Source: Parashewanella spongiae
GTDB lineage: Bacteria; Pseudomonadota; Gammaproteobacteria; Enterobacterales; Shewanellaceae
Length of the DNA: 64,000 nt
NCBI RefSeq assembly: GCF_004358345.1
Contig: NZ_CP037952.1
Location: 2,976,001 to 3,040,000, forward strand
Direction: 5' to 3'
The notes below the pieces were generated by a model that saw nothing but the letters and a program-made list of their open reading frames with translations, made no database searches and was not told where the DNA came from. Shown here piece by piece: positions 1 through 64,000 of the stretch (positions within the stretch are counted from its first letter, which is position 1; the number at the start of each line of letters is the position of its first letter). A program made the position numbers and the translations under genes.

Positions 1-22
1 CTCATGAACTCTCCTTAGGAAA

Positions 23-119
23 TTTAACGCCCAGCTCAACTGCGTAGCAAGCTGGCAGGATTTTTGGAACAAAAAGCTTGACAATTTGCGGAGTCAGATT
101 GCAGATGCTGGTTATATGC
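23..119 (-). repeat. Candidate integron-type attC site
   Basis: Read on the minus strand, the segment starts with ATATAAC followed by CAGC and ends with GCTG, GGC and GTTAAAT. The outer boxes pair with each other, the inner CAGC/GCTG pair too, and the 3' box fits the attC consensus GTTRRRY exactly; the 5' box misses RYYYAAC at one base. Just beyond it on the minus strand comes TAAGGAG and an ATG at position 5, as in a gene cassette whose body lies outside the window. No integron integrase is visible, so this is tentative. Confidence 0.35.
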
Positions 120-130
120 GTCTGTATTTA

Positions 131-940
131 TCAATCTATTACCACCCAATCATCCGATAGTATTTCAGATACAGTGAATATATATGGTAAATATTGCCCA
201 TTTTTTGAAAAGGCTATCCTTTTAAAACTGAATTTTTGTGCTATGAAATGTGTGGCCACTTGAGGAATAAGTAGAAAAATAGCTTCGGCTTTTTGAATAA
301 ACTGAATATCAACTTCAGGCCTATAATTGGCGTCATGTACTACCTTATGTCGAATTGAAAAGGTCTTATTTACAACTTCATGCCAATCATCAAAAAAGTT
401 ATTCACGACAAATTCACCTGATACTTGCCCACTAATCCCACAAGTTCCAATATCTGTTGTACATATATTCTGTAAAAAGCTACCTCCCCATAAATCGTCG
501 AAGGCTTCTTCTAAATCCTTGACGTTTTGAAAGTTAAAACTTTTACTCAACAATTCTGACAAAGCGATATCACACTCATCAAATGTGTCAGCTGCTGGCT
601 TCATCTTCTTCAATAAACGATTGGTAAGATTTTCATTTTTTGTGTGAATATATACGAAAACATCACGAAAGAATGTCTCCCAACAACTGACAAGAAACAC
701 ATAGTATTGACGATATGCAATTATTAAGAGATCTTTATTTTTCTCATCATTTGACACAAATGAATGCATCAAGCGGCAATTTTCATAGAAATTGATTTGA
801 TGTGAAGAACAAAAGTCATCAATAGACTTTCTACTACTTCGAAGATCGATTAACTCATCAACGAGTTTATCTGTTTTCTTTCTAATCTTTTTCACACTTA
901 GGCCTCTACGTGTGGGCGTTATGTTTGCTTTGCTGGACAA
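131..940 (-). CDS. HEPN-like protein, possible RNase of a defence pair
   Basis: A 254-269 aa protein with no signal peptide or membrane segment, mostly alpha-helical in composition. Near residue 197 it carries RHKVVH followed by DANYRP, which is the R-x4-H signature of HEPN-type ribonucleases, in particular the RiboL-PSP/MAE_28990-like group. The rest is not recognisable. The open frame begins at a TTG (940), but a GTG at 895 preceded by AGAGG at good spacing is the better start. It lies downstream of the TIR gene on the same strand, 38 bp or 83 bp away depending on the start. HEPN domains often act as RNA-cleaving effectors in phage defence and toxin systems; that role here is inferred from one motif and from location in a mobile island. 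Confidence 0.6.
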   Translation of the reverse strand: MSSKANITPTRRGLSVKKIRKKTDKLVDELIDLRSSRKSIDDFCSSHQINFYENCRLMHSFVSNDEKNKDLLIIAYRQYYVFLVSCWETFFRDVFVYIHTKNENLTNRLLKKMKPAADTFDECDIALSELLSKSFNFQNVKDLEEAFDDLWGGSFLQNICTTDIGTCGISGQVSGEFVVNNFFDDWHEVVNKTFSIRHKVVHDANYRPEVDIQFIQKAEAIFLLIPQVATHFIAQKFSFKRIAFSKNGQYLPYIFTVSEILSDDWVVID

Positions 941-978
941 AAAGTGACTATGGTCGGAAGTCAGATTGCAGCAGCTTA

Positions 979-1884
979 TTATGCCCCGACTCCAAGAATA
1001 ACTTCAGAAAGCTCATCTGCAATTTCTTGAATACTACTGAGAGATGTGTTTAACGCAACCTTATCAGCAAGTGCAGGACTAAAACTCATCACTTCATCCT
1101 TCGATATTTTATGCCATATAGGTAATATCATTTTGTGGCCATTCATTTCTCTTGCAACCATAGAATCTAGCTCATACTGAGTCCAGTTCTTTGAGCAGAA
1201 CGCCGAAGATAAGATCACTGTGCCGAATTTTGATTTAACTAAGCCATGATCAATGCTTTTTCGTAAGCTATCACCCACTTTCAATGTGAATTCATCGTAC
1301 CAGACTTTAACACCCATATTCTCTAGGGTTTCAGCCAAGGGGCGAACAAATTCATCTTTGTCTTCCGATGCATGCGATATGAATAAGTCGTATTCAGTAT
1401 CAGGCAAAGCCATAGTAGTATTTATAGAGCTATTAACATTCAAGGCCATTGCTTTAGTTACGCTAATTTCAGCCTGTAAATTCCTTTGGTGCGCAAGTTG
1501 CTCTCGTTGCTGCCTTTTTTCTAAATCTAGTAACTTTTTTCTTTCTCTTTCTTCAATCACTGCTTGTTTTTTTCGTTCTTTTTCTTCTTCTTTCAAAAGA
1601 TCCTGTTTTAATTTTAATAGTTTCCCTTCTTTATCTGATAATTTTTTATGCAGATCAGCCTTTTTTATTTGAGCTTGAGTTATTTCGTTATTCTTTCTAT
1701 CTACTTCAGCAGCCTTACTTTTTAACGTAGAGACACTGGTACTTTTTGTAATACTTCGCTTTATCTGATTAATCCGGCTGCCACAATTGGACTCTTTTTT
1801 TGTTTCTAAACTGATTTTATGGTGGAGATCTGCCACCTCTTTTCGAGTTCTTGCTATGGAACTACTTATTGTTGAAATAGACAC
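979..1884 (-). CDS. Coiled-coil TIR-domain protein
   Basis: A 301-aa cytoplasmic protein in two parts. Residues about 1-150 are a charged Lys/Glu/Gln-rich heptad-like region, a long coiled coil. Residues about 163-290 form a TIR domain: it opens with YDLFISHASEDKDEF, continues with VKVWYDEF and VGDSLRKSID, and contains SKNWTQYELD, whose glutamate is at the usual catalytic position of NAD-cleaving bacterial TIRs. Bacterial TIR proteins commonly deplete NAD or make a nucleotide signal during phage infection. The coiled coil suggests oligomerisation or a sensing role. It is followed on the same strand by the HEPN-like gene and sits next to the gamma-mobile-trio operon, which is known to carry defence cargo. 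TIR assignment is firm; the defensive role is inference. Confidence 0.85.
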   Translation of the reverse strand: MSISTISSSIARTRKEVADLHHKISLETKKESNCGSRINQIKRSITKSTSVSTLKSKAAEVDRKNNEITQAQIKKADLHKKLSDKEGKLLKLKQDLLKEEEKERKKQAVIEERERKKLLDLEKRQQREQLAHQRNLQAEISVTKAMALNVNSSINTTMALPDTEYDLFISHASEDKDEFVRPLAETLENMGVKVWYDEFTLKVGDSLRKSIDHGLVKSKFGTVILSSAFCSKNWTQYELDSMVAREMNGHKMILPIWHKISKDEVMSFSPALADKVALNTSLSSIQEIADELSEVILGVGA

Positions 1885-2517
1885 TAAAACTCCATGTTAA
1901 ATTTTTAGAGAAGACATAACGTTTTAATCATGCTCTTGCTCATTAATGTGATTTGATATCCAAGGCCAGATTACGCATAACTTATTGTTTTAATGATTTA
2001 AGAATCAGACATTAATTATTGTCTTCTTGTAAACATGCTGGCACGTTATCCAAGACCTGTTTCATCGCTATTTATCACAATAGCATTTTAACCAGTTTTA
2101 TAGAACGAACCACTATAAATATTAATCGTTAGGCCTACTTCGTCACTACTTGTGTCTGTCAAAAAGAACATGATTTTAACGGCTAATCAATAGAAATAGT
2201 ATTGCAATGGTTGAGCATTGCCAACAAGGAAAGTGGCAGAATGTGCTAGAAAACACAACATTACAGCTCATTTAGTATGGTTCTTTAGTGCCTCACTACA
2301 ATAAAGCCCTACTATCATATATTCCACAAAAGAGTTCATCAATATAACTGTCAATTTAATACGTATGAGTGAAAATGAATTTTGTTAGATAGGCTATCAA
2401 AAGCTCTGTTTGCTCAGCACTGAGTCGACTGACTGTATATTTGTCACAATTTAACAGGTAATCCAGTTTATTCGGTTAAGTAACTTATATTGATGACAAT
2501 GCATGCAATAAAACTTT
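1885..2517. other. Gene-free gap inside the island
   Basis: AT-rich 633-bp stretch between the helicase stop and the TIR start. I see no open frame of note, no clear terminator and no nrdB-like sequence that would mark an island end. The TIR promoter presumably lies at its left edge. Confidence 0.4.
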
Positions 2518-4680
2518 TTATGCTTTTAATAGTTCAACGAGATAACTATTGCGCTTGTTTGAGTTGCTTGGTTGATGCGTCACGGATTTAAAATCTGTGG
2601 CACTACCAACTATATGAATTTCAGCTTCAGCCCTTGTAATTGCTGTATATAGCCATGCTCTGTCAACGATTTTACCTTTATCCAGTGCAATAATAATTCT
2701 AGGAAATTGTGAGCCTTGGGCTTTGTGAAGAGTTATTGCATAACCTAACTCTATACAATCAAGTACTGGTTGTGTGATTTCAACTTTATCACCTGTATCC
2801 AAAGTAACCTCACCGTAGCTTTCTCCCGACGATGCTAAGTTTGTTAGTATGCCTAGAGAACCATTTTGAATGCCTTTATCATAGTGATTTTGTGTAAATA
2901 AAATTACATCATTTAATCTTAGGTTTTGAAAGTAACGCTCACCGTGCATTTCAAACTCAAGTCTTTGGCCGCTTGGGTTAACAGTCTCTTGTATAAGTTT
3001 ATTAGTTTCAGAGACAAGTGCTTTGGTTGGTGCCATAACACGGCTATTTCTTGGTGACTGCTTATACAATTCACAACACACTTTGGCTATGTCGCTCTTG
3101 GTCGTTTCGTGAAAGTGGATAGCGCCTGCACTTAATTGCTCAGGCACGATCCCACAGTTAATTAGGTTGGAGTATTCAGGGATGCCAGTTGATCCTTCTT
3201 GTCGCTTAACGATATCTAACTTGGTGCTAGCAATGGCTTTTGACAAAACAATATCCGCAAGTACCTTGCCGCAACCGATGGGCGGAAGCTGATTAGGATC
3301 GCCAGTGATTACAATGCGAACTGAAGGATGAATATGATTAACAATACGATACATAGTTGGTAAATCAATCATACTGGCTTCGTCAATTACCAACAGGTGC
3401 TTTTGTTTGTCTGATCTTGGTTCTATAGGCTCTTCACGCAATAGCTTAGCAATAGTTGAGGTGATAAAACCAATTGACTCATGCAATCGCATAGCCGCTC
3501 TTCCACTCAGCGCTACCGCATGTATTTCAAATCCCATTTGATGGTAGGCTCTAAGTGCGGTTCTAAGCACCGTCGTTTTACCTGTACCCGCACCACCTGT
3601 AATGCAACTTACAGCATTGTCTAAACACGTTGTCACTGCTTCAATTTGTTTCTTCGTTAGCTCGTATGGCAATTCATCAACCGCCGAGCAATATGCAGAA
3701 TTTGCATATTCGTCATAAAAGTTGTTTTGATTAGCGAGGGATTTAAGTCGCTTGGCAACGACATTCTCCATCAGCAGCTGTGCGGTGGGATGGTATGTCC
3801 CAGTTTCAGGGTTAAGAATGTATTGTGCTTTGTTGTGCCCAGCTTTGAATGCCTCGGTAACTAACTCTTTATCCTTGAGAAGTCTGGTTAGATATGGCCT
3901 CAAATTCGCTTTGGTGGTATATGTGTGGCCTTTTTCAATTTCTTTTCGAATAGCAGTTTCGAGTGCCGCACTGAGTCTACGAGGGTCACAATTTGATATT
4001 TTAAACTGTTCTAATTCGAGTTGTTTATCAACATCCGTAAACGACATACCAAAGCCAATCAGTACATACGGATTATATTTTATAGCTACGACTGACTCTT
4101 CCCCATGATGCTTCAATAAACGCTGCTGAACACTTGATGGTATCTTGTGGTCAGTCATCCAGTTACAGTAAGCCAGATTTTTATATTTAGCGTAACCTTC
4201 GTATAAAGTACTGATACAATCTTCACTAAGAACCTCTCTGAGTTTCTGTCTTGATTCTGGCGAGTTTTTTTTAACAGTAGAGTGAAAGTTTCCTCCTAGT
4301 AGCTCCCAGAGTGCTCTTGCCTTGCTTTCACCTATACCCTTGAAGTCACCTTCTCTTGCGATGAAACGAATTAACTGCTCACCTGTTTCAGGTAAGTTAC
4401 ATTGGATGTGCTCAGGAGATTCATAAGTATGCTGTTGCATCACGTAATCACCAGTCTTCCTTTCTTCGACTAATCGGGCACCTTTTACTGTCCAGTGTTG
4501 ACCGAGTGCGAGTGGAATTGGCATTTTATCAGGTTTGACTTTTATGGTTACATAATACTTGCCACTGCTGGTTTTGTATGAGTTTTTTGCCAATGGCACG
4601 CCGCTGAATATAACCATATTAGTAGAACTGTAACGGATACTGGTGACGCGCATTTGTTCTTCATGCAATGCAATATTCAT
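2518..4680 (-). CDS. RecD-like ATP-dependent DNA helicase of the island
   Basis: A 720-aa superfamily 1 helicase of the RecD2/TraA type. An N-terminal OB-like and helix-hairpin region (residues 1-300, including a GIGESKARALWELLG hairpin near 117) precedes the motor. Walker A is GGAGTGKTT near residue 364, Walker B is LLVIDEASMID near 430, motif III is GDPNQLPPIG near 463, and the C-terminal UvrD-like motif ITLHKAQGSQFP is near 652. Its ATG overlaps the stop of the upstream 145-aa gene (ATGA), so the two are translationally coupled. It is shorter than chromosomal RecD2 and is not part of a RecBCD locus. The fixed place behind gmtX suggests a job in island processing or mobility rather than cargo, but this is inference. 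Confidence 0.85.
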   Translation of the reverse strand: MNIALHEEQMRVTSIRYSSTNMVIFSGVPLAKNSYKTSSGKYYVTIKVKPDKMPIPLALGQHWTVKGARLVEERKTGDYVMQQHTYESPEHIQCNLPETGEQLIRFIAREGDFKGIGESKARALWELLGGNFHSTVKKNSPESRQKLREVLSEDCISTLYEGYAKYKNLAYCNWMTDHKIPSSVQQRLLKHHGEESVVAIKYNPYVLIGFGMSFTDVDKQLELEQFKISNCDPRRLSAALETAIRKEIEKGHTYTTKANLRPYLTRLLKDKELVTEAFKAGHNKAQYILNPETGTYHPTAQLLMENVVAKRLKSLANQNNFYDEYANSAYCSAVDELPYELTKKQIEAVTTCLDNAVSCITGGAGTGKTTVLRTALRAYHQMGFEIHAVALSGRAAMRLHESIGFITSTIAKLLREEPIEPRSDKQKHLLVIDEASMIDLPTMYRIVNHIHPSVRIVITGDPNQLPPIGCGKVLADIVLSKAIASTKLDIVKRQEGSTGIPEYSNLINCGIVPEQLSAGAIHFHETTKSDIAKVCCELYKQSPRNSRVMAPTKALVSETNKLIQETVNPSGQRLEFEMHGERYFQNLRLNDVILFTQNHYDKGIQNGSLGILTNLASSGESYGEVTLDTGDKVEITQPVLDCIELGYAITLHKAQGSQFPRIIIALDKGKIVDRAWLYTAITRAEAEIHIVGSATDFKSVTHQPSNSNKRNSYLVELLKA

Positions 4681-5114
4681 CGTGGCATGAACCCCATTTC
4701 AGATAGCGTTTCATTTAACTCGCCAAACCGCTCTAGCTTGCTTTCTAGCTCTTTGATTTTGGCTTTCAGTTCAATATTTTCAGCTTCTAACGCAGATGCT
4801 CGTTTTGAGGTGAGCAATGTTCGATTTGCAGTGTTGTCATATTGCTTTGGCTTACCGACATTCTTTAGGGCAGTCTCAGTCAGTTTCGGCAGTACACCTT
4901 TATCACGTAATGAATCTTCAAGATTGATTAACGCATCTTTCAATGCTGGATTCTGGTTGAGGGCTGATTTACCACAACCTACAGCTTTTGCAACATCCCC
5001 TCGATTTAGTTGCCCTCTAAATACTATTTGCTTGAAATCATCGTCAGTCTGAGTAGCTTTCCATACTTCAAATGATTGCAAGTTTTGCTCTGCTTTTTGT
5101 CGTCCGTTTGTCAT
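4677..5114 (-). CDS. VPA1267-like small coiled-coil protein
   Basis: A 145-aa protein, hydrophilic. Residues about 1-90 include a possible helix-turn-helix-like segment (LNRGDVAKAVGCGKSALNQN) that resembles DNA-binding helices; residues about 105-140 are a heptad coiled coil (AENIELKAKIKELESKLERF). I believe it corresponds to the family called VPA1267, which accompanies gamma-mobile-trio genes in Vibrio; this comes from memory of gene order and not from a search. It is 76 bp downstream of gmtX and overlaps the helicase start by 4 bp, so it is part of the island operon. A DNA-binding or helicase-partner role fits the context but is not shown. Confidence 0.6.
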   Translation of the reverse strand: MTNGRQKAEQNLQSFEVWKATQTDDDFKQIVFRGQLNRGDVAKAVGCGKSALNQNPALKDALINLEDSLRDKGVLPKLTETALKNVGKPKQYDNTANRTLLTSKRASALEAENIELKAKIKELESKLERFGELNETLSEMGFMPR

Positions 5115-5190
5115 TGTAGGGCACCTCCAATCTATATCTTGTAATTACATTAATGAGTGTTGATGGGTTGTCGCACTGAGCTAGCATTCT

Positions 5191-5871
5191 TTACTTTTTT
5201 AATAGCTTGCTAAGCTCTATGAAATGATGTGAAAACAACGAAACTTGCCCAGTTTCAACGTCAATTGCTTGTCTTGATGGCAATTCCCCTCTAACCTCAA
5301 GTAAGTCACCTCCTATATCCTCGTGTTCTCCCGTTAAAATCGTAATTGCTTCTCTTTGTAATGATGATAGTCCTTGGTTATTTTTAGATACCTCAATTGT
5401 CCCGTTTTCACTTGGTGTTTCATGAATTAGCTGTCTCAGATCAAGCGTGGTTGTTTCTGTATGCTCTTTGTAAAATTTGTCTAATTGAGTGTTTAAAAGA
5501 TTTACTTGCTCCTCAAGTTGAGCTATGTACATTCTGACGTCTAGGGGTAAGTCTCCATTTTTCCCTTTAGCTTTATCGGTAGGATGTTTGGTCTTAGCAC
5601 TCTTGTTTGGTGGGTTGCAGTTAGCATATGCGTTAATGATTTTCTTGTAGAGTCCTTTGGGATCATTGTCTATTGTCTTTCTTGATGGTTTACCACCGTA
5701 GAGCGCAGAAATTCTTTCCGCTACTGATTTTTGAGTCAATAATAGTTTTTTAGCAATTAAGTCTTTACACGCCATTTGTACGTTTCTGATTGATCGAACA
5801 AACCTACTGTCCTTTACTTCATCTAAAATGCTATCAACAATTTTGTCGGCTGATATTGTGTTCGTCATCAT
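5191..5871 (-). CDS. gmtX: Gamma-mobile-trio protein GmtX
   Basis: A 226-aa hydrophilic protein. Residues 1-90 contain a helical segment with LLTQKSVAERISALYGGKPSRKTIDND, resembling a helix-turn-helix that recognises DNA; residues about 115-140 are a short coiled coil; the C-terminal part is not recognisable. Its start codon overlaps the GmtZ stop (AATGATG, with GGAGAG as ribosome site), so it is coupled to gmtZ. Order, strand, size and overlap match the third member of the gamma-mobile-trio (VPA1268 in Vibrio parahaemolyticus). The trio defines a class of gammaproteobacterial islands that carry defence and offence genes. The biochemical role of GmtX is not known to me. Confidence 0.75.
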   Translation of the reverse strand: MMTNTISADKIVDSILDEVKDSRFVRSIRNVQMACKDLIAKKLLLTQKSVAERISALYGGKPSRKTIDNDPKGLYKKIINAYANCNPPNKSAKTKHPTDKAKGKNGDLPLDVRMYIAQLEEQVNLLNTQLDKFYKEHTETTTLDLRQLIHETPSENGTIEVSKNNQGLSSLQREAITILTGEHEDIGGDLLEVRGELPSRQAIDVETGQVSLFSHHFIELSKLLKK

Positions 5872-8800
5872 TTCTCTCCAATAGATATGATACTATTTTT
5901 ATCAAACTCACTAAGTGCTAATCCAATTCTTTCAGAAGTATCTAACTGCAATTTATCTAAAAGTAATTGAGGGTTTTCATATTCTTCATTTGTGAATGTA
6001 CGACCTATAATTTCAGTAACCTGTTGTATCTTGTACAGTATCGCAGCACGCTTCACATCATCATCAGGTACATACAGCAACGCATTGGGCGACTTAGTTA
6101 TGTCTGCTAGCTTGTTGTATAGTTTTTGTAATTCTCTCATTGGGATAGTTTCTTCGTCACCATCAATACCAAGGATCATACCTTGTGTCGCAATCTCCAT
6201 GTGTTTTTCGAGGTCATTATCAAGAATAAGGTTTTTTGTATCTTCAACCCGCACTTCTGTGCTATCGCAGAGGGAAGGTAAAAGGTTTTTGAGAGAATTT
6301 TTTATTTGGGCTTTTTCTAATGAGGCATTAAGAAGATGTTCTCTTCTTTCTCGTTCTTGAATGAGCTTGGCAAGTTCGAGGTTTGTATCATCAATCCTAA
6401 AATTGATCTGATGCGAAGCGATCTGAGCGCATTCAGAATCTTTACTATTATATCTTTCTTTTGACTGTTGGATTAATCTTGCCCGCTTATCTATAAATTC
6501 TGATATCTTCGAGCCAACAAGGTTATAATAATAAATCTGTTCTAATAAAAACTCTGGCCCTGACTTGAAAAAACGACACAACCCACATCTTTGATATTCA
6601 TTGGCCTCTATAACTTGAGATTCCCCATGCTTAGTTATTTTTATTGAAACCCTTCCTTCATCACAGTTAAAACCAAAGCATACCCCCCCGTTCAAGATTA
6701 TTGGCATACCATGATGGAAATTCTTCGGATGATGTACCTCGTCTATGTCCTCAAAGTCATTAGCTACATCAAAAATAGCAATTAAATCATTACCTTCTTT
6801 ATCTAAAAATCGCTTCGTGTTTAAATTGGCCATGCCGTTTTGAGACTTAGCCACGAACAACTGTCTTCTATATTCTTCAGATAGTAGCTTTTTGTAATAA
6901 ATCGTCATAACTGAAGTAGCATGTCCCACTAGAGCTTGAACTGTATCTACAGACAACCCCTGTTCTAAAAGAGAGGTTATGCCGTACACTCGTAGGGTAT
7001 GGACATCGAAAATACGATTACCGTTGCTATCGTATGCGACATTTCGATTTTTGTACTCGGGGTAATATTCCTTGTATCGTTTATCAGCAATGTCAAGCAG
7101 ATTGTAAAATACCTTTCGAACGGCATCTGAGGATGGCGGTAGATAAAGGTTTTCTGTGTCACTGTTTTTATCAACCTTGACCTTTTTAGATACTTTGCTA
7201 AACCTAATGTCTCGGAAGAGCGGTACATGTTTAGGTAAATGATCCCATTCACTTATATTGTATTTTTTGGCATCTTCATCAACACTGCTGACAGGCGTTG
7301 TGAACATCGGTGATGCCGCATAGACACGGTTAAACTTCATCTGCTCTTGAATAATTTCATAAACCTTATCAACGTTAGGTATGCCAGTTTGCGCAGGCCA
7401 ATTTAGCTCATAACCATGTGTACCGTTTTTTCGGGCAGATGCGAGGGTTGTTTTGTTTGTGTTAATAAACAACAAAATGGATTCAATATCATTATCGTTG
7501 CTTGCTCTTAATACTCCCGTAGCCCCGAATTTCTCGTGATGACTCTTACCGTCCTTGTATCGAAAGTTCTTTAGATGTTTATATGGGTTGGGCACATACT
7601 TCAATTGTTCATAGTCGAATAGCATCATATCGAGAAGCCCTTCATCTAACCAGCGCACTTGATGAGATCGCAACGGCACAAGAAGTAATAAATGGATGAT
7701 TCTAGCTATATTTTTGAACTCGACTATTTCTGTTTCGCCAGTTTCGTTGTTAACAACAGAAATCCGCTGAGTGCTTTTTGAGTTTTCATAGTCATTTTCT
7801 GTAGCAACTTCAAGAAGGACTTCATAAAAATTTGATGGCATAGCACGTCGTGAAGTTTGTTTTGGATTATCATTGCGCATAGGAAAAATATCTTTTACGA
7901 CGGGCATGGGACATTGTATATGGTGTTTTAACTCCATAGAGAGTTTGTTGAAACACCAAGTTAAGCACTGCAAGATTGTCCCCCAAGTGCTTCTTTGTGA
8001 TACGGGGCTTTTCTGAATAGATTGTAAATAAGTGTGGAATGTTGGTAGTGTTTCCACTTCAAGAGTATCAAAAAAAAGCGTAGGTCTGAGAGAAGATAAT
8101 TCGTTTACTGATGCACCGTTCTCGTTAATTGAAATCAAATAATCAAGAAATATATTTATGCGATCTGAAATTGCAGCGTTGGTGCTTAGATACAACCAAT
8201 CACTTATTATGATGCGAATTCTTTCATCAATCTTTCCTTTTGCCCACACAATGTCAGGGTTTCCTCGGCTAGTATTGTTGTTAGTTAGGACTTTTAAAGT
8301 GTTAACAGAGATTTTCTCTTTAGGGAAATCTACGTTGAGTGTTTCAAATACCTTTGCAAAGGTTTTGTATTTTAGCCCAGTAGACGTATTGTATTCTGTT
8401 GAATTGCGAATATTCTCAAATATATTTAAAAAAAAGTCATGGGGGATTTCGGCCATTGATTGGAATGAAAACCGATAAAGCTTTCTTAATGCAGACTTAT
8501 CACCTTTAGGGAGTGCGCTACCTTCAGGGCTTTCTAGGTACTTCTCTATTTCATAGTTTAGCGGATGCTGAGCGTTGAGCATTTCTAGGGGGAAATGCTG
8601 TAATGTTTTTATTTTGAATGACCAAGGAAAATGACATATCATTCGATTTGAATTACAGAGGTTAACTATTGTGTATAGACTCTTTGCCTGCGACCAAACC
8701 ATGTATATATAGTCTAAGAATTGATTCCGCTTACCCTCATAACCAATATATTTTTGTTCAAAAAGCTCTCGCAATGTGTGCTCTTTCAAAAAACGCTCGA

Positions 8801-9398
8801 TACGTTTATCAGTGTATTTATGCGCAACCCTTTCCAAAAACAAATAAAATGGGGATGATATAATTGTATCGATATTGGTTTCTCGTTTGGCTGCTAATGT
8901 ACCAAAATTTTCCTGAGGGGAGAATACAGTGCCAACTGCTATATGATGCAGCCACTTCACAGCTGCCAATGGCGGCACGTTTTTGAATGTGGCATCGATA
9001 TTGATTAGAAAACTAGAAAAAAATGCGCCACCACAAGAAATGGAAAGCTCGTCGTCCCAAATGCCACCGTTATTAAGTAGATGCTCTCTTATTTCCTTCT
9101 TTGACGATATACCAACTTGTTTTAATTTATTCTCTGTTAGTGGAAATAAAAACTTTGTTGCACTACTTTCGCTATTGTGCGAAAGTCTTCCCGCATGCTC
9201 ATCTAGCGACAAATCATTCATGGTGGTGTAAAACGAATCAACTTTCGACAACGCTTCAATGTCAATAAATACAGTATCACGAGAATCGTTATATACAGCC
9301 TTCGTTCTTGTATCTTGTTGTAATACGGACATATCTGTACCTAGTTTCATATCAGATACATCGTTCCACTTTTGTAGCTTTTCACTTAAATCCGTCAC
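5868..9398 (-). CDS. gmtZ: Gamma-mobile-trio integrase GmtZ (VPA1269-like)
   Basis: A 1176-aa protein starting with GTG behind a GAGGGG ribosome site, 1 bp after the GmtY stop. The centre holds a degenerate tyrosine-recombinase core: PLRSHQVRW near residue 576 (first Arg), HTLRVYG near 803 (His-x-x-Arg) and LVGHATSVMTIYYKK near 825 (His and candidate nucleophile Tyr). It is followed by a cysteine cluster, GVCFGFNCDEG near 905 and CGLCRFF near 940, that looks zinc-binding. The long N-terminal 500 residues are not recognisable. This layout matches the VPA1269-type integrase that is the hallmark of gamma-mobile-trio islands. It presumably works with GmtY in excision and integration. Confidence 0.82.
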   Translation of the reverse strand: MTDLSEKLQKWNDVSDMKLGTDMSVLQQDTRTKAVYNDSRDTVFIDIEALSKVDSFYTTMNDLSLDEHAGRLSHNSESSATKFLFPLTENKLKQVGISSKKEIREHLLNNGGIWDDELSISCGGAFFSSFLINIDATFKNVPPLAAVKWLHHIAVGTVFSPQENFGTLAAKRETNIDTIISSPFYLFLERVAHKYTDKRIERFLKEHTLRELFEQKYIGYEGKRNQFLDYIYMVWSQAKSLYTIVNLCNSNRMICHFPWSFKIKTLQHFPLEMLNAQHPLNYEIEKYLESPEGSALPKGDKSALRKLYRFSFQSMAEIPHDFFLNIFENIRNSTEYNTSTGLKYKTFAKVFETLNVDFPKEKISVNTLKVLTNNNTSRGNPDIVWAKGKIDERIRIIISDWLYLSTNAAISDRINIFLDYLISINENGASVNELSSLRPTLFFDTLEVETLPTFHTYLQSIQKSPVSQRSTWGTILQCLTWCFNKLSMELKHHIQCPMPVVKDIFPMRNDNPKQTSRRAMPSNFYEVLLEVATENDYENSKSTQRISVVNNETGETEIVEFKNIARIIHLLLLVPLRSHQVRWLDEGLLDMMLFDYEQLKYVPNPYKHLKNFRYKDGKSHHEKFGATGVLRASNDNDIESILLFINTNKTTLASARKNGTHGYELNWPAQTGIPNVDKVYEIIQEQMKFNRVYAASPMFTTPVSSVDEDAKKYNISEWDHLPKHVPLFRDIRFSKVSKKVKVDKNSDTENLYLPPSSDAVRKVFYNLLDIADKRYKEYYPEYKNRNVAYDSNGNRIFDVHTLRVYGITSLLEQGLSVDTVQALVGHATSVMTIYYKKLLSEEYRRQLFVAKSQNGMANLNTKRFLDKEGNDLIAIFDVANDFEDIDEVHHPKNFHHGMPIILNGGVCFGFNCDEGRVSIKITKHGESQVIEANEYQRCGLCRFFKSGPEFLLEQIYYYNLVGSKISEFIDKRARLIQQSKERYNSKDSECAQIASHQINFRIDDTNLELAKLIQERERREHLLNASLEKAQIKNSLKNLLPSLCDSTEVRVEDTKNLILDNDLEKHMEIATQGMILGIDGDEETIPMRELQKLYNKLADITKSPNALLYVPDDDVKRAAILYKIQQVTEIIGRTFTNEEYENPQLLLDKLQLDTSERIGLALSEFDKNSIISIGEK

Positions 9399-9399
9399 T

Positions 9400-10827
9400 T
9401 TAACACCACCCCTCGTTAAGTTTATGTTTTAGTTCTTCCCAGCTTAGATCTCTACCATCACCCTCACCGTGTAGTTGTAGTATTTCAGAACGTATTTTTT
9501 GCTTCGATTTTTTATAATATTTATTAGTTGAATCCACTGATGCATGACGAAGAATGTCTTTAGTTTGATCTACTGACATATTGAGGGCGTTAGCACAAAA
9601 TTCTCCGCAAAAATGCCGCAGCGAGTGTGGCCCTATCTCAAATGTAAGTATCTTTTTTGATTTATATCGAAATGTGTTCGTGTAATTGCTAAGTGTGAGA
9701 GGCATGCCCGAACTTTGAGTTATTAATAAGTATGGGTGATTACGCCTCGCTTGAGCTTGTAGCTTATGTACTAGTCTCGAAAATTCCCTATGGGCAGCGT
9801 CACTTGACCAGTTCAACGTATATCCGAATTTAGGATTGTAATCGACATTAGGGAAAGTCATCCCTTTCCATTCCAAATTGTACTTATTTTCTAGATCAAC
9901 TCTAGGCCTCATGTGTTCAAGAAATTCGATGTCAGTATCACCTAAACCCACATGTGATTTAGCTTGCACTGCAAACTTGTGGAGCAAATCTTTTCTACGG
10001 ATAGCCTGTTTTGATAGGGGGTAATATGTATTTCCGTTAACGGGGTGACTTACTATTACCTCATAGCCTCCTCTATTTTTAGGCACGATATCTGTGATTA
10101 GAATATGAAGCACTTCACTAGCTCTTAAGCCAGTAAAGGCTTGAAGTAGCATAGCTGCTTTAAAATTTATATTTGTTTGACTATCGATGAACTCAAAAAT
10201 GGAATTATGTGGGAATGCTTTATAGTTATGACCATTCAGCGAAAAGTTATCTTGTTGAAACTCTTGTCGTTGTCGAGTAACCCATTTTGAACCGCTGTTG
10301 TCAGTTTTAGATTTACCATCGTCTAAGTGTGCTAACAGGCTAAATTTTGATTTTTTTTGTTCTTGCGTATAAGTCTTTGTTAATGAGCCGATATAATCAC
10401 GGTCATTTACAACATTTAGATACCTAGCGCACCATTCGTGAAATTTTTCAAAGCACTTGATCTCGTTGCTTGCAGTATCATATTTAACGGGTTGATAAAA
10501 TAAACCAGTCTCATCGCTCTTGGATGTTATTGTTCCATGCAATCTCGCAGAAAAATATGATAGAAAAAGCCTTGTAGGTTCTTCTTGCCACTCCGTGTGT
10601 TTTTGTTTTTGCGTCAAATAAAAATGATAGATTCTTGCAACTACAATGATGATCCGTCTTAATGCTCGATTACTACCACCCCCAATTTCAATTTGCATCT
10701 TACAAAAAGCAATTAGCGATGGAGAAACCGAGCCATCACAAAAATAGCAGATCGGAAACTTTTTATTGGGAAACTGTTTGGTTTTATAATATTCGATTCT
10801 ATATATCGATGTGCGTTTAAGTTTCAT
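9400..10827 (-). CDS. gmtY: Gamma-mobile-trio recombinase GmtY (tyrosine recombinase)
   Basis: Tyrosine site-specific recombinase of about 475 aa. Seen in order: FTGLRASEV (catalytic Arg, mid-protein), IGPHSLRHFCGEF (His-x-x-Arg) and LRHASVDSTNKYYKK (His and the nucleophile Tyr) near the C terminus. The open frame extends to 10896, but the extra 23 residues are unlike the family, so I take ATG 10827 (MKLKRTSIYR). It is the first gene of the leftward operon and stands right at the island edge, about 130 bp from where nrdB homology resumes, which is where an island integrase is usually found. Identity as GmtY rests on recombinase motifs plus the adjacent gmtZ and gmtX. Confidence 0.82.
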   Translation of the reverse strand: MKLKRTSIYRIEYYKTKQFPNKKFPICYFCDGSVSPSLIAFCKMQIEIGGGSNRALRRIIIVVARIYHFYLTQKQKHTEWQEEPTRLFLSYFSARLHGTITSKSDETGLFYQPVKYDTASNEIKCFEKFHEWCARYLNVVNDRDYIGSLTKTYTQEQKKSKFSLLAHLDDGKSKTDNSGSKWVTRQRQEFQQDNFSLNGHNYKAFPHNSIFEFIDSQTNINFKAAMLLQAFTGLRASEVLHILITDIVPKNRGGYEVIVSHPVNGNTYYPLSKQAIRRKDLLHKFAVQAKSHVGLGDTDIEFLEHMRPRVDLENKYNLEWKGMTFPNVDYNPKFGYTLNWSSDAAHREFSRLVHKLQAQARRNHPYLLITQSSGMPLTLSNYTNTFRYKSKKILTFEIGPHSLRHFCGEFCANALNMSVDQTKDILRHASVDSTNKYYKKSKQKIRSEILQLHGEGDGRDLSWEELKHKLNEGWC

Positions 10828-10931
10828 CTCTAATTTCAACTTACGGGATAAGGGCGTATTGTAATAATGCAAGAGAAATATAGTTAAAGTCAACATATTC
10901 TCAGAAAGTTAAAGATATAAGGGATAAAGCA

Positions 10932-10943
10932 CCCATATATGGG
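10932..10943. promoter_or_regulatory. Palindrome between gmtY and the nrdB junction
   Basis: CCCATATATGGG is a perfect 12-bp palindrome; GGGATA occurs just left of it and again overlapping its right side. It lies between the gmtY start and the point where nrdB homology begins, so it may be a recombinase arm site or the operator/promoter of the trio operon. Which one cannot be told from sequence. Confidence 0.35.
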
Positions 10944-10958
10944 ATATGTTAATAAAGA

Positions 10959-11390
10959 TTAATTGCGCGAGATGAGGCCTTACACCTGAACAGCACACAG
11001 CATATCTTAAACATTATGCAATCAGGCAAAGATGATCCTGAAATGGCAGAAATTGCCATTGAATGCCGTCAAGACGCTTACGACTTATTCTATAAAGCTG
11101 CTGAGCAAGAAAAAGATTGGGCTGAATATCTGTTTAAAGATGGCTCTATGATAGGTATGAACGAAAATATCTTATGTCAATACGTTGAATACATCACCAA
11201 TCAACGTATGAAAGCCGTTGGTTTAGAACTGCCATATCAAGAAAAATCTAACCCATTACCATGGATGAAAAACTGGCTTGAAAGCGATGCAGTTCAAGTG
11301 GCACCACAAGAAGTAGAAGTATCTTCATATCTTGTTGGCCAAATTGACTCTTCCATTGATGAGAGTGAGTTCGAAGACTTTGATCTTTAA
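10959..11390 (+). pseudogene. nrdB: 3' fragment of nrdB (ribonucleotide reductase small subunit)
   Basis: About 143 codons matching the C-terminal part of class Ia ribonucleotide reductase beta subunit, full length about 376 aa. In-frame homology can be followed leftward from the ATG at 11016 through [10 protein letters not shown] to position 10959, with a stop codon at 10953. The fragment keeps the last two metal ligands (Glu and His in RDEALHL) and the C-terminal tail that docks on NrdA, but lacks the earlier ligands and the radical tyrosine. It therefore cannot be an active subunit alone. yfaE overlaps its end as in an intact nrdAB-yfaE operon. The break coincides with the gamma-mobile-trio island edge. 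The 5' part, or an intact gene, should lie beyond the left of the window. Confidence 0.88.
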
Positions 11391-11679
11391 GAAACCCCCT
11401 ATCGTCAGATTAAAAGGGCAGCCTGTATTATTATTTGATAAGCAGCCTACTTTGCTTGATGCATTAGAACAAAAAGAAGTCGAAATTTTTTCAGAATGTC
11501 GAAGTGGTTTTTGTGGTTCCTGTAAGACTAAAATGATATCGGGAAGTGTCACTTACGTCCAAGAACCATTAGCTGCATTAGAAGAAGACGAATGTTTACC
11601 TTGCTGTTGTGTTCCAGTCACAGATTTAGATCTAGAACTACCACTGCACCAACACGAAGCACTCGCCATTGAGCAGTAA
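11359..11679 (+). CDS. yfaE: YfaE-type 2Fe-2S ferredoxin for NrdB cofactor maintenance
   Basis: A 106-aa plant-type [2Fe-2S] ferredoxin. The ligands are visible in [11 protein letters not shown] (Cys-x4-Cys-x2-Cys) and a later Cys in LPCCCVP. In Enterobacteria YfaE feeds electrons for assembly and repair of the NrdB diferric-tyrosyl cofactor and follows nrdB. Here ATG 11359 lies inside the end of the nrdB frame (32-bp overlap), the usual coupled arrangement; the open frame reaches back to 11332 but that start would lie deeper inside nrdB. Because the island has removed the nrdB promoter side, expression of yfaE must now start within the island edge or the fragment. Confidence 0.85.
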
Positions 11680-11694
11680 CGATTATGGCTAAAC

Positions 11695-11724
11695 AAAAAG
11701 GCTTGGATAACCAAACCTTTTTGT
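11695..11724 (+). terminator. Intrinsic terminator after yfaE
   Basis: AAAAAGGCTTGG, a four-base ATAA loop, and CCAAACCTTTTT form a stem with one mismatch ending in a T-run 16 bp after the yfaE stop. Confidence 0.75.
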
Positions 11725-11734
11725 TATTCTCTTA

Positions 11735-11744
11735 TACCAATTAC
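11735..11744. repeat. Solo end of MITE A
   Basis: TACCAATTAC equals the outer 10 bp of the MITE A terminal repeat. The rest of that element is absent: the group II intron begins at the next base. Confidence 0.5.
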
Positions 11745-13755
11745 GTAGAGTAGGCTACTGGCTTCGCTATCGCTTATCCAGCAGCCCCTCTTCGATTCCG
11801 TGCATGAGGTTTTCCCTCACACGGCTCTGTTGTTACACTTCTCTCAGCCCCTTCACTTTGCTTATCATCTTGTCGTGGGTAAATACTCAAGACCAGCTTG
11901 GCGTAATTTTTCGTAAGCACCTCGTGATAGATACTTGCTTCGACGTTGACTTAAGCGACGATGCCAGCGATAGAACCGGTTTACTACAAATCCATTTATT
12001 CTGAAAAATACACCTCTGGGATAACCTATCCCAGCAAAATAGTGTTTCCATCCCCTCAGAACTTGATTAACTTTATTTATCAGTACGCCAAGTGTATTTG
12101 AGGTTCGATGCTTCACTATGTCTCTGAGTTTATTTTTCAGCTTTGTTTGGCTCTTCTTAGACGCCTGTATCTTAATGTAACTGGTGCCTTTGATGAGGCC
12201 TGTGATCCGTTGAAAGTTAAAACCGAGGAAATCAAACTCATTCATCAGCTTTCCCATATCCACACAGTGGGTTTTACTTTGATTTAGCTTCAGACCTTCA
12301 TAACTTAATTGCTGTGTTATTCAGTCCAGTTGCTCTTGTGTGTAGGTTTGCTTATGAAGTACAACAAAATCATCTGCATAGGTAACGATTTTACACGGTG
12401 TTTTTTCGTGTATTTTCAAACAGAAATCGTTGAGATAGATGTTAGCCAGTAGTGGAGAGATAACTCCGCCTTGTGGAGTGCCACATCGGCTTGCTTCTAT
12501 TCGCCATTTCCCGTTGACCGTCTCTATGCTGATGGGCGCTTTGATAAAGCTTTTCAGTAAACTCAGAAAGCTGCTGTCGCTTATTCGCCTTTCTATTTTT
12601 GTCATCAACTTAGCGTGCGGAATGGTATCGAAATAGGCGCTCAAGTCAGCATCGAGTACGTGCTGATAGCCTTGTTTTAGGCTCATTTCAATGACTTTTA
12701 CCGCTTGCTGGGCGCTTCGACATGGACGGTAGCCATAACTGTGTTCATGTAAATGAGGTTCGTAGACGGGTTGCATCACTATTGTCATCGCCATTTGCAC
12801 AATTCTGTCACTGATTATCGGGATCCCAAGTTTCCGCGTTTTGCCGTTGTCTTTGAGTATTTCTACTCATTTGACTGGGCTAGGTCGATAGTTTTTCTGT
12901 TGTAATTGAGTTTGAATTTCTTTTAACAGCGCAACGACTTTCTTTTGCTGCTCTAGATAACTGAATGTGATGCCATCAATTCCTGCTCCGCCTTTATTGG
13001 CTTTGCATCGTCGATAGGCTTCTTCGAGTATATCTAGGCGACTGAGTTTATCGTACAAGCTGTAAAATCGAAGCTCCGAGTTAAGCTTTGAGCGTAAGTA
13101 AAGTTTTCGCTGTAATATTCTGATATTTACTGGAGTGTTAGCCATATGGCAATTTCACCTCAAAAGTTACGTTAAAAAACGGGTGTAACACTGAGCCCCT
13201 TCCCTGATGTAAAGTTATGTTGTCTTCACGGTTAACGGTACTATGGGCTCATCCGACTGCCTGAGCGCCCTATCTGAAATTTCGGTTTACCTTATATTCG
13301 GATAGTGGAAGTCACTACCTTCCAACACTCAGGCTCTCCCACGTTCACTTTATTTCCTTCAATACATGCCACTTCATATTACGCCGGAAGATCAAACAGA
13401 TGCATTTACCAGTTGCTTCTCTGTTTGTGTCAGGGTTCGTCAACTAGGAAAGACTCCCCATCTTCATTTTTTGATTTACGACGCTTAACTGAATTCGCTT
13501 GATGCTGCGGCCTACATTGCATCTCAACCTTTATTCAAGGCCTTTGTCACAGGGCTTCATGTCATAGCGGTTACCCATTATGCATGCCCGTCAGATTTCG
13601 GGATGAACTGGTAATTATCCCGTCAGGTACGTTTCAACCTGATGGACTTATTATAAATAATAACGTTGCTGTCTCTGGTTTATGGCCATGTAATCGCTTG
13701 GCTGCGTATACGTTGAGACAAATCCCGCAACAGAATAAAGCGCTTCGTGGCGCTC
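11745..13755 (-). mobile_element. Group II intron, copy 1 (RT inactivated)
   Basis: Read leftward it begins GAGCGCC (13755) and ends CTACTCTAC (11745), 2011 bp, exactly the length of copy 2 at 45022-47032. The ribozyme 5' region occupies 13755-13146, the reverse transcriptase 13145-11865, and a recognisable domain V stem (GAGCCGTG ... CACGG) 11828-11795. It is about 99% identical to copy 2 by eye. Its upstream exon is the end of a MITE C element (CTAGG junction). The RNA may still splice if the RT is supplied by copy 2. Confidence 0.85.
11865..13145 (-). pseudogene. ltrA: Group II intron reverse transcriptase/maturase, nonsense mutated
   Basis: Frame equivalent to the intact 426-aa protein at 45632-46912 but with two in-frame stops. 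The Arg codon after SPVK has become TGA near 12868, and the Trp codon after EQLD has become TGA near 12320, both single-base C-to-T/G-to-A type changes. The YADD catalytic box and the maturase domain are still present. It also differs from copy 2 by several missense changes (for example Tyr/Cys, Thr-Lys-Ile/Ala-Lys-Val). The remaining pieces are open frames of 92, 159 and 132 codons, unlikely to function. Confidence 0.9.
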
Positions 13756-13988
13756 CCTAGAAACATCAGTTGACTGCGTTCTCAAGCGTAGAAAAAATGG
13801 CTGATAGTAAGGCGTAGCTTGCAGCAAGTAGTTATTCTACTTGCAAAAGTTACAACACAGATAGCAGTCATTTTAGCAAGCTTGTGAGCGTAGAGCACTT
13901 CACTCATTGGGTGAAAGCCATGATGATAAAGTTATCTTATTGATCAAGCAGTTACTCATATACTCAGCGTTCAACTGATGTTTTTAGA
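13756..13988 (-). repeat. MITE C copy 1
   Basis: About 230 bp without coding capacity. Both ends carry the inverted sequence AAACATCAGTTGA followed by a GC-containing block; the interior includes the motif ACTTGCTGCAAGCTACGCC. The same sequence recurs at 39761 and, interrupted, at 44436. The group II intron starts immediately at its CTAGG end. Confidence 0.7.
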
Positions 13989-14046
13989 TTTAAGCACACC
14001 AAAATTATGTTGAGAATGGTTTTAGATTTTTTACAAGCAACAATAA

Positions 14047-14308
14047 TACCAATTACAGTAATTAAATGCTCAACTCAGAGCTATGTATGTGCTCAAAGTA
14101 CATTCGAAATTGATGAAGACATAGTTGTTCTACGTCAAGACAATTTTGAGAAGTAATTTGCGCACATACAAGCTCCCAAAGGGCAAGGCTAAAGGGTTCC
14201 ATTACGCGTTACAAGCACTTGAATTATCCCGATAGTACTTCGAGCTTGTGCCTTGCATTGAAACCTTTTAGCTCTTGCTGAGTGAGAGATTAATTACTGT
14301 AATTGGTA
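14047..14308 (-). repeat. MITE A copy 1 (internally deleted)
   Basis: Terminal inverted repeat TACCAATTACAGTAATTAA at both ends, flanked by TAA on each side as a 3-bp target duplication. 262 bp compared with 347 bp for the three other copies; the internal part that carries the AAGCACTAAGTGCGTTGAACG segment is missing. Confidence 0.8.
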
Positions 14309-14382
14309 TAAGCATGAAAATACACTTAAAAGACAAAATGTTATATTTCAGATAAAGTAAATTTAGCTGAAGTCGTGAATTA

Positions 14383-16040
14383 AAAAGAAATGGGTGTAGA
14401 TCTTTTAGATCGACGAAAAGCATGAAAAGATCATTCATTATCAATTGGATGGGTTTAATAAATGGTGCGAAAGGAGCAATTTTATAGTACTTATCAGTTT
14501 CCACACACAACAAGTATATAAAAAGGCTCCTTTCATGAAACTAGCATACTCAAACTCACTCGAATTTTCATTCTTTTCTGAAGCCAAATTGAAATTTGAG
14601 CGTATTATTTCGCACCTCGAAGACAAACAAGTTAAGCAAGAGAGCCATGGAGAAGTTGAAGCCTATATCGATACCGAAGGAACTGAGTTGTTGCGGTGTT
14701 TATTGCAGGGTTTCTTAGATATCAAAACCGCTGAAGAGCCCCGTCAGCAAGTTTGTTCCAACCGTGACATTGCATTGAATTATTTGAAAAATAACTGCAA
14801 ACGAAACTTAGAAAGTTTATTTGGTACCGTAACGATGCATCGAAAAGGTTACAGTCAACGTCGGTGTGATAGCGTGTTTCCAATGGATGGTGAGCTGAAT
14901 CTTTCGAAAGATAAATACTCTGATGGTGTACGCCTAAGACTCGCTACAGAAGCAGTCAAAGGCTCATATGATGATGCAGTAAGCTCAATAGATACCACCA
15001 CAGGTGCGCACGTGCCCAAGCGACAAGCAAGGCAAATTGTGCAGGATATTGCACAAGATTTTGATGGTTTTTATCTCCAGCAGAGATACCTTAAGCCAGA
15101 AAATACATCTGATTTACTGGTATTGACTATGGATGGAAAAGGCATCGTTATGCAACCTAATAGCTTGAGAGAGGGCACGCAAAAAGCAGCGAAACAACAG
15201 AAGCTCAAAGGACGCCTAAGTGCTGGAGAAAAAAAAGACCGCAAACGAATGGCAGAAGTTGCAGCGGTATACACCACCAAGCCTTTGCATCGTACCCCAG
15301 AATCAATCATGTCTAGAAACGATAATTCAAATGTTCGTCCATTACGTGTGCCACCAAGAAATAAACGTGTGTGGGCAAGCGTAGAAAGAAGCGCTGCGAC
15401 TGTGATTGAAGAAGCATTTTTAGAAGCTCTGGAACGAGACCCTACTCAAAGCCGTCAGTGGGTTGTACTCGTTGATGGTCATCCTCATCAGCTAAAACAA
15501 ATTTATCGGGTGATGAAGAAACTCAACATCAATGCAACGGTGGTCATGGATTTCATCCATGTGCTTGAATATCTCTGGAAAGCGGCGTGGTGCTTATTTG
15601 AAAAAGATGATCCAGAAGTCGAAGATTGGATAGAAAATCGAGCGACTGAAATCTTACGAGGTAATGCGTCACAAGTAGCAAAAGGCCTTGGGATCAGTGC
15701 AACAAAACGGAAATTAAAACAACGAGAAGGCATTAATAAGTGCATCGGTTATCTATTGAAAAATAAATCAAGATTAGAATACGGTAAAGCGTTAGAGCAA
15801 GGTTTCCCAATTGCTAGCGGTGTCATTGAGGGAGCTTGTCGTCATCTGATTAATGATAGGTTGGATATCACTGGAGCGAGATGGAGCCTTGAAGGTGCAG
15901 AAGCTATATTAAAACTTAGGTCGTTAAGATCGAGTGGTGATATTGAAAAGTATTGGGAGTATCACAAAAAGCAATCCAAACAGAGGTTATACAGATGTGG
16001 ATAACTTCGTCGTTTTAAAAGACACACACCCAAAAGAAAT
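14383..16040 (+). mobile_element. ISKra4-type insertion sequence, intact copy with target duplication
   Basis: The element runs 14392-16031 (1640 bp). Its ends are inverted repeats of about 26 bp starting GGGTGTAGATCTTTTA on the left and GGGTGTGTGTCTTTTA on the right. AAAAGAAAT is repeated directly on both sides (14383-14391 and 16032-16040), a clean 9-bp target duplication that argues for recent insertion. One transposase gene fills it. Confidence 0.9.
14535..16004 (+). CDS. ISKra4-family transposase
   Basis: A 489-aa transposase from ATG 14535 (the frame extends upstream to 14445, but MKLAYSNS preceded by AAGG fits best and matches the start of the second copy). Middle and C-terminal parts carry the family-like blocks LVLTMDGKG (acidic residue), WVVLVDGHPHQL (acidic residue), VMDFIHVLEYLWKA and the late GVIEGACRHLINDRLD block with a glutamate, consistent with a DDE-type enzyme. 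A degraded copy with over 90% identical protein lies at 56587-57922 on the other strand. The family name is from recognition of the protein, not from a search. Confidence 0.87.
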   Translation: MKLAYSNSLEFSFFSEAKLKFERIISHLEDKQVKQESHGEVEAYIDTEGTELLRCLLQGFLDIKTAEEPRQQVCSNRDIALNYLKNNCKRNLESLFGTVTMHRKGYSQRRCDSVFPMDGELNLSKDKYSDGVRLRLATEAVKGSYDDAVSSIDTTTGAHVPKRQARQIVQDIAQDFDGFYLQQRYLKPENTSDLLVLTMDGKGIVMQPNSLREGTQKAAKQQKLKGRLSAGEKKDRKRMAEVAAVYTTKPLHRTPESIMSRNDNSNVRPLRVPPRNKRVWASVERSAATVIEEAFLEALERDPTQSRQWVVLVDGHPHQLKQIYRVMKKLNINATVVMDFIHVLEYLWKAAWCLFEKDDPEVEDWIENRATEILRGNASQVAKGLGISATKRKLKQREGINKCIGYLLKNKSRLEYGKALEQGFPIASGVIEGACRHLINDRLDITGARWSLEGAEAILKLRSLRSSGDIEKYWEYHKKQSKQRLYRCG

Positions 16041-16098
16041 GATTAGGAAATTACAAATATAAATGGCGAGAAAAAGATAAAAGCAGCATGAACTAACA

Positions 16099-16638
16099 TT
16101 ATGCAGCTGCAATTTGTCTTTTAGATTTAAGTGGTCTTAAACGATCGTGCATCACTTTGATCGTATCAAACTGTCTCAACACCTTACCAGATGATAAAAC
16201 GCTCTCTGGTGATAATATCATCACTAACGTGGCCTGTAAGCCTCGCTCAATTGCAAGTACTAAAACACGTTCGTTGTTATGTTCAAGCTTTAATTCAAAA
16301 ACTTTACCATGCTCACTGTAGACACACGTATTTGAAGCTTCAAAAAACCAAGACTTTGGCATTTGAGGCTTTAACATAAAATGTGCAGCTGTCGCATTTA
16401 AAGCGATTTGAACCAGACCAGCTTCCGTGATGGTCAAAACATTTTGTAAACGATCGATCATCTCAATATAAAAGTTTGCATGTTCTAAATCAAAAACCAT
16501 TTTTGAACAAGCATCTGGAATTAGTTGTTTTTTCTTATAAGAAGTTAAAAATTCTAATTCAGAACCAAGAGATAAACTTAATACATCATTTACATAATCA
16601 TATTGCCATTGCCAGTCCTTTTTTGGCATAAGTAGCAT
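16099..16638 (-). CDS. zapC: Cell division protein ZapC
   Basis: A 179-aa cytoplasmic protein matching ZapC over its length. MLLMPKKDWQW aligns position by position with the Escherichia coli start, LKPQMPKSWFF is the conserved core, and the tail IKVMHDRLRPL is conserved. ZapC binds FtsZ and promotes bundling of protofilaments at the Z ring. It follows pyrD on the same strand, the same pairing as in enterobacteria, with a 164-bp gap that contains a strong stem-loop. The intact ISKra4 copy ends 59 bp downstream of its stop and does not damage it. Confidence 0.9.
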   Translation of the reverse strand: MLLMPKKDWQWQYDYVNDVLSLSLGSELEFLTSYKKKQLIPDACSKMVFDLEHANFYIEMIDRLQNVLTITEAGLVQIALNATAAHFMLKPQMPKSWFFEASNTCVYSEHGKVFELKLEHNNERVLVLAIERGLQATLVMILSPESVLSSGKVLRQFDTIKVMHDRLRPLKSKRQIAAA

Positions 16639-16751
16639 AATAATTACCTAATTAATTATATTCGTGGATATAATAGACGATATTTTATTCAATTTCAAAA
16701 CTTTATTTAAAATTGATATTTGATCTATTGATCATTACTCTTGATCGCAAC

Positions 16752-16795
16752 GATCACAAATAGATCTTGATGGGTAATATGATCTATTTGTGATC
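16752..16795. repeat. Perfect 15-bp inverted repeat between pyrD and zapC
   Basis: GATCACAAATAGATC and its exact reverse complement GATCTATTTGTGATC are separated by 14 bases. Neither side is followed by a strong T-run in the pyrD direction, so it is not a standard terminator. It could stabilise the pyrD mRNA end or be a protein site. Confidence 0.6.
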
Positions 16796-16802
16796 AAAAA
16801 GA

Positions 16803-17822
16803 TTAACTTTTAATATATGAATTTATAATATCACTAACTAATTTAGGACCTTGATAAATAAATCCTGTATAGATTTGAACTAAGCTTGATCCAGCTTTGA
16901 ATTTATCAATTGCATCTTTGCCTGATGATATTCCACCAACACCAATTATGGGTAACAAACCCTTTAATTCAGTCGAAAGCTTTGAGATAACTTTTGTAGA
17001 AGATGCCGCTACTGGCTGACCACTAAGTCCGCCACTCTCTTCTGAGTTTTTCAAACCTTTAACGGCGTCACGAGACAAAGTTGTATTTGTAGCTATAACG
17101 CCATCAAATTTAAATTTAATTAAAGATTCAGCAATTTGTTTAATTTCATTATCATTTAAATCTGGTGCGATCTTTAAAGTCAAAGGCACATATTTATTAT
17201 ATTTATCTGTTAATTCTTTTTGTCTTTCTTTAAGAGTGCTTAATAAATCATCTAATAAATCGCCAAACTGTAATGAACGTAAATCAGGTGTATTAGGTGA
17301 AGAAATATTTACGGTTATATAAGATGCATAAGGATAAACTTTATCCATACAGATTAAATAATCTTCTTTACCCTGTTCAACTGGGGTATCTTTATTTTTT
17401 CCAATATTAACTCCAACAATAATGTCAGACTTTTTTTCTGTCAAATTTTTAACTAAATTATCAACACCATGATTATTAAAACCCATTCGATTAATTATTG
17501 CTTGTTTAGATTCAATTCTAAATAATCTAGGCTTTTCATTTCCTGGCTGTGGACGAGGTGTCACTGTGCCAACTTCTACAAATCCAAAACCCATTGCTGA
17601 AAATGCATCAATGGCTTCACCATTTTTATCAAGACCTGCTGCTAAACCGACTGGATTAGGGAAATCAATTCCCATTACTTTAACAGGTGCCGATGGCAAA
17701 GTTTGTCGATAAAAGCAGTTTAATGGAGAGTTCGCGGTTTTACGAAGATTATTAATTGCAAAATTATGTGCTTGCTCAGCATCCATAGAAAACATAAATT
17801 TTTGAGCGAGTGTATAAAGCAT
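16803..17822 (-). CDS. pyrD: Dihydroorotate dehydrogenase (quinone), class 2
   Basis: A 339-aa flavoprotein of pyrimidine synthesis that oxidises dihydroorotate to orotate with membrane quinone. Seen: the class 2 N-terminal helical extension (residues 1-40), [15 protein letters not shown] (FMN/substrate region), [24 protein letters not shown] with the catalytic Ser typical of class 2, and the late [11 protein letters not shown] phosphate-binding loop. I chose ATG 17822 (MLYTLAQKF), which has AAGGA seven bases upstream; the open frame runs to 17840, into the terminator of the upstream gene. Followed by zapC. Confidence 0.95.
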
Positions 17823-17837
17823 GAACATTTCCTTAGC

Positions 17838-17868
17838 CAAAAAAAGCCCCGGCTTTCGCCAGGGCTTG
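17838..17868 (-). terminator. Intrinsic terminator after NAD-GDH
   Basis: On the minus strand AAGCCCTGGC, a GAAA tetraloop and GCCGGGGCTT are followed by a run of seven T. It ends only 15 bp before the pyrD ATG, so pyrD transcription must start very close by or read through. Confidence 0.85.
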
Positions 17869-17884
17869 ATAGATTATTTAGTTA

Positions 17885-20800
17885 TTATTTTGAGCCTTCA
17901 CAATGAAGAATAAGCAAATTCAATTCGCGTAACGCTACTGAAAATTTTGCAAATTCATGACTTTTAGAGCTCTTAAAGTCAGCAAGCATATAATTCCAGC
18001 GTGCTAACAGTGCTTCATGACCTTCTATCCAATCAGTAATAATGGCATCTGCGCTACAATCTGTATCACAGGTGGTTAATACTGTTGAAGTCAACGAACG
18101 CTGTTGCCAATCTAATTCTTCTCGATAAGCGGCGCGGGCTAAAGCTTGCCAATGGTTAGCAACTGGTTGCCCTGTTATTTGCACTAAGAACCAATGCAGC
18201 TCAATACGAGCACCTAATTTAAAGTAGGTTTCTGCAACTAATGAGACAGATTTTCCTGAATTTTCTGCTATTTGCGCAATATCTAATGCCGAGAATAATG
18301 TACTCATGCATGCTACTTCTGTTGCTACCTTTTCAGGTACATTTTCTTCAAGTAGTGCGGCAATATCATTATTAAGTTCAACAACTTCGACTTCGATTAA
18401 GTATTTATTAATACCTGCTTTGAGTTCTTCGACAACAGGCTTAAAGAATGCTGCAGTCTCTTCAATACTTGTATTGCGATTACGATGGCGCAAGAACCAA
18501 CGACAGGCACGACGCATACTACGACGAAGTTGATGCAACATTTCACCTTGAACAATTGCTGGTACAACAAAGTTCAAGTCAGTGATTTGCTTAACTATTT
18601 CATTTAGTCCGAAAACTTCACGAGCTATTGTGTAACAAATTCCGATCTCTGCGACAGTGGCACCAGTTTCATCTTGCATGCGTTGAACGAAATTCATGCC
18701 TAAATTATTTACAATTTCATTGGCTAATGAAGTTGCAATAATTTCACCGCGTAATGGGTGTGAAGCCATTTTATCACTATACAGCTCTTGCAATTTTTTA
18801 GGGAAATAAGCTTTTAATAACTGACTTAATAAAGCATCTTCTGTAATTTCAGGAATTACAAATTGCTCTTTAAGAACCATTTTTGCATAGGCAACTAACA
18901 CAGAAAGTTCTGGGCGAGTTAATGGCTGACCAGAAGCTAAACGCTCAGCTAATTCATCATCTGAAGCTAAAAACTCCAATGCTCTATCAAGCTTACCATC
19001 TTTCTCTAGATAGTGGATAAAGCGAATTTGCTCTTTAAGTTGCTCAGCTCCACGAACTTGGGTAACTGAGATTGAACGGGTTTGATCTTGACAGTTTTGT
19101 AAAACAATTTCACTTACTTCTTCAGTCATTTCAACAAGTAACGTATTTCGTTGCTTGATCGTTAAGTCACCTTCTGCGACTAGAGAGTTAAGCAAAATCT
19201 TAATGTTTACTTCGTTATCAGAGCAATCTACACCACCAACGTTATCGACGAAATCCGTATTCATTCGTCCACCGTTAGCCGCATACTCAATACGACCCAA
19301 TTGTGTGCAGCCTAAGTTTCCGCCCTCACCAATAACTTTTGCATTGACTTCAATTCCGTTAACACGAATGGCATCGTTTGCACGATCTCCCACTTCTACA
19401 TGGCTTTCAGTCGTTGCTTTTACGTAAGTTCCAATTCCACCATTCCAAATTAAGTCAACATGCATTGTGAGCAATGTTTTGAGTAATTCATTGGGTGTCA
19501 TTGTGCTTTTCGTTGTGCCGAGCATCTTTTTCATTTCGCTAGAAAGCGGAATTGATTTCGCACTGCGCGAGAAAATACCACCGCCCTTCGAAATTAATTT
19601 AGCACTGTAATCTTCCCAAGATGAACGTGGCAGATCGAATAAGCGTTCACGTTCTACATAACTTGTTTCTGCATCAGGATTTGGATCGATGAAGATGTGC
19701 ATGTGGTTAAATGCAGCTTGAAGACGTATGTGTCTGGATAATAACATTCCGTTTCCAAACACATCACCACCCATGTCACCAATAGCGATACAAGTAAAGT
19801 CCGTTGACTGACAGTCAATTCCAAACTCACGGAAATGACGTTTCACAGATTCCCATGCACCGCGTGCGGTAATACCCATTTTTTTATGGTCATAACCGTT
19901 ACTACCACCTGAAGCAAAGGCATCCCCTAACCAGAAACCATATTCTTCTGCAATTTCATTGGCAATGTCAGAGAAGGTAGCTGTACCTTTATCGGCCGCA
20001 ACAACTAAATATGCATCATCTTCATCATGGCGTACCACATCAACAGGAGGAACAACTTCACCATTGATAATGTTATCGCTTATGTCCAACAAACCACGAA
20101 TAAACATACGGTAGCAGTTTTGTCCTTCATTGAAGAAGGCTTCACGACCACCTTCTGTTGGCAGTTGTTTACAAACGAATCCACCTTTCGCACCGACAGG
20201 AACAATAACCGTATTTTTAACTTGCTGAGCTTTTACAAGTCCTAATACTTCAGTACGGAAATCTTCACGTCGGTCAGACCAACGTAATCCGCCACGAGCT
20301 ACTTTTCCACCACGTAAATGAACCCCTTCTACACGTGTCGAATACACAAAGATTTCATAGCGCGGCAATGGCTTAGGCATCTCTGGGATTTGTGATGGAT
20401 CAAACTTAAACGAAATATATGGTTTTGCTTCGTTGAGCTTGGTAACTTGGTAGAAGTTAGTACGCAGCGTAGCATCGATAAGATCCAAGTAACGACGAAT
20501 AATTCGATCGTCATCCAAACTTGAAACATCATCTAAACGTAAGTTAATTTGCTCAACAAATTTTTCCAAAGTTCGAGTTTTGAGCTTCGGATTAAACTTA
20601 CGAATAAACATTTTTACTAATAATTCCGCGAGAAACGGATAACGAGTAAATGTTTCTTCAATATACGATTGACTGAATGTAGCATCAATTTGACGCATAT
20701 ACTTTGCATAAGCGCGAATAACAGAAACTTCACGACCTGTCAGACTTGAGGCTAAAACAATACGGTTAAATCCATCATCTTCAAGCTCTTTCCGCCAAAC

Positions 20801-22729
20801 CTGAGATAAAGCATTTTGGAATCTATCTTGAATATCAACAAGATTTTCTGTCGCTGCGCCTTTGACTGTCATTAAGAAGTCAAGGATCCAGTATGTTGCA
20901 CCATCTGTAGTTTTAACTTCGTATGGGCGCTCATTAATAACCCGCAAGCCAAAGTTTTCAAGCATCGGTAACACATCTGATAGATGAATTGGTTCGTCTT
21001 TATGAAATAGTTTTAAACGAACTTTATTAGAGTTAATTGCCGATTCTTGTGGCTGATAGAATAGCATCCCTAGTTTGTGATCTTCATCTAAGGCTTCTAG
21101 CTTTTGCATATCTACGACAGCAGAACTAGGTAATACATCTTCTTTATAACTAGGGTGGAACGCATTCAAATAACGCTTACTTAATGCATTGCCCACTTCT
21201 TCACCCAACGCACCATTTAATGCGAAAGTAAGTTTATCTTCCCATGAGCGAGCTGCTTCAATAAGATTATTTTCAATTGCTGCCACATCGACATCCATAT
21301 TATTGTTTTCAACTTTGACAATATAATGTGTACGTGCCAAGGTCGATTCAGAAAAATAGGTCGTAAATTCGACTTCTTCTTTGCTATTAAAATGTTGTGC
21401 TAGAATCCGTTGTGTATCTTCACGCAGCTTAGTATTGTAACGATCTTTTGATACATACACTAAGCAAGACAAGAAGCGACCGTAGCCATCTTTTCTGACA
21501 AATAGTTTCAATTTATCACGGTCTTGCATCTCTAACACACCATGAGCGACAGACATCAGCTCATCTTCATTGCCTTGAATTAGCTCATCACGAGGTAAAT
21601 TTTCAAGGATGTTCATGAGATTTTTATAGTCGTGAGATCTCGGTACTAAACCTGACTTATCTAAAACTCGGCTTACTTTCTCTGCTAGTAATGGAATTTC
21701 TCGAAGACTTCGATTGTATACATTTGATGCATATAACCCGATAAATCTATCTTCACCGACTACATTACCTTTTTTGTCAAAACGTTTTATCCCAATATAA
21801 TCAATATATGCAGGGCGATGTACACGACTCTTACTGTTGCATTTAGTTAGAATAAGTAAGTTATCATCGAGTGCTTCTTTACGTGCTGACTCTGAAAATG
21901 TTGATAAGAATAAACCCTTTTCTGGTTGTTTTTGATCCGGTTTATTCATCAAACCTAAGCTTGTGCCCATATCCGGTACAAGCTCTAAATCACCTTTTAC
22001 AGGGTTAAGGTCGTAACGACGATACCCAAGAATAGTAAAATGGTGATTAACTAGGTAATCTAAAAAGTTTTTTGCTTCAGTTAGATCTTGCTCTTTACCT
22101 GGGTAAGGACGAGACGGTAATTCATTAACAATACTGCTTAACTTATTTGACATTGCTTGCCAATCATTAACTGAAGCAGCAACATCCATGAGTACTGATT
22201 GAATTTCTTTTTCTAATTCTTTTATGTCGTTCTCGCTGCTTTGGCGATCTATTTCAATCAAAAATACAGCAATTTTCTCATCTTCTTTTGGACTATCAAC
22301 CACTCGGCCAATTTTTTCTACTATCTTATTACCGCGCTCAATTGCCAAAGGCATGTGCAACATCATGTGTGCAGTAATTCCGATACGGTTTAGCACCATA
22401 CAGATCGAATCAACCAAAAATGGCATATCCGGTAAAATAATTTCGATAATAGAATGTGTCGACTGCCAACCATGTTTTGACTGGTTAGGGTTAAACACTT
22501 TTAAATGAGTTTGACCAAAGGAAGTTTTGTTTAATGCGTTCCACAAGCTAAGTATTGCACCGTATAGGTCACTATCATTACGTGCATGTAAGTCATCTTT
22601 TGACATTTGCGCATAAAGACAGTCAGCAAATTGCTCAACTTGTTTCGCTTGAGAAGGCTGGACTTTTTTATTGATCAAATTGATTACGTTTTCAAGTAAT
22701 ACTGAGGGCGTTGCATCTTTCAAGGCCAT
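17885..22729 (-). CDS. gdhB: NAD-specific glutamate dehydrogenase, large (180 kDa) type
   Basis: A 1614-aa enzyme that deaminates glutamate to 2-oxoglutarate with NAD, the large class found in many Gammaproteobacteria and Pseudomonas. The long N-terminal half is the regulatory region with ACT-like segments; the dehydrogenase core lies at about residues 800-1200, with PVGAKGGFVCKQLP, IAIGDMGGDVFGNGM and VIGEGGNLGCTQLGR, and the C-terminal region is the usual helical extension. Full length, no break. It is followed by a strong terminator and then pyrD. A palindrome 72-85 bp upstream may be a control site. Gene symbol usage varies between species. Confidence 0.93.
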   Translation of the reverse strand: MALKDATPSVLLENVINLINKKVQPSQAKQVEQFADCLYAQMSKDDLHARNDSDLYGAILSLWNALNKTSFGQTHLKVFNPNQSKHGWQSTHSIIEIILPDMPFLVDSICMVLNRIGITAHMMLHMPLAIERGNKIVEKIGRVVDSPKEDEKIAVFLIEIDRQSSENDIKELEKEIQSVLMDVAASVNDWQAMSNKLSSIVNELPSRPYPGKEQDLTEAKNFLDYLVNHHFTILGYRRYDLNPVKGDLELVPDMGTSLGLMNKPDQKQPEKGLFLSTFSESARKEALDDNLLILTKCNSKSRVHRPAYIDYIGIKRFDKKGNVVGEDRFIGLYASNVYNRSLREIPLLAEKVSRVLDKSGLVPRSHDYKNLMNILENLPRDELIQGNEDELMSVAHGVLEMQDRDKLKLFVRKDGYGRFLSCLVYVSKDRYNTKLREDTQRILAQHFNSKEEVEFTTYFSESTLARTHYIVKVENNNMDVDVAAIENNLIEAARSWEDKLTFALNGALGEEVGNALSKRYLNAFHPSYKEDVLPSSAVVDMQKLEALDEDHKLGMLFYQPQESAINSNKVRLKLFHKDEPIHLSDVLPMLENFGLRVINERPYEVKTTDGATYWILDFLMTVKGAATENLVDIQDRFQNALSQVWRKELEDDGFNRIVLASSLTGREVSVIRAYAKYMRQIDATFSQSYIEETFTRYPFLAELLVKMFIRKFNPKLKTRTLEKFVEQINLRLDDVSSLDDDRIIRRYLDLIDATLRTNFYQVTKLNEAKPYISFKFDPSQIPEMPKPLPRYEIFVYSTRVEGVHLRGGKVARGGLRWSDRREDFRTEVLGLVKAQQVKNTVIVPVGAKGGFVCKQLPTEGGREAFFNEGQNCYRMFIRGLLDISDNIINGEVVPPVDVVRHDEDDAYLVVAADKGTATFSDIANEIAEEYGFWLGDAFASGGSNGYDHKKMGITARGAWESVKRHFREFGIDCQSTDFTCIAIGDMGGDVFGNGMLLSRHIRLQAAFNHMHIFIDPNPDAETSYVERERLFDLPRSSWEDYSAKLISKGGGIFSRSAKSIPLSSEMKKMLGTTKSTMTPNELLKTLLTMHVDLIWNGGIGTYVKATTESHVEVGDRANDAIRVNGIEVNAKVIGEGGNLGCTQLGRIEYAANGGRMNTDFVDNVGGVDCSDNEVNIKILLNSLVAEGDLTIKQRNTLLVEMTEEVSEIVLQNCQDQTRSISVTQVRGAEQLKEQIRFIHYLEKDGKLDRALEFLASDDELAERLASGQPLTRPELSVLVAYAKMVLKEQFVIPEITEDALLSQLLKAYFPKKLQELYSDKMASHPLRGEIIATSLANEIVNNLGMNFVQRMQDETGATVAEIGICYTIAREVFGLNEIVKQITDLNFVVPAIVQGEMLHQLRRSMRRACRWFLRHRNRNTSIEETAAFFKPVVEELKAGINKYLIEVEVVELNNDIAALLEENVPEKVATEVACMSTLFSALDIAQIAENSGKSVSLVAETYFKLGARIELHWFLVQITGQPVANHWQALARAAYREELDWQQRSLTSTVLTTCDTDCSADAIITDWIEGHEALLARWNYMLADFKSSKSHEFAKFSVALRELNLLILHCEGSK

Positions 22730-22800
22730 TTTGCTGTTTCCTTAAGCGTCTATGGCAGCGCTTTTTCATGGTTAGGATGCTTGAAATATTCGAGTACAGA

Positions 22801-22814
22801 GCGGAATATTCCGC
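22801..22814. promoter_or_regulatory. Palindrome upstream of NAD-GDH
   Basis: GCGGAATATTCCGC is a perfect 14-bp palindrome 72 bp upstream of the glutamate dehydrogenase start, in an otherwise AT-rich leader. Position and symmetry fit an operator; no regulator can be named. Confidence 0.35.
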
Positions 22815-22956
22815 ACCATGTCGCGAAGTTTATTACTAAATGGGATATTTTTCGAGAAAAATTTTAGTGGTATTTCCACTAATTAAAAAGAAAGTAGACT
22901 AGATAAAATTTTTTGTTGAAGAAAAAGTCAATTTCTTGGACTGACTATTCAAAATT

Positions 22957-22982
22957 CGAGTGAGAGCCGTTCCTCCCACTCG
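22957..22982 (-). terminator. Terminator-like hairpin after the RND gene
   Basis: CGAGTGGGAG and CTCTCACTCG pair around a short GAACGG loop, followed on the minus strand by AATTTTG; it lies 11 bp after the stop codon. The T-run is weak. Confidence 0.6.
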
Positions 22983-22992
22983 ATATTAATGT

Positions 22993-25299
22993 CTAACGCT
23001 TTGTCCAAAATACAGCAGATAAAGCTGGAATTATTATGATTGCTCCGAGCATATTAACTAAGAACATAAATGTCAGTAATATTCCCATATCCATTTGAAA
23101 TTTTAACGCGGAAAAAAACCATGTGCTCACCCCGATAGCAAGAGTAAGTCCAGTGAATATAACTGCACTCCCTCTTTCTTGAAGCGCCTCTAAATAAGCT
23201 TGATGCACAGATAACCCTGCCGTTAACTTTCCGGACATTGTAGACAGAATATAAATACCGTAATCAACACCTATTCCAACGCCTAACGCAATAACAGGCA
23301 AGGTACTAACGACTAAACCAATATCTAAATAGGTCATTAATGCTTGTGCCAATGTTGAAACAACATACAAAGGGATGAGTACCACAATGGTAGCTTTTAA
23401 AGATTTAAAACTTATCAAACATAAAATAAACACTGCACCATAAACATATAGCATCATTGGTAACTGTGCATCAGCTACGGCTTCGTTGGTTGCGGCCATA
23501 ACTCCTGCAGGGCCTGAAGCAAGCTTGAATTGTAAGTCAGAGCCATCAAACTGTTGAGCCAATACTTTAACTTTATCAATAACGGTTTCTATTGTTTCAG
23601 CTTTGTGATCAGTAAGGAATACATAAATTGGCATAACCGAACAATCACGATTTAATAGTCCTGATGTGGTCGGAACGCGACCAATGGCTTGAACTAAACT
23701 TGCCGTTGTACGCGGCAACATCTGCCATTTAGCATTACCTTCATTAAAGCCAGCATTCACCTTCTTTGCCACAGACGCTAAACTAACCGTCGACTGCACA
23801 CCTTGAGTATTTGAAATCAGCCACTCAAATTCGTCAATCTTTTTGATTAGTTCGTAATATGTACAGGCTTCTGGTTTTCCTTCAACTAGTATTGTTAACA
23901 CATCTGTAGTGATAGAAAAATTATTGGTTATATATGCTGTATCGAGATTATATCTAGAATCATAATGTAAAGCTGGTGCACCCGAATGTAAGTCCCCTAT
24001 CTTCAACTGTTGAGACTGATATAAAGCTAGCCCATAGATAACACTAGTAATAACCAATACATACTTTGCATATCTTGGTGTAGCAAAACACGCCAACTTT
24101 GACCAAATTGGATTAGTTTCAACGTTATCTACGGCTTTATTCTGAGCCGTAGAAAGATCAGTAAAGGATAATAAAACTGGTAGTAAGATAAGATTCGTTA
24201 AAATGATAACGGCAACACCTAGTGAAGCTGAAATGGCGAGTTCACGGATGATTCCGATGTCAATTGAAAGCAGTGTGAGAAAACCTACTGTATCTGAAAG
24301 TAGAGCTACGCCACCCGGGATCAATAAGCTTCTAAAAGCTAAAGTAGCGGCAATTTTAGTCGTTACTCCTTTCACTACACGTTGTTTAATAGCATTGATC
24401 ATTTGCACGCCATGACTGACGCCTATTGCAAATACGAGGAAAGGAACCAAAATTGACATTGGATCTATGCCAAAACCAACTACAGTAAGCAAACCTAATT
24501 GCCATTCAACAGCGATTAAGCTGCAAACCAAAGGTAAAACAGTTAACAATAATGAGCGCGAAAACAAATAAACCATTACAGCAGTGATTGCGATTGCAAC
24601 TAAAAAAAATAGTAAAACCCCTTTAGCACCATCAGCAACATCACCAGCCATTTTTGAAAAACCAATAATATGTATTTTTATTTCATCAGTTTCATATTTA
24701 ACTCTTAATTGTTGCTCTAATTCGTTTGCTAACGCAATAGTATCAAGAGCCTTACCTGTTTGAGGATCAAATTCCATCAATTGTGCCGAAACTATGGCTG
24801 CGGAATAATTCTCTGAAACTAAACGTCCAACGATACCAGCTTTCTCAATATTAGCTTGAACACGTTTTAAACTTTCTTCGTTGGAACTAAAGTCGGCAGG
24901 AATGACAGGACCACCAGCAAAACCATCTTCAACGACCTCAGTAAAGCGTGTTGAAGGAGAAAATAAAGATTTGACCTGAGCTCTATCAACGCCCGGTATG
25001 AAAAACAGTTGATCGTGTACCTGTTTAAAAACTTCAAAAAAATGAGGATTAAAAATGTTTCCGCTTGAGTCCTCTACTGCAACCATAATTGAGTTTGCAC
25101 CACCAAATTGTTTTTGGTGTTTCAAATAGGTTTTCATGTACTCATGTTGTAGTGGAATATTTTTAGTGAACGCGGCATCCATTTTCAATTGGCTCGCCTG
25201 AAACCCTAAAAATATACTCAATAAAACAAAGGCGCATATCACCCATCCTCGGTGACGGAATATAAACGTTTCTAATCCATTAACCCATTTTTCTAACAT
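22993..25299 (-). CDS. RND-superfamily transporter (MMPL/HAE3-like)
   Basis: A 768-aa inner-membrane protein with the RND layout: one N-terminal membrane helix (residues 15-37), a large periplasmic loop, five to six helices (about 225-390), a second periplasmic loop, and a final helix bundle (about 620-760). The helix motif GVGIGVDYGIYILS near residue 672 carries the Asp that typically relays protons. Such single-chain exporters move lipids or hydrophobic compounds. It is the last gene of a four-gene leftward cluster (DUF1302, DUF1329, YCF48-like, RND) that recurs in marine and soil Proteobacteria. ATG 25299 follows AAGG and lies 12 bp after the previous stop. Substrate unknown. Confidence 0.85.
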   Translation of the reverse strand: MLEKWVNGLETFIFRHRGWVICAFVLLSIFLGFQASQLKMDAAFTKNIPLQHEYMKTYLKHQKQFGGANSIMVAVEDSSGNIFNPHFFEVFKQVHDQLFFIPGVDRAQVKSLFSPSTRFTEVVEDGFAGGPVIPADFSSNEESLKRVQANIEKAGIVGRLVSENYSAAIVSAQLMEFDPQTGKALDTIALANELEQQLRVKYETDEIKIHIIGFSKMAGDVADGAKGVLLFFLVAIAITAVMVYLFSRSLLLTVLPLVCSLIAVEWQLGLLTVVGFGIDPMSILVPFLVFAIGVSHGVQMINAIKQRVVKGVTTKIAATLAFRSLLIPGGVALLSDTVGFLTLLSIDIGIIRELAISASLGVAVIILTNLILLPVLLSFTDLSTAQNKAVDNVETNPIWSKLACFATPRYAKYVLVITSVIYGLALYQSQQLKIGDLHSGAPALHYDSRYNLDTAYITNNFSITTDVLTILVEGKPEACTYYELIKKIDEFEWLISNTQGVQSTVSLASVAKKVNAGFNEGNAKWQMLPRTTASLVQAIGRVPTTSGLLNRDCSVMPIYVFLTDHKAETIETVIDKVKVLAQQFDGSDLQFKLASGPAGVMAATNEAVADAQLPMMLYVYGAVFILCLISFKSLKATIVVLIPLYVVSTLAQALMTYLDIGLVVSTLPVIALGVGIGVDYGIYILSTMSGKLTAGLSVHQAYLEALQERGSAVIFTGLTLAIGVSTWFFSALKFQMDMGILLTFMFLVNMLGAIIIIPALSAVFWTKR

Positions 25300-25311
25300 G
25301 GTACAGCCTTA

Positions 25312-26325
25312 TTATTGTTGTTTATTTAAATCTAAAAGTTGCAAACCTTGTGTGCCACCAAGCCATACATGTCCATTTTCATTTTGAGCAATAGCCAATA
25401 TATTCTGTCCTTTCAGTTGCTTAACAATAACAATACTCCGGTCATTTTTGACTCTAAGCACTGCACCTGAGTTACCAACTAAAAAAGTTTCATTATTTAT
25501 TATCACGCTTCCAAAAATACTCGAGTCTATAGGCGTTTTAAGCTTATGCCATCCATTTAATATTTTATCCGTTTTAAAAACATTTCCTCTAAGTCCTGAA
25601 AAAATAAACCCGTTTTGTGTTTCAATGCCAGTAAACATTGAGCCTTCATAAGGGAATTCCGTTTTAGTAAAAAAATGTCCTTTATTCGATGATATAGAAA
25701 CTAAGCCTAACTCTCCGATTAAAATGGTACGTCCATCTGTTGTTTTTAAAATCTTGTTAAAGTGTGGCAGTAAAGATGCTTTTTCAATTTTGTAACCTTC
25801 AGGATCGTTTGTCTTTAAATCCTCTAAATACGCTTTATCATCATCAAGTAACAACTCTTCATGAAATTCTTCACTCCAAGTATTTCCACCATCAACAGTC
25901 CGATAAAAAAGTCCGTAAGCTCCTACCGCAACCCCTTCCATTTCATTAAAAAATAATATATCTAAAAATGGTTTTTCAATCTCAGAAGACTCAAAAGCGA
26001 TACTCCAAGTCTTCCCTCCGTCAGAGGTTTGTAAAATGGTTGCATCATGCCCTACAGCCCATCCCTTTACGCTGTTCAAAAAAAACACGTTGGTTAAATT
26101 TGTAGAAGTTGGACTGGCAACCTGCTTCCACGATTCATCTAGATAGAAAATATGACCACGCTCACCAACAGCAATTAACTTGTGTCCAGCTTGAGCAATA
26201 TCGGTAATAAGTGCAGAGACTGCTTTGGGTTGAATTTGAGTATTAGCAGAAGAATAAAAACTCACTGTATAAAACAACAAACTCAAGCCAAAACAAACTG
26301 TTTTGCACAACGATTGTAAATACAT
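25312..26325 (-). CDS. YCF48-like beta-propeller protein, periplasmic
   Basis: A 337-aa protein with a signal peptide (residues 1-28, ending near SSANTQ). The rest is built of repeated BNR/YCF48-type blades: VGERGHIFYLD, GWAVGHDATILQTSDGGKTW, GVAVGAYGLFYRTVDGGNTW, LIGELGLVSISSNKG and similar to the end. The SDGGKTW/VDGGNTW repeats are the Asp-box hallmark. The YCF48 name comes from a photosystem II assembly factor, but homologues in non-photosynthetic bacteria sit with RND exporters, probably as scaffold or accessory. It lies 12 bp upstream of the RND gene and about 100 bp after the DUF1329 gene, so it is probably co-transcribed. Confidence 0.82.
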   Translation of the reverse strand: MYLQSLCKTVCFGLSLLFYTVSFYSSANTQIQPKAVSALITDIAQAGHKLIAVGERGHIFYLDESWKQVASPTSTNLTNVFFLNSVKGWAVGHDATILQTSDGGKTWSIAFESSEIEKPFLDILFFNEMEGVAVGAYGLFYRTVDGGNTWSEEFHEELLLDDDKAYLEDLKTNDPEGYKIEKASLLPHFNKILKTTDGRTILIGELGLVSISSNKGHFFTKTEFPYEGSMFTGIETQNGFIFSGLRGNVFKTDKILNGWHKLKTPIDSSIFGSVIINNETFLVGNSGAVLRVKNDRSIVIVKQLKGQNILAIAQNENGHVWLGGTQGLQLLDLNKQQ

Positions 26326-26422
26326 AAAAGGACTACCTGTAGTGTTGCAAATTTAAGTGTAGATATATGTGGTTAATCAATTCCTAAGAAAAGATTAACC
26401 ACAATTTTGAATGACTGAATGG

Positions 26423-27787
26423 CTATCGAATACCACTACGACGTAAAGCAGAAGGCGTGAAGTCAGAATCATTCAACTTCGCATCAAAGTTATACATTTG
26501 ACCTTCATTATCTAAACCCATCGCAATATAACGACGGGATTGAAGATCATGAAATACTTCAAGTGTACTCCACTGTGTAGGCACTTCGTAATAGTTCAAA
26601 CCATGCGCTACTGCCACACGATATAATTGATCACGATTATCATATAAATCCGCTGCAGAAATCTGCCAAGAATCTTCATCGATATAGAACACACGAGTTT
26701 TATATAGATGGCTTGTACCCGGTTTTAGAGTCGCTTTCACTTCCCAAACACGATGTTTTTCCCAGCGTACATATTGAGGATCAATATGGCCTGGAGTTAA
26801 AATTTGGTCATATTCAATTTTGTCAGAATGCAGACGATAATCGTTGTAAGGAATATAGATTTCCTTTTTGCCAATTAATTCCCAGTTATAACGAACTGGT
26901 GAACCATTGAACATATCAAAATCATCAGTCGTTCTGAGACCATCAGATACTGAGCCTGGGGTATCAAAAGCCACATTTGGTGCTTTACGTACGCGACGCT
27001 GTCCTGTGTTATAAGTCCAAGCTTGACGTGGGAGTTTTTCTTGATCCATGGTTTCTTTGACGAGCAACGCAGTACCAGCTAAACGAGCAGGCTGGGTAAC
27101 AACTTGTTTGAAGAAAAATAATGTATTGTCTTTTTGTAACTTGTCCAACGTCATTTCAGGTCGTGTATATTCAAAGCGTATTTGCTCACTGGTTTCAACT
27201 AGTGTATATGAACCACCTGAAGTTGGTGCAGCTTGGCTACGAGACGTTTCGACGTCTACGCCACGGAATCGTAATATATGGTTCCACACAGCTTCTAAGC
27301 CATTTTTAGGCATAGGAAAAGGCACGCCAATGACAGCCCCAGAAACACCATTACCCTCTGCAACTAACTCGGCTTTGGTTGCATTTGATTTTGTTGCATC
27401 ATAAACATATTGCGGTGCAGCAGCACTACGTCTTGTTTGATAAACATTCATCTTAAAAGTATCAGGATACAAATTAAACAAAGCTAACAAACCAGGAGTT
27501 AAATACTCCTTATATTGTGCTTTATTGCCATTGGTTATAGTGAATAATACTTTGTCATTTGGAAACGGATCTGGATGGTGCATACCATTTTTATAACCAG
27601 CGACTGGTTTTGTGATTCCACCTGTCCACTTTGGAATTGTGCCGTCTGCATTCCCAGCTACTTCACCACCAAGAGGCGTCAAGCTTTCCCCCAATTTATT
27701 CGCATCAGCTTGAGAAATCTTCGCGGATGCAATTGGAGCTGTAATAGCCAATACTATAGCTGCAGACAATAGAGTCATCTTTTTCAT
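26423..27787 (-). CDS. DUF1329 family outer-membrane-associated protein
   Basis: A 454-aa exported protein with a clear signal peptide (MKKMTLLSAAIVLAITAPIASA, cleaved near residue 22). The mature part has the DUF1329 features seen in LGESLTPLGGEVAGNADGT at the start and the repeated YDNRDQLYRVA and HDLQSRRYIA blocks near the end, a fold related to lipoprotein-carrier (LolA/LolB-like) proteins by family knowledge. It almost always travels with DUF1302, whose stop is 14 bp upstream here. A role in moving a hydrophobic compound across the periplasm together with the RND protein is a reasonable inference; no substrate is known from this sequence. Confidence 0.85.
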   Translation of the reverse strand: MKKMTLLSAAIVLAITAPIASAKISQADANKLGESLTPLGGEVAGNADGTIPKWTGGITKPVAGYKNGMHHPDPFPNDKVLFTITNGNKAQYKEYLTPGLLALFNLYPDTFKMNVYQTRRSAAAPQYVYDATKSNATKAELVAEGNGVSGAVIGVPFPMPKNGLEAVWNHILRFRGVDVETSRSQAAPTSGGSYTLVETSEQIRFEYTRPEMTLDKLQKDNTLFFFKQVVTQPARLAGTALLVKETMDQEKLPRQAWTYNTGQRRVRKAPNVAFDTPGSVSDGLRTTDDFDMFNGSPVRYNWELIGKKEIYIPYNDYRLHSDKIEYDQILTPGHIDPQYVRWEKHRVWEVKATLKPGTSHLYKTRVFYIDEDSWQISAADLYDNRDQLYRVAVAHGLNYYEVPTQWSTLEVFHDLQSRRYIAMGLDNEGQMYNFDAKLNDSDFTPSALRRSGIR

Positions 27788-27801
27788 TTTTATTGTCCTT
27801 A

Positions 27802-29871
27802 TTAAATCGAATACTTAATGTTGAAAGATACGTAATCACGATCAGCTTTAGCATTGGTAGTACCTACACCACCAAAGAAACTGTTGTATGAGATATCTGC
27901 TCCCCACTTGCTTTGATAATCAAACTTCACACCAATAGCGAGCGATTTACTGCCTTCAGTGAATAAGAACATAGGATCAGGCGTGATACCTTTAACATCA
28001 TGGGAGAAAATGATCCGTGGTGACATATTCACGCCAGAAAAAACATTATTAAAATCGGCTTTTGTAACAAGACGGTATCCCCAAGCAAAATCAGTTGGGA
28101 ATGGATTAGTTTCAGGCCCATCATGCAAGGCTTGTATTACGCCTGCTTTTTCTGGGTTACCACCAGAACGTGCCGTACCCGGACCATTTAAACGCAACAC
28201 GTCAGGATCGGGCATGTCATGTATCCATACACCACCAACCTCAGCCAAAGCTATTAGGTTATCCATGCCCCATGCACGACCAAATGAATGAGTAAGTGTA
28301 AATTGCGCTTGAGTTGTATCACTTCGAACAAAGCCTTCTGCGTATTCACCTAGACCTACATTACTTACTGCTGAGGTGTATTGAGAAATGCCATCTAAGT
28401 CAGGACGAATACCAGCGTTAGCTAACTGTTGTGGCATTGCTGCAAACAGCAGTTCAACATCATCAATTTGTAAAGGTTCATCTTCACGATAACTGATTTC
28501 GCCAGCAACCGATGTATCACCGACTAAAGTATTAAAACTAAAACCATAAAGCTTGATGTCTTCTGGGAAAACAACTTGTGCTTTAGAGAAGCTGTTGAGG
28601 TTTAATAAAGTATCACGATCAACCGAGCCAGCGTTTTCACCAATGACTCGAAGATCAGCCAACAAAGAACTGGTTGAGAAATCAGCCGTAGTTCCGCTGA
28701 TTAAAGGCCGACGGCTATGGTAGTTAATGAAGTATAAACCGAACTCTGTTTCACCAAGTTCTGGCGCATAGTAACTGAGCTTTAAACCATATTGTCCATC
28801 ATCAGAAGCTTTAGCTTGATCTTCAACCAAGGTCGTCTTAGTTGGGTAAGCCAGAGCTAACTGGATCATTCGAGCTTGGATTTCGGCTGGAAGTTGATTA
28901 AGAGGTAAATCAGGAACTAAACCACCAATTTTGTTGTATTCAGAAATCAAGAAATCAAGATTAATATCCGGATTAGAATTGAAGCCAAGCTGAGCATTAT
29001 TTAAATAGCCACCATAACCAACAAAGTCATTAGTGCCAAAAATTGATCCCGGCGTAGGAATCCAAATGGGTTGCCAATCATATTGATAAAATGCTTCGAC
29101 AGTAAGCTCATCGGTCAAACCTAATGAGGCCCAAATCATTCCCTGAGGACGGAATGCTTCTTTAAGCTCAGCACCAGGTTGGTTTAATACATTTAAATCA
29201 ACTGGGTTAATGATACCAATGCCATGGGGAATTAAGGTGCTTTCCCCCCAAGATACTACTTGATTACCAACACGCACAGTCAGCGGGTTAGCACCATCAT
29301 TAAAATCAAAATTTCCGTAAACAAAAGCATCAAGTAAACGGATATCTTTACACTGAACCTCAGAGGCCTTTTTATCTTCACAGGCATCAAACTGCTTACC
29401 TGTTAGTTGATTTGTATAGCCAAAATCACCATCGATCAGTTTACGGTCATAAAAATATGAACCACGAACAAATACACCATAGTTCTTATACTCTAGGGAT
29501 AACTCATGCAAACCTTTAAAGATTTCAGAAGTGGTATCACCTTTAGCATAAAGAAGATTACTTAAATCATTATTACTCGAATAAGAACCTTCTTGCTGCC
29601 AAATTTCAGTATTAGGATAAATTGTATTACCTAAAGCTGTGTAGTTAGCAAAATCAAAGCGTGGGTGATTAACCTTACCAATTTGATCTTTCCAATCTCT
29701 GTCCGATACGCGCCAGCTAGCACCAACGGTGAAAGTTGAATCGAAAGTACCTTTGACCTCACCCCAATTAAAAGACGCTGCATTTGCTGTAGACATCATT
29801 CCTAGAGATATTGCCGACGCTACCCCCAAAGCAATCGCCGACCGATTAAAACTATGCTGAAACTTGTTCAT
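27802..29871 (-). CDS. DUF1302 family protein, probable outer-membrane barrel
   Basis: A 689-aa exported protein: signal peptide at residues 1-31 (hydrophobic stretch then STANAASF), followed by a long strand-rich sequence with many aromatic residues and a C-terminal FNIKYSI, the kind of terminal strand seen in outer-membrane barrels. The DUF1302 core is recognisable in VRVGNQVVSWGES and the Gly/Asn-rich turns. It is the first gene of the cluster DUF1302-DUF1329-YCF48-RND. An inverted repeat lies 63 bp upstream. Location and barrel structure are inferred; the family has no settled function that I can cite. Confidence 0.85.
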   Translation of the reverse strand: MNKFQHSFNRSAIALGVASAISLGMMSTANAASFNWGEVKGTFDSTFTVGASWRVSDRDWKDQIGKVNHPRFDFANYTALGNTIYPNTEIWQQEGSYSSNNDLSNLLYAKGDTTSEIFKGLHELSLEYKNYGVFVRGSYFYDRKLIDGDFGYTNQLTGKQFDACEDKKASEVQCKDIRLLDAFVYGNFDFNDGANPLTVRVGNQVVSWGESTLIPHGIGIINPVDLNVLNQPGAELKEAFRPQGMIWASLGLTDELTVEAFYQYDWQPIWIPTPGSIFGTNDFVGYGGYLNNAQLGFNSNPDINLDFLISEYNKIGGLVPDLPLNQLPAEIQARMIQLALAYPTKTTLVEDQAKASDDGQYGLKLSYYAPELGETEFGLYFINYHSRRPLISGTTADFSTSSLLADLRVIGENAGSVDRDTLLNLNSFSKAQVVFPEDIKLYGFSFNTLVGDTSVAGEISYREDEPLQIDDVELLFAAMPQQLANAGIRPDLDGISQYTSAVSNVGLGEYAEGFVRSDTTQAQFTLTHSFGRAWGMDNLIALAEVGGVWIHDMPDPDVLRLNGPGTARSGGNPEKAGVIQALHDGPETNPFPTDFAWGYRLVTKADFNNVFSGVNMSPRIIFSHDVKGITPDPMFLFTEGSKSLAIGVKFDYQSKWGADISYNSFFGGVGTTNAKADRDYVSFNIKYSI

Positions 29872-30176
29872 TGTTGTAATTCTCCGTAACCTGCTAATTA
29901 TTTAATATATGCCAACTTCTTGTTAGCACACAGGTAACATTATTGTTACAGCATTCAATACCAATGAGCAAGATGTAATACGTTAAAAAAAGCCTTAAGT
30001 TTTAAGCAGCATTAAACAAATTGATGTTAATTTTTATACAGGCGTTTAAATGACGGTGTTGCATGAGGTTATGATGTTGTACTTTTCACGTAAGATGCTA
30101 ATTAATTAGACTTAATTACGACCACATCTGACCAGTTTGAAAAACAGAAATAAAACCACAGTTTAAAGTATTTACT
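29872..30176. other. Intergenic region upstream of DUF1302
   Basis: AT-rich 305-bp gap with no gene seen. It should hold the promoter of the DUF1302 cluster; the only distinct signal is the inverted repeat at 29934-29949. Confidence 0.4.
29934..29949. promoter_or_regulatory. Inverted repeat upstream of the DUF1302 operon
   Basis: GTAACA, TTAT, TGTTAC: a perfect 6+6 inverted repeat with a 4-bp spacer, 63 bp before the DUF1302 ATG. It has the size and symmetry of a dimeric repressor site. Confidence 0.4.
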
Positions 30177-30392
30177 CTAAATAGGTTTTAGAGATTTAAA
30201 ATTATTTTGATTATCAAGAGTTAATTGAAACTGCCCTCTTATACCCGATTCACTTAAAAATGGTAAAAAATGTCGTGCATGAATATGAAGGCAACGCCCA
30301 TGAACATCAATAACTTCTACGCGATCAGCATTTCCTTTATAAAAACGTAGAAACTCCTGAGAAGTTATTGATAAAGAAAAATAAAATTCCAT
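30177..30392 (-). CDS. DUF2835 family protein
   Basis: A 71-aa protein beginning MEFYFSLSITSQEFLRFYKG, with VEVIDVHGRCLHIHARHFLPFL and the end GIRGQFQLTLDNQNNF. This matches the small DUF2835 family of Alteromonadales, Vibrionales and Pseudomonas, which has a conserved PilZ-like size and strand pattern but no established function. No signal peptide. It stands alone between the pepN terminator and the DUF1302 leader. Confidence 0.8.
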   Translation of the reverse strand: MEFYFSLSITSQEFLRFYKGNADRVEVIDVHGRCLHIHARHFLPFLSESGIRGQFQLTLDNQNNFKSLKPI

Positions 30393-30411
30393 AAGATTTA
30401 TGCTCTACTCA

Positions 30412-30443
30412 ATAAAAAGCGACATCGAAAACGATGCCGCTTA
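30412..30443 (-). terminator. Intrinsic terminator after pepN
   Basis: On the minus strand GCGGCATCG, TTTT loop and CGATGTCGC form a stem followed by TTTTTATT, located 64 bp after the pepN stop and 20 bp before the DUF2835 start. Confidence 0.8.
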
Positions 30444-30506
30444 CAAAACTAAATATACTTCTTTTGATACTCGAAAAAATCTACCTAATCAGAATCTAAA
30501 TGACTA

Positions 30507-33065
30507 TCAGCTTAAAGCTCGTGATACTTTTTCATACAAATCTTTTGACAGATTAGGTAAATCTAACAACCCTTGTAAGCAGTGTTTTATTTTCGCTTGT
30601 CTCAACTCGTCAAACTTAGAAAATTGAATGAGTGGTGTGATAATGCGTGCCGCCACTTGTGGGTTCACACCATTCAACAACTTCAAGGTTTCGGTGATAA
30701 ACTCATAACCTCTACCATCAGCTCTATGAAACTGTTCAATGTTAGCGGCGGCAAAAGTCCCAAGTAATGACCGAACTCTATTTGGATTTTGGTAACTGAA
30801 AGCAGCATGCTCTGTTAATGCTTTAAGGCTATCAATTACCTTTTCGGATTTATCCACAGCTTGCAGCATAAACCACTTGTCCATTACTAATGGAGTTTTG
30901 TTCCACTTTTCTTCAAAGCGAGCCATTAAGACTTCATAACAGCGTACTTCACCATTACTTGCTGCTTTAAGTGCCGCTAGAGAATCTGTCATGTTATCAG
31001 CATGCATAAACTGGAATTCAATAAGTGCTTCGTATTGCTCACCGACTCGACTCAGCCAATACAAACACGCATTCTTGAGTGCTCTTGCTTGTACTGTATC
31101 TTGATCTTTTAAATCGTGATATCTCGCATTTAACTCATCTTCACAGGCAACCCCAAGTTCATCAACTGTAAATTGGCGGGCAAGCAATAGCTTATCTAAA
31201 TCGACTGTACTTACTTGTTCAATTAATTCACTTACTGAAGGTAGATTCATAACTTCAGCAATTAAAGCAGGATCAAGCATAGGATCAAGTATTAAACCAC
31301 GGAATGCATCTTGGACTAATGAACCGACCTGCATCGCTTGACCGTTTTCTAGTGCCGCAACACAACCCCATACTGTTTTGCTGAATAAACTCACCGATGC
31401 TTCCCATCGAGCAACTTCATTTGTCGCATAACGCATCAAATGTGCTAAATGATCGGCTGTATACTCATAGTCAATTTTTACAGGAGCTGAAAAGTTTTGT
31501 AATAAAGATGCCGTAGGTTGACTGTCAATACCTTCAAAGGTAAAAATCTGTTGTTGTTCTGTGAAACTTAGCACGTCAGAAAACAAACTATTACCTTTCG
31601 AATCTATAAGTTCAATATCAAAAGGAATATGCATGGCTTCAGTATTATTGCCGGCAACAGTAGGCCTGTTTTGAGATAACACTAGTTTGTATACTCGAGT
31701 CTGCTCGTTATATTCTTCACTGACAGTGACTATAGGTGTACCAGCTTGGCTATACCATAATCGAAATTGTCGTAAATCAACGCCGCTCGCGGTTTCCATT
31801 GCACTTACAAAATCATCACAAGTGACCGCTTGGCCATCGTGCCGTTTAAAATACAACTCCATGCCCTTCTGAAACTTAGTTTCGCCAAGCAGCGTGTGCA
31901 TCATACGAATGACTTCAGCACCTTTATCGTATACCGTAACAGTATAAAAATTATTCATCTCAATAACAGATTCAGGCCGAATTGGGTGTGCCATTGGCCC
32001 AGCATCTTCAGCAAACTGTTGGTTACGAACAACTTTAATCGCATGGATACGATTAACCGCTCTTGAACCAACGTCAGAGCTAAACTCTTGATCTCTAAAT
32101 ACTGTTAATCCTTCTTTGAGGCTTAGTTGAAACCAATCACGACAAGTTACTCTGTTACCAGTCCAATTGTGAAAGTATTCATGACCAATAACTGATTCAA
32201 TGCCATGAAAATCTTGATCTGTCGCACTTTCTGTATCTGCAAGTACATATTTTGTATTGAAAACATTTAACCCTTTGTTTTCCATTGCACCCATATTGAA
32301 AAAATCAACGGCGACGATCATATAAATATCAAGATCGTATTCAAGATTAAAACGGGTTTCATCCCATTCCATAGACTTTTTAAGTGAAGCCATTGCATGA
32401 TTAGCTTTATTAAGGTTTCCTTTATCTACAAATACCTGAAGTTCAACTTCACGCGCAGATCGCGTTGTAAAAGAGTCTTTTAGTTGATCAAAGTCGCCTG
32501 CGACTAATGCAAATAAATAACTTGGTTTTGGATAAGGGTCTTGCCATGATGCAAAATGACGTCCGTTGTTTAATTCACCTTTATCTAATAAATTTCCGTT
32601 ACTAAGTAAGAACGGGAAATCTTCTTTATCGGCTTCAATACGTACATCGAACTTTGCAAGCACATCCGGACGATCAAGGTAATATGTAATACAACGGAAG
32701 CCTTCTGCTTCACATTGGGTGCAATAGGCACCATCAGACAAGTAAAGCCCTTCTAATGAAGTATTTTTTCCTGGTTCAAGCTTGGTAATTATCTCTAATT
32801 CAAAGCTATCAAGAATTGTCTGGATGATGAGTTTTTCATTTAATATTTGGTGTTCAACTGCATTGTTATTAATTTTAACCGATACTAACTCTAATGAATT
32901 ACCATCAAGTTCTAAGCGAGTAGCTTCTTTATTTTTTTTAACTACTTGGCTGATGGCTGTCACATATGTGTAGGGTTCATTTAGATCAAAGTTAAGTTGA
33001 ATATGATCTATAGTGAAATCTGGTGCACTATAGTCTTTTAGATATTTTGCTTGTAGCTGTGACAT
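30507..33065 (-). CDS. pepN: Aminopeptidase N
   Basis: An 852-aa cytoplasmic zinc aminopeptidase of the M1 family, removing N-terminal residues from peptides. Substrate-binding motif GAMENKG near residue 258 and the zinc site HEYFHNWTGNR near 291, followed by the third ligand Glu in SLKEGLTVFRDQEF, are intact. Length is close to E. coli PepN (870 aa). ATG 33065 follows AGGA. A 347-bp MITE ends 22 bp upstream of the start codon, so the native promoter has either been displaced or replaced by sequence inside the element. A terminator follows. Confidence 0.95.
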   Translation of the reverse strand: MSQLQAKYLKDYSAPDFTIDHIQLNFDLNEPYTYVTAISQVVKKNKEATRLELDGNSLELVSVKINNNAVEHQILNEKLIIQTILDSFELEIITKLEPGKNTSLEGLYLSDGAYCTQCEAEGFRCITYYLDRPDVLAKFDVRIEADKEDFPFLLSNGNLLDKGELNNGRHFASWQDPYPKPSYLFALVAGDFDQLKDSFTTRSAREVELQVFVDKGNLNKANHAMASLKKSMEWDETRFNLEYDLDIYMIVAVDFFNMGAMENKGLNVFNTKYVLADTESATDQDFHGIESVIGHEYFHNWTGNRVTCRDWFQLSLKEGLTVFRDQEFSSDVGSRAVNRIHAIKVVRNQQFAEDAGPMAHPIRPESVIEMNNFYTVTVYDKGAEVIRMMHTLLGETKFQKGMELYFKRHDGQAVTCDDFVSAMETASGVDLRQFRLWYSQAGTPIVTVSEEYNEQTRVYKLVLSQNRPTVAGNNTEAMHIPFDIELIDSKGNSLFSDVLSFTEQQQIFTFEGIDSQPTASLLQNFSAPVKIDYEYTADHLAHLMRYATNEVARWEASVSLFSKTVWGCVAALENGQAMQVGSLVQDAFRGLILDPMLDPALIAEVMNLPSVSELIEQVSTVDLDKLLLARQFTVDELGVACEDELNARYHDLKDQDTVQARALKNACLYWLSRVGEQYEALIEFQFMHADNMTDSLAALKAASNGEVRCYEVLMARFEEKWNKTPLVMDKWFMLQAVDKSEKVIDSLKALTEHAAFSYQNPNRVRSLLGTFAAANIEQFHRADGRGYEFITETLKLLNGVNPQVAARIITPLIQFSKFDELRQAKIKHCLQGLLDLPNLSKDLYEKVSRALS

Positions 33066-33086
33066 AGTGGTCCTATATTATCGTTA

Positions 33087-33433
33087 TACCAATTACAGTA
33101 ATTAATCTCTCACTCAGCAAGAGCTAAAGGGTTTCAGTACAAGGCACAAGCTCGAAGTACTATATTCCCTTCGGCCGCCATACAAAACTGGCGTTCAACG
33201 CACTTAGTGCTTTTGTCGGGATAATTCAAGTGCTTGAAACGCAGTAATGGAACCCTTTAGCCTTGCCTTTCGGGAGCTTGTATGTGCTCAAATTACTTCT
33301 CAAAATTGTCTTGACGTAGCAATGTAATAACGACAGTTTTGTATGTCGGTAACAACTATGCCTTCATCAATTTCGATTGCACTTTGAGCACATACATAGC
33401 CCTGAGTTGAGCATTTAATTTCTGTAATTGGTA
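33087..33433 (+). repeat. MITE A copy 2, full length, upstream of pepN
   Basis: 347 bp, ends TACCAATTACAGTAATTAA and its inverse (one mismatch at the right end), flanked by TTA on both sides. No open frame. Lies between the prc terminator and the pepN ribosome site. Confidence 0.88.
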
Positions 33434-33448
33434 TTAGTTTAAAATGTT

Positions 33449-33477
33449 AAAAAACGCGCTAAAGGCGCGTTTTTTTG
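33449..33477 (-). terminator. Intrinsic terminator after prc
   Basis: ACGCGC and GCGCGT pair around a short loop, with T-runs of six or more on both strands, so it would work in either direction. It lies about 60 bp after the prc stop. Confidence 0.85.
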
Positions 33478-33537
33478 TAAAGTCTTACTTAACCTCAGCT
33501 CTGAGTAAGCAACCCTCAGGTTATTTACACTATTTAA

Positions 33538-35580
33538 TCAATGTTTTTTCTTACTTGCATCTACTAAATCGAGAGTAATGTCTGCTGTCTGTTCAAGTAG
33601 CGGATCAGACTTATCTTCTTTATCATCAAGCTTTGCGAGTTCGTCTAAATCAGCAAATGGTTTTTTCCCTTCCACTAATCGACGCTCGTTTGCTCTAGTT
33701 AGAGACTTAGAGTCGATATCTTTCTGTTTCGCTAATCGTTCACTTTCTACCAATGAAACACTTTTTTCATCACGTCTTTTACGATAATCAGCAATGTCTT
33801 GAGCTATATAACCAAACTCTACGTTTGTTTTTATACGTGACTCATACTTAGCCGTAAGCCGTTTTATCAAAGCAGGAGAAATGTCATCTACCTTCTTATA
33901 ATCTGCTACAGGTACTTGATCCCATGGCAAAGCGTTTTCTTGTTCCGCTTCACCAAATTCCCCGGGTTTTAGCGCACTTGGGAACATAATATCTGGTGTC
34001 ACACCTTTAAGCTGAGTACTGCCTCCATTGATACGGTAAAACTTTGCGATAGTATATTGAACATAACCAATTGGTTTATCATACATATCGTAAATACGCT
34101 CTAAGCCTTTATGTTGCTGAACAGTACCTTTTCCGAAAGTAGCTTCACCAACAATCAGGGCTCGACCATAATCCTGCAACGCAGCTGCAAAAATTTCAGA
34201 AGCAGATGCACTGTAACGGTCAACCATAACCGTTAATGGACCATCGTAGGTAACCGCGTTATTTTCATCTTTGTTTTGTACCACTTGACCACTAGCATAA
34301 CGAACTTGAACAACAGGTCCTTTTTGGATGAACAGACCTGTTAATAACGTTGCTTCAGTTAATGCTCCACCACCATTACCACGTAAATCAATGATGATAC
34401 CTTCAACCTTCTCAGCCTTTAATTTTGCTAACTCTTTAGAAACGTCTCTTGAAAGGTTCATATAAAAACCAGGGATATCAATTACACCTATTTTACGGTT
34501 TTTATATTGGCCAACATCACCTTCAATGACTTTCGAACTCGCAGCTCTATCTTCTAGTCGAATAGTATCTCGTGTAATCACAACATCAAGAGGTTTCGCA
34601 CTGGATCCTGCCTTCTTTTGTAAAATTTGCAGTGTAACTTTGGTGCCCTTAGGTCCTTTAATCAGATCGACAACATCATCTAAACGCCAGCCGATGACAT
34701 CAACTATCTTTTCACCATCTTGCCCTACACCGATAATTTTATCACCATCAGACAATTGTTCACTTTTTGCCGCTGGCCCACCATTTACTAAGCTACGGAT
34801 CATGGTGTAATCGTCTTCTGCTTGCAAAACGGCACCAATTCCTTCCAGTTTCAAGTTCATTTCTTGTTGAAAGCGCTCAGCATTACGTGGAGATAAATAG
34901 CTTGTGTGTGCTTCGATGGTACGAGCAAACGAATTCATTACAATTTGAAATACATCTTCGCTATTGGTTTGAGTTAAACGCTTTAATGCGTTGTTATAGC
35001 GTTTAGATAAGATTTCAACAATCTCATCCCATTTTTTATCTGTAAGCTTTAAATTTAAAGCATCATATTTAACACGTTGACGCCACAATTCATGAATTTC
35101 ATTAGTATTTTTAGGCCACTTGGCATCTTCACGATCAAACTGATATTGATCATTAGCTTTCGTGAAATCCATTTTGTTATCAAGTAGACTCAATGCGTAA
35201 ACAAAGCCCTCATAGCGTCGATTTTGTACCAAATCATACATGGTATAGGCTTCAGTGAGATTACCCGTTTTAAGCATGTCATCAAAGTCATCAGCATATT
35301 TCTGAAAACCATCAACATCCGCTTGAGTTAATACATTGCGACGATAATCTAACAAAGAAAGGTAACGCTCAAAAATTCTTTCAGAAAACGCATCATCTAA
35401 TACGAATCGATGGTAGTGAGTGCGGGTAAACAAATCAGTAATACGTTTACTGGTGACAGAGTGTTGTTGCTCTTGTTTTAAATCTGGTAACTCGCTGATC
35501 AAAATTTTGGGAGGAATAGCCCAGGCACTAAACCCGACTAAGATTGTGGCTAGAGACGTAGCCATCGTAAGTTTTCGCAT
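33538..35580 (-). CDS. prc: Carboxy-terminal (tail-specific) protease Prc
   Basis: A 680-aa periplasmic S41 protease with a signal peptide (residues 1-22, MRKLTMATS to AWA). Order: N-terminal helical domain, PDZ domain near residues 240-320 (LEGIGAVLQ, GDKIIGVGQDGE), then the catalytic part with GNGGGALTEA, the nucleophile Ser in YSASASEIFAAAL and the Lys in TFGKGTVQQ, and the DUF3340-like C-terminal region. Length equals the E. coli enzyme. It trims the C terminus of penicillin-binding protein 3 and degrades periplasmic substrates such as MepS with NlpI. I chose ATG 35580, preceded by AGGAGT; two TTG codons extend the frame. proQ is immediately upstream, the conserved order. Confidence 0.95.
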   Translation of the reverse strand: MRKLTMATSLATILVGFSAWAIPPKILISELPDLKQEQQHSVTSKRITDLFTRTHYHRFVLDDAFSERIFERYLSLLDYRRNVLTQADVDGFQKYADDFDDMLKTGNLTEAYTMYDLVQNRRYEGFVYALSLLDNKMDFTKANDQYQFDREDAKWPKNTNEIHELWRQRVKYDALNLKLTDKKWDEIVEILSKRYNNALKRLTQTNSEDVFQIVMNSFARTIEAHTSYLSPRNAERFQQEMNLKLEGIGAVLQAEDDYTMIRSLVNGGPAAKSEQLSDGDKIIGVGQDGEKIVDVIGWRLDDVVDLIKGPKGTKVTLQILQKKAGSSAKPLDVVITRDTIRLEDRAASSKVIEGDVGQYKNRKIGVIDIPGFYMNLSRDVSKELAKLKAEKVEGIIIDLRGNGGGALTEATLLTGLFIQKGPVVQVRYASGQVVQNKDENNAVTYDGPLTVMVDRYSASASEIFAAALQDYGRALIVGEATFGKGTVQQHKGLERIYDMYDKPIGYVQYTIAKFYRINGGSTQLKGVTPDIMFPSALKPGEFGEAEQENALPWDQVPVADYKKVDDISPALIKRLTAKYESRIKTNVEFGYIAQDIADYRKRRDEKSVSLVESERLAKQKDIDSKSLTRANERRLVEGKKPFADLDELAKLDDKEDKSDPLLEQTADITLDLVDASKKKH

Positions 35581-35784
35581 CAACAAGTTACTCCTTTATT
35601 TGAGGCCTTTTATCTTTATATTCTATCCATTCTTAAACTAATTTTTGAAAAATAAAAAACTGCACATCATAACTGACACCCATGAATTCAATATCACAGG
35701 TGCCACATACAGTCTTTAAAATCTAGCACTTAAACTAGCTGTAAGGTATAGAACTTAAAGCTGAAAGATCAACTGACCTTCCTA

Positions 35785-36462
35785 CTATAGTAAAATATGT
35801 TCAGCTTTAACTTTAACTGTTAAGCCACTGTCAAGTTGAACCATTACTTCTTCTTTATTTATTTCTGAAATAACACCAGAAACAGGAGATTTACCTAACT
35901 TTACGTTCACGCGCTGCGTTTTGCTTAGTTGAGACAATTCTGCTTGTACTAAATTAACCGGAGAACTCACTGTTTTATTTCCAGCAGGCTTTCCTTTTGA
36001 TTGAACTTGCTTGAAATTACGATCATTACGAGGGCGTTTTGAAGCAGGCTTTCTTGTGGTTGTCTTATCTGACTTGGCGTCATCTGGTTTAGATGATTCA
36101 GCTTTGGCTGCTTTTTCTAATCGTCTAGCTTTAGCGCGCTCTTGGCTTTCTTTCAAACTTTTTTGAGCATGAGCAATGTGCTCTTCTTCTAGTTCACCAC
36201 AAGGCTCACCAGATAAATCTACTCGAACTGCACCAGCCTTAATACTTTTAAGGTAACGCCAGCTACTGGTGTAACGTCTTAAAGCTACTCGAAGTTGAGT
36301 TTTACTGACTTTAGATTCATCAGCTAATTTTTCAGCCAAATCTTGAAACAAACCAATTTTTAACGGTTTCACTTCCCCTTCAGCGATAAAACACTGAGGA
36401 AAAGATTCATATAAATACGCTAAAATTGCATTAGTATCGGTCAACTTTTCTGTTGATTCCAT
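35785..36462 (-). CDS. proQ: RNA chaperone ProQ
   Basis: A 225-aa RNA-binding protein. The FinO-like domain covers residues 1-115 (ILAYLYESFPQCF, PLKIGLFQDL, LRVALRRYTSSWRYL); a lysine/serine-rich linker follows (about 115-170), and the C-terminal Tudor/Hfq-like domain ends with VMVQLDSGLTVKVKAEHILL. ProQ binds structured small RNAs and 3' ends and affects osmoadaptation. I chose ATG 36462 (MESTEKL) with GGAAG upstream; a GTG at 36474 extends the frame by four codons. It precedes prc on the same strand, as in enterobacteria. Confidence 0.95.
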   Translation of the reverse strand: MESTEKLTDTNAILAYLYESFPQCFIAEGEVKPLKIGLFQDLAEKLADESKVSKTQLRVALRRYTSSWRYLKSIKAGAVRVDLSGEPCGELEEEHIAHAQKSLKESQERAKARRLEKAAKAESSKPDDAKSDKTTTRKPASKRPRNDRNFKQVQSKGKPAGNKTVSSPVNLVQAELSQLSKTQRVNVKLGKSPVSGVISEINKEEVMVQLDSGLTVKVKAEHILL

Positions 36463-36705
36463 TATTACTTCCACGTTTACTGGGACTACGGCCGTTTCAA
36501 GCAGTTGGTGTACGGTTCGTGTCGTTTATCATCGTAAAATTCTATTGAGCTTAAAGCCCAGTTTACTTCATATCAATAGCTATAAAGTGCTAATAAATAA
36601 AAAGTAACAAAATTCACCTATTCGAGCGACCTAACATTTTGTCATTACTGGCCGCAAGCAGCCGCCTATTATAAAGCTGATGCTTACAATTGCGACCCTG
36701 ATTTA

Positions 36706-37182
36706 TTAAATTTTGTGCATTTGTTGTGCAAATAGGCATTTTTCGAAGCTTTCAACGATTGTTTCAAGTCCATTTTGGTCTTGTTCATCGAAGCGAGAGA
36801 AGTTTGGACTATCAATATCAAGCACTGCAATAACTTTATCGTTTTGTATGACTGGAATTACAATTTCCGAATTGCTTGCGGAATCACAAGCAATATGTCC
36901 TTTAAATTGATGTACATCGGCAATACGCTGAATTTTATTTTCGGCAGCCGCTGTACCACAAACACCACGTCCCATTGGAATACGTACACAGGCAACTTTA
37001 CCTTGAAAGGGCCCAAGTACCAGTTCATCATTCTTGGCGAGGTAAAAGCCTACCCAATTTATTTCACTAAGGTGTTCGTTTAATAATGCTGATAAATTAG
37101 CCATAGCAGCAATTAGATCAGTTTCGCCTTCAAACAACGCCAGAACTTGGCGGTTTAAAGTATCGTACAATTCAGACTTCAT
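36706..37182 (-). CDS. msrC: Free methionine-(R)-sulfoxide reductase (GAF type)
   Basis: A 158-aa single GAF-domain enzyme, homologous to YebR/MsrC, which reduces free methionine-R-sulfoxide. The diagnostic pieces are WVGFYL, LGPFQGKVACVRIPMGRGVCGTAA (two of the catalytic cysteines), HIACDSASNSEIVIP (third Cys) and VLDIDSP. I chose ATG 37182 (MKSELYDT), which has AAGGAA at proper spacing; the open frame extends 15 codons upstream without a ribosome site. It sits between yebG and proQ in the same direction, part of a conserved neighbourhood. Confidence 0.92.
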   Translation of the reverse strand: MKSELYDTLNRQVLALFEGETDLIAAMANLSALLNEHLSEINWVGFYLAKNDELVLGPFQGKVACVRIPMGRGVCGTAAAENKIQRIADVHQFKGHIACDSASNSEIVIPVIQNDKVIAVLDIDSPNFSRFDEQDQNGLETIVESFEKCLFAQQMHKI

Positions 37183-37251
37183 GTGTTTCCTTAAAATAAA
37201 CAGCATCAATCTACAGCGATATCCCATGAATGAATATCTAGATTGGAGACA

Positions 37252-37530
37252 TTAAGCTGCTTCTAGTTTTCTCTTAGTTTTTGGAGGTGTCTGTTTTACT
37301 GCAGATGCACCTTTGAGTAAAGCAAGTAAATCATCTTTATTAGAAGCAAGATAGAAAGATAGCTTTTCTACATCATTTTCTGCAATTTCCAAATCGGACT
37401 TTTCAATGAAAGGGATTAGATTGTCAGCTATGTCTAGCATTTTATCGTAAGCATCAGCTTCTTTTTTTGAAGTAAATGTCATTTTCTCTACCCCTTCCCT
37501 GATCACAACAAATTGAGTGACGACTGTCAT
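37252..37530 (-). CDS. yebG: SOS-induced protein YebG
   Basis: A 92-aa protein starting MTVVTQFVVIREGVEKMTFTSKKEADAYDKMLD, which matches YebG of E. coli closely; the C terminus is Lys-rich (TPPKTKRKLEAA). It is a DNA-damage-induced protein of unknown mechanism. The start is preceded by a near-perfect LexA box at 37543-37558, which supports both the identity and the start. Confidence 0.92.
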   Translation of the reverse strand: MTVVTQFVVIREGVEKMTFTSKKEADAYDKMLDIADNLIPFIEKSDLEIAENDVEKLSFYLASNKDDLLALLKGASAVKQTPPKTKRKLEAA

Positions 37531-37542
37531 AGCATCTCCGCA

Positions 37543-37558
37543 CTGTATTTATACACAG
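37543..37558 (-). promoter_or_regulatory. LexA (SOS) box upstream of yebG
   Basis: CTGTGTATAAATACAG on the minus strand fits the CTG-N10-CAG SOS consensus, 12 bp before the yebG ATG and placed to cover its promoter. Confidence 0.85.
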
Positions 37559-37629
37559 TGATAGAGTGTCACAAGGCGGCTACACTTTGCAACACTCTTA
37601 TAAAGAAAGACTCCCAACTATTCAAAGAA

Positions 37630-39600
37630 TTATCTCAACAGATGTAAAAAGTGCATGTGTTTTTCGTATTGATCAATGATATCCCCAATAACCTGTACCT
37701 TGGTATATCCCATGATGTCATAATCCTGCCCGCCTTCATTCAAGAATACTTCCGCTCGAGAGTACTTCAAACTCGACTCATCACCTTCATCATTCGCGAA
37801 GCTGGGTTGTAAATTAGAACGTGAAATAATAGTGTACGTAAAATCACGTTCATCACCATGCAAAACTCTTAAAGAAGGCGAGCCTTTTCCATCAAGTTTT
37901 ACTTCACTTTGCACGCCTTGTTTTTCAAGCTCATCTACCACGGCTCTCATAGCAGGCGTAGCGACTTCGACAATAAATTGCCTTACATCGGACTTACCGG
38001 AAAAACTCACCAAGTTAGCCAAACGGTCTTGCCACTGAATTAATTGTTTACCGACTTTTGGCGTTAATGTGGTTTGCGCCAAACTATCTTTTTTAGTGGC
38101 ATCAATACCTAGTGCTTTAAACAGGCCATACATTGACACTAATAAAATTATTGAAAATGGCAATGCTGTCATGATAGTCGCTGTCTGCAATGCCTTAAGC
38201 CCACCTACTAGCATGAGAATTAATGCTACAGTACCAATCAAACTTGACCAAAAAATTCGTTGCCAAGTTGGCGTGTTACTATTTCCACCAGATGAAAGCA
38301 TGTCGATAACCATGGCACTAGAATCAGAAGATGTAACAAAAAACAACACCACCATAATAATTGCGATAAAAGACAAAAGGCTGGAAAACGGAAAGTGCTC
38401 TAAGAATTTGAATAAAGCTAAAGAAACATCTTGCTGAACGACTGTTCCAAGGTCAACAGCACCTTGGTTCATGATCATATCAATCGCACTATTACCAAAT
38501 ACCGTCATCCAAATAAATGTGAGCAATGTGGGAACAAACAAGACTCCGCAAACAAATTCTCTGATTGTCCTGCCTTTAGATATTCGAGCAATGAACATTC
38601 CAACAAAAGGAGACCATGACAACCACCAAGCCCAATAAAAGAGTGTCCATCCTCCCATCCAATCTGTCGGCTTGTATGCGTAGAGGTTAAATGTTTTATC
38701 GATAATATCTGAAAGATAACTCCCCGTATTTTGCACAAACAATTGCAAAAGAGTTGAAGTTGGCCCTAGCACTACAACGAAGATAACCAGCAGAATAGCC
38801 AAACCTAGGTTCGCTTGAGAAAGGATTTTAATGCCTTTGTCCAAACCTGATACTAAAGATAATGTTGCCAAACAAGTAATACCAACAATAAGCCCAATTT
38901 GAACAGTCGTACTCACCTCAATATTAAATAGATAATTGAGACCTGAGTTAACTTGTAAAACACCATATCCTAATGCTGTTGCCACACCAAATACTGTACC
39001 TAATATGGCAAATACATCGACAACATGACCCACTATCCCATAAATTCTATCACCAATAATCGGATACAGAGCCGATCTAAGGGTCAAAGGTAGACCATGA
39101 CGATAACCAAAGAAAGCCAATATAAGTGCAACAATTGCATAAATGGCCCAAGCGTGAAGTCCCCAATGGAAAAAAGTAATTTTCAATGATTCTTTAGCGG
39201 CTTGGATTGTACCTGGTTCGCCCGTTGGCGGTGATAGGAAATGCATTACAGGCTCGCCAACCCCAAAAAACATCAAACCAATCCCCATTCCTGCAGAAAA
39301 GAGCATGGAAAACCATGCAGCAAAACTATATTCGGGCTCAGAATGATCAGGGCCAAGTTTGACATCGCCATAACGCGACAAGCCTAAAAACGCCACGCAA
39401 AATAAAATAACTGCAACTACTGCGACATAATACCAGCTCGCATTAAGGATGATTTCATTCTGTAAATAGGCAAAATATTCTGATGCATGTAAAGGAAAAA
39501 AAGATACGTAACAAATAAGTATTAAAATTGATAATGTCGAACCAAAAAAAACGGGTCGATTAATACTTGAGCAAAAACGTGATAATTGATTTTTAGCCAT
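37630..39600 (-). CDS. betT: BCCT-family transporter, BetT-like
   Basis: A 656-aa inner-membrane carrier with 12 predicted helices over residues 15-510 and a long cytoplasmic C-terminal domain (about 510-656), the extension seen in BetT-type choline transporters. Family motifs: GMGIGLMFFGVGEPVMHF in helix 3-4 and FYWAWWLSWSPFVGMFIARIS, which supplies the tryptophan box for quaternary ammonium binding. BCCT carriers import betaine, choline or carnitine with Na+ or H+, often under osmotic stress. No choline-oxidation genes are adjacent, so the substrate (choline versus betaine or related compounds) is not settled. Confidence 0.82.
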   Translation of the reverse strand: MAKNQLSRFCSSINRPVFFGSTLSILILICYVSFFPLHASEYFAYLQNEIILNASWYYVAVVAVILFCVAFLGLSRYGDVKLGPDHSEPEYSFAAWFSMLFSAGMGIGLMFFGVGEPVMHFLSPPTGEPGTIQAAKESLKITFFHWGLHAWAIYAIVALILAFFGYRHGLPLTLRSALYPIIGDRIYGIVGHVVDVFAILGTVFGVATALGYGVLQVNSGLNYLFNIEVSTTVQIGLIVGITCLATLSLVSGLDKGIKILSQANLGLAILLVIFVVVLGPTSTLLQLFVQNTGSYLSDIIDKTFNLYAYKPTDWMGGWTLFYWAWWLSWSPFVGMFIARISKGRTIREFVCGVLFVPTLLTFIWMTVFGNSAIDMIMNQGAVDLGTVVQQDVSLALFKFLEHFPFSSLLSFIAIIMVVLFFVTSSDSSAMVIDMLSSGGNSNTPTWQRIFWSSLIGTVALILMLVGGLKALQTATIMTALPFSIILLVSMYGLFKALGIDATKKDSLAQTTLTPKVGKQLIQWQDRLANLVSFSGKSDVRQFIVEVATPAMRAVVDELEKQGVQSEVKLDGKGSPSLRVLHGDERDFTYTIISRSNLQPSFANDEGDESSLKYSRAEVFLNEGGQDYDIMGYTKVQVIGDIIDQYEKHMHFLHLLR

Positions 39601-39760
39601 ACAGCAAAGACGCCCCCTAAATTTAAATTATTGCCCAATCAATTATCATAGATAATCAAGTATCTTCACTGATTGCGAGTACTGATCAGGAGCAAAGACT
39701 TATCACTTTACAGAAGCCTCATTACTAACTCAAATGATTATCAGTAAAGTGTATTATCAT
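39601..39760. other. Leader of the BCCT gene
   Basis: AT-rich promoter-sized stretch between betT and MITE C; no distinct signal seen. Confidence 0.3.
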
Positions 39761-39979
39761 AAAACATCAGTTGAACGCTGAGTGTATAAGTAACTGTTTG
39801 AGCAATACGATGATTTTATTATCATGTTTTTCACCTAGTGAGTGAAATGCTCTACGCTCACAAGCTTGCTAAAATGGCTGCTATCTGCGTTGTAACTTTT
39901 GCAAGTAGAATAACTACTTGCTGCAAGCTACGCCTTAATATCAGCCATTTTTTTTACGTTTTAGAACGCAGTTTCTAGG
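39761..39979 (+). repeat. MITE C copy 3
   Basis: About 219 bp starting AAAACATCAGTTGAACGC and ending in GAACGCAGTTTCTAGG, with the interior in common with copies at 13756 and 44436. Its right terminal repeat has lost the TCAACTGATG part. A MITE B element is inserted directly at its CTAG end. Confidence 0.7.
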
Positions 39980-40291
39980 GCCTGTTGATCTTTCGTGATT
40001 GTTTTTGCAGCGATAAATTGATTATTTTATGCAAGGCAGAGTTGTGAGGTTTGGTTATTATCGACATACAAAACTGTCGTTACTTCGTTTCCAAATAAGA
40101 AAACGATAACGCAGCACCTTTTATTTAGAAAGAGCGACCAATTTACGCTCTCTCTTTTTTCGATGCTTTTGATCATTCACTGTTTCTGTGTTGTGACCAG
40201 CTCACTTAGATGGCTAAGCATCACTGATCACGCCTTGAACAGATAAATGCTCAAATAGCACAAAATTTAATCCTGAAAGATCAACAGACCC
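39978..40291 (+). repeat. MITE B copy 1
   Basis: 314 bp with terminal repeats GGGCCTGTTGATCTTTC and, inverted, GGGTCTGTTGATCTTTC. Flanked by TA (or CTAG if the overlap is counted) on both sides. Contains a degenerate internal repeat with no open frame. The second copy is at 48652. Confidence 0.8.
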
Positions 40292-40457
40292 TAGGATTAT
40301 AAGGCGAAATTTACAGTGATCACCTTGTTATTAATAAAGAAGCTCAATGAAAAATTTTGTTATAAGGACTAATCTGTTAATATTAGGCAAAATTTTGGCT
40401 GCCTTTGTTTACGATACAATTTTACGAATTGAAGGCTTGATTTATGGATGAACATCG

Positions 40458-41090
40458 GTGAGTCGACACCAAAACCCAGAGCTTAACGCTATAATTCTTT
40501 GCCATTCGTGTGATCTAGTTGTAGCCAAGCGAGCCTTACCATCAAATGTTAGAGCATTATGCCCTCGATGCCATACGGTTCTTTTTGATGCGCCTTTTTG
40601 CACCATTAACGGATTATTAGCGCTTTGCTTAACAGCACTAATATTTTTTATTCCAGCTGTAACTATGTCAGTGCTCGAATTACATTTTTTAGGGAGTGTA
40701 CGAACCGCAACAGTTTTTGATGGAGCTTATATTGTATTTGAACAAGGTTATTGGATTGTTGGATTAGCTGTCTTTATCGTTGCGATAGTCGCGCCCGGTT
40801 TGCTTATCAGTTCAATTTTTTTACAAGCCATCATCGTTAAATCATCGCCTATCACTCCGTTTTGGCTAAAAACATACAAGGCACTTTTAAAAAGTCAAAA
40901 CTTACTAAAACAATTTTCAATGCCTGAAATTTATATCATCAGTTTGCTTGTTACGACATTCAATTTAGCCGACTTTGCGGATATGCATTTTAGTATGGGA
41001 ACATTTTGCTATTCGATGCTTTTTATTACGATGATTTTCTTACAACGTGAATACAACTTAGAATATATGTGGGCACAAGTTAATGATTGA
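40458..41090 (+). CDS. letA: PqiA/LetA-like membrane protein, N-terminal half
   Basis: A 210-aa membrane protein: an N-terminal zinc-ribbon-like pair of Cys motifs (CHSCD and CPRCH near residues 13-40) followed by about four membrane helices. This is one PqiA domain; E. coli LetA (YebS) contains two in a single 427-aa chain. The second domain is encoded by the next gene, which overlaps it by 8 bp. GTG start at 40458, as no better ATG exists in frame. LetA is the inner-membrane partner of the LetB tunnel in lipid transport between membranes. Confidence 0.85.
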   Translation: MSRHQNPELNAIILCHSCDLVVAKRALPSNVRALCPRCHTVLFDAPFCTINGLLALCLTALIFFIPAVTMSVLELHFLGSVRTATVFDGAYIVFEQGYWIVGLAVFIVAIVAPGLLISSIFLQAIIVKSSPITPFWLKTYKALLKSQNLLKQFSMPEIYIISLLVTTFNLADFADMHFSMGTFCYSMLFITMIFLQREYNLEYMWAQVND

Positions 41091-41730
41091 TCATAGCGAA
41101 ATGTCACAGACTAGTAGCACTCAGGGCAATCAAGTTGGCTTATATACTTGCCAAAACTGTAAAAAAGTCAACTTAAGCAAAGCTACAAAATGCTGTCGTT
41201 GCGATACAGCACTCGCTGAACGTGATTTTTTAAGCATTCAAAAAGCTTGGGCTTTATTAATCACTGCAGCCATCTTGTTAGTTCCTGCAAATGTTTACCC
41301 CATCAGCTTGATAACCAAACAAGGAAAAGTAACTGAAGACACTATTTTTTCAGGTATTTTACATACAATACACTTAGGCATGATCCCTATCGCCATTATT
41401 CTTTTTATTGCTAGTATTCTAGTTCCTTGGTTAAAAATCATTGGCCTTGCTACTTATTTAACTGCAATAACTTTCAAAATTCCCATGTCTAAAAGAACAT
41501 TAATGCGTGGTTACCACATCATAGAATGGATTGGTCGATGGTCAATGCTTGACCTATGCGTCATATCATTAACTGTTGCTCTCGTTAATATGGGCCAGCT
41601 ATTAGACGCTAAACCAGGCCCTGCTGCTACAGCATTTGCACTCGTTATTTTATTTACTCAACTTGCCGCTAAAGTACTCGATACCCGACTACTTTGGGAT
41701 CGAATGGACAGTAAACATGATTCAAACTGA
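41083..41730 (+). CDS. letA: PqiA/LetA-like membrane protein, C-terminal half
   Basis: A 215-aa protein with a second zinc-ribbon-like pair (CQNCKK and CCRCD near residues 18-42) and four membrane helices. It corresponds to the second half of LetA. The start lies within the end of the first half (8-bp overlap), and its own stop overlaps the letB ATG by 14 bp, so the three form one coupled operon. The split may be ancestral for this group, since both halves have clean starts and no decay. Confidence 0.85.
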   Translation: MIDHSEMSQTSSTQGNQVGLYTCQNCKKVNLSKATKCCRCDTALAERDFLSIQKAWALLITAAILLVPANVYPISLITKQGKVTEDTIFSGILHTIHLGMIPIAIILFIASILVPWLKIIGLATYLTAITFKIPMSKRTLMRGYHIIEWIGRWSMLDLCVISLTVALVNMGQLLDAKPGPAATAFALVILFTQLAAKVLDTRLLWDRMDSKHDSN

Positions 41731-44359
41731 AACGCCCAAAATTGTCAAAAAGAAACTTTTTTCGCCAGTATGGCTTCTTCCAGTAGTTGCCATAATACTT
41801 GGTATCTGGCTCATCATTCGAGGTATACATGACGCAGGTATTGAGATTGAAATCCATTTTCCTAATGCCACTGGCATTGAAATCGGAAAAACTTTAGTAA
41901 AGTACCAAGGCGTAACTGTTGGTAAGGTGACAGATATTGCCATTGAGCCAGATTTGCGAGGCGTAGAAGTCACAGTAAATATGAACTACCGTGGTATTTC
42001 ATTTTTAAATGAAAATACCCAATTTTGGTTAGTCAGCCCTAAGGCGAGCATTACCAAAATTGAAGGATTAGATACACTATTTTCAGGTAACTATATCGCC
42101 ATTAAACCCGGTGATGGAAACATGGCTCTTCGCTTTGAAGCCAGTCTCGAAGCTCCAGCACAAATGCCAGCCAGTGAAGGAATGCTTGTCACTCTATTTG
42201 CCGACAAGCTCAGTTCACTTGATATTGGTTCTCACGTTTTTTATCGACAAATTCCTGTTGGTAACGTAGTAAGTTACCGTTTAAACCAAGACGACAAAGT
42301 AGCTATTAGCGTTTTCATCCAAAAGCAGTACGCAAATCTTATAAAAAAAGGCACTCATTTTTGGAATTCCTCAGGTGTTCAAATTGATGCTTCGTTATCC
42401 GGTATTTCAGTGAAAAGTGAAAGCCTTGCTTCGCTTATCGCTGGCGGTATTAGCTTTAACTCTCCCAAAGACAGTGAGTCAGCAAAAAGTGGTGATATTT
42501 ATAAACTGTATGATTCAGAAGAGAATGCCTTAGGTGGTAAAGAATTTACAATCACCACTTCTAATGCAGAAAGTGTTAATAAAGGAACTCCAATCAAATA
42601 TAGAGGCGTAAACATTGGTGAGATAGTATCTAAAAGGCTGATCAATTTAGGTCGTGTAGAATTGTCAGCCCGCATTTATCAACATTATGCTCATTTACTC
42701 ACGGGTAGTGCAAAATTTTGGGTAGAAGGCGCTGATATTTCATTATCAGGCATTAAGAACCCTGAAAGATTGATATCTGGCTCAGTGATCAGCTTTTTAC
42801 CCGGTCAAGGCGCCGCAAAGAGTGAATATCCTATTTTAAGCGAAACACCTGATGCAGCAAAACAGAAGAACGTTAAAATAAATATTACCAGTGATCAGAA
42901 CTATGGTTTATCTATTGGTGCCGAAATAAAATACAAAGACATCACTATAGGTAAAATTAGTGCCTTAGCGTTGAATGGTAGTTTTACTCAAGTGGATTTC
43001 ACCGCAGAAATTCGACCTGAATTTAAGCCACTGCTAACGAATAACAGTTACTTTGTGCCTAAATCAGCATTCGCTTTAGAAGCTTCCCTTGATAAAGTCT
43101 CTGTTAAAACAACGGGTATTTCATCGGCCATTACGGGTGCAATTGTTTTAATGAAACATCATGGCAAAACTACCAACTCAACCGCGCAATTCGCATTGTA
43201 TGAATCCCTCGATAATGCAATGAGTATTTTTGAACAATCCAATACTACACTCATCGGCTTGTCCAATAAAAATGCGGCTGATTTACAAAAAGGTTCACTG
43301 GTTTATTATAAAAAAATGCAAATCGGTAAAATACAGTCTGTAAATTGGCAAGCCCAAACTGACTCATTTGACATTAAAGTGGGTATACAAAAAGAATTCA
43401 CATCTTTGCTTTCAAATAAAACCGTTTTTTGGCGTAACAGTGCAGCAAAAATAAATGCTAGTTTGAGTGGAATTGAAGTCGATGTAGCGCCATTACAAGG
43501 TGCATTAAAAGGCAGTATCAGCCTAGGCTTGATAGAAACGTCTCAATACAACAAGCCTAATACGCAACTTTACGACTCTAAAAACCTTGCGCTTAATCAA
43601 GCGCAACCAATTACGATTGTTTTCCCAGCAAGTGTTAAATTAAAAGCCAAGGCTGAAATTCGCTATCAAGGTTTCCAAGTCGGCAAAGTTCAGGCCGTCT
43701 CGCTGAATAAAGATTTAAAATCAGTAACTGTTATAGCCTACTTATACGGCGAATACGCGCGCTACTTTAACAAAACTGACAGTCAGTTTGTTATTATTGA
43801 TGCTGATATCTCGTTAGCTGGTATTACTGCACCTGAAACAATTATCACAGGGCCCTATATTAATGCCATTCCTTCATTAGGGAGTGGTACAAAGATTAAT
43901 ACCACTACTCCAACATCAAACTTTGTCGGAAAGCTTGCGAATGAAACTTATGCAAACTTACCAAAAGGTGCGGTAAAAATATTACTTATAAAGCCAGAAC
44001 TTGGATCAATTAATATGGGCACTCGAATATTCTTTCGCGGCATCGCTATTGGGCAAGTAGACGGTTATAAACTGAGCGCTAATGGTAACGATGTAATGGT
44101 TTTAGCGCATATTACTAAGAAATATGCTCCATTAGTGAATAGCACAAGTAAGTTTTGGAAGCGTTCGGGCATTAAAGTTGATGCAGGACTTTTCTCAGGC
44201 GTTCAAGTTGATACAGGCTCTCTTGAAAATATTCTCGTTGGCGGTATCGCAGTTGCAACAGAGCATTCAACTGATTCAACCAATGCTTTAACTGATTCCT
44301 CTAGTTTTATGCTTCACGATGAAGCCAAGCAGGATTGGATAAAATGGAAATTTAAATAA
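41717..44359 (+). CDS. letB: LetB (YebT) MCE-domain lipid transport tunnel protein
   Basis: An 880-aa protein anchored by one N-terminal helix (residues 14-36) with seven MCE domains in tandem in the periplasm. The repeated turn is visible seven times, for example GKTLVKYQGVTVGKV, GSHVFYRQIPVGNV, GTPIKYRGVNIGEI, GAEIKYKDITIGKI, GSLVYYKKMQIGKI, KAEIRYQGFQVGKV and GTRIFFRGIAIGQV. LetB of E. coli is a hexameric seven-ring tunnel that carries phospholipids between inner and outer membrane. I chose ATG 41717 (MIQTETPK), because the frame upstream to 41636 lies inside letA. It overlaps letA by 14 bp. Confidence 0.93.
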   Translation: MIQTETPKIVKKKLFSPVWLLPVVAIILGIWLIIRGIHDAGIEIEIHFPNATGIEIGKTLVKYQGVTVGKVTDIAIEPDLRGVEVTVNMNYRGISFLNENTQFWLVSPKASITKIEGLDTLFSGNYIAIKPGDGNMALRFEASLEAPAQMPASEGMLVTLFADKLSSLDIGSHVFYRQIPVGNVVSYRLNQDDKVAISVFIQKQYANLIKKGTHFWNSSGVQIDASLSGISVKSESLASLIAGGISFNSPKDSESAKSGDIYKLYDSEENALGGKEFTITTSNAESVNKGTPIKYRGVNIGEIVSKRLINLGRVELSARIYQHYAHLLTGSAKFWVEGADISLSGIKNPERLISGSVISFLPGQGAAKSEYPILSETPDAAKQKNVKINITSDQNYGLSIGAEIKYKDITIGKISALALNGSFTQVDFTAEIRPEFKPLLTNNSYFVPKSAFALEASLDKVSVKTTGISSAITGAIVLMKHHGKTTNSTAQFALYESLDNAMSIFEQSNTTLIGLSNKNAADLQKGSLVYYKKMQIGKIQSVNWQAQTDSFDIKVGIQKEFTSLLSNKTVFWRNSAAKINASLSGIEVDVAPLQGALKGSISLGLIETSQYNKPNTQLYDSKNLALNQAQPITIVFPASVKLKAKAEIRYQGFQVGKVQAVSLNKDLKSVTVIAYLYGEYARYFNKTDSQFVIIDADISLAGITAPETIITGPYINAIPSLGSGTKINTTTPTSNFVGKLANETYANLPKGAVKILLIKPELGSINMGTRIFFRGIAIGQVDGYKLSANGNDVMVLAHITKKYAPLVNSTSKFWKRSGIKVDAGLFSGVQVDTGSLENILVGGIAVATEHSTDSTNALTDSSSFMLHDEAKQDWIKWKFK

Positions 44360-44435
44360 AAAGCTAACTTCTAATTCGATATTATAAATTTATTAACAGC
44401 TAGATTTACAAAGCAGCACTGAACAAAACTTGCTG

Positions 44436-45021
44436 CTTAAACCTAAACATCATTTGAACGCTGAGTATATGATACCAATTACAGTAATTAAATTCCCAGC
44501 TCAGAGCTATGTATGTGTTCAAAGTACAAGTGAAATTGATGAAGACATAGTTATTACCGACATACAAAACTGTCGTTATTACATTGCTACGTTGAGACAG
44601 TTTTGTGTAGTAATTTGGACACATACAAGCTCCCGAAGGGCAAGGCTAAAGGATTCCATTACTATGTTACAAGTTTTTGAATTATCCCGACAAAAGCACT
44701 AAGTGCGTTGAACGCCAGTTTTGTATGGCGGCCGTAGGGAATATAGTACTTCAAACTTGCGCCTTGTACTTAAATCCTTTAGCTCTTGCTGAGTGGGAAG
44801 TTAATTACTGTAATTGGTATGAGTAACTGTTTGAGCAATACGATGATTTTATTATCATGTTCTTCACCCCATGAGTGAAATGCCCTACGCTCACAAGCTT
44901 GTTAAAATGGCTGCTATCTGCGTTATAACTTTTGCAAGTAGAATAATATTTGCTGCAAGCTACGCCTTACTTTTAGCCATTTTTTTTACGCTTGAGAACG
45001 CAGTCAACAGATGTTTCTAGG
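44436..45021 (+). repeat. MITE C copy 2, interrupted by MITE A
   Basis: Left end at AACATCATTTGAACGCTGAG, right end GAACGCAGTCAACAGATGTTTCTAGG, with the MITE A copy 3 inserted between TATATGA and TGAGTAACTG. Without MITE A it would be about 236 bp. A group II intron starts at the next base. Confidence 0.7.
44473..44819 (-). repeat. MITE A copy 3, nested in MITE C
   Basis: 347 bp with TACCAATTACAGTAATTAA ends; TGA is repeated at both sides, and the uninterrupted MITE C sequence at 13756 (read in reverse) contains a single TGA at the same place. That comparison proves the 3-bp duplication. Confidence 0.9.
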
Positions 45022-47032
45022 GAGCGCCACGAAGCGCTTTATTCTGTTGCGGGATTTGTCTCAACGTATACGCAGCCAAGCGATTACATGGCCATAAACC
45101 AGAGACAGCAACGTTATTATTTATAATAAGTCCATCAGGTTGAAACGTACCTGACGGGATAATTACCAGTTCATCCCGAAATCTGACGGGCATGCATAAT
45201 GGGTAACCGCTATGACATGAAGCCCTGTGACAAAGGCCTTGAATAAAGGTTGAGATGCAATGTAGGCCGCAGCATCAAGCGAATTCAGTTAAGCGTCGTA
45301 AATCAAAAAATGAAGATGGGGAGTCTTTCCTAGTTGACGAACCCTGACACAAACAGAGAAGCAACTGGTAAATGCATCTGTTTGATCTTCCGGCGTAATA
45401 TGAAGTGGCATGTATTGAAGGAAATAAAGTGAACGTGGGAGAGCCTGAGTGTTGGAAGGTAGTGACTTGCACTATCCGAATATAAGGTAAACCGAAATTT
45501 CAGATAGGGCGCTCAGGCAGTCGGATGAGCCCATAGTACCGTTAACCGTGAAGACAACATAACTTCACATCAGGGAAGGGGCTCAGTGTTACACCCGTTT
45601 TTTAACGTAACTTTTGAGGTGAAATTGCCATATGGCTAACACTCCAGTAAATATCAGAATATTACAGCGAAAACTTTACTTACGCTCAAAGCTTAACTCG
45701 GAGCTACGATTTTACAGCTTGTACGATAAACTCAGTCGCCTAGATATACTCGAAGAAGCCTATCGACGATGCAAAGCCAATAAAGGCGGAGCAGGAATTG
45801 ATGGCATCACATTCAGTTGTCTAGAGCAGCAAAAGAAAGTCGTTGCGCTGTTAAAAGAAATTCAAACTCAATTACAACAGAAAAACTATCGACCTAGCCC
45901 AGTCAAACGAGTAGAAATACTCAAAGACAACGGCAAAACGCGGAAACTTGGGATCCCGATAATCAGTGACAGAATTGTGCAAATGGCGATGACAATAGTG
46001 ATGCAACCCGTCTACGAACCTCATTTACATGAACACAGTTATGGTTATCGTCCATGTCGAAGCGCCCAGCAAGCGGTAAAAGTCATTGAAATGAGCCTAA
46101 AACAAGGCTATCAGCACGTACTTGATGCTGACTTGAGCGCCTATTTCGATACCATCCCGCACGCTAAGTTGATGGCAAAAGTAGAAAGGCGAATAAGCGA
46201 CAGCAGCTTTCTGAGTTTACTGAAAAGCTTTATCAAAGCGCCCATCAGCATAGAGACGGTCAACGGGAAATGGCGAATAGAAGCAAGCCGATGTGGCACT
46301 CCGCAAGGCGGAGTTATCTCTCCACTACTGGCTAACATCTATCTCAACGATTTCTGTTTGAAAATACACGAAAAAACACCGTGTAAAATCGTTACCTATG
46401 CAGATGATTTTGTTGTACTTCATAAGCAAACCTACACACAAGAGCAACTGGACTGGATAACACAGCAATTAAGTGATGAAGGTCTGAAGCTAAATCAAAG
46501 TAAAACCCACTGTGTGGATATGGGAAAGCTGATGAATGAGTTTGATTTCCTCGGTTTTAACTTTCAACGGATCACAGGCCTCATCAAAGGCACCAGTTAC
46601 ATTAAGATACAGGCGTCTAAGAAGAGCCAAACAAAGCTGAAAAATAAACTCAGAGACATAGTGAAACACCGAACCTCAAATACACTTAGCGTACTGATAA
46701 ATAAAGTTAATCAAGTTCTGAGGGGATGGAAACACTATTTTGGTGGGATAGGTTATCCCAGAGGTGTATTTTTCAGAATAAATGGATTTGTAGTAAACCG
46801 GTTCTATCGCTGGCATCGTCGCTTAAGTCAACGTCGAAGCAAGTATCTATCACGAGGTGCTTACGAAAAATTACGCCAAGCTGGTCTTGAGTATTTACCC
46901 ACGACAAGATGATAAGCAAAGTGAAGGGGCTGAGAGAAGTGTAACAACAGAGCCGTGTGAGGGAAAACCTCATGCACGGAATCGAAGAGGGGCTGCTGGA
47001 TAAGCGATAGCGAAGCCAGTAGCCTACTCTAC
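45022..47032 (+). mobile_element. Group II intron, copy 2 (intact)
   Basis: Begins GAGCGCC and ends CTACTCTAC, 2011 bp, equal in length to copy 1. The ribozyme domains I-IV occupy 45022-45631 and surround the reverse transcriptase gene; domain V (GAGCCGTG, AAAA loop region, CACGG) lies at 46949-46982, domain VI after it. The encoded protein has no HNH/endonuclease domain, which fits the class C or D type introns that target hairpins or DNA replication forks. The 5' exon is the MITE C end, the 3' exon is the dbpA 3' flank. Confidence 0.9.
45632..46912 (+). CDS. ltrA: Group II intron reverse transcriptase/maturase
   Basis: A 426-aa protein: RT fingers and palm with GGAGIDGITF near residue 52, [14 protein letters not shown] near 108, the block [21 protein letters not shown], the catalytic TYADDFVVL near 265, and the maturase (X) domain with INKVNQVLRGWKHYF near 365. 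It ends at GLEYLPTTR with no endonuclease domain. It binds and splices the intron RNA and performs target-primed reverse transcription. A mutated copy is at 11865-13145. ATG 45632 is preceded by GAGG at fair distance. Confidence 0.93.
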   Translation: MANTPVNIRILQRKLYLRSKLNSELRFYSLYDKLSRLDILEEAYRRCKANKGGAGIDGITFSCLEQQKKVVALLKEIQTQLQQKNYRPSPVKRVEILKDNGKTRKLGIPIISDRIVQMAMTIVMQPVYEPHLHEHSYGYRPCRSAQQAVKVIEMSLKQGYQHVLDADLSAYFDTIPHAKLMAKVERRISDSSFLSLLKSFIKAPISIETVNGKWRIEASRCGTPQGGVISPLLANIYLNDFCLKIHEKTPCKIVTYADDFVVLHKQTYTQEQLDWITQQLSDEGLKLNQSKTHCVDMGKLMNEFDFLGFNFQRITGLIKGTSYIKIQASKKSQTKLKNKLRDIVKHRTSNTLSVLINKVNQVLRGWKHYFGGIGYPRGVFFRINGFVVNRFYRWHRRLSQRRSKYLSRGAYEKLRQAGLEYLPTTR

Positions 47033-47049
47033 TTAAAATCAGATAAAAT

Positions 47050-48465
47050 CTAAACTAACCATGCTCTAAATGTGCGGCCTTTTATCTTACCACTAGTGAT
47101 TTTGCGTAACGCTTTTTTCGCTAATGCTTGCTCAACGGCAACAAATGCTCGAATATCTGTAATATGTATTTTACCAATTTGAGCACCTGTTAAGTCGTTG
47201 CCATTGGTTAATGCCCCAAGTATGTCACCCGGACGTAGTTTTTGCTTCTTACCACCGTCAATTTGAATGGTTTTCATCAGCGGTGCTGGCGGAAAGATAT
47301 CTAATGTACTTAATGGCGGTAATTCTTCGTTGGTAATCTCACGACCCAAAGATTCTGCTATTAGTTCTGTAATATAACCGTGTTCATTGAAAAAGGTATA
47401 AGCACTACCCTTACATCCAGCACGACCTGTACGCCCTACTCTATGTGTATGCACTTCAGCATCAAACGCTAAATGGTAGTTAAATACTGCATCAAGTGAA
47501 TCAATGTCGAGACCACGCGCTGCAACATCAGTTGCTACTAAAATATTGATACTCTTGTTAGCAAACTGAAGTAATACTCTGTCACGATCTCTTTGCTCTA
47601 AATCACCATGAATAGCCAAAGCGCTAAAACCTCTATCAGCTAATTCATCGGCAACTTGTTGGGTTTCTCGTTTGGTATTACAAAACACTACGGCACTTTG
47701 CGGCTGTTTGTCTAAAATAAGCAATTGCAATGCTTGCATACGTTCATCGTTCGTTTTTAAACGATAAAAATGTTGCTCAATACTGTCGCTATTATGTGTT
47801 TCTTTCACCGTAACTCTTTTTGGTGAATACATAATACTTTCTGTCATTTTTTTAATTTGCTTAGGGAAAGTCGCACTGAATAATAGTGTCTGACGTTCAA
47901 TTGGCATTTCAGCCAAAATTTGATCTACCGCATCTTGAAAACCCATTTCTAGCATGCGATCGGCTTCGTCCAAAATAAGCATATTTACATGACTTAAATC
48001 TAGGCGACCACGACTAAGATGATCCGTAATACGACCCGGAGTACCAACAATAATATGAGCGCCATGCTCTAATGAACCAATTTGCGGCCCCATTGGTACG
48101 CCACCACAAAGGGTAAGTACTTTTATATTGTGAATACCTCGCGCCAGTGTACGAATTTCTTTTGCTACTTGGTCAGCCAATTCACGAGTTGGGCATAACA
48201 CGACTGATTGAATACGAAAACGCTTCACATCAAGTTTATGCAGTAAACCTAAACCAAATGCGGCAGTTTTACCTGAGCCGGTCTTTGCTTGTCCAATCAC
48301 ATCCTGTCCAGTTAAAATTAACGGCAAGCTTTCAGCTTGGATTGGTGTCATCGTTTGATACCCCATGGTATCAAGATTTGTAATTAATTCACTTTTCAAA
48401 GCTAACGATGAAAAAGCTGTTACTGGTTTTGCGGTTTGTGATGAAGACTGCTGAGATTCGCTCAA
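47050..48465 (-). CDS. dbpA: ATP-dependent RNA helicase DbpA
   Basis: A 471-aa DEAD-box helicase of 50S ribosome assembly. Motifs: Q motif (FSSLALKSELI to MTPIQ), AKTGSGKT, PTRELA, LDEADRMLEMGF, SATFPKQ, and HRVGRTGR. The C-terminal RNA-binding domain (about 400-471: LRPGDILGALTN, IGKIHITDIRAFVAV, ARALRKI-like, GRTFRAWLV) is the DbpA mark, recognising hairpin 92 of 23S rRNA. The start appears to be TTG 48465, preceded by AGGAAACACATC; the next in-frame ATG would cut into the Q motif. The group II intron ends 17 bp after its stop codon on the opposite strand. Confidence 0.93.
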   Translation of the reverse strand: MSESQQSSSQTAKPVTAFSSLALKSELITNLDTMGYQTMTPIQAESLPLILTGQDVIGQAKTGSGKTAAFGLGLLHKLDVKRFRIQSVVLCPTRELADQVAKEIRTLARGIHNIKVLTLCGGVPMGPQIGSLEHGAHIIVGTPGRITDHLSRGRLDLSHVNMLILDEADRMLEMGFQDAVDQILAEMPIERQTLLFSATFPKQIKKMTESIMYSPKRVTVKETHNSDSIEQHFYRLKTNDERMQALQLLILDKQPQSAVVFCNTKRETQQVADELADRGFSALAIHGDLEQRDRDRVLLQFANKSINILVATDVAARGLDIDSLDAVFNYHLAFDAEVHTHRVGRTGRAGCKGSAYTFFNEHGYITELIAESLGREITNEELPPLSTLDIFPPAPLMKTIQIDGGKKQKLRPGDILGALTNGNDLTGAQIGKIHITDIRAFVAVEQALAKKALRKITSGKIKGRTFRAWLV

Positions 48466-48651
48466 GATGTGTTTCCTAATTCTATTTCAATAACGCGTTT
48501 TATTTATCTGGCTAGATCTTACCAAAGTTTAAGTTATCTCACTCGCTTTTAAACGAATTATTATCATTATGATCCGTTAGCAACTTGGGCGTTTGCTAAT
48601 CACATCATATACCATTTTGAAATAACTGCTTATTTCAATGGCTAAGAGTTA

Positions 48652-48913
48652 GGGTCTGTTGATCTTTCGTGATTGTTTTTGCAGCGATAAATTGGTTATT
48701 TTATGCAAGGCAGAGTTTGTGAGGTTTGGTTATTCCAAATAAAAAAACGATAACGCAGCAGAAATGACCAATTTACGCTGTCTTCGATGCTTTTGAGCAT
48801 TCACTGTTCTGTGTTGTGACCAGCTCACTTAGATAGCTAAGCATCACTGCTCACGCCTTGAACAGATAAATGCTCAATAGCACAAAATTTAATCCTAAAA
48901 GATCAACAGACTC
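48652..48913 (+). repeat. MITE B copy 2, abutting the pst promoter
   Basis: 262 bp with ends GGGTCTGTTGATCTTTC and GAGTCTGTTGATCTTTT (inverted), shorter than copy 1 by an internal deletion of about 50 bp. TA lies on both sides. Its right end is 5 bp from the Pho box. Confidence 0.8.
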
Positions 48914-48918
48914 TAGGA

Positions 48919-48936
48919 CTGTAATACAACTGTCAT
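48919..48936 (+). promoter_or_regulatory. Pho box upstream of pstC
   Basis: CTGTAATACAACTGTCAT matches the two-repeat PhoB consensus at 16 of 18 positions (changes at positions 5 and 9). It lies about 95 bp upstream of the pstC ATG, consistent with phosphate-starvation control of pstCAB-phoU by PhoB. Confidence 0.75.
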
Positions 48937-49030
48937 CTTTACGTCATACAATCCTCAACGTCAAAAAGGACTCGTAAATTTGTTACTTTTTCAACAATTT
49001 TGCACGCAGCGATTTAAATAGAGGTTCTTA

Positions 49031-51286
49031 ATGGAAAGTCAGGTAAAACAACCTGGTTCAAGCTCCCAGATACTGTTTGCAAACAGTTCTGCTAGTCGTC
49101 GGACATTTAAAGATAAAGCCGTTAAAGTCGGTGTTGCTATTGGTGGCACTATGGTTTTTGTTGCGCTTTTACTCATCTTCTTTTATCTACTATATGTCAT
49201 AAAACCTATCTTCGATGGTGCTTCGATCAATCAAGCCAATTCGATTACGGTCGAAAGTCAAAGTACTCCCAGCCTTCTTGTTGGCAGTGACGAACAAAAT
49301 GAAGTTATTTATAGGGTATCTCAAAGTGGTGAAGTTGAATTCTTTTCAGTTTTATCTGGTGAGAAACTTCTAGACTTTAAACCACAACTCCCTGATGGTG
49401 TTACCGTAGTAAGTAGCAACAAAGCGATACCCAGCGAACAAATGTTTGCTTTAGGCCTAAGTAATGGTCAGGCTTTATTGCTTTCCATTAAATTTGGTGT
49501 CAGTTATCCAAACAACAAACGTGTTACCACTCCTAAAATTGATTTCCCAGCTGGAGATGAACCTCTGTTAATCGATGAAGTCGGTTCTCCATTACAACAA
49601 TTATCTTTCGAATACACCAACGAACAAATGACTTTTGCTTATTTAAGCCCTACTGGCTGGAAGCTTAAACGCTTTATTGGCGAAGAAAACATGATGACGG
49701 AAGAAATTGAATGGACTTCAGAAGAAACAGATCTGGCTGATTCACCAATAAATGTCGATCAAGTGATCGTTACTCCAGATCAACGACAGTTTATGCTCAA
49801 AGCCATTGACAAAGTATTCGTTTACGATATTCGTTACTTAGACGAGGCTAAACTGCTTCAAGTTATCAACCTTGAACATTCTGATACCAAAGTCGTCGAT
49901 ATAAAACTATTAGCTGGTGCTAGCTCTATTATTGCCGCTTACGAGTCCGGAAAAGTTAGTCAATATTTCCAAGTTAACGGAGATAAAGGACGCTTATATC
50001 AACTAATCCGTGGATTTGATGACATTCCGCCAATCGCTAATGTCGCAACAGAGTTTTATCGGAAAAGTTTTTTTGTTGCAAGCCCTGAAGGTGAACTCAC
50101 CTTGCTTTATACCACCAGTCAACGTGAACTATTAAGACAAAAATTTAATATCGGTAAGCCACAATCTATGGGCTTTAACCCCCGTTCAAACGGTTTAGTT
50201 GTTGATACGGGAAACAAAATTCACCTTTTTTCGGTTGATAACCAGCATCCTGAAGTTTCATGGAGCGCGTTATGGAACAAGGTTTGGTACGAGAGTTACC
50301 CTGAACCTCAATATGTGTGGCAATCAACATCCGGTACTGCTGATTTTGAAGCAAAATTAAGCTTAATGCCGTTAGCATTTGGCACCATGAAAGCGGCGTT
50401 TTATGCCATGTTATTTGCGGTTCCATTAGCAATTGCAGGTGCGATATATACAGCATATTTTATGTCCGCCAAAGTAAGAAGCGTGGTTAAACCAACCATT
50501 GAAATAATGGAAGCCTTGCCTACTGTTATTTTAGGTTTCTTGGCTGGACTCTGGTTAGCCCCTTTAATTGAAGAGCATCTACCCGGTATTGTGATGCTAC
50601 TCATTATGTTACCGATATCAATATTAGTGTCTGCATTGTGCTGGAGTAAACTCCCTATGAAATGGAAGCAGCGCCTTCCTGAAACATATCAAGAGCTAAT
50701 GCTAATTCCTGTGATTTGTTTTGTTGGCTGGGCAGCCTTTTCATTAAGCCCAGCAGTTGAAATTGCCTTTTTTGGTGGAGATACAAGGCAGTTTATCACT
50801 AATGACTTAGGCATTACGTTCGACCAACGAAACGCTTTAGTTGTCGGTATTGCTATGGGTTTTGCGGTTATCCCAACTATTTTCTCAATTGCAGAAGATG
50901 CCATCTTTTCAGTACCTCGCCATTTATCAAATGGCAGCTTGGCACTTGGTGCAACTCAATGGCAAACTCTCATTCGTGTTGTATTACTTACTGCAAGCCC
51001 TGGGATTTTCTCTGCTGTAATGATGGGGCTTGGACGTGCCGTTGGTGAAACTATGATTGTTCTTATGGCAACGGGTAACACTGCAATTATGGAATGGAGC
51101 GTACTCGAAGGTATGAGAACACTTGCAGCAAACATTGCAGTAGAAATGCCTGAATCAGCAATTGGTAGCTCACATTACAGAGTCTTGTTCTTAGCTGCTT
51201 TTGTATTATTTGTCTTTACATTCTTCTTTAATACGATTGCAGAAGTCGTTAGACAAAGATTACGTGAAAGATATAGCTCACTTTAA
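49031..51286 (+). CDS. pstC: Phosphate ABC transporter permease PstC, long form
   Basis: A 751-aa permease, more than twice the E. coli length (319). One membrane helix (residues 32-60) is followed by a periplasmic domain of about 380 residues with beta-propeller-like repeats; the transport helices occupy residues about 450-740, with the EAA-like coupling loop (RHLSNGSLALGATQWQTLIRVVL). This long form with an extra domain is common in Vibrio, Shewanella and Alteromonas. It imports phosphate together with PstA, PstB and the binding protein PstS, which is not in this operon. ATG 49031 follows GAGG, and a Pho box lies about 95 bp upstream. Confidence 0.93.
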   Translation: MESQVKQPGSSSQILFANSSASRRTFKDKAVKVGVAIGGTMVFVALLLIFFYLLYVIKPIFDGASINQANSITVESQSTPSLLVGSDEQNEVIYRVSQSGEVEFFSVLSGEKLLDFKPQLPDGVTVVSSNKAIPSEQMFALGLSNGQALLLSIKFGVSYPNNKRVTTPKIDFPAGDEPLLIDEVGSPLQQLSFEYTNEQMTFAYLSPTGWKLKRFIGEENMMTEEIEWTSEETDLADSPINVDQVIVTPDQRQFMLKAIDKVFVYDIRYLDEAKLLQVINLEHSDTKVVDIKLLAGASSIIAAYESGKVSQYFQVNGDKGRLYQLIRGFDDIPPIANVATEFYRKSFFVASPEGELTLLYTTSQRELLRQKFNIGKPQSMGFNPRSNGLVVDTGNKIHLFSVDNQHPEVSWSALWNKVWYESYPEPQYVWQSTSGTADFEAKLSLMPLAFGTMKAAFYAMLFAVPLAIAGAIYTAYFMSAKVRSVVKPTIEIMEALPTVILGFLAGLWLAPLIEEHLPGIVMLLIMLPISILVSALCWSKLPMKWKQRLPETYQELMLIPVICFVGWAAFSLSPAVEIAFFGGDTRQFITNDLGITFDQRNALVVGIAMGFAVIPTIFSIAEDAIFSVPRHLSNGSLALGATQWQTLIRVVLLTASPGIFSAVMMGLGRAVGETMIVLMATGNTAIMEWSVLEGMRTLAANIAVEMPESAIGSSHYRVLFLAAFVLFVFTFFFNTIAEVVRQRLRERYSSL

Positions 51287-51308
51287 GTTGAGACATCAAG
51301 GAATAATA

Positions 51309-51383
51309 ATGATCGATTTAACTGCGCTAATAAATGTACAAGAGATTGTATTACAGAACTGGAGAGATTTGAGAAATGGGTAA
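51309..51383 (+). CDS. 24-codon minicistron between pstC and pstA
   Basis: An ATG after AAGGAATAATA opens 24 codons (MIDLTALINVQEIVLQNW..., ending RNG) whose stop TAA overlaps the pstA start (AATGGGTAA). pstA itself has only a weak ribosome site, so the mini-ORF may couple pstA translation to pstC. No homologue recognised; it may equally be chance. Confidence 0.4.
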   Translation: MIDLTALINVQEIVLQNWRDLRNG

Positions 51384-53028
51384 TTGGTTTAAATCTGGCT
51401 CTCCTTGGATTTGGATGACAAGCGGAGCTGTAAGTTTAAGTCTAATCGCTGTATTAGGACTTTTATTATTAATTGCAAGCCGCGGTTTAAGTTATTTCTG
51501 GCCTAATAGTATTTATGAATGGGAACTTGTAGATTATAACGGCAAGAAAACAACTCTTATCGGCGAAATTTACGACACTGAGTTTGTCCCTACTGAACGT
51601 TTAGAGTCTGCTGGACACAAGTTTAAACAACACCCTGGTGAAACAGTAAAACGATACTTAATTAAAACAGGTAACCGTGAGCGCGTTGGCTTAGACTTCC
51701 GTTGGGTTTTAGAAACTGACATGGTAAGCCGAACCACTCCTACTGAAATTGCTATGTTTGAACGCAGCAAAAATGGAAACTTTTATGGTTACCCTATTGC
51801 CGTAGTTGAAGAAGGAAAAAAGCTTGAAAACGAGAATTTAGAAAAGTCATTACGTGAACATATTTCTAGAGCTGTCGATCTTTCTCATCAGGCTCTATCC
51901 CTACAAAAAAGTGATATTGGCAGCATCAACTACCAACTCGAAAAATTGCGGTTGAAAGGTAAAAAATACGAACTGAATAATGAACTTACCGTTGAACGCC
52001 AGCAAGAATTTCAACAACAAACAAACAAGCTTAATGAAGATTATAAATTACTCGAAAAGCAATTTTTTGCACTAAAAACACAAGCCGCTCGAGATGCTGT
52101 TTTAGTAAAAGATATGTCAGGTGACATTGTTAAACTTCCCATGGACTCTATTTTAGACGTTTCCTTTTTCAATCGAATGGGATTTTTAGATAAAGTCGGT
52201 CATTGGTTCACAGGTGTAGGTCGATTTGTCAGCGATGATCCTAGAGAAGCAAATACTGAGGGTGGTGTGTTTCCTGCTATTTTCGGAACCGTCTTCATGG
52301 TAATGTTAATGGCAGTTATCGTTACACCTTTTGGCGTTATCGCCGCGGTTTACTTACACGAGTATGCTAAAAAAAGCACTGTAACCAAAATGATCCGAAT
52401 CGCAGTGATTAATTTAGCAGGTGTACCTTCTATTGTTTATGGCGTATTTGGTCTTGGTTTCTTTGTTTATATGCTAGGTGGCTCACTGGATCAGTTATTT
52501 TACCCTGAAGCTTTGCCAACACCGACATTTGGTTCTCCCGGTGTAATTTGGTCAGCACTCACACTCGCAATTTTAACTTTACCGGTTGTTATTGTCTCGA
52601 CAGAAGAAGGTTTAAGCCGAATTCCAAGCTCAGTACGTCAAGGTAGTTTAGCTTTAGGTGCAACCAAAGCAGAAACCCTATGGCGAATTATCCTACCAAT
52701 GGCAAGCCCTGCAATAATGACAGGTTTAATTCTTGCGGTAGCACGAGCTGCGGGTGAAGTTGCACCTTTAATGTTGGTTGGTGTAGTAAAACTAGCACCT
52801 ACTCTTCCTATTGATATGAATTTCCCTTTCATTCACTTAGAACGAAAATTCATGCACTTAGGTTTCCATATTTACGATGTCGGCTTCCAAAGTCCAAATG
52901 TTGAAGCCGCAAGACCTCTGGTATATGCCACTTCATTTTTACTGGTATCAGTAATTGTGACACTTAACTTAACAGCAATTGGTGTTCGTAACCACTTGCG
53001 TGAAAAATACCGCTCATTAGAACATTAA
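51376..53028 (+). CDS. pstA: Phosphate ABC transporter permease PstA, long form
   Basis: A 550-aa permease (E. coli 296 aa). A first helix (residues 15-38) is followed by a soluble region of about 240 residues that includes a coiled coil (LKGKKYELNNELTVERQQEF, then QQTNKLNEDYKLLEKQF), and the transport helices lie at about 300-545 with the EAA-like loop (SVRQGSLALGATKAETLWRIILP). It forms the channel with PstC. Start ATG 51376 (MGNWFKSGSP) overlaps the stop of a small open frame by 8 bp. Members of this size are typical of the same bacteria that carry long PstC. Confidence 0.92.
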   Translation: MGNWFKSGSPWIWMTSGAVSLSLIAVLGLLLLIASRGLSYFWPNSIYEWELVDYNGKKTTLIGEIYDTEFVPTERLESAGHKFKQHPGETVKRYLIKTGNRERVGLDFRWVLETDMVSRTTPTEIAMFERSKNGNFYGYPIAVVEEGKKLENENLEKSLREHISRAVDLSHQALSLQKSDIGSINYQLEKLRLKGKKYELNNELTVERQQEFQQQTNKLNEDYKLLEKQFFALKTQAARDAVLVKDMSGDIVKLPMDSILDVSFFNRMGFLDKVGHWFTGVGRFVSDDPREANTEGGVFPAIFGTVFMVMLMAVIVTPFGVIAAVYLHEYAKKSTVTKMIRIAVINLAGVPSIVYGVFGLGFFVYMLGGSLDQLFYPEALPTPTFGSPGVIWSALTLAILTLPVVIVSTEEGLSRIPSSVRQGSLALGATKAETLWRIILPMASPAIMTGLILAVARAAGEVAPLMLVGVVKLAPTLPIDMNFPFIHLERKFMHLGFHIYDVGFQSPNVEAARPLVYATSFLLVSVIVTLNLTAIGVRNHLREKYRSLEH

Positions 53029-53060
53029 AAAAGCAATAGCTGATGTGATTAGGACTGAAT

Positions 53061-53885
53061 ATGATTTCTATAGATCAAACACAATTTAACACGGAAAAAG
53101 AAAAGCTTAACTTAGCTGCTCTGCCTGAGAATCAAACAGCATTGCAAATCCGTGATTTAAATTTACGTTATAGCGACAAGCCCGCACTGATTGATGTTTC
53201 GATGAGAATACCGAAGAAACAAGTTACTGCTTTTATTGGGCCAAGTGGTTGTGGTAAATCTACTTTACTACGCTGCATTAACCGTATGAATGATTTGGTT
53301 GATAACTGCCATATTGACGGGGAAATACTGCTTCACGGACAAAACATTTATGATAAAGGTGTTGATGTTGCCGCTTTACGTCGCAATGTCGGAATGGTTT
53401 TCCAGCGCCCTAACCCTTTTCCAAAGTCAATTTACGAAAATGTAGTTTATGGATTGCGTCTTCAAGGAATCAATAACCGTCGTTTACTAGACGAAGCGGC
53501 TGAACGCTCTCTCAGAGGCGCAGCTATATGGGATGAAGTTAAAGACCGACTACATGATAACGCTTTCGGGTTATCTGGTGGTCAACAGCAGCGTCTGGTT
53601 ATCGCTAGAGCTATCGCAATTGAACCTGAAGTTCTACTATTAGATGAACCAACTTCAGCATTGGATCCTATATCAACATTGACGATTGAAGAATTAATTA
53701 CTGAATTAAAATCAAAATATACGGTTGTTATTGTCACCCATAACATGCAACAAGCGGCAAGAGTATCTGATCAAACAGCATTTATGTACATGGGAAATTT
53801 AATCGAGTATGAAGATACCAATACTATTTTCACTACTCCACGCCAAAAGAAAACTGAAGACTATATTACCGGCCGATATGGATAG
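53061..53885 (+). CDS. pstB: Phosphate ABC transporter ATPase PstB
   Basis: A 274-aa ATP-binding subunit: Walker [10 protein letters not shown] near residue 60, Q-loop in [10 protein letters not shown], signature LSGGQQQRL, Walker [16 protein letters not shown] and H-loop VTHNMQQA. Arg-Pro-Asn-Pro-Phe after the Q-loop and the length identify PstB among importers. It drives phosphate uptake through PstC/PstA and participates in PhoR signalling. 32 bp after pstA. Confidence 0.96.
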
Positions 53886-53930
53886 TAATCTTGCTCAGCA
53901 AGTTAAGTGTTTAAGAATTTTGAGGTTAAC

Positions 53931-54641
53931 ATGGATAACATTAGTTTAAATAAGCATATTTCTGGGCAGTTTAATGCTGAATTAGAAGATATTCGTAATC
54001 GTGTTCTGGCTATGGGCGGTTTAGTTGAAAGACAACTGGAACAGTCGTTAGATGCATTAAGTTCTTTGGATTCGAATTTAGCTAAAAAGATAATCGAAGG
54101 CGACCACAGAGTTAATGGTATGGAAGTATCAATTGATGAGGAGTGTGCACGCATCATTGCAAAGCGTCAACCCACAGCCAGCGATCTTCGCCTCATTATA
54201 ACAACGACAAAAACCATTACTGATTTAGAACGCATAGGTGACGCTTGCGTTCGTATTGCCAAGTCAGCTTTAGAGAAACGCACCAATAACCAACAGCCTC
54301 TATTAGTCAGTATTGAAAGTATGGGCCGTCATGCGACTCGTACTCTTCATTCCACCTTAGACGCATTAGCGCGCATGGATGCCGATGCTGCATTAGAGAT
54401 CCATAAAGAAGATGTTAAGCTAGATAAAGAATATGAAGGCATTATCCGCCAACTCATGACTTACATGATGGAAGATCCGCGTTCAATTCCCGGTGTGTTA
54501 GACGTGCTATGGGCTGCGAGGGCTATTGAGCGTGTAGGTGATCGTTGTAAAAACATATGCGAATACATTATTTATTACGTCAAAGGAAAAGATGTGCGCC
54601 ATACTTCATATGAAGATATGGAAAAGGATGTTCAGAGCTAA
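53931..54641 (+). CDS. phoU: Phosphate signalling protein PhoU
   Basis: A 236-aa protein of two three-helix repeats, each with the E/DxxxD metal-binding pattern seen in [10 protein letters not shown] and [11 protein letters not shown]. PhoU links Pst activity to the PhoR kinase and represses the Pho regulon when phosphate is plentiful. I chose ATG 53931 (MDNISLNKH) behind GAGG; the frame extends to 53907. It ends the pst operon, with a hairpin after it. Confidence 0.95.
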
Positions 54642-54666
54642 CCAAATCAATTATTTAAAGTTTAAA

Positions 54667-54704
54667 TATACCCGTAATAACTTTCACTGATTGCGGGTAT
54701 ATAT
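54667..54704 (+). terminator. Terminator-like hairpin after phoU
   Basis: ATATACCCGTAAT and ATTGCGGGTATAT pair with one mismatch around an 11-base loop 25 bp after the phoU stop. The following T-run is weak. Confidence 0.6.
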
Positions 54705-54759
54705 TTATGAGATTTATCATTTTAAATTAATATTAGTAACTTAGTCAGCCTACTTTGTT

Positions 54760-55104
54760 TCATTTTGGGCAGGTATCACCAGCCGTGATTGGGTGTTCAA
54801 GATCAATATTTACGTCCCAGACTAAGGGGTTAAATGGATCCCAAAATTTGAAAGTGCCATTAGAAATCAAAGGTGCGATATCAAATTTTAAAGGATCTGG
54901 TTTCCCAATGTCGATTACGACCTGTCCCGAATCAAATGAGCAAGTTGCATCTACATAATGTTCTGTATGTCTAATTTTTCTATCAAGTAAATGAGCGTCA
55001 CATTTGTAAACATTCATTTCGATGTAATCACCTTTATAAACAATTGCATTTGCCATACTTGATATTGAAAAAACTAGAGGAATTGCAACGTATTTTATAT
55101 TCAT
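54760..55104 (-). CDS. Small exported protein of unknown function
   Basis: A 114-aa protein from ATG 55104 (MNIKYVAIP) behind GGAG; a TTG extends the frame by four codons. A typical signal peptide spans residues 1-19 (cut near SMANA). The mature part is short and strand-rich with three cysteines (KCDAH, ATCSF, GDTCPK near the end), which could form a disulfide in the periplasm. I do not recognise a family. It is alone, facing phoU, with an AT-rich leader. Confidence 0.65.
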   Translation of the reverse strand: MNIKYVAIPLVFSISSMANAIVYKGDYIEMNVYKCDAHLLDRKIRHTEHYVDATCSFDSGQVVIDIGKPDPLKFDIAPLISNGTFKFWDPFNPLVWDVNIDLEHPITAGDTCPK

Positions 55105-55116
55105 AATTAACTCCAA

Positions 55117-55522
55117 TTACCAGTCTCTAACAAAATCAGCTTACTGTTATTAAAATAAAAACGTAGTTTAATTAAATATGCTCCTCCACTTTTTAAGTAA
55201 TTAATATGGAAAAACTTAAAATTTAAAATCCCCCCAAGCTTTGTATCTATAAAATTTGATACTATCAGGGTAAATAAAAACATATAATAAGTAGAAAATA
55301 TAAATTAGTTCTTCACTATCTAACGAAAATATAACTACGAACGTTTCAATTGCTTAAAAGTTAATATACAAAAAACACCTTTAAAAACACAGTAAACACT
55401 TAACAAAATAAATTTAGCCAATAGACTTTATTGCACTATTGTTAACATGCTAACCGTACAGTATTAATAATTGCCCTTCTATAGACAACTTGATAAGACT
55501 CTAATTATGGGATAAGGAAAAA
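55117..55522. other. Intergenic region, no gene seen
   Basis: Very AT-rich 406 bp between two divergently oriented genes; it should carry both promoters. No repeat or stem-loop stands out. Confidence 0.4.
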
Positions 55523-55939
55523 ATGATGAAAGAATTAATAGTTAAAGACTTTATGCAATCCCACGTTCCAACAATAAACCCCGAAACTGAACTCAGTAAA
55601 GCAATTGATTTATTAAAAAAACACCATTTGATTGGTTCGCCTGTCACTGACACTGATAAAAAGCCCATAGGTTACCTTTCAGAACATGAATTACTTAAAC
55701 CTATGCTACATGCTAGCTATTACTGCGACTCAAACTTAAAAGTTTCGGATGTTATGCGACATGAATCACTTACCGTTTCCGAAACTAGCTCTCTATTTAA
55801 CCTTGCTGAAAAAATGCTAGAAGCAAAACCTAAAAATTATCCTGTTGTAAACGAAAAAGGCCAAATCATTGGCGTTATCACCCGGACTCACGTTCTTGCT
55901 GCCCTCTCAGAAGCCTACAATCATTGTCACCCGGTTTAG
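55523..55939 (+). CDS. CBS-domain pair protein
   Basis: A 138-aa protein consisting of two CBS domains: first at residues 9-65 (FMQSHVPTINPETELSKAIDLL, then PIGYLSEHELLKPML), second at 75-130 (VMRHESLTVSETSS, then IIGVITRTHVLAALSEA). CBS pairs bind adenine nucleotides and act as energy sensors. A free-standing pair has no assigned target here. ATG 55523 follows AAGGA. A strong terminator ends the unit. Confidence 0.88.
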   Translation: MMKELIVKDFMQSHVPTINPETELSKAIDLLKKHHLIGSPVTDTDKKPIGYLSEHELLKPMLHASYYCDSNLKVSDVMRHESLTVSETSSLFNLAEKMLEAKPKNYPVVNEKGQIIGVITRTHVLAALSEAYNHCHPV

Positions 55940-55955
55940 TCATGGATTATTTACT

Positions 55956-55990
55956 ATAAGGGCTTAATTCATTTCGCATTAAGCCCTTAT
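55956..55990 (+). terminator. Terminator after the CBS gene
   Basis: ATAAGGGCTTAAT and ATTAAGCCCTTAT pair perfectly around a 9-base loop, 17 bp after the stop codon. T-run absent, so termination strength is uncertain. Confidence 0.65.
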
Positions 55991-56169
55991 CAACAAAAGT
56001 AAGGGCATTTATTGATTTTATTACTGACTCTCTGGCTTCATAAAAGTATTTAATACTTAACTATTTGTCTTATAAAAAATTATGCTTTCAACTTAACCGT
56101 CAATATGTTATTTTTTGGCTGGAATTTTTAACATGTCATTTGCAAATAAATTACATGGAGAAGCAATAA

Positions 56170-56538
56170 ATGTACATAATCCTAAGTATGGCGGCTTTAA
56201 TGTATGCCTTCTTTATGGCTTGTAATGCGCTTGATCGTTCAGAAGAAAAAGAAGGGCATAATCGCAATTCCTATCTTTGGTGTATTTGGTTTGGGTTTAC
56301 TATCCGTCTTCAGGGACTTGTTTCGATATTTTATGCTGGCTACGAATATTTCGTAACTGGATACACTATAGAGCAGCCAGTTTTAGCATTAATCGGTGTG
56401 CTAATGTTTACTATGTCATTCACTGTCTTAAACAAAAATAAAATTGCTTGGTTTGTAGCCACAGCTATTACACTCAACCCGATATACTGGGTACTCAACG
56501 TTATTTATTTCACAAAAAATAAAGAATGTTTTAAATAA
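56170..56538 (+). CDS. Small membrane protein of unknown function
   Basis: A 122-aa protein with about three to four membrane helices (residues 2-18, 38-62, 70-88, 92-113) and a charged loop at 20-33 (DRSEEKEGHNRN). No motif recognised. ATG 56170 follows GGAG. The stop codon TAA is followed directly by TACCAATTA, the outer end of MITE A, and 12 bp further on by the decayed ISKra4 copy. Confidence 0.65.
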   Translation: MYIILSMAALMYAFFMACNALDRSEEKEGHNRNSYLWCIWFGFTIRLQGLVSIFYAGYEYFVTGYTIEQPVLALIGVLMFTMSFTVLNKNKIAWFVATAITLNPIYWVLNVIYFTKNKECFK

Positions 56539-56547
56539 TACCAATTA
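56539..56547. repeat. Solo MITE A end at a stop codon
   Basis: TACCAATTA directly after a TAA, matching the outermost 9 bp of the MITE A terminal repeat in the same TNA context as full copies. Short enough to be chance, but the context matches. Confidence 0.35.
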
Positions 56548-56550
56548 GAT

Positions 56551-58074
56551 AAAGTCATTGAGTGTGGGTCTTTTAAAACGACTAAGTTATCCACATCCGT
56601 ATAACCTCTGTTTGGATTGCTTTTTGTGATACTCCTAATATTTTTCAAGATCACCACTCGACCTTAACGACCTAAGTTTTAATATGGACTCTGCACCTTC
56701 AAGGCTCCATCTCGCTCCAGTGATATCCAGCCTATCATTAATCAGATGACGACAAGCTCCCTCAATAACACCGCTAGCAATTGGAAAACCCTGCTCTAAT
56801 GCTTTGCCGTATTCTAATCTTGATTTGTTTTTTAATAGATAACCGATGCACTTATCAATACCTTCTCGTTGTTTTAATTTCCGTTTTGTTGCACTGCCCC
56901 CAAGGCCTTTTGCTACTTGTGATGCATTTCCTCGTAAGATTTCAGTTTCCCGCTTTTCTATCCAATCTTCGACTTCTGGATCATCTTTTTCAAATAAGCA
57001 CCATGCCGCTTTCCACTGATATTCAAGCACATGAATGAAATCCATGACCACCGTTGCATCGATGTTGAGTTTCTTCATCACTCGATAAATTTGTTTTAAC
57101 TGATGAGGATGACCGTCAACGAGTACAACCCACTGGCGACTTTGAGTTGGGTCTCGTTCAAGAACTTCTAAAAATGCTTCCTCAATCACTGTCTCAGCGC
57201 TTCTTTCTACGCTTGCCCAAACGCGTTTATTTCTTGGTGGCACACGCAATGGACGAACATTTGAATTATCGTTTCTCGACATGATTGACTCTGGGCTACG
57301 ATGCAAAGGCTTAGTGGTGTATACCGCTGCAACTTCTGCCATTCGTTTGCGGTCTTTCTTTTCTCCAGCACTTAAACGTCCTTTGAGTTTCTGTTGTTTT
57401 GCTCCCTTTTTCGTACACTTTCTCAAACTATTAGGTTGCATAACAGTGCCTTTGCCATCCATGGTCAACACCAGTAAATCTGACGTATTTTCCGGAGAAA
57501 AGTAGCGTTGCTGAAGATAGAAACCATCAGAATCTTGTGCAATATCCTGCACAATGTTCCTTGCTTGTCGCTTGGGCGTGTACGCACCTGTGGTGGTATT
57601 TATTGAGCTGATTGCATCATCATATGAGCCTTTGACTGCTTCCTAATAAATTTCGTTTGCAGTTATTTTTCATATGATTCAGTGCAATGCTATGATCGGA
57701 ATAAACTTGCTGACGGGGCTCTTCAGCGGTTTTGATATCTAGGAAACCTTATAATAAACACCCCAATAACTCAGTTCCTTCGGTATCGATGTAAGCTTCA
57801 ACTTCTCCATGACTCTCTTGCTTAACTTGTTTGTCTTCGAGGTGCGAAATAATACGTTCGAATTGTAATTTTGCTTCAGAAAAGAATGAATATTCGAGTG
57901 AGTTTGAGTATGCTAGTTTCATGAAAGGAGCCTTTTAATAGACTTGTTGTGTTTGCAAACTGATAAGTACTATAAAATTGCTCCTTTCGCACTATTTATT
58001 AAACCCACCCAATTGATAATTAATGATCTTTTCATGCTTTTCGTCGTTCTAAAAGATCTACACCCAAAGTCATT
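56551..58074 (-). mobile_element. ISKra4-type insertion sequence, decayed copy
   Basis: Element at 56560-58065 (1506 bp, 134 bp shorter than the intact copy) with matching terminal repeats, GAGTGTGGGTCTTTTA on one end and GGGTGTAGATCTTTTA on the other. AAAGTCATT is repeated on both sides (56551-56559 and 58066-58074), again a 9-bp target duplication. Internal deletions, frameshifts and stops disable the transposase. Confidence 0.9.
56587..57922 (-). pseudogene. ISKra4 transposase, inactivated
   Basis: Begins MKLAYSNS at 57922 like the intact protein at 14535, then is broken by stops and indels before 57552, and an open stretch of 305 codons follows that is over 90% identical to the intact protein (LVLTMDGKG, WVVLVDGHPHQL, GVIEGACRHLINDRLD). 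A Trp codon near the C terminus has become TAG near 56633. Not functional. Confidence 0.9.
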
Positions 58075-58383
58075 TAATTACGAAAGCCAGTATTACTGGC
58101 TTTTTATTTATAACTTGAGAAAATCACATCTAAAACCTATGAGTCACAAAGAATACAGCAGTAGTCTTCTCTAGATGAAAATACAGCCATCGCCGTGACA
58201 GAAAGAATAAAAAATTGTCAAAAAGCAAACTATTCATAATAAAGCAATTATGGCTTTAGCCAACCCGTATCAAAGCAATAATTTATTCAGTTTCAACAAA
58301 AAACAACAAAAGCATAATCGAACGTTCTTATCTGAAATTAGAAATGTTAAAATCTATAGCAACAATCATCACCAGCATTTCAC
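58066..58383. other. Leader of radD
   Basis: AT-rich 318 bp between the decayed insertion sequence and radD; no gene seen. It must hold the radD promoter, but no clear box is visible. Confidence 0.35.
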
Positions 58384-60126
58384 TTGAAACTTAGCCTTAG
58401 AGATTACCAACAAGACTCTGTCGATGCGGCAATCGAACATTTTAAATCATCAACTGACTCTGCTGTCATTGTTCTTCCTACTGGAGCAGGAAAAAGCATT
58501 GTTATTGCAGAATTAGCAAGGATAGCAAAAGGTCGCGTGCTTGTTTTGACGCACGTAAAGGAGTTAGTAGAACAAAATGCCCAAAAGGTCGGGCTACTAA
58601 CTACAGCTGCAGATATCTACTCCGCGGGTTTAAAACAAAAAAAAACGGCTGGTAAAACGGTTATAGCTAGTGTGCAGTCAGCAGCAAGAGCCCCAGAAAA
58701 ATTTTCAGAATCGTTTTCTCTTGTAATCATTGATGAATGCCATCGCATTAGTTTAAGCAAAGACAGTCAATACCAGCTTTTACTTGATCATTTGCAACAA
58801 ATTAATCCAAGTATTAGGTTACTTGGGTTGACCGCCACTCCGTATAGATTAGGAACAGGTTGGATCTACCGCCACCATTACCATGGTAAGGTTGGTAATA
58901 CTGAAAACCCCGTTTTCGAAAAATGCATCTTTGAACTACCTATTCGCCCACTCATCAAACGTGGATTTTTAACAGAACCAAAAATGCTTGATGGTGTAAT
59001 GGCCCAATACGATTTTAGCTCTCTTTCAGCATCTTCCAGCAGTGATTACAGTGATGCCAAAGTAAATTGCATTCTCTCCCATGCTGGTAGAGCCACAAAA
59101 GCTATTGTCCAACAAATACAGTCATTGGGACAAAATAGAAAGGGCGTTATCATTTTCGCTGCTACAGTGAGGCACGCACAGGAAGTCGTTTCTTACCTTA
59201 AAGATAGTCAAACGGCACTTATTACCGCTGATACTCCTCAGGATGAGCGTGATCGACTTATAAAGTCATTCAAAAATGAGCAATTTAAATTCTTGGTGAA
59301 TGTTGCGGTCTTAACGACAGGTTTTGATGCCCCTCATGTTGACTTTATCGCTATTTTAAGACCAACAGCCTCCGTGAGTCTTTTTCAACAAATGGTAGGA
59401 AGAGGTTTAAGGCTATCAGAAGGAAAACAAGACTGTTTGGTCATTGATTACGCAGCTAATGGATACGATTTATATTTTCCCGAAGTAGGCCAAGTAAAAC
59501 CAAGTAGTCGTTCTGTTCCAGTACAGGTGTACTGCCCTGTTTGTAATTTCGCAAATACATTTTGGGGCCTAACAGATAATGACGGAGATTTAATTGAACA
59601 CTTTGGTCGTCGTTGCCAAGGTTTAATCGATGAACCAAACTACAAAGGACAATGCGAATATCGTTTTAGATCCAAGTCATGCCCTGATTGTGGCGCTGAA
59701 AATGATATTGCGGCAAGAATATGTCAAACCTGTCAATCGACACTGATTGATCCTGATAAACGCTTAAAACAAGTTCTGTCTCAACAGCATCATCACCTTT
59801 TTAAATGCCAAGATATGATCCTACATGCTGAAGACGAAACGTTGAAAGTGCAATATATAGATGTCGATGGCAACGATTTTATTAGAAAGTTTAAAATGGA
59901 AACAAAGGCGCAAATTCGCGCAATGTTTGCACTTTTTATTCATCCACATACAAAAGTTCCTGGTATATTACGTCCGAAATATACCACTCCACAGCAAGTC
60001 GTTGATGATTCAGATACTTTTAGAAAGCCTGATCTTCTGTTGCTTAAAAAAGAAAAAAAATATTGGAAATTAATGGAAAGTTATTTCGATTACCACGGTC
60101 GTTATCAGATAGAAGCGCAAAATTAG
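58384..60126 (+). CDS. radD: RadD-like DNA repair helicase
   Basis: A 580-aa superfamily 2 helicase equal in layout and size to RadD/YejH of E. coli (586 aa). N-terminal motor: LRDYQQDSVDAA, VLPTGAGKSIVIAELA (Walker A), IIDECHRI (DEAH-like DECH), GLTATPYRLGTG; second motor domain with ILRPTASVSLFQQMVGRGLR. C-terminal zinc-ribbon-like pairs (CPVC near 383 and CPDCG ... CQTC near 433-450) are also typical. RadD acts in double-strand break and crosslink repair with RecA and SSB. The start is a TTG with no obvious ribosome site; the homologous start of E. coli aligns with it within a few residues. Confidence 0.9.
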   Translation: MKLSLRDYQQDSVDAAIEHFKSSTDSAVIVLPTGAGKSIVIAELARIAKGRVLVLTHVKELVEQNAQKVGLLTTAADIYSAGLKQKKTAGKTVIASVQSAARAPEKFSESFSLVIIDECHRISLSKDSQYQLLLDHLQQINPSIRLLGLTATPYRLGTGWIYRHHYHGKVGNTENPVFEKCIFELPIRPLIKRGFLTEPKMLDGVMAQYDFSSLSASSSSDYSDAKVNCILSHAGRATKAIVQQIQSLGQNRKGVIIFAATVRHAQEVVSYLKDSQTALITADTPQDERDRLIKSFKNEQFKFLVNVAVLTTGFDAPHVDFIAILRPTASVSLFQQMVGRGLRLSEGKQDCLVIDYAANGYDLYFPEVGQVKPSSRSVPVQVYCPVCNFANTFWGLTDNDGDLIEHFGRRCQGLIDEPNYKGQCEYRFRSKSCPDCGAENDIAARICQTCQSTLIDPDKRLKQVLSQQHHHLFKCQDMILHAEDETLKVQYIDVDGNDFIRKFKMETKAQIRAMFALFIHPHTKVPGILRPKYTTPQQVVDDSDTFRKPDLLLLKKEKKYWKLMESYFDYHGRYQIEAQN

Positions 60127-60180
60127 CGAAATTTGAGTGCTTATGATATAAAACTGCAAAATTTATTTAAGGAAGTAAAA

Positions 60181-60438
60181 ATGAAAGTAACCATCTATGG
60201 TCGTCCTGGTTGTCCATATTGCTCACGAGCAATTCAAATTTCAGAGCAGTTGAGCAAACAACGTAAGGGTTTTAGTTTCAATTATATCGACATGTTCGCT
60301 GATGGTATTTCAAAAGAAGCATTAAGTGAAAAATTGAATGTTCCTGTGAGAACTGTTCCACAAGTGATTGTTGATGGCAGTCACGTTGGTGGTTGCACTG
60401 AGTATGAACAATATGTAATTGCTAACAAGCTATTGTAA
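60181..60438 (+). CDS. grxA: Glutaredoxin 1-like
   Basis: An 85-aa thioredoxin-fold protein with the dithiol site GCPYC near residues 10-14, the cis-Pro loop RTVPQV and the glutathione-binding GGCTEYEQY. This pattern matches GrxA, which reduces ribonucleotide reductase and other disulfides using glutathione. ATG 60181 has AAGGAAG upstream; the frame extends to 60133. Its TAA stop codon is also one of the duplicated target triplets of the MITE that begins at the next base. Confidence 0.88.
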   Translation: MKVTIYGRPGCPYCSRAIQISEQLSKQRKGFSFNYIDMFADGISKEALSEKLNVPVRTVPQVIVDGSHVGGCTEYEQYVIANKLL

Positions 60439-60785
60439 TAACAATTACAGTAATTAATCTCTCACTCATCAAGAGCTAAAGGTTTCCAGTACAAGGCGTA
60501 TGTTCGAAGTACTATATTCCCTACGGCCGCCATACAAAACTGGCGTTCAACGCACTTAGTGCTTTTGTCGGGATAATTCAAGAGCATGCAACGCAGTAAT
60601 GGAAGCCTTTAGCCTTGCCCTTAGGGAGCTTGTATGCGCAAAAATTACTTCACCAAATTTTCTCCACGTAGCAATGTAATAACGACGGTTTTGTATGTCG
60701 GTAATAACTATGTTTTCACCAATTTCGTTTGTACTTTGTGCGCATACAAAGCTCTGAGTTGAGCATTTAATTACTGTAATTGGTA
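60439..60785 (+). repeat. MITE A copy 4, at the grxA stop codon
   Basis: 347 bp. Left end TAACAATTACAGTAATTAA (one change), right end perfect, flanked by TAA on both sides; the left TAA is the grxA stop codon. Same orientation as copy 2. Confidence 0.88.
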
Positions 60786-60892
60786 TAAGACAGCAGCGCT
60801 TATAGCCAAAGCATCCATTTCCTAGATCTTACATTTTACCTTAACGATTAATCTGTAAGATCTAGTCTGAGCTACAGCTGAGTAATAACCGT

Positions 60893-61690
60893 TCATTCAT
60901 TAAAACTATCTGCTTTCATTTCCATCATCAGCCTGTCTCTATCTAAAAGTTCAAAAAATGAAGCGATTAATTTCTGAATAAATGAAGAATCATTATTATT
61001 ACAATATTCAAAAAATGTTTTAAACTCTTTATCCAATTGACTGTATAAGAAAAGTGATGTTAATTCCAGCTTTGAAAGGTGTCTACGCAAAACTTGCCAT
61101 GTAGGTGCAACCATAACATTCCCTCCACCACAAACTCCAAAGCCAGAAATAGTGCAATTAGCATTTAGACTGAATACACAGCGATTTTTTAATACTCCAA
61201 ACAACACCCATTCGGCATCTCCGTGTAAATGAGCATAATCGCAGCTAATTAAACTAATAACGTTTTCTTCATTTACTTCAATATCATAAGTAAATTCAGA
61301 GAGATCTTCTTGTGGAACTCCCTTCACCGTCAACCAGTTAATTTCATTTAGAACTTCATCAGCCTCTTCATGTCGTATGCTTTCTGGAATAGGATTTAAC
61401 TTAATTCGACTAATATCCTCTATTAATTTATGCAGTATTTGATCAATATATGTTGATTTTATCGATTGCTTTTCGAGCTCTATAGCTAGCTTTAAAGTAT
61501 CTAATAATGATAGGTCAACTAGAAGCCTATCAAGTTTTGATATTTCAGGGGAGTCCAGAAAGTTTATCAAGTGATCGGCATTAATTTTGATGGACTGAAT
61601 AGAAGGTAATAGTAAAATTGGATGCGTTCTACTTGCTAACATTGCCGAAGATATACTGGAAACGCCATCTATTGTAGATGATATTGACAT
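60893..61690 (-). CDS. Unknown 265-aa soluble protein
   Basis: A 265-aa protein without signal peptide or membrane helix. The N-terminal third is helical and hydrophobic-rich (SRTHPILLLPSIQSI, LDRLLVDLSLLDTLKLAIELEKQ), the middle is acidic, and the sequence CTISGFGVCGGGNVMVAPTWQVLRRHL near residue 185 stands out with a Gly-rich turn. I recognise no family. It lies alone between two MITE-type repeats, which suggests an accessory gene. Start ATG 61690; no strong ribosome site. Confidence 0.55.
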   Translation of the reverse strand: MSISSTIDGVSSISSAMLASRTHPILLLPSIQSIKINADHLINFLDSPEISKLDRLLVDLSLLDTLKLAIELEKQSIKSTYIDQILHKLIEDISRIKLNPIPESIRHEEADEVLNEINWLTVKGVPQEDLSEFTYDIEVNEENVISLISCDYAHLHGDAEWVLFGVLKNRCVFSLNANCTISGFGVCGGGNVMVAPTWQVLRRHLSKLELTSLFLYSQLDKEFKTFFEYCNNNDSSFIQKLIASFFELLDRDRLMMEMKADSFNE

Positions 61691-62364
61691 ATTTTAATTA
61701 CGCAGCTTCAAATAAAGATTACATTGTCGGTTAATAACCGTTATACACTATATAATTTATTGCTATAAAACAGATTTAATAAAGTCTCTGACTTATTGGG
61801 AATAAGAAAGAACAAGTCGAGTTAAATTAACCCTTCTATGTTTTACATGACCGATAACTAAAACCTTTAAATGGCTCTTGTACCACTTTAAATAAGTACC
61901 TGACGATAAATTATTAAACATTTTACTCATATCTTAAGCACTTTACAGCGTTGTGTCTCAAGTTGCATAGCTACGGCTATGCGTCCCTCCCCACGCCTTG
62001 TATTGCACTCAAACTATGAACAAAAAAGTACTCAATAACTTATACTCAGGTACTTAAGGTCTAAATTGGGAAATCAGTGAGTTGATGAGTTCCATAGCTG
62101 TTAGGATCATTTTGGTACAACAGCCTATGATAATCCTAAAAAAATCGGTTGAACGCACAATTTAACTTTAATTTATTGAAGTTAAATATAAAATTAAGCA
62201 ACCCTAATTCACCCATCAGGTGAGTGCTGAACATTCATATATAAAAATTCTTTTCCACTAAAATTTGAGTTTTCATTTCAAGAAAACTATTCCATTTTAT
62301 CACTTACGGTGTTAGTTATATGCCTTTAGAGTTTGATTATTACTGATGGAATAGGAGTAATTTT
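61691..62364. other. Intergenic region with a MITE-like repeat
   Basis: 674 bp without a gene. It contains the inverted-repeat element at 61892-62059 and the aldehyde dehydrogenase leader. Confidence 0.5.
61892..62059. repeat. Possible MITE D
   Basis: About 168 bp framed by TAAGTACCTGA on the left and TCAGGTACTTA on the right, with further partial symmetry inward (GATAAATTATT versus AATAACTTATA). A perfect 6-bp hairpin GCATAG/CTATGC lies in the middle. Only one copy in this window, so the element nature is inferred from symmetry. Confidence 0.5.
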
Positions 62365-63885
62365 ATGATCTATGAAGCACCTGGCAAGTCTGGTTCAATC
62401 ATTCAGTTTAAAAAGCGCTATGAAAATTTTATTGGCGGAAACTGGGTTGCACCTGTTGATGGAAAATACTTTGAAAACACTACACCCGTGACTGGTGAGG
62501 TAATTTGCGAGATCCCTCGTTCAAACAATCGAGATATAGAACTTGCCATAGATGCGGCGCATTTAGCAAAGGATTCTTGGGGAAATACTTCACCCACAGA
62601 ACGCTCCAATTTATTATTGAAATTAGCAGATAGAATTGAAGAAAATATCGAAATGCTTGCTATTGCTGAGTGTTGGGAAAATGGTAAATCAGTCCGTGAA
62701 ACGCTTGCGGCTGATATTCCGCTAGCCGTCGATCATTTTCGCTATTTTGCGGGATGCATTCGCGCACAAGAAGGCAGTGCTGCAGAAATTGATGGCAACA
62801 CCGTCGCTTATCATTTTCACGAACCACTTGGAGTTGTAGGGCAAATAATTCCGTGGAATTTCCCTATTCTAATGGCAGCTTGGAAATTAGCTCCTGCACT
62901 AGCTGCAGGAAATTGCGTGATCCTGAAACCCGCAGAGCAAACTCCAGCATCAATACTGTTAGTTGCTGAACTTATTGCCGATATACTTCCTAAAGGTGTG
63001 TTGAATATAGTCAATGGGTTTGGAACCTAAGCCGGATCTGCCCTTGCTCAAAGTGAAAGAATTGCAAAAATTGCGTTTACAGGCTCGACACCTGTTGGTT
63101 CTAAAATTCTTCAATATTCTGCGACTAATATCATTCACTCTAGCGTCGAACTCGGCGGTAAGTCACCCAATATCTATTTTGAAGATGTACTGGATCATGA
63201 GGACGCCTATCTCGATAAAGCTATAGAAGGCGCTGTACTCGCCTTTTTTAATCAAGGAGAAGTTTGCACTTGCCCGTCTAGGCTACTCATTCATGAAAAG
63301 ATATATGACAAGTTCATTGAACGCGTTATCGAGCGAACTAAACAGATCAAACGAGGAAACCCTCTAGATACAGAGACCATGGTAGGAGCTCAAGCCTCAC
63401 GAGAACAGTTCGATAAAATTTTAAGCTATCTTGAATTAGGTCGGAAGGAAGGGTGTCAATTTTTAACAGGCGGAGAAATTGAGTCTACAGATTCATCCTT
63501 AAGTAATGGTTTCTATATTCAACCAACAATTATGAAAGGTGATAATTCGATGCGGGTGTTTCAAGAAGAAATCTTCGGACCAGTTGTAGGGGTAACCACC
63601 TTTAAAACCTTCGAAGAAGCCATCGAAATAGCCAATCAAACCGATTTCGGACTGGGTGCTGGTGTTTGGACGCGAGATATGAATAAAGCATACCGAGCTG
63701 GGCGACAAATTCAGGCTGGACGCGTATGGACTAATTGCTATCACAGTTATCCTGCTCACGCTGCTTTTGGCGGATATAAAAAATCAGGAATTGGGCGAGA
63801 GACGCATAAGAAAGCTTTAGAACATTATCAACAAACGAAAAATTTACTTGTGAGTTATGATGTAAACCCGCTGGTTTTTTTCTAA
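62365..63885 (+). pseudogene. Aldehyde dehydrogenase interrupted by one nonsense codon
   Basis: A 507-codon frame of the NAD(P)-dependent aldehyde dehydrogenase superfamily (AldB/ExaC-like), with a good start (ATG 62365 after AGGAG) and intact family motifs: [21 protein letters not shown], catalytic Glu in VELGGKSPN and catalytic Cys in [10 protein letters not shown]. Exactly one codon is a stop, TAA at 63028-63030, in the motif GFGT-AGSALA where the family has Glu, so a GAA-to-TAA change is the simplest reading. The rest is in frame to 63885. Upstream it would yield a 221-aa N-terminal fragment without the catalytic Cys. A sequencing error or suppression cannot be excluded from this read. 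Confidence 0.9.
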
Positions 63886-63886
63886 A

Positions 63887-64000
63887 ATCGAGTAGGAGGG
63901 AGCCTCACGGCTCCCGTCCTCTCACACCACCGTACAAGCGATGTCGCATACGGCGGTTCCAATTATACGCTTAACTTATTGTACCCTTCTAAAAACAAAT
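63887..64000 (-). mobile_element. 3' end of a second group II intron
   Basis: On the minus strand, GGAACCGCCGTATGC, a distal loop and GTACGGTGGTG form a domain V-like stem (63926-63960). It is followed by GGGAGCCG and CGGCTCCC-like arms and an end CCTACTCGAT, the usual domain VI and 3' boundary. The sequence differs from the two 2011-bp introns, so this is another intron class. The intron extends past the right edge of the window and its boundary is one base after the aldehyde dehydrogenase stop codon. Confidence 0.7.

What the first reader, a model, noticed from the sequence alone, without database searches (positions are those of the whole stretch)
9400..11390. Gamma-mobile-trio island sits inside nrdB
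Reading nrdB leftward, in-frame homology stops at about 10956, where an opposite-strand recombinase operon begins 130 bp away. Only the C-terminal ~143 codons plus yfaE remain. Class Ia ribonucleotide reductase is normally essential in aerobic growth, so either the other island end rebuilds a full nrdB, or a second reductase covers the loss, or the split is tolerated. An integrase using the coding sequence of a conserved reductase subunit as its attachment site would be a notable targeting choice.
Basis: partly seen in the sequence, partly recalled or inferred. Interest (0 to 1): 0.78.

Follow-up and report, generated by a model that had tools for sequence, protein, structure and literature searches.

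The report
Mobile island supplies replacement nrdB gene
A mobile DNA island has inserted itself into the middle of a gene needed to make DNA building blocks and brings along a complete spare copy of that gene, so the cell appears to depend on the invader's copy; similar islands were found in three other bacteria.

Summary
In this complete genome a 28,875-bp island splits native nrdB after codon 234; the 6 bp AGATTA (codons 233-234; window 10956-10961) stand at both ends. Joining the flanks gives an intact 376-aa NrdB, 91-92% identical to two same-genus copies. The missing 5' part lies 29 kb to the left, outside the window. Directly behind it the island carries a complete foreign nrdB plus yfaE, in line with nrdA. 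That copy is the only complete R2 found; only one class I/II large subunit (NrdA) was found. The right end carries a divergent GmtY-GmtZ-GmtX recombinase trio. It is not a one-off: a 57.9-kb island in another complete genome cuts nrdB at the same codons, has related recombinases (34-35% identity) and carries nrdB-yfaE. Two more islands (Alteromonas plasmid pAMCP48-600; genome G468), with dissimilar recombinases, cut nrdB at codons 353-354 and also carry nrdB-yfaE. Closest precedents: SE-6283 in bcp, carrying bcp, and the P. putida island in tmk, carrying a rescuing kinase. I read it as a trio-recombinase island that docks in an essential gene and replaces it. Mobility, expression and rescue are inferred, not tested.

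The parts
10962..11390 (+). Displaced native nrdB 3' part (codons 235-376); no start signal of its own recognised
   Evidence: joined to the left flank it gives an intact 376-aa NrdB; NCBIfam class Ia R2, profile positions 235-376
10956..10961 (+). 6-bp repeat AGATTA = codons 233-234 of native nrdB; the same 6 bp stand at the other island end (genome 2958081-2958086)
   Evidence: the same codons are the repeat (AAACTT) of the G1323 island
10937..10955 (-). Right terminal arm; imperfect inverted repeat of the left arm (8 of the first 12, 10 of 19 positions match)
   Evidence: 0.4% and 1.2% of 20,000 random window pairs from the island do as well
9400..10896 (-). GmtY-like tyrosine recombinase, 498 aa (internal Met near 10833 possible)
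   Evidence: NF040693 E 3.1e-34, below cut-off; R, HxLR, H, Y stretches aligned with the G1323 protein
5868..9398 (-). GmtZ-like large integrase, 1176 aa
   Evidence: NF047926 E 4.7e-37, below cut-off; 33.8% to the G1323 counterpart
5191..5871 (-). GmtX-like protein, 226 aa
   Evidence: NF040692 E 2.6e-5, below cut-off; 27.6% to the G1323 counterpart
4677..5114 (-). VPA1267-family protein
   Evidence: NF040697 E 3.2e-56, above cut-off; 76.6% to the copy in a GMT of G073
2518..4680 (-). RecD2-like helicase, 720 aa
   Evidence: TIGR01448 E 1.8e-106, below cut-off; 75.7% to the G073 copy
11359..11679 (+). Displaced native yfaE ferredoxin gene (start codon assumed)
   Evidence: Open frame overlapping the nrdB end; hairpin and T-run follow it by eye
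979..1884 (-). Island cargo: TIR-domain protein (PADLOC PDC-S66)
131..940 (-). Island cargo: HEPN-domain protein
   Evidence: PF18735 E 1.3e-7

Best explanation
A divergent gamma-mobile-trio-type integrative island uses codons 233-234 of nrdB as its attachment site. Insertion cuts native nrdB after codon 234, before two of the iron ligands (E238, H241, E. coli numbering, recalled) and the NrdA-docking tail, so the native R2 is lost. The island end that lands behind nrdA and the nrdB stump carries a complete nrdB followed by yfaE. The stump frame reads 39 codons into the island and stops 23 nt before the replacement start, so the old nrdA promoter probably drives nrdA, stump, replacement nrdB and yfaE as one message, and host NrdA works with the island's R2. 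Shown: the anatomy, the exact junctions, completeness of the replacement copy, recurrence at the same codons in a second genome, and recurrence at codons 353-354 with a different recombinase set. Inferred: that the recombinases do the insertion, that the replacement R2 is expressed, functional and essential, and that selection against a dead host is why the cassette is there.
For: One contig holds both flanks and the island. Joined flanks give intact NrdB, 91-92% to two same-genus copies. Island NrdB is full-length class Ia R2 (E 4e-203, profile 1-376 of 376) with the positions that match E. coli Fe ligands, Y122 and Y356; YfaE above cut-off. One PF02867 gene and one complete PF00268 gene in the genome. 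Second island at codons 233-234 in G1323: AAACTT at both ends, 57,853 bp, full nrdB and yfaE, GmtY 35% and GmtZ 34% identical, same orientation. pAMCP48-600 and G468: nrdB cut at the EI codons before the SSYLVGQ-type tail, full nrdB plus yfaE, recombinase and RecD2-like genes at the far end; pAMCP48 also shows the native nrdB tail there. Replacement NrdB groups with family f6 (100/98), native NrdB with its family. Its last 11 residues equal the host-genus form: native plus 4 of 4 genus loci, against 1 of 25 other family loci and 0 of 12 f6 loci examined. G1323 replacement versus native: dN 0.07, dS about 3.
Against: No experiment, expression or read data. Trio proteins score below the curated GMT cut-offs. 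Only two islands use codons 233-234. Apart from G1323 I found no close GmtY relative: 1 of 152 family genomes (the window's own), 3 others of 394 order genomes at 25-26% identity. The open run after the junction is only modestly unusual (14% and 9% of random starts do as well); in G468 another frame is open longer (28 against 20 codons). The stop-to-start gap is short in G000 and G1323 (23, 36 nt) but 88 and 112 nt in G468 and pAMCP48, so translational coupling is not general. The inverted arms are weak in pAMCP48 (5 of 12, 17.5% by chance; 9 of 19, 3.5%). Distant GMT relatives lie beside other genes (labels by eye: recA, nfo, phoR), so nrdB docking is not a general GMT trait. The class III (anaerobic) reductase was not searched, so essentiality is assumed for aerobic growth only.
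Confidence: 0.85

Rival explanations
1. The island landed in nrdB by chance and its nrdB-yfaE is ordinary horizontally acquired cargo that happened to save the cell; there is no evolved pairing of target and cargo.
For: Distant GMT relatives lie beside other genes (recA, nfo, phoR by eye), so the wider family is not nrdB-specific; the rescue copies differ in origin (71.5% to 89.9% identical to the native copy); an ICE of Acidithiobacillus caldus is reported to carry nrdB as accessory gene (PMC3826726 passages).
Against: Four islands with two recombinase sets all have a complete nrdB followed by yfaE directly behind the cut gene, in the same orientation. Two are at the same codon pair in different families of one order.
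Confidence: 0.1
2. The two native halves still form a working split R2 and the second nrdB is a redundant xenolog.
For: Both halves are open and undecayed.
Against: The halves are 29 kb apart; the 5' half ends after residue 234, and the residues matching E238, H241 and the docking tail lie in the 3' half, which has no recognised start signal. The complete copy sits in the operon position.
Confidence: 0.04
3. Assembly error or old genomic duplication without mobility.
For: No raw reads could be checked.
Against: Single-contig genome, exact 6-bp repeats, recombinase trio at the end, an intact joined frame, and a second genome with the same layout.
Confidence: 0.03

Closest known systems
Gamma-mobile-trio (GMT) islands (Mahata et al. 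2024; paper not held; recalled, and seen only as one passage and a citation in PMC12715929)
   Same: GmtY/GmtZ/GmtX-like gene order at one end, VPA1267-family protein, defence-type cargo (type I RM, TIR, HEPN)
   Different: Recombinases score below curated cut-offs; carries a full replacement of its target gene. Whether the GMT paper lists nrdB as a target I could not check
[quoted passage not shown] PMC10214605: abstract and passages)
   Same: Two tyrosine recombinases, one very large; 6-bp spacer between imperfect inverted repeats; SE-6283-like elements integrate into bcp and carry a bcp homolog
   Different: SE core has four genes including catalytically dead Tfp; target is a peroxiredoxin gene; mechanism tested there, not here; nrdB has 0 occurrences in the main text of PMC10214605
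65-kb genomic island in tmk of Pseudomonas putida KT2440 (PMC10653934: abstract and passages)
   Same: Island splits an essential dNTP-synthesis gene and supplies the missing activity, shown by genome engineering; two tyrosine-type recombinase genes among the conserved flanking genes
   Different: The rescuing kinase is isofunctional and phage-T4-like, not a full copy of the split gene
nrdB carried by ICEAcaSM.3 of Acidithiobacillus caldus (PMC3826726, passages only)
   Same: A mobile element carries nrdB conserved with the chromosomal copy
   Different: In the passages seen it is described as accessory cargo of a conjugative element; no insertion into nrdB is described there
GInts (PMC5385486, two passages) and Tn554 (as described in PMC10214605)
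   Same: Multi-gene tyrosine recombinase operons; GInts recur at ssb
   Different: The GInt passages describe changed gene ends or promoters, not whole-gene replacement; no sequence comparison made here

Membership tests
Gamma-mobile-trio island | GmtY recombinase gene | tested here: inconclusive
   NF040693 E 3.1e-34, 119 of 340 bits needed
Gamma-mobile-trio island | GmtZ integrase gene next to it | tested here: inconclusive
   NF047926 E 4.7e-37, 127 of 600 bits
Gamma-mobile-trio island | GmtX gene next to it | tested here: inconclusive
   NF040692 E 2.6e-5, 23.9 of 40 bits
Gamma-mobile-trio island | Mobility (excision/transposition) | not testable with these tools
   Needs circular-junction PCR or reads
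SE element | Four core genes intA-tfp-intB-srap | tested here: not met
   By gene order: GmtZ follows GmtY directly, with no gene between them; both carry the catalytic residues; one small protein follows. No Tfp or Srap sequence was compared
SE element | 6-bp spacer between imperfect inverted repeats | tested here: met
   G000 8 of 12 and 10 of 19, G1323 8 of 12 and 12 of 19 positions; pAMCP48 weak, 5 of 12 and 9 of 19
SE element | No empty site on circularization; donor 6 bp carried to the distal end | not testable with these tools
   6-bp copies identical in G000 and G1323; they differ by one silent base in pAMCP48 (GAAATA/GAAATT), which fits a donor-derived copy
Island rescuing its own target gene | Island carries a complete homolog of the gene it splits | tested here: met
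Island rescuing its own target gene | The carried copy restores the lost function | not testable with these tools
   Catalytic residues present; no functional data
GInt / Tn554 | GinABCD or TnpABC homologs | not tested
   No sequence comparison run

The most novel reading that the evidence does not exclude
nrdB is a recurrent docking gene for trio-recombinase islands in marine gammaproteobacteria: at least two dissimilar recombinase sets have converged on two codon pairs of it, and the islands make themselves indispensable by becoming the host's only source of aerobic R2, with a docking tail that fits the host NrdA. If movement is copy-out without an empty site, as in SEs, the takeover is one-way: an essential chromosomal gene permanently replaced by a mobile element's version.
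Probability: 0.5. Interest if true: 0.78.

Novelty: new variant of a known kind. Interest (0 to 1): 0.68.

Why it matters
Mobile elements usually avoid essential genes or use their 3' ends (general knowledge). Here an island cuts through the metal-site region of ribonucleotide reductase and pays for it with a whole replacement gene and the rest of the operon. It gives a clean, testable case of how an essential enzyme can be swapped by a mobile element, how a foreign subunit stays compatible with its host partner, and why an island that cannot be lost could accumulate defence cargo. With bcp (SE-6283) and tmk (P. putida) it suggests a general strategy that can be searched for: a split core gene next to a complete second copy.

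Tried and rejected
Rejected: rebuilding of nrdB by fusion with a short island-borne 3' end (as at icd-type phage sites, recalled): the island copy is complete and has its own start. Rejected: a second reductase covering the loss: PF02867 and PF00268 give only the nrdA/nrdB genes discussed; class III was not searched. Rejected as nrdB islands: G008, a second nrdAB operon; G045, two abutting frames, a frameshift; G398, a second nrdB with no nrdA beside it by eye. G407 has an in-frame gap of about 33 codons. The screen of L129, L190 and L191 used only the window's Y, Z, X, VPA1267 and RecD2 proteins, found none, and did not use the pAMCP48 set.

Led nowhere: GmtY in viral contigs (none of 5 candidates); GmtY in genome contigs (one 37% hit over 75 residues); GmtY family in 369 class genomes (7 matches counting the window's own, 2 over cut-off); island NrdB in viral contigs (best 80 of 169 kept, at most 56% identical, not used further). 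AGATTA at codons 233-234 is not a conserved pair: 0 of 45 relatives tallied (29 family, 16 f6) have it; whether the host had it before insertion is open.

Rows dropped: L160 (no ORF parsed) from the tree; 5 of 17 f6 loci from the tail count, because their parsed length was not 1131 nt; the 16 f6 rows L144-L159 printed show no such tail either. The 25 'other family' loci are the best-scoring ones fetched, not a random draw. Five multi-copy genomes were not read: G935, G942, G986, G1155, G1233.

Literature: searches for nrdB with genomic island, integrase, insertion site or tyrosine recombinase and for RNR with tyrosine recombinase and related terms gave listings in which I saw no paper on an nrdB-targeting island; of these I opened PMC3826726 and PMC10653934 (passages) and PMC9345347. 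The GMT paper was not held and supplements could not be opened.

Full report
Setting. The window is bases 2976001-3040000 of a complete single-contig genome of 5,468,749 bp, organism not named. Searching the genome with the native C-terminal part found a second, 68% identical place 28 kb to the left; stretches around it were read.

Anatomy, left to right in genome coordinates. Native nrdA is 2955007-2957295. Native nrdB starts at 2957385 and is intact to codon 234. Its last two codons are the 6 bp AGATTA at 2958081-2958086; island sequence follows. In the nrdB frame 39 codons stay open, ending in TAA 23 nt before the start of a complete nrdB (L003 3230-4360, 376 aa), which overlaps a yfaE gene (to L003 4613). 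Cargo follows: type I restriction-modification genes, then HEPN and TIR proteins. The right end carries, on the minus strand, a RecD2-like helicase, a VPA1267-family protein, and GmtX-, GmtZ- and GmtY-like genes. The second AGATTA is at window 10956-10961, followed by native nrdB codons 235-376 and native yfaE. The island measures 28,875 bp core to core.

Empty site. Joining the flanks over one AGATTA gives a 376-aa NrdB. Over the 359 residues compared it is 91.4% and 92.2% identical to two same-genus copies, and 71.9% to the island copy. DNA alignments to four same-genus loci run through the junction at 75-78% identity.

The island copy. It matches class Ia R2 over the whole model and E. coli NrdB over 376 residues without a gap. 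The residues that correspond to the E. coli iron ligands, radical tyrosine and Y356 (numbering recalled) are present. In a tree of 61 rows it groups with family f6 (100/98) on a long branch, while native NrdB groups with its own family. f6 is probably the family of Alteromonas, because both NrdBs of the Alteromonas plasmid fall in that clade (inference). The end of the protein is an exception. The last 11 residues equal the host-genus form (native and 4 of 4 genus loci; 1 of 25 other family loci; 0 of 12 f6 loci). In the last of 13 windows DNA identity is 0.79 to the genus and 0.62 to f6, the largest lead of the genus; in four other windows the genus leads by 0.02-0.06, in the rest f6 leads or ties. 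In the window genome identity of native and replacement copy is 84.8% over the last 33 residues and 70.3% before; in G1323 it is 100% and 88.9%. This tail docks R2 on R1 in E. coli (recalled). I read it as adaptation, or a small recombination, that keeps the foreign R2 compatible with host NrdA. That is inference; general constraint on the tail could add to it.

Dependence. One large-subunit gene of PF02867 was found, native nrdA. PF00268 finds only the island nrdB and the two native pieces. The anaerobic class III enzyme was not searched. The native 5' piece lacks the residues matching E238 and H241, and the tail. So aerobic dNTP synthesis most likely rests on host NrdA with island NrdB.

Recurrence. 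NrdB searches covered 152 genomes of the family, 394 of the order, 260 of family f21 and 262 of f6; the sets overlap. Besides the window's genome, eleven had more than one match at E 1e-20: G008, G045, G398, G407, G468, G935, G942, G986, G1155, G1233 and G1323. Six were read (G008, G045, G398, G407, G468, G1323), five were not. Two of the six, G468 and G1323, are islands in nrdB. So such islands are rare in these samples.

G1323 (f6, complete, 4,305,442 bp): nrdA; native nrdB to codon 234 ending in AAACTT (2217603-2217608); 39 open codons; 36 nt; complete nrdB; yfaE (above its NCBIfam cut-off). At the other end lie GmtX-, GmtZ- and GmtY-like genes (27.6, 33.8 and 35.0% identical to the window's), a further 288-aa recombinase, AAACTT at 2275456-2275461, native nrdB from codon 235 and native yfaE. 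Island 57,853 bp. Its GmtY and GmtZ hit the same NCBIfam models, again below cut-off; its GmtX hits none. Native and replacement copies are 89.9% identical, dN 0.07 against a saturated dS of about 3 (for the window genome dN is 0.27 and dS could not be computed). The same two codons are used although the 6-bp sequence differs, so the flanking codons rather than the spacer probably specify the site (inference).

pAMCP48-600 of Alteromonas mediterranea (NZ_CP018025.1): nrdA, nrdB cut at the EI codons before the SSYLVGQ-type tail (codons 353-354 in the 376-aa numbering), complete nrdB and yfaE (both above cut-off), restriction-modification and other cargo, an integrase, a RecD2-like ATPase, small proteins, a 745-aa protein without a family hit, and a tyrosine recombinase; just beyond lies the native nrdB tail ending in a stop. 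Island about 32.65 kb. G468 has the same cut, the same style of appended tail (EINVH.LKTP), and full nrdB and yfaE. Two of its island proteins were compared with pAMCP48: the integrase is 40.5% and the large Z-like protein 41.2% identical. Its right end is interrupted by an ORF pair that also occurs 15 kb away and that I take for an IS66-like element (label recalled); its native nrdB tail was not found. The recombinase sets of these two are not recognised by the Gmt models; in blastp the window's proteins find only RecD2 (28%) in them. A second Alteromonas record (NZ_CP018028.1) gave the same search hits but was not read.

Site chemistry. The arms next to the 6-bp spacer are imperfect inverted repeats: window island 8 of 12 positions (0.4% of random window pairs do as well) and 10 of 19 (1.2%); G1323 8 of 12 (0.5%) and 12 of 19 (0.1%); pAMCP48 weak, 5 of 12 (17.5%) and 9 of 19 (3.5%). 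In pAMCP48 the spacer copies differ by a silent base, GAAATA on the replacement side and GAAATT on the recombinase side; in the SE model the distal copy comes from the donor (PMC9345347 and PMC10214605 passages), which fits an earlier stay in another nrdB. This is one case and stays a suggestion.

Reading frame. After the cut, the nrdB frame stays open 39 codons in G000 and G1323 and 20 in pAMCP48 and G468; it is the longest of three frames in three of four, not in G468. From random starts in the islands 14% (G000) and 9% (G1323) stay open 39 codons or more. The gap to the replacement start is 23 nt (G000), 36 (G1323), 112 (pAMCP48) and 88 (G468). Coupling is therefore plausible for the codon 233-234 islands and doubtful for the others.

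Modularity. VPA1267 and RecD2 of the window are 76.6% and 75.7% identical to those of a GMT in G073 that lies beside a gene I read as nfo, whereas GmtY and GmtZ are 23% and 27% identical over the aligned parts and GmtX gave no hit. The recombinase genes have therefore been exchanged against a shared neighbour module, which may be how a new target was gained (inference).

Comparison with what is known. SE-6283-like elements integrate into bcp and carry a bcp gene (PMC9345347 section 6). The P. putida KT2440 island splits tmk and its PP_1964 kinase is the essential replacement (PMC10653934 abstract and passages). An ICE of Acidithiobacillus caldus carries nrdB, described as accessory cargo in the passages seen (PMC3826726). 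GInts recur at ssb and are described as altering gene ends (PMC5385486 passages). So rescue of a split target, and nrdB as mobile cargo, are each known. What is new here, as far as these sources go, is nrdB as target, a whole-gene plus downstream-gene replacement, use of one gene at two codon pairs by dissimilar recombinase sets, and the host-like docking tail. Whether the GMT paper mentions nrdB is unknown to me.

Verdict. Anatomy is shown; mobility, expression and essentiality are inferred. New variant of a known kind.

Noticed in passing
L003 4746-5099 and 6846-7052: Two fragments of a RecD2-like C-terminus on the plus strand in the left arm of the island (52% and 62% identical to the window's RecD2), suggesting repeated cargo or island accretion.
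   Followed up: partly
window 2518-5114 and G073 C3 426597-429196: VPA1267 and RecD2 are about 76% identical to those of a GMT beside a gene read as nfo, while GmtY/GmtZ are only 23-27% identical: recombinase exchange against a shared module.
   Followed up: yes
window 11865-13145: Pieces of a reverse-transcriptase/maturase-like ORF (frames broken) just right of native yfaE, looking like a decayed group II intron (by eye).
   Followed up: no
window 14445-16004: Transposase-like ORF of 519 aa between native yfaE and a pyrD-like gene (by eye).
   Followed up: no
L192 about 4233-4430 and 36690-36890: In pAMCP48-600 about 100 bp at each island end is duplicated in tandem.
   Followed up: no
G407 C319 12541-13584: nrdB lacks about 33 codons in frame, covering query residues 223-255, that is the codon 233-234 site; draft genome.
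   Followed up: partly
L232 14274-15140: The G1323 island has an extra 288-aa tyrosine recombinase between GmtY and the nrdB junction.
   Followed up: partly
L127 4700-6037: Vibrio vulnificus FORC_036 carries a distant GmtY-like recombinase and VPA1269-family gene beside what look by eye like tRNA and 5S rRNA genes.
   Followed up: no
L124 about 1255-1315 and L126 about 1270-1330: Two GMTs, one past a recA-like and one past an nfo-like gene, share an almost identical end sequence although the flanking genes differ (by eye).
   Followed up: no
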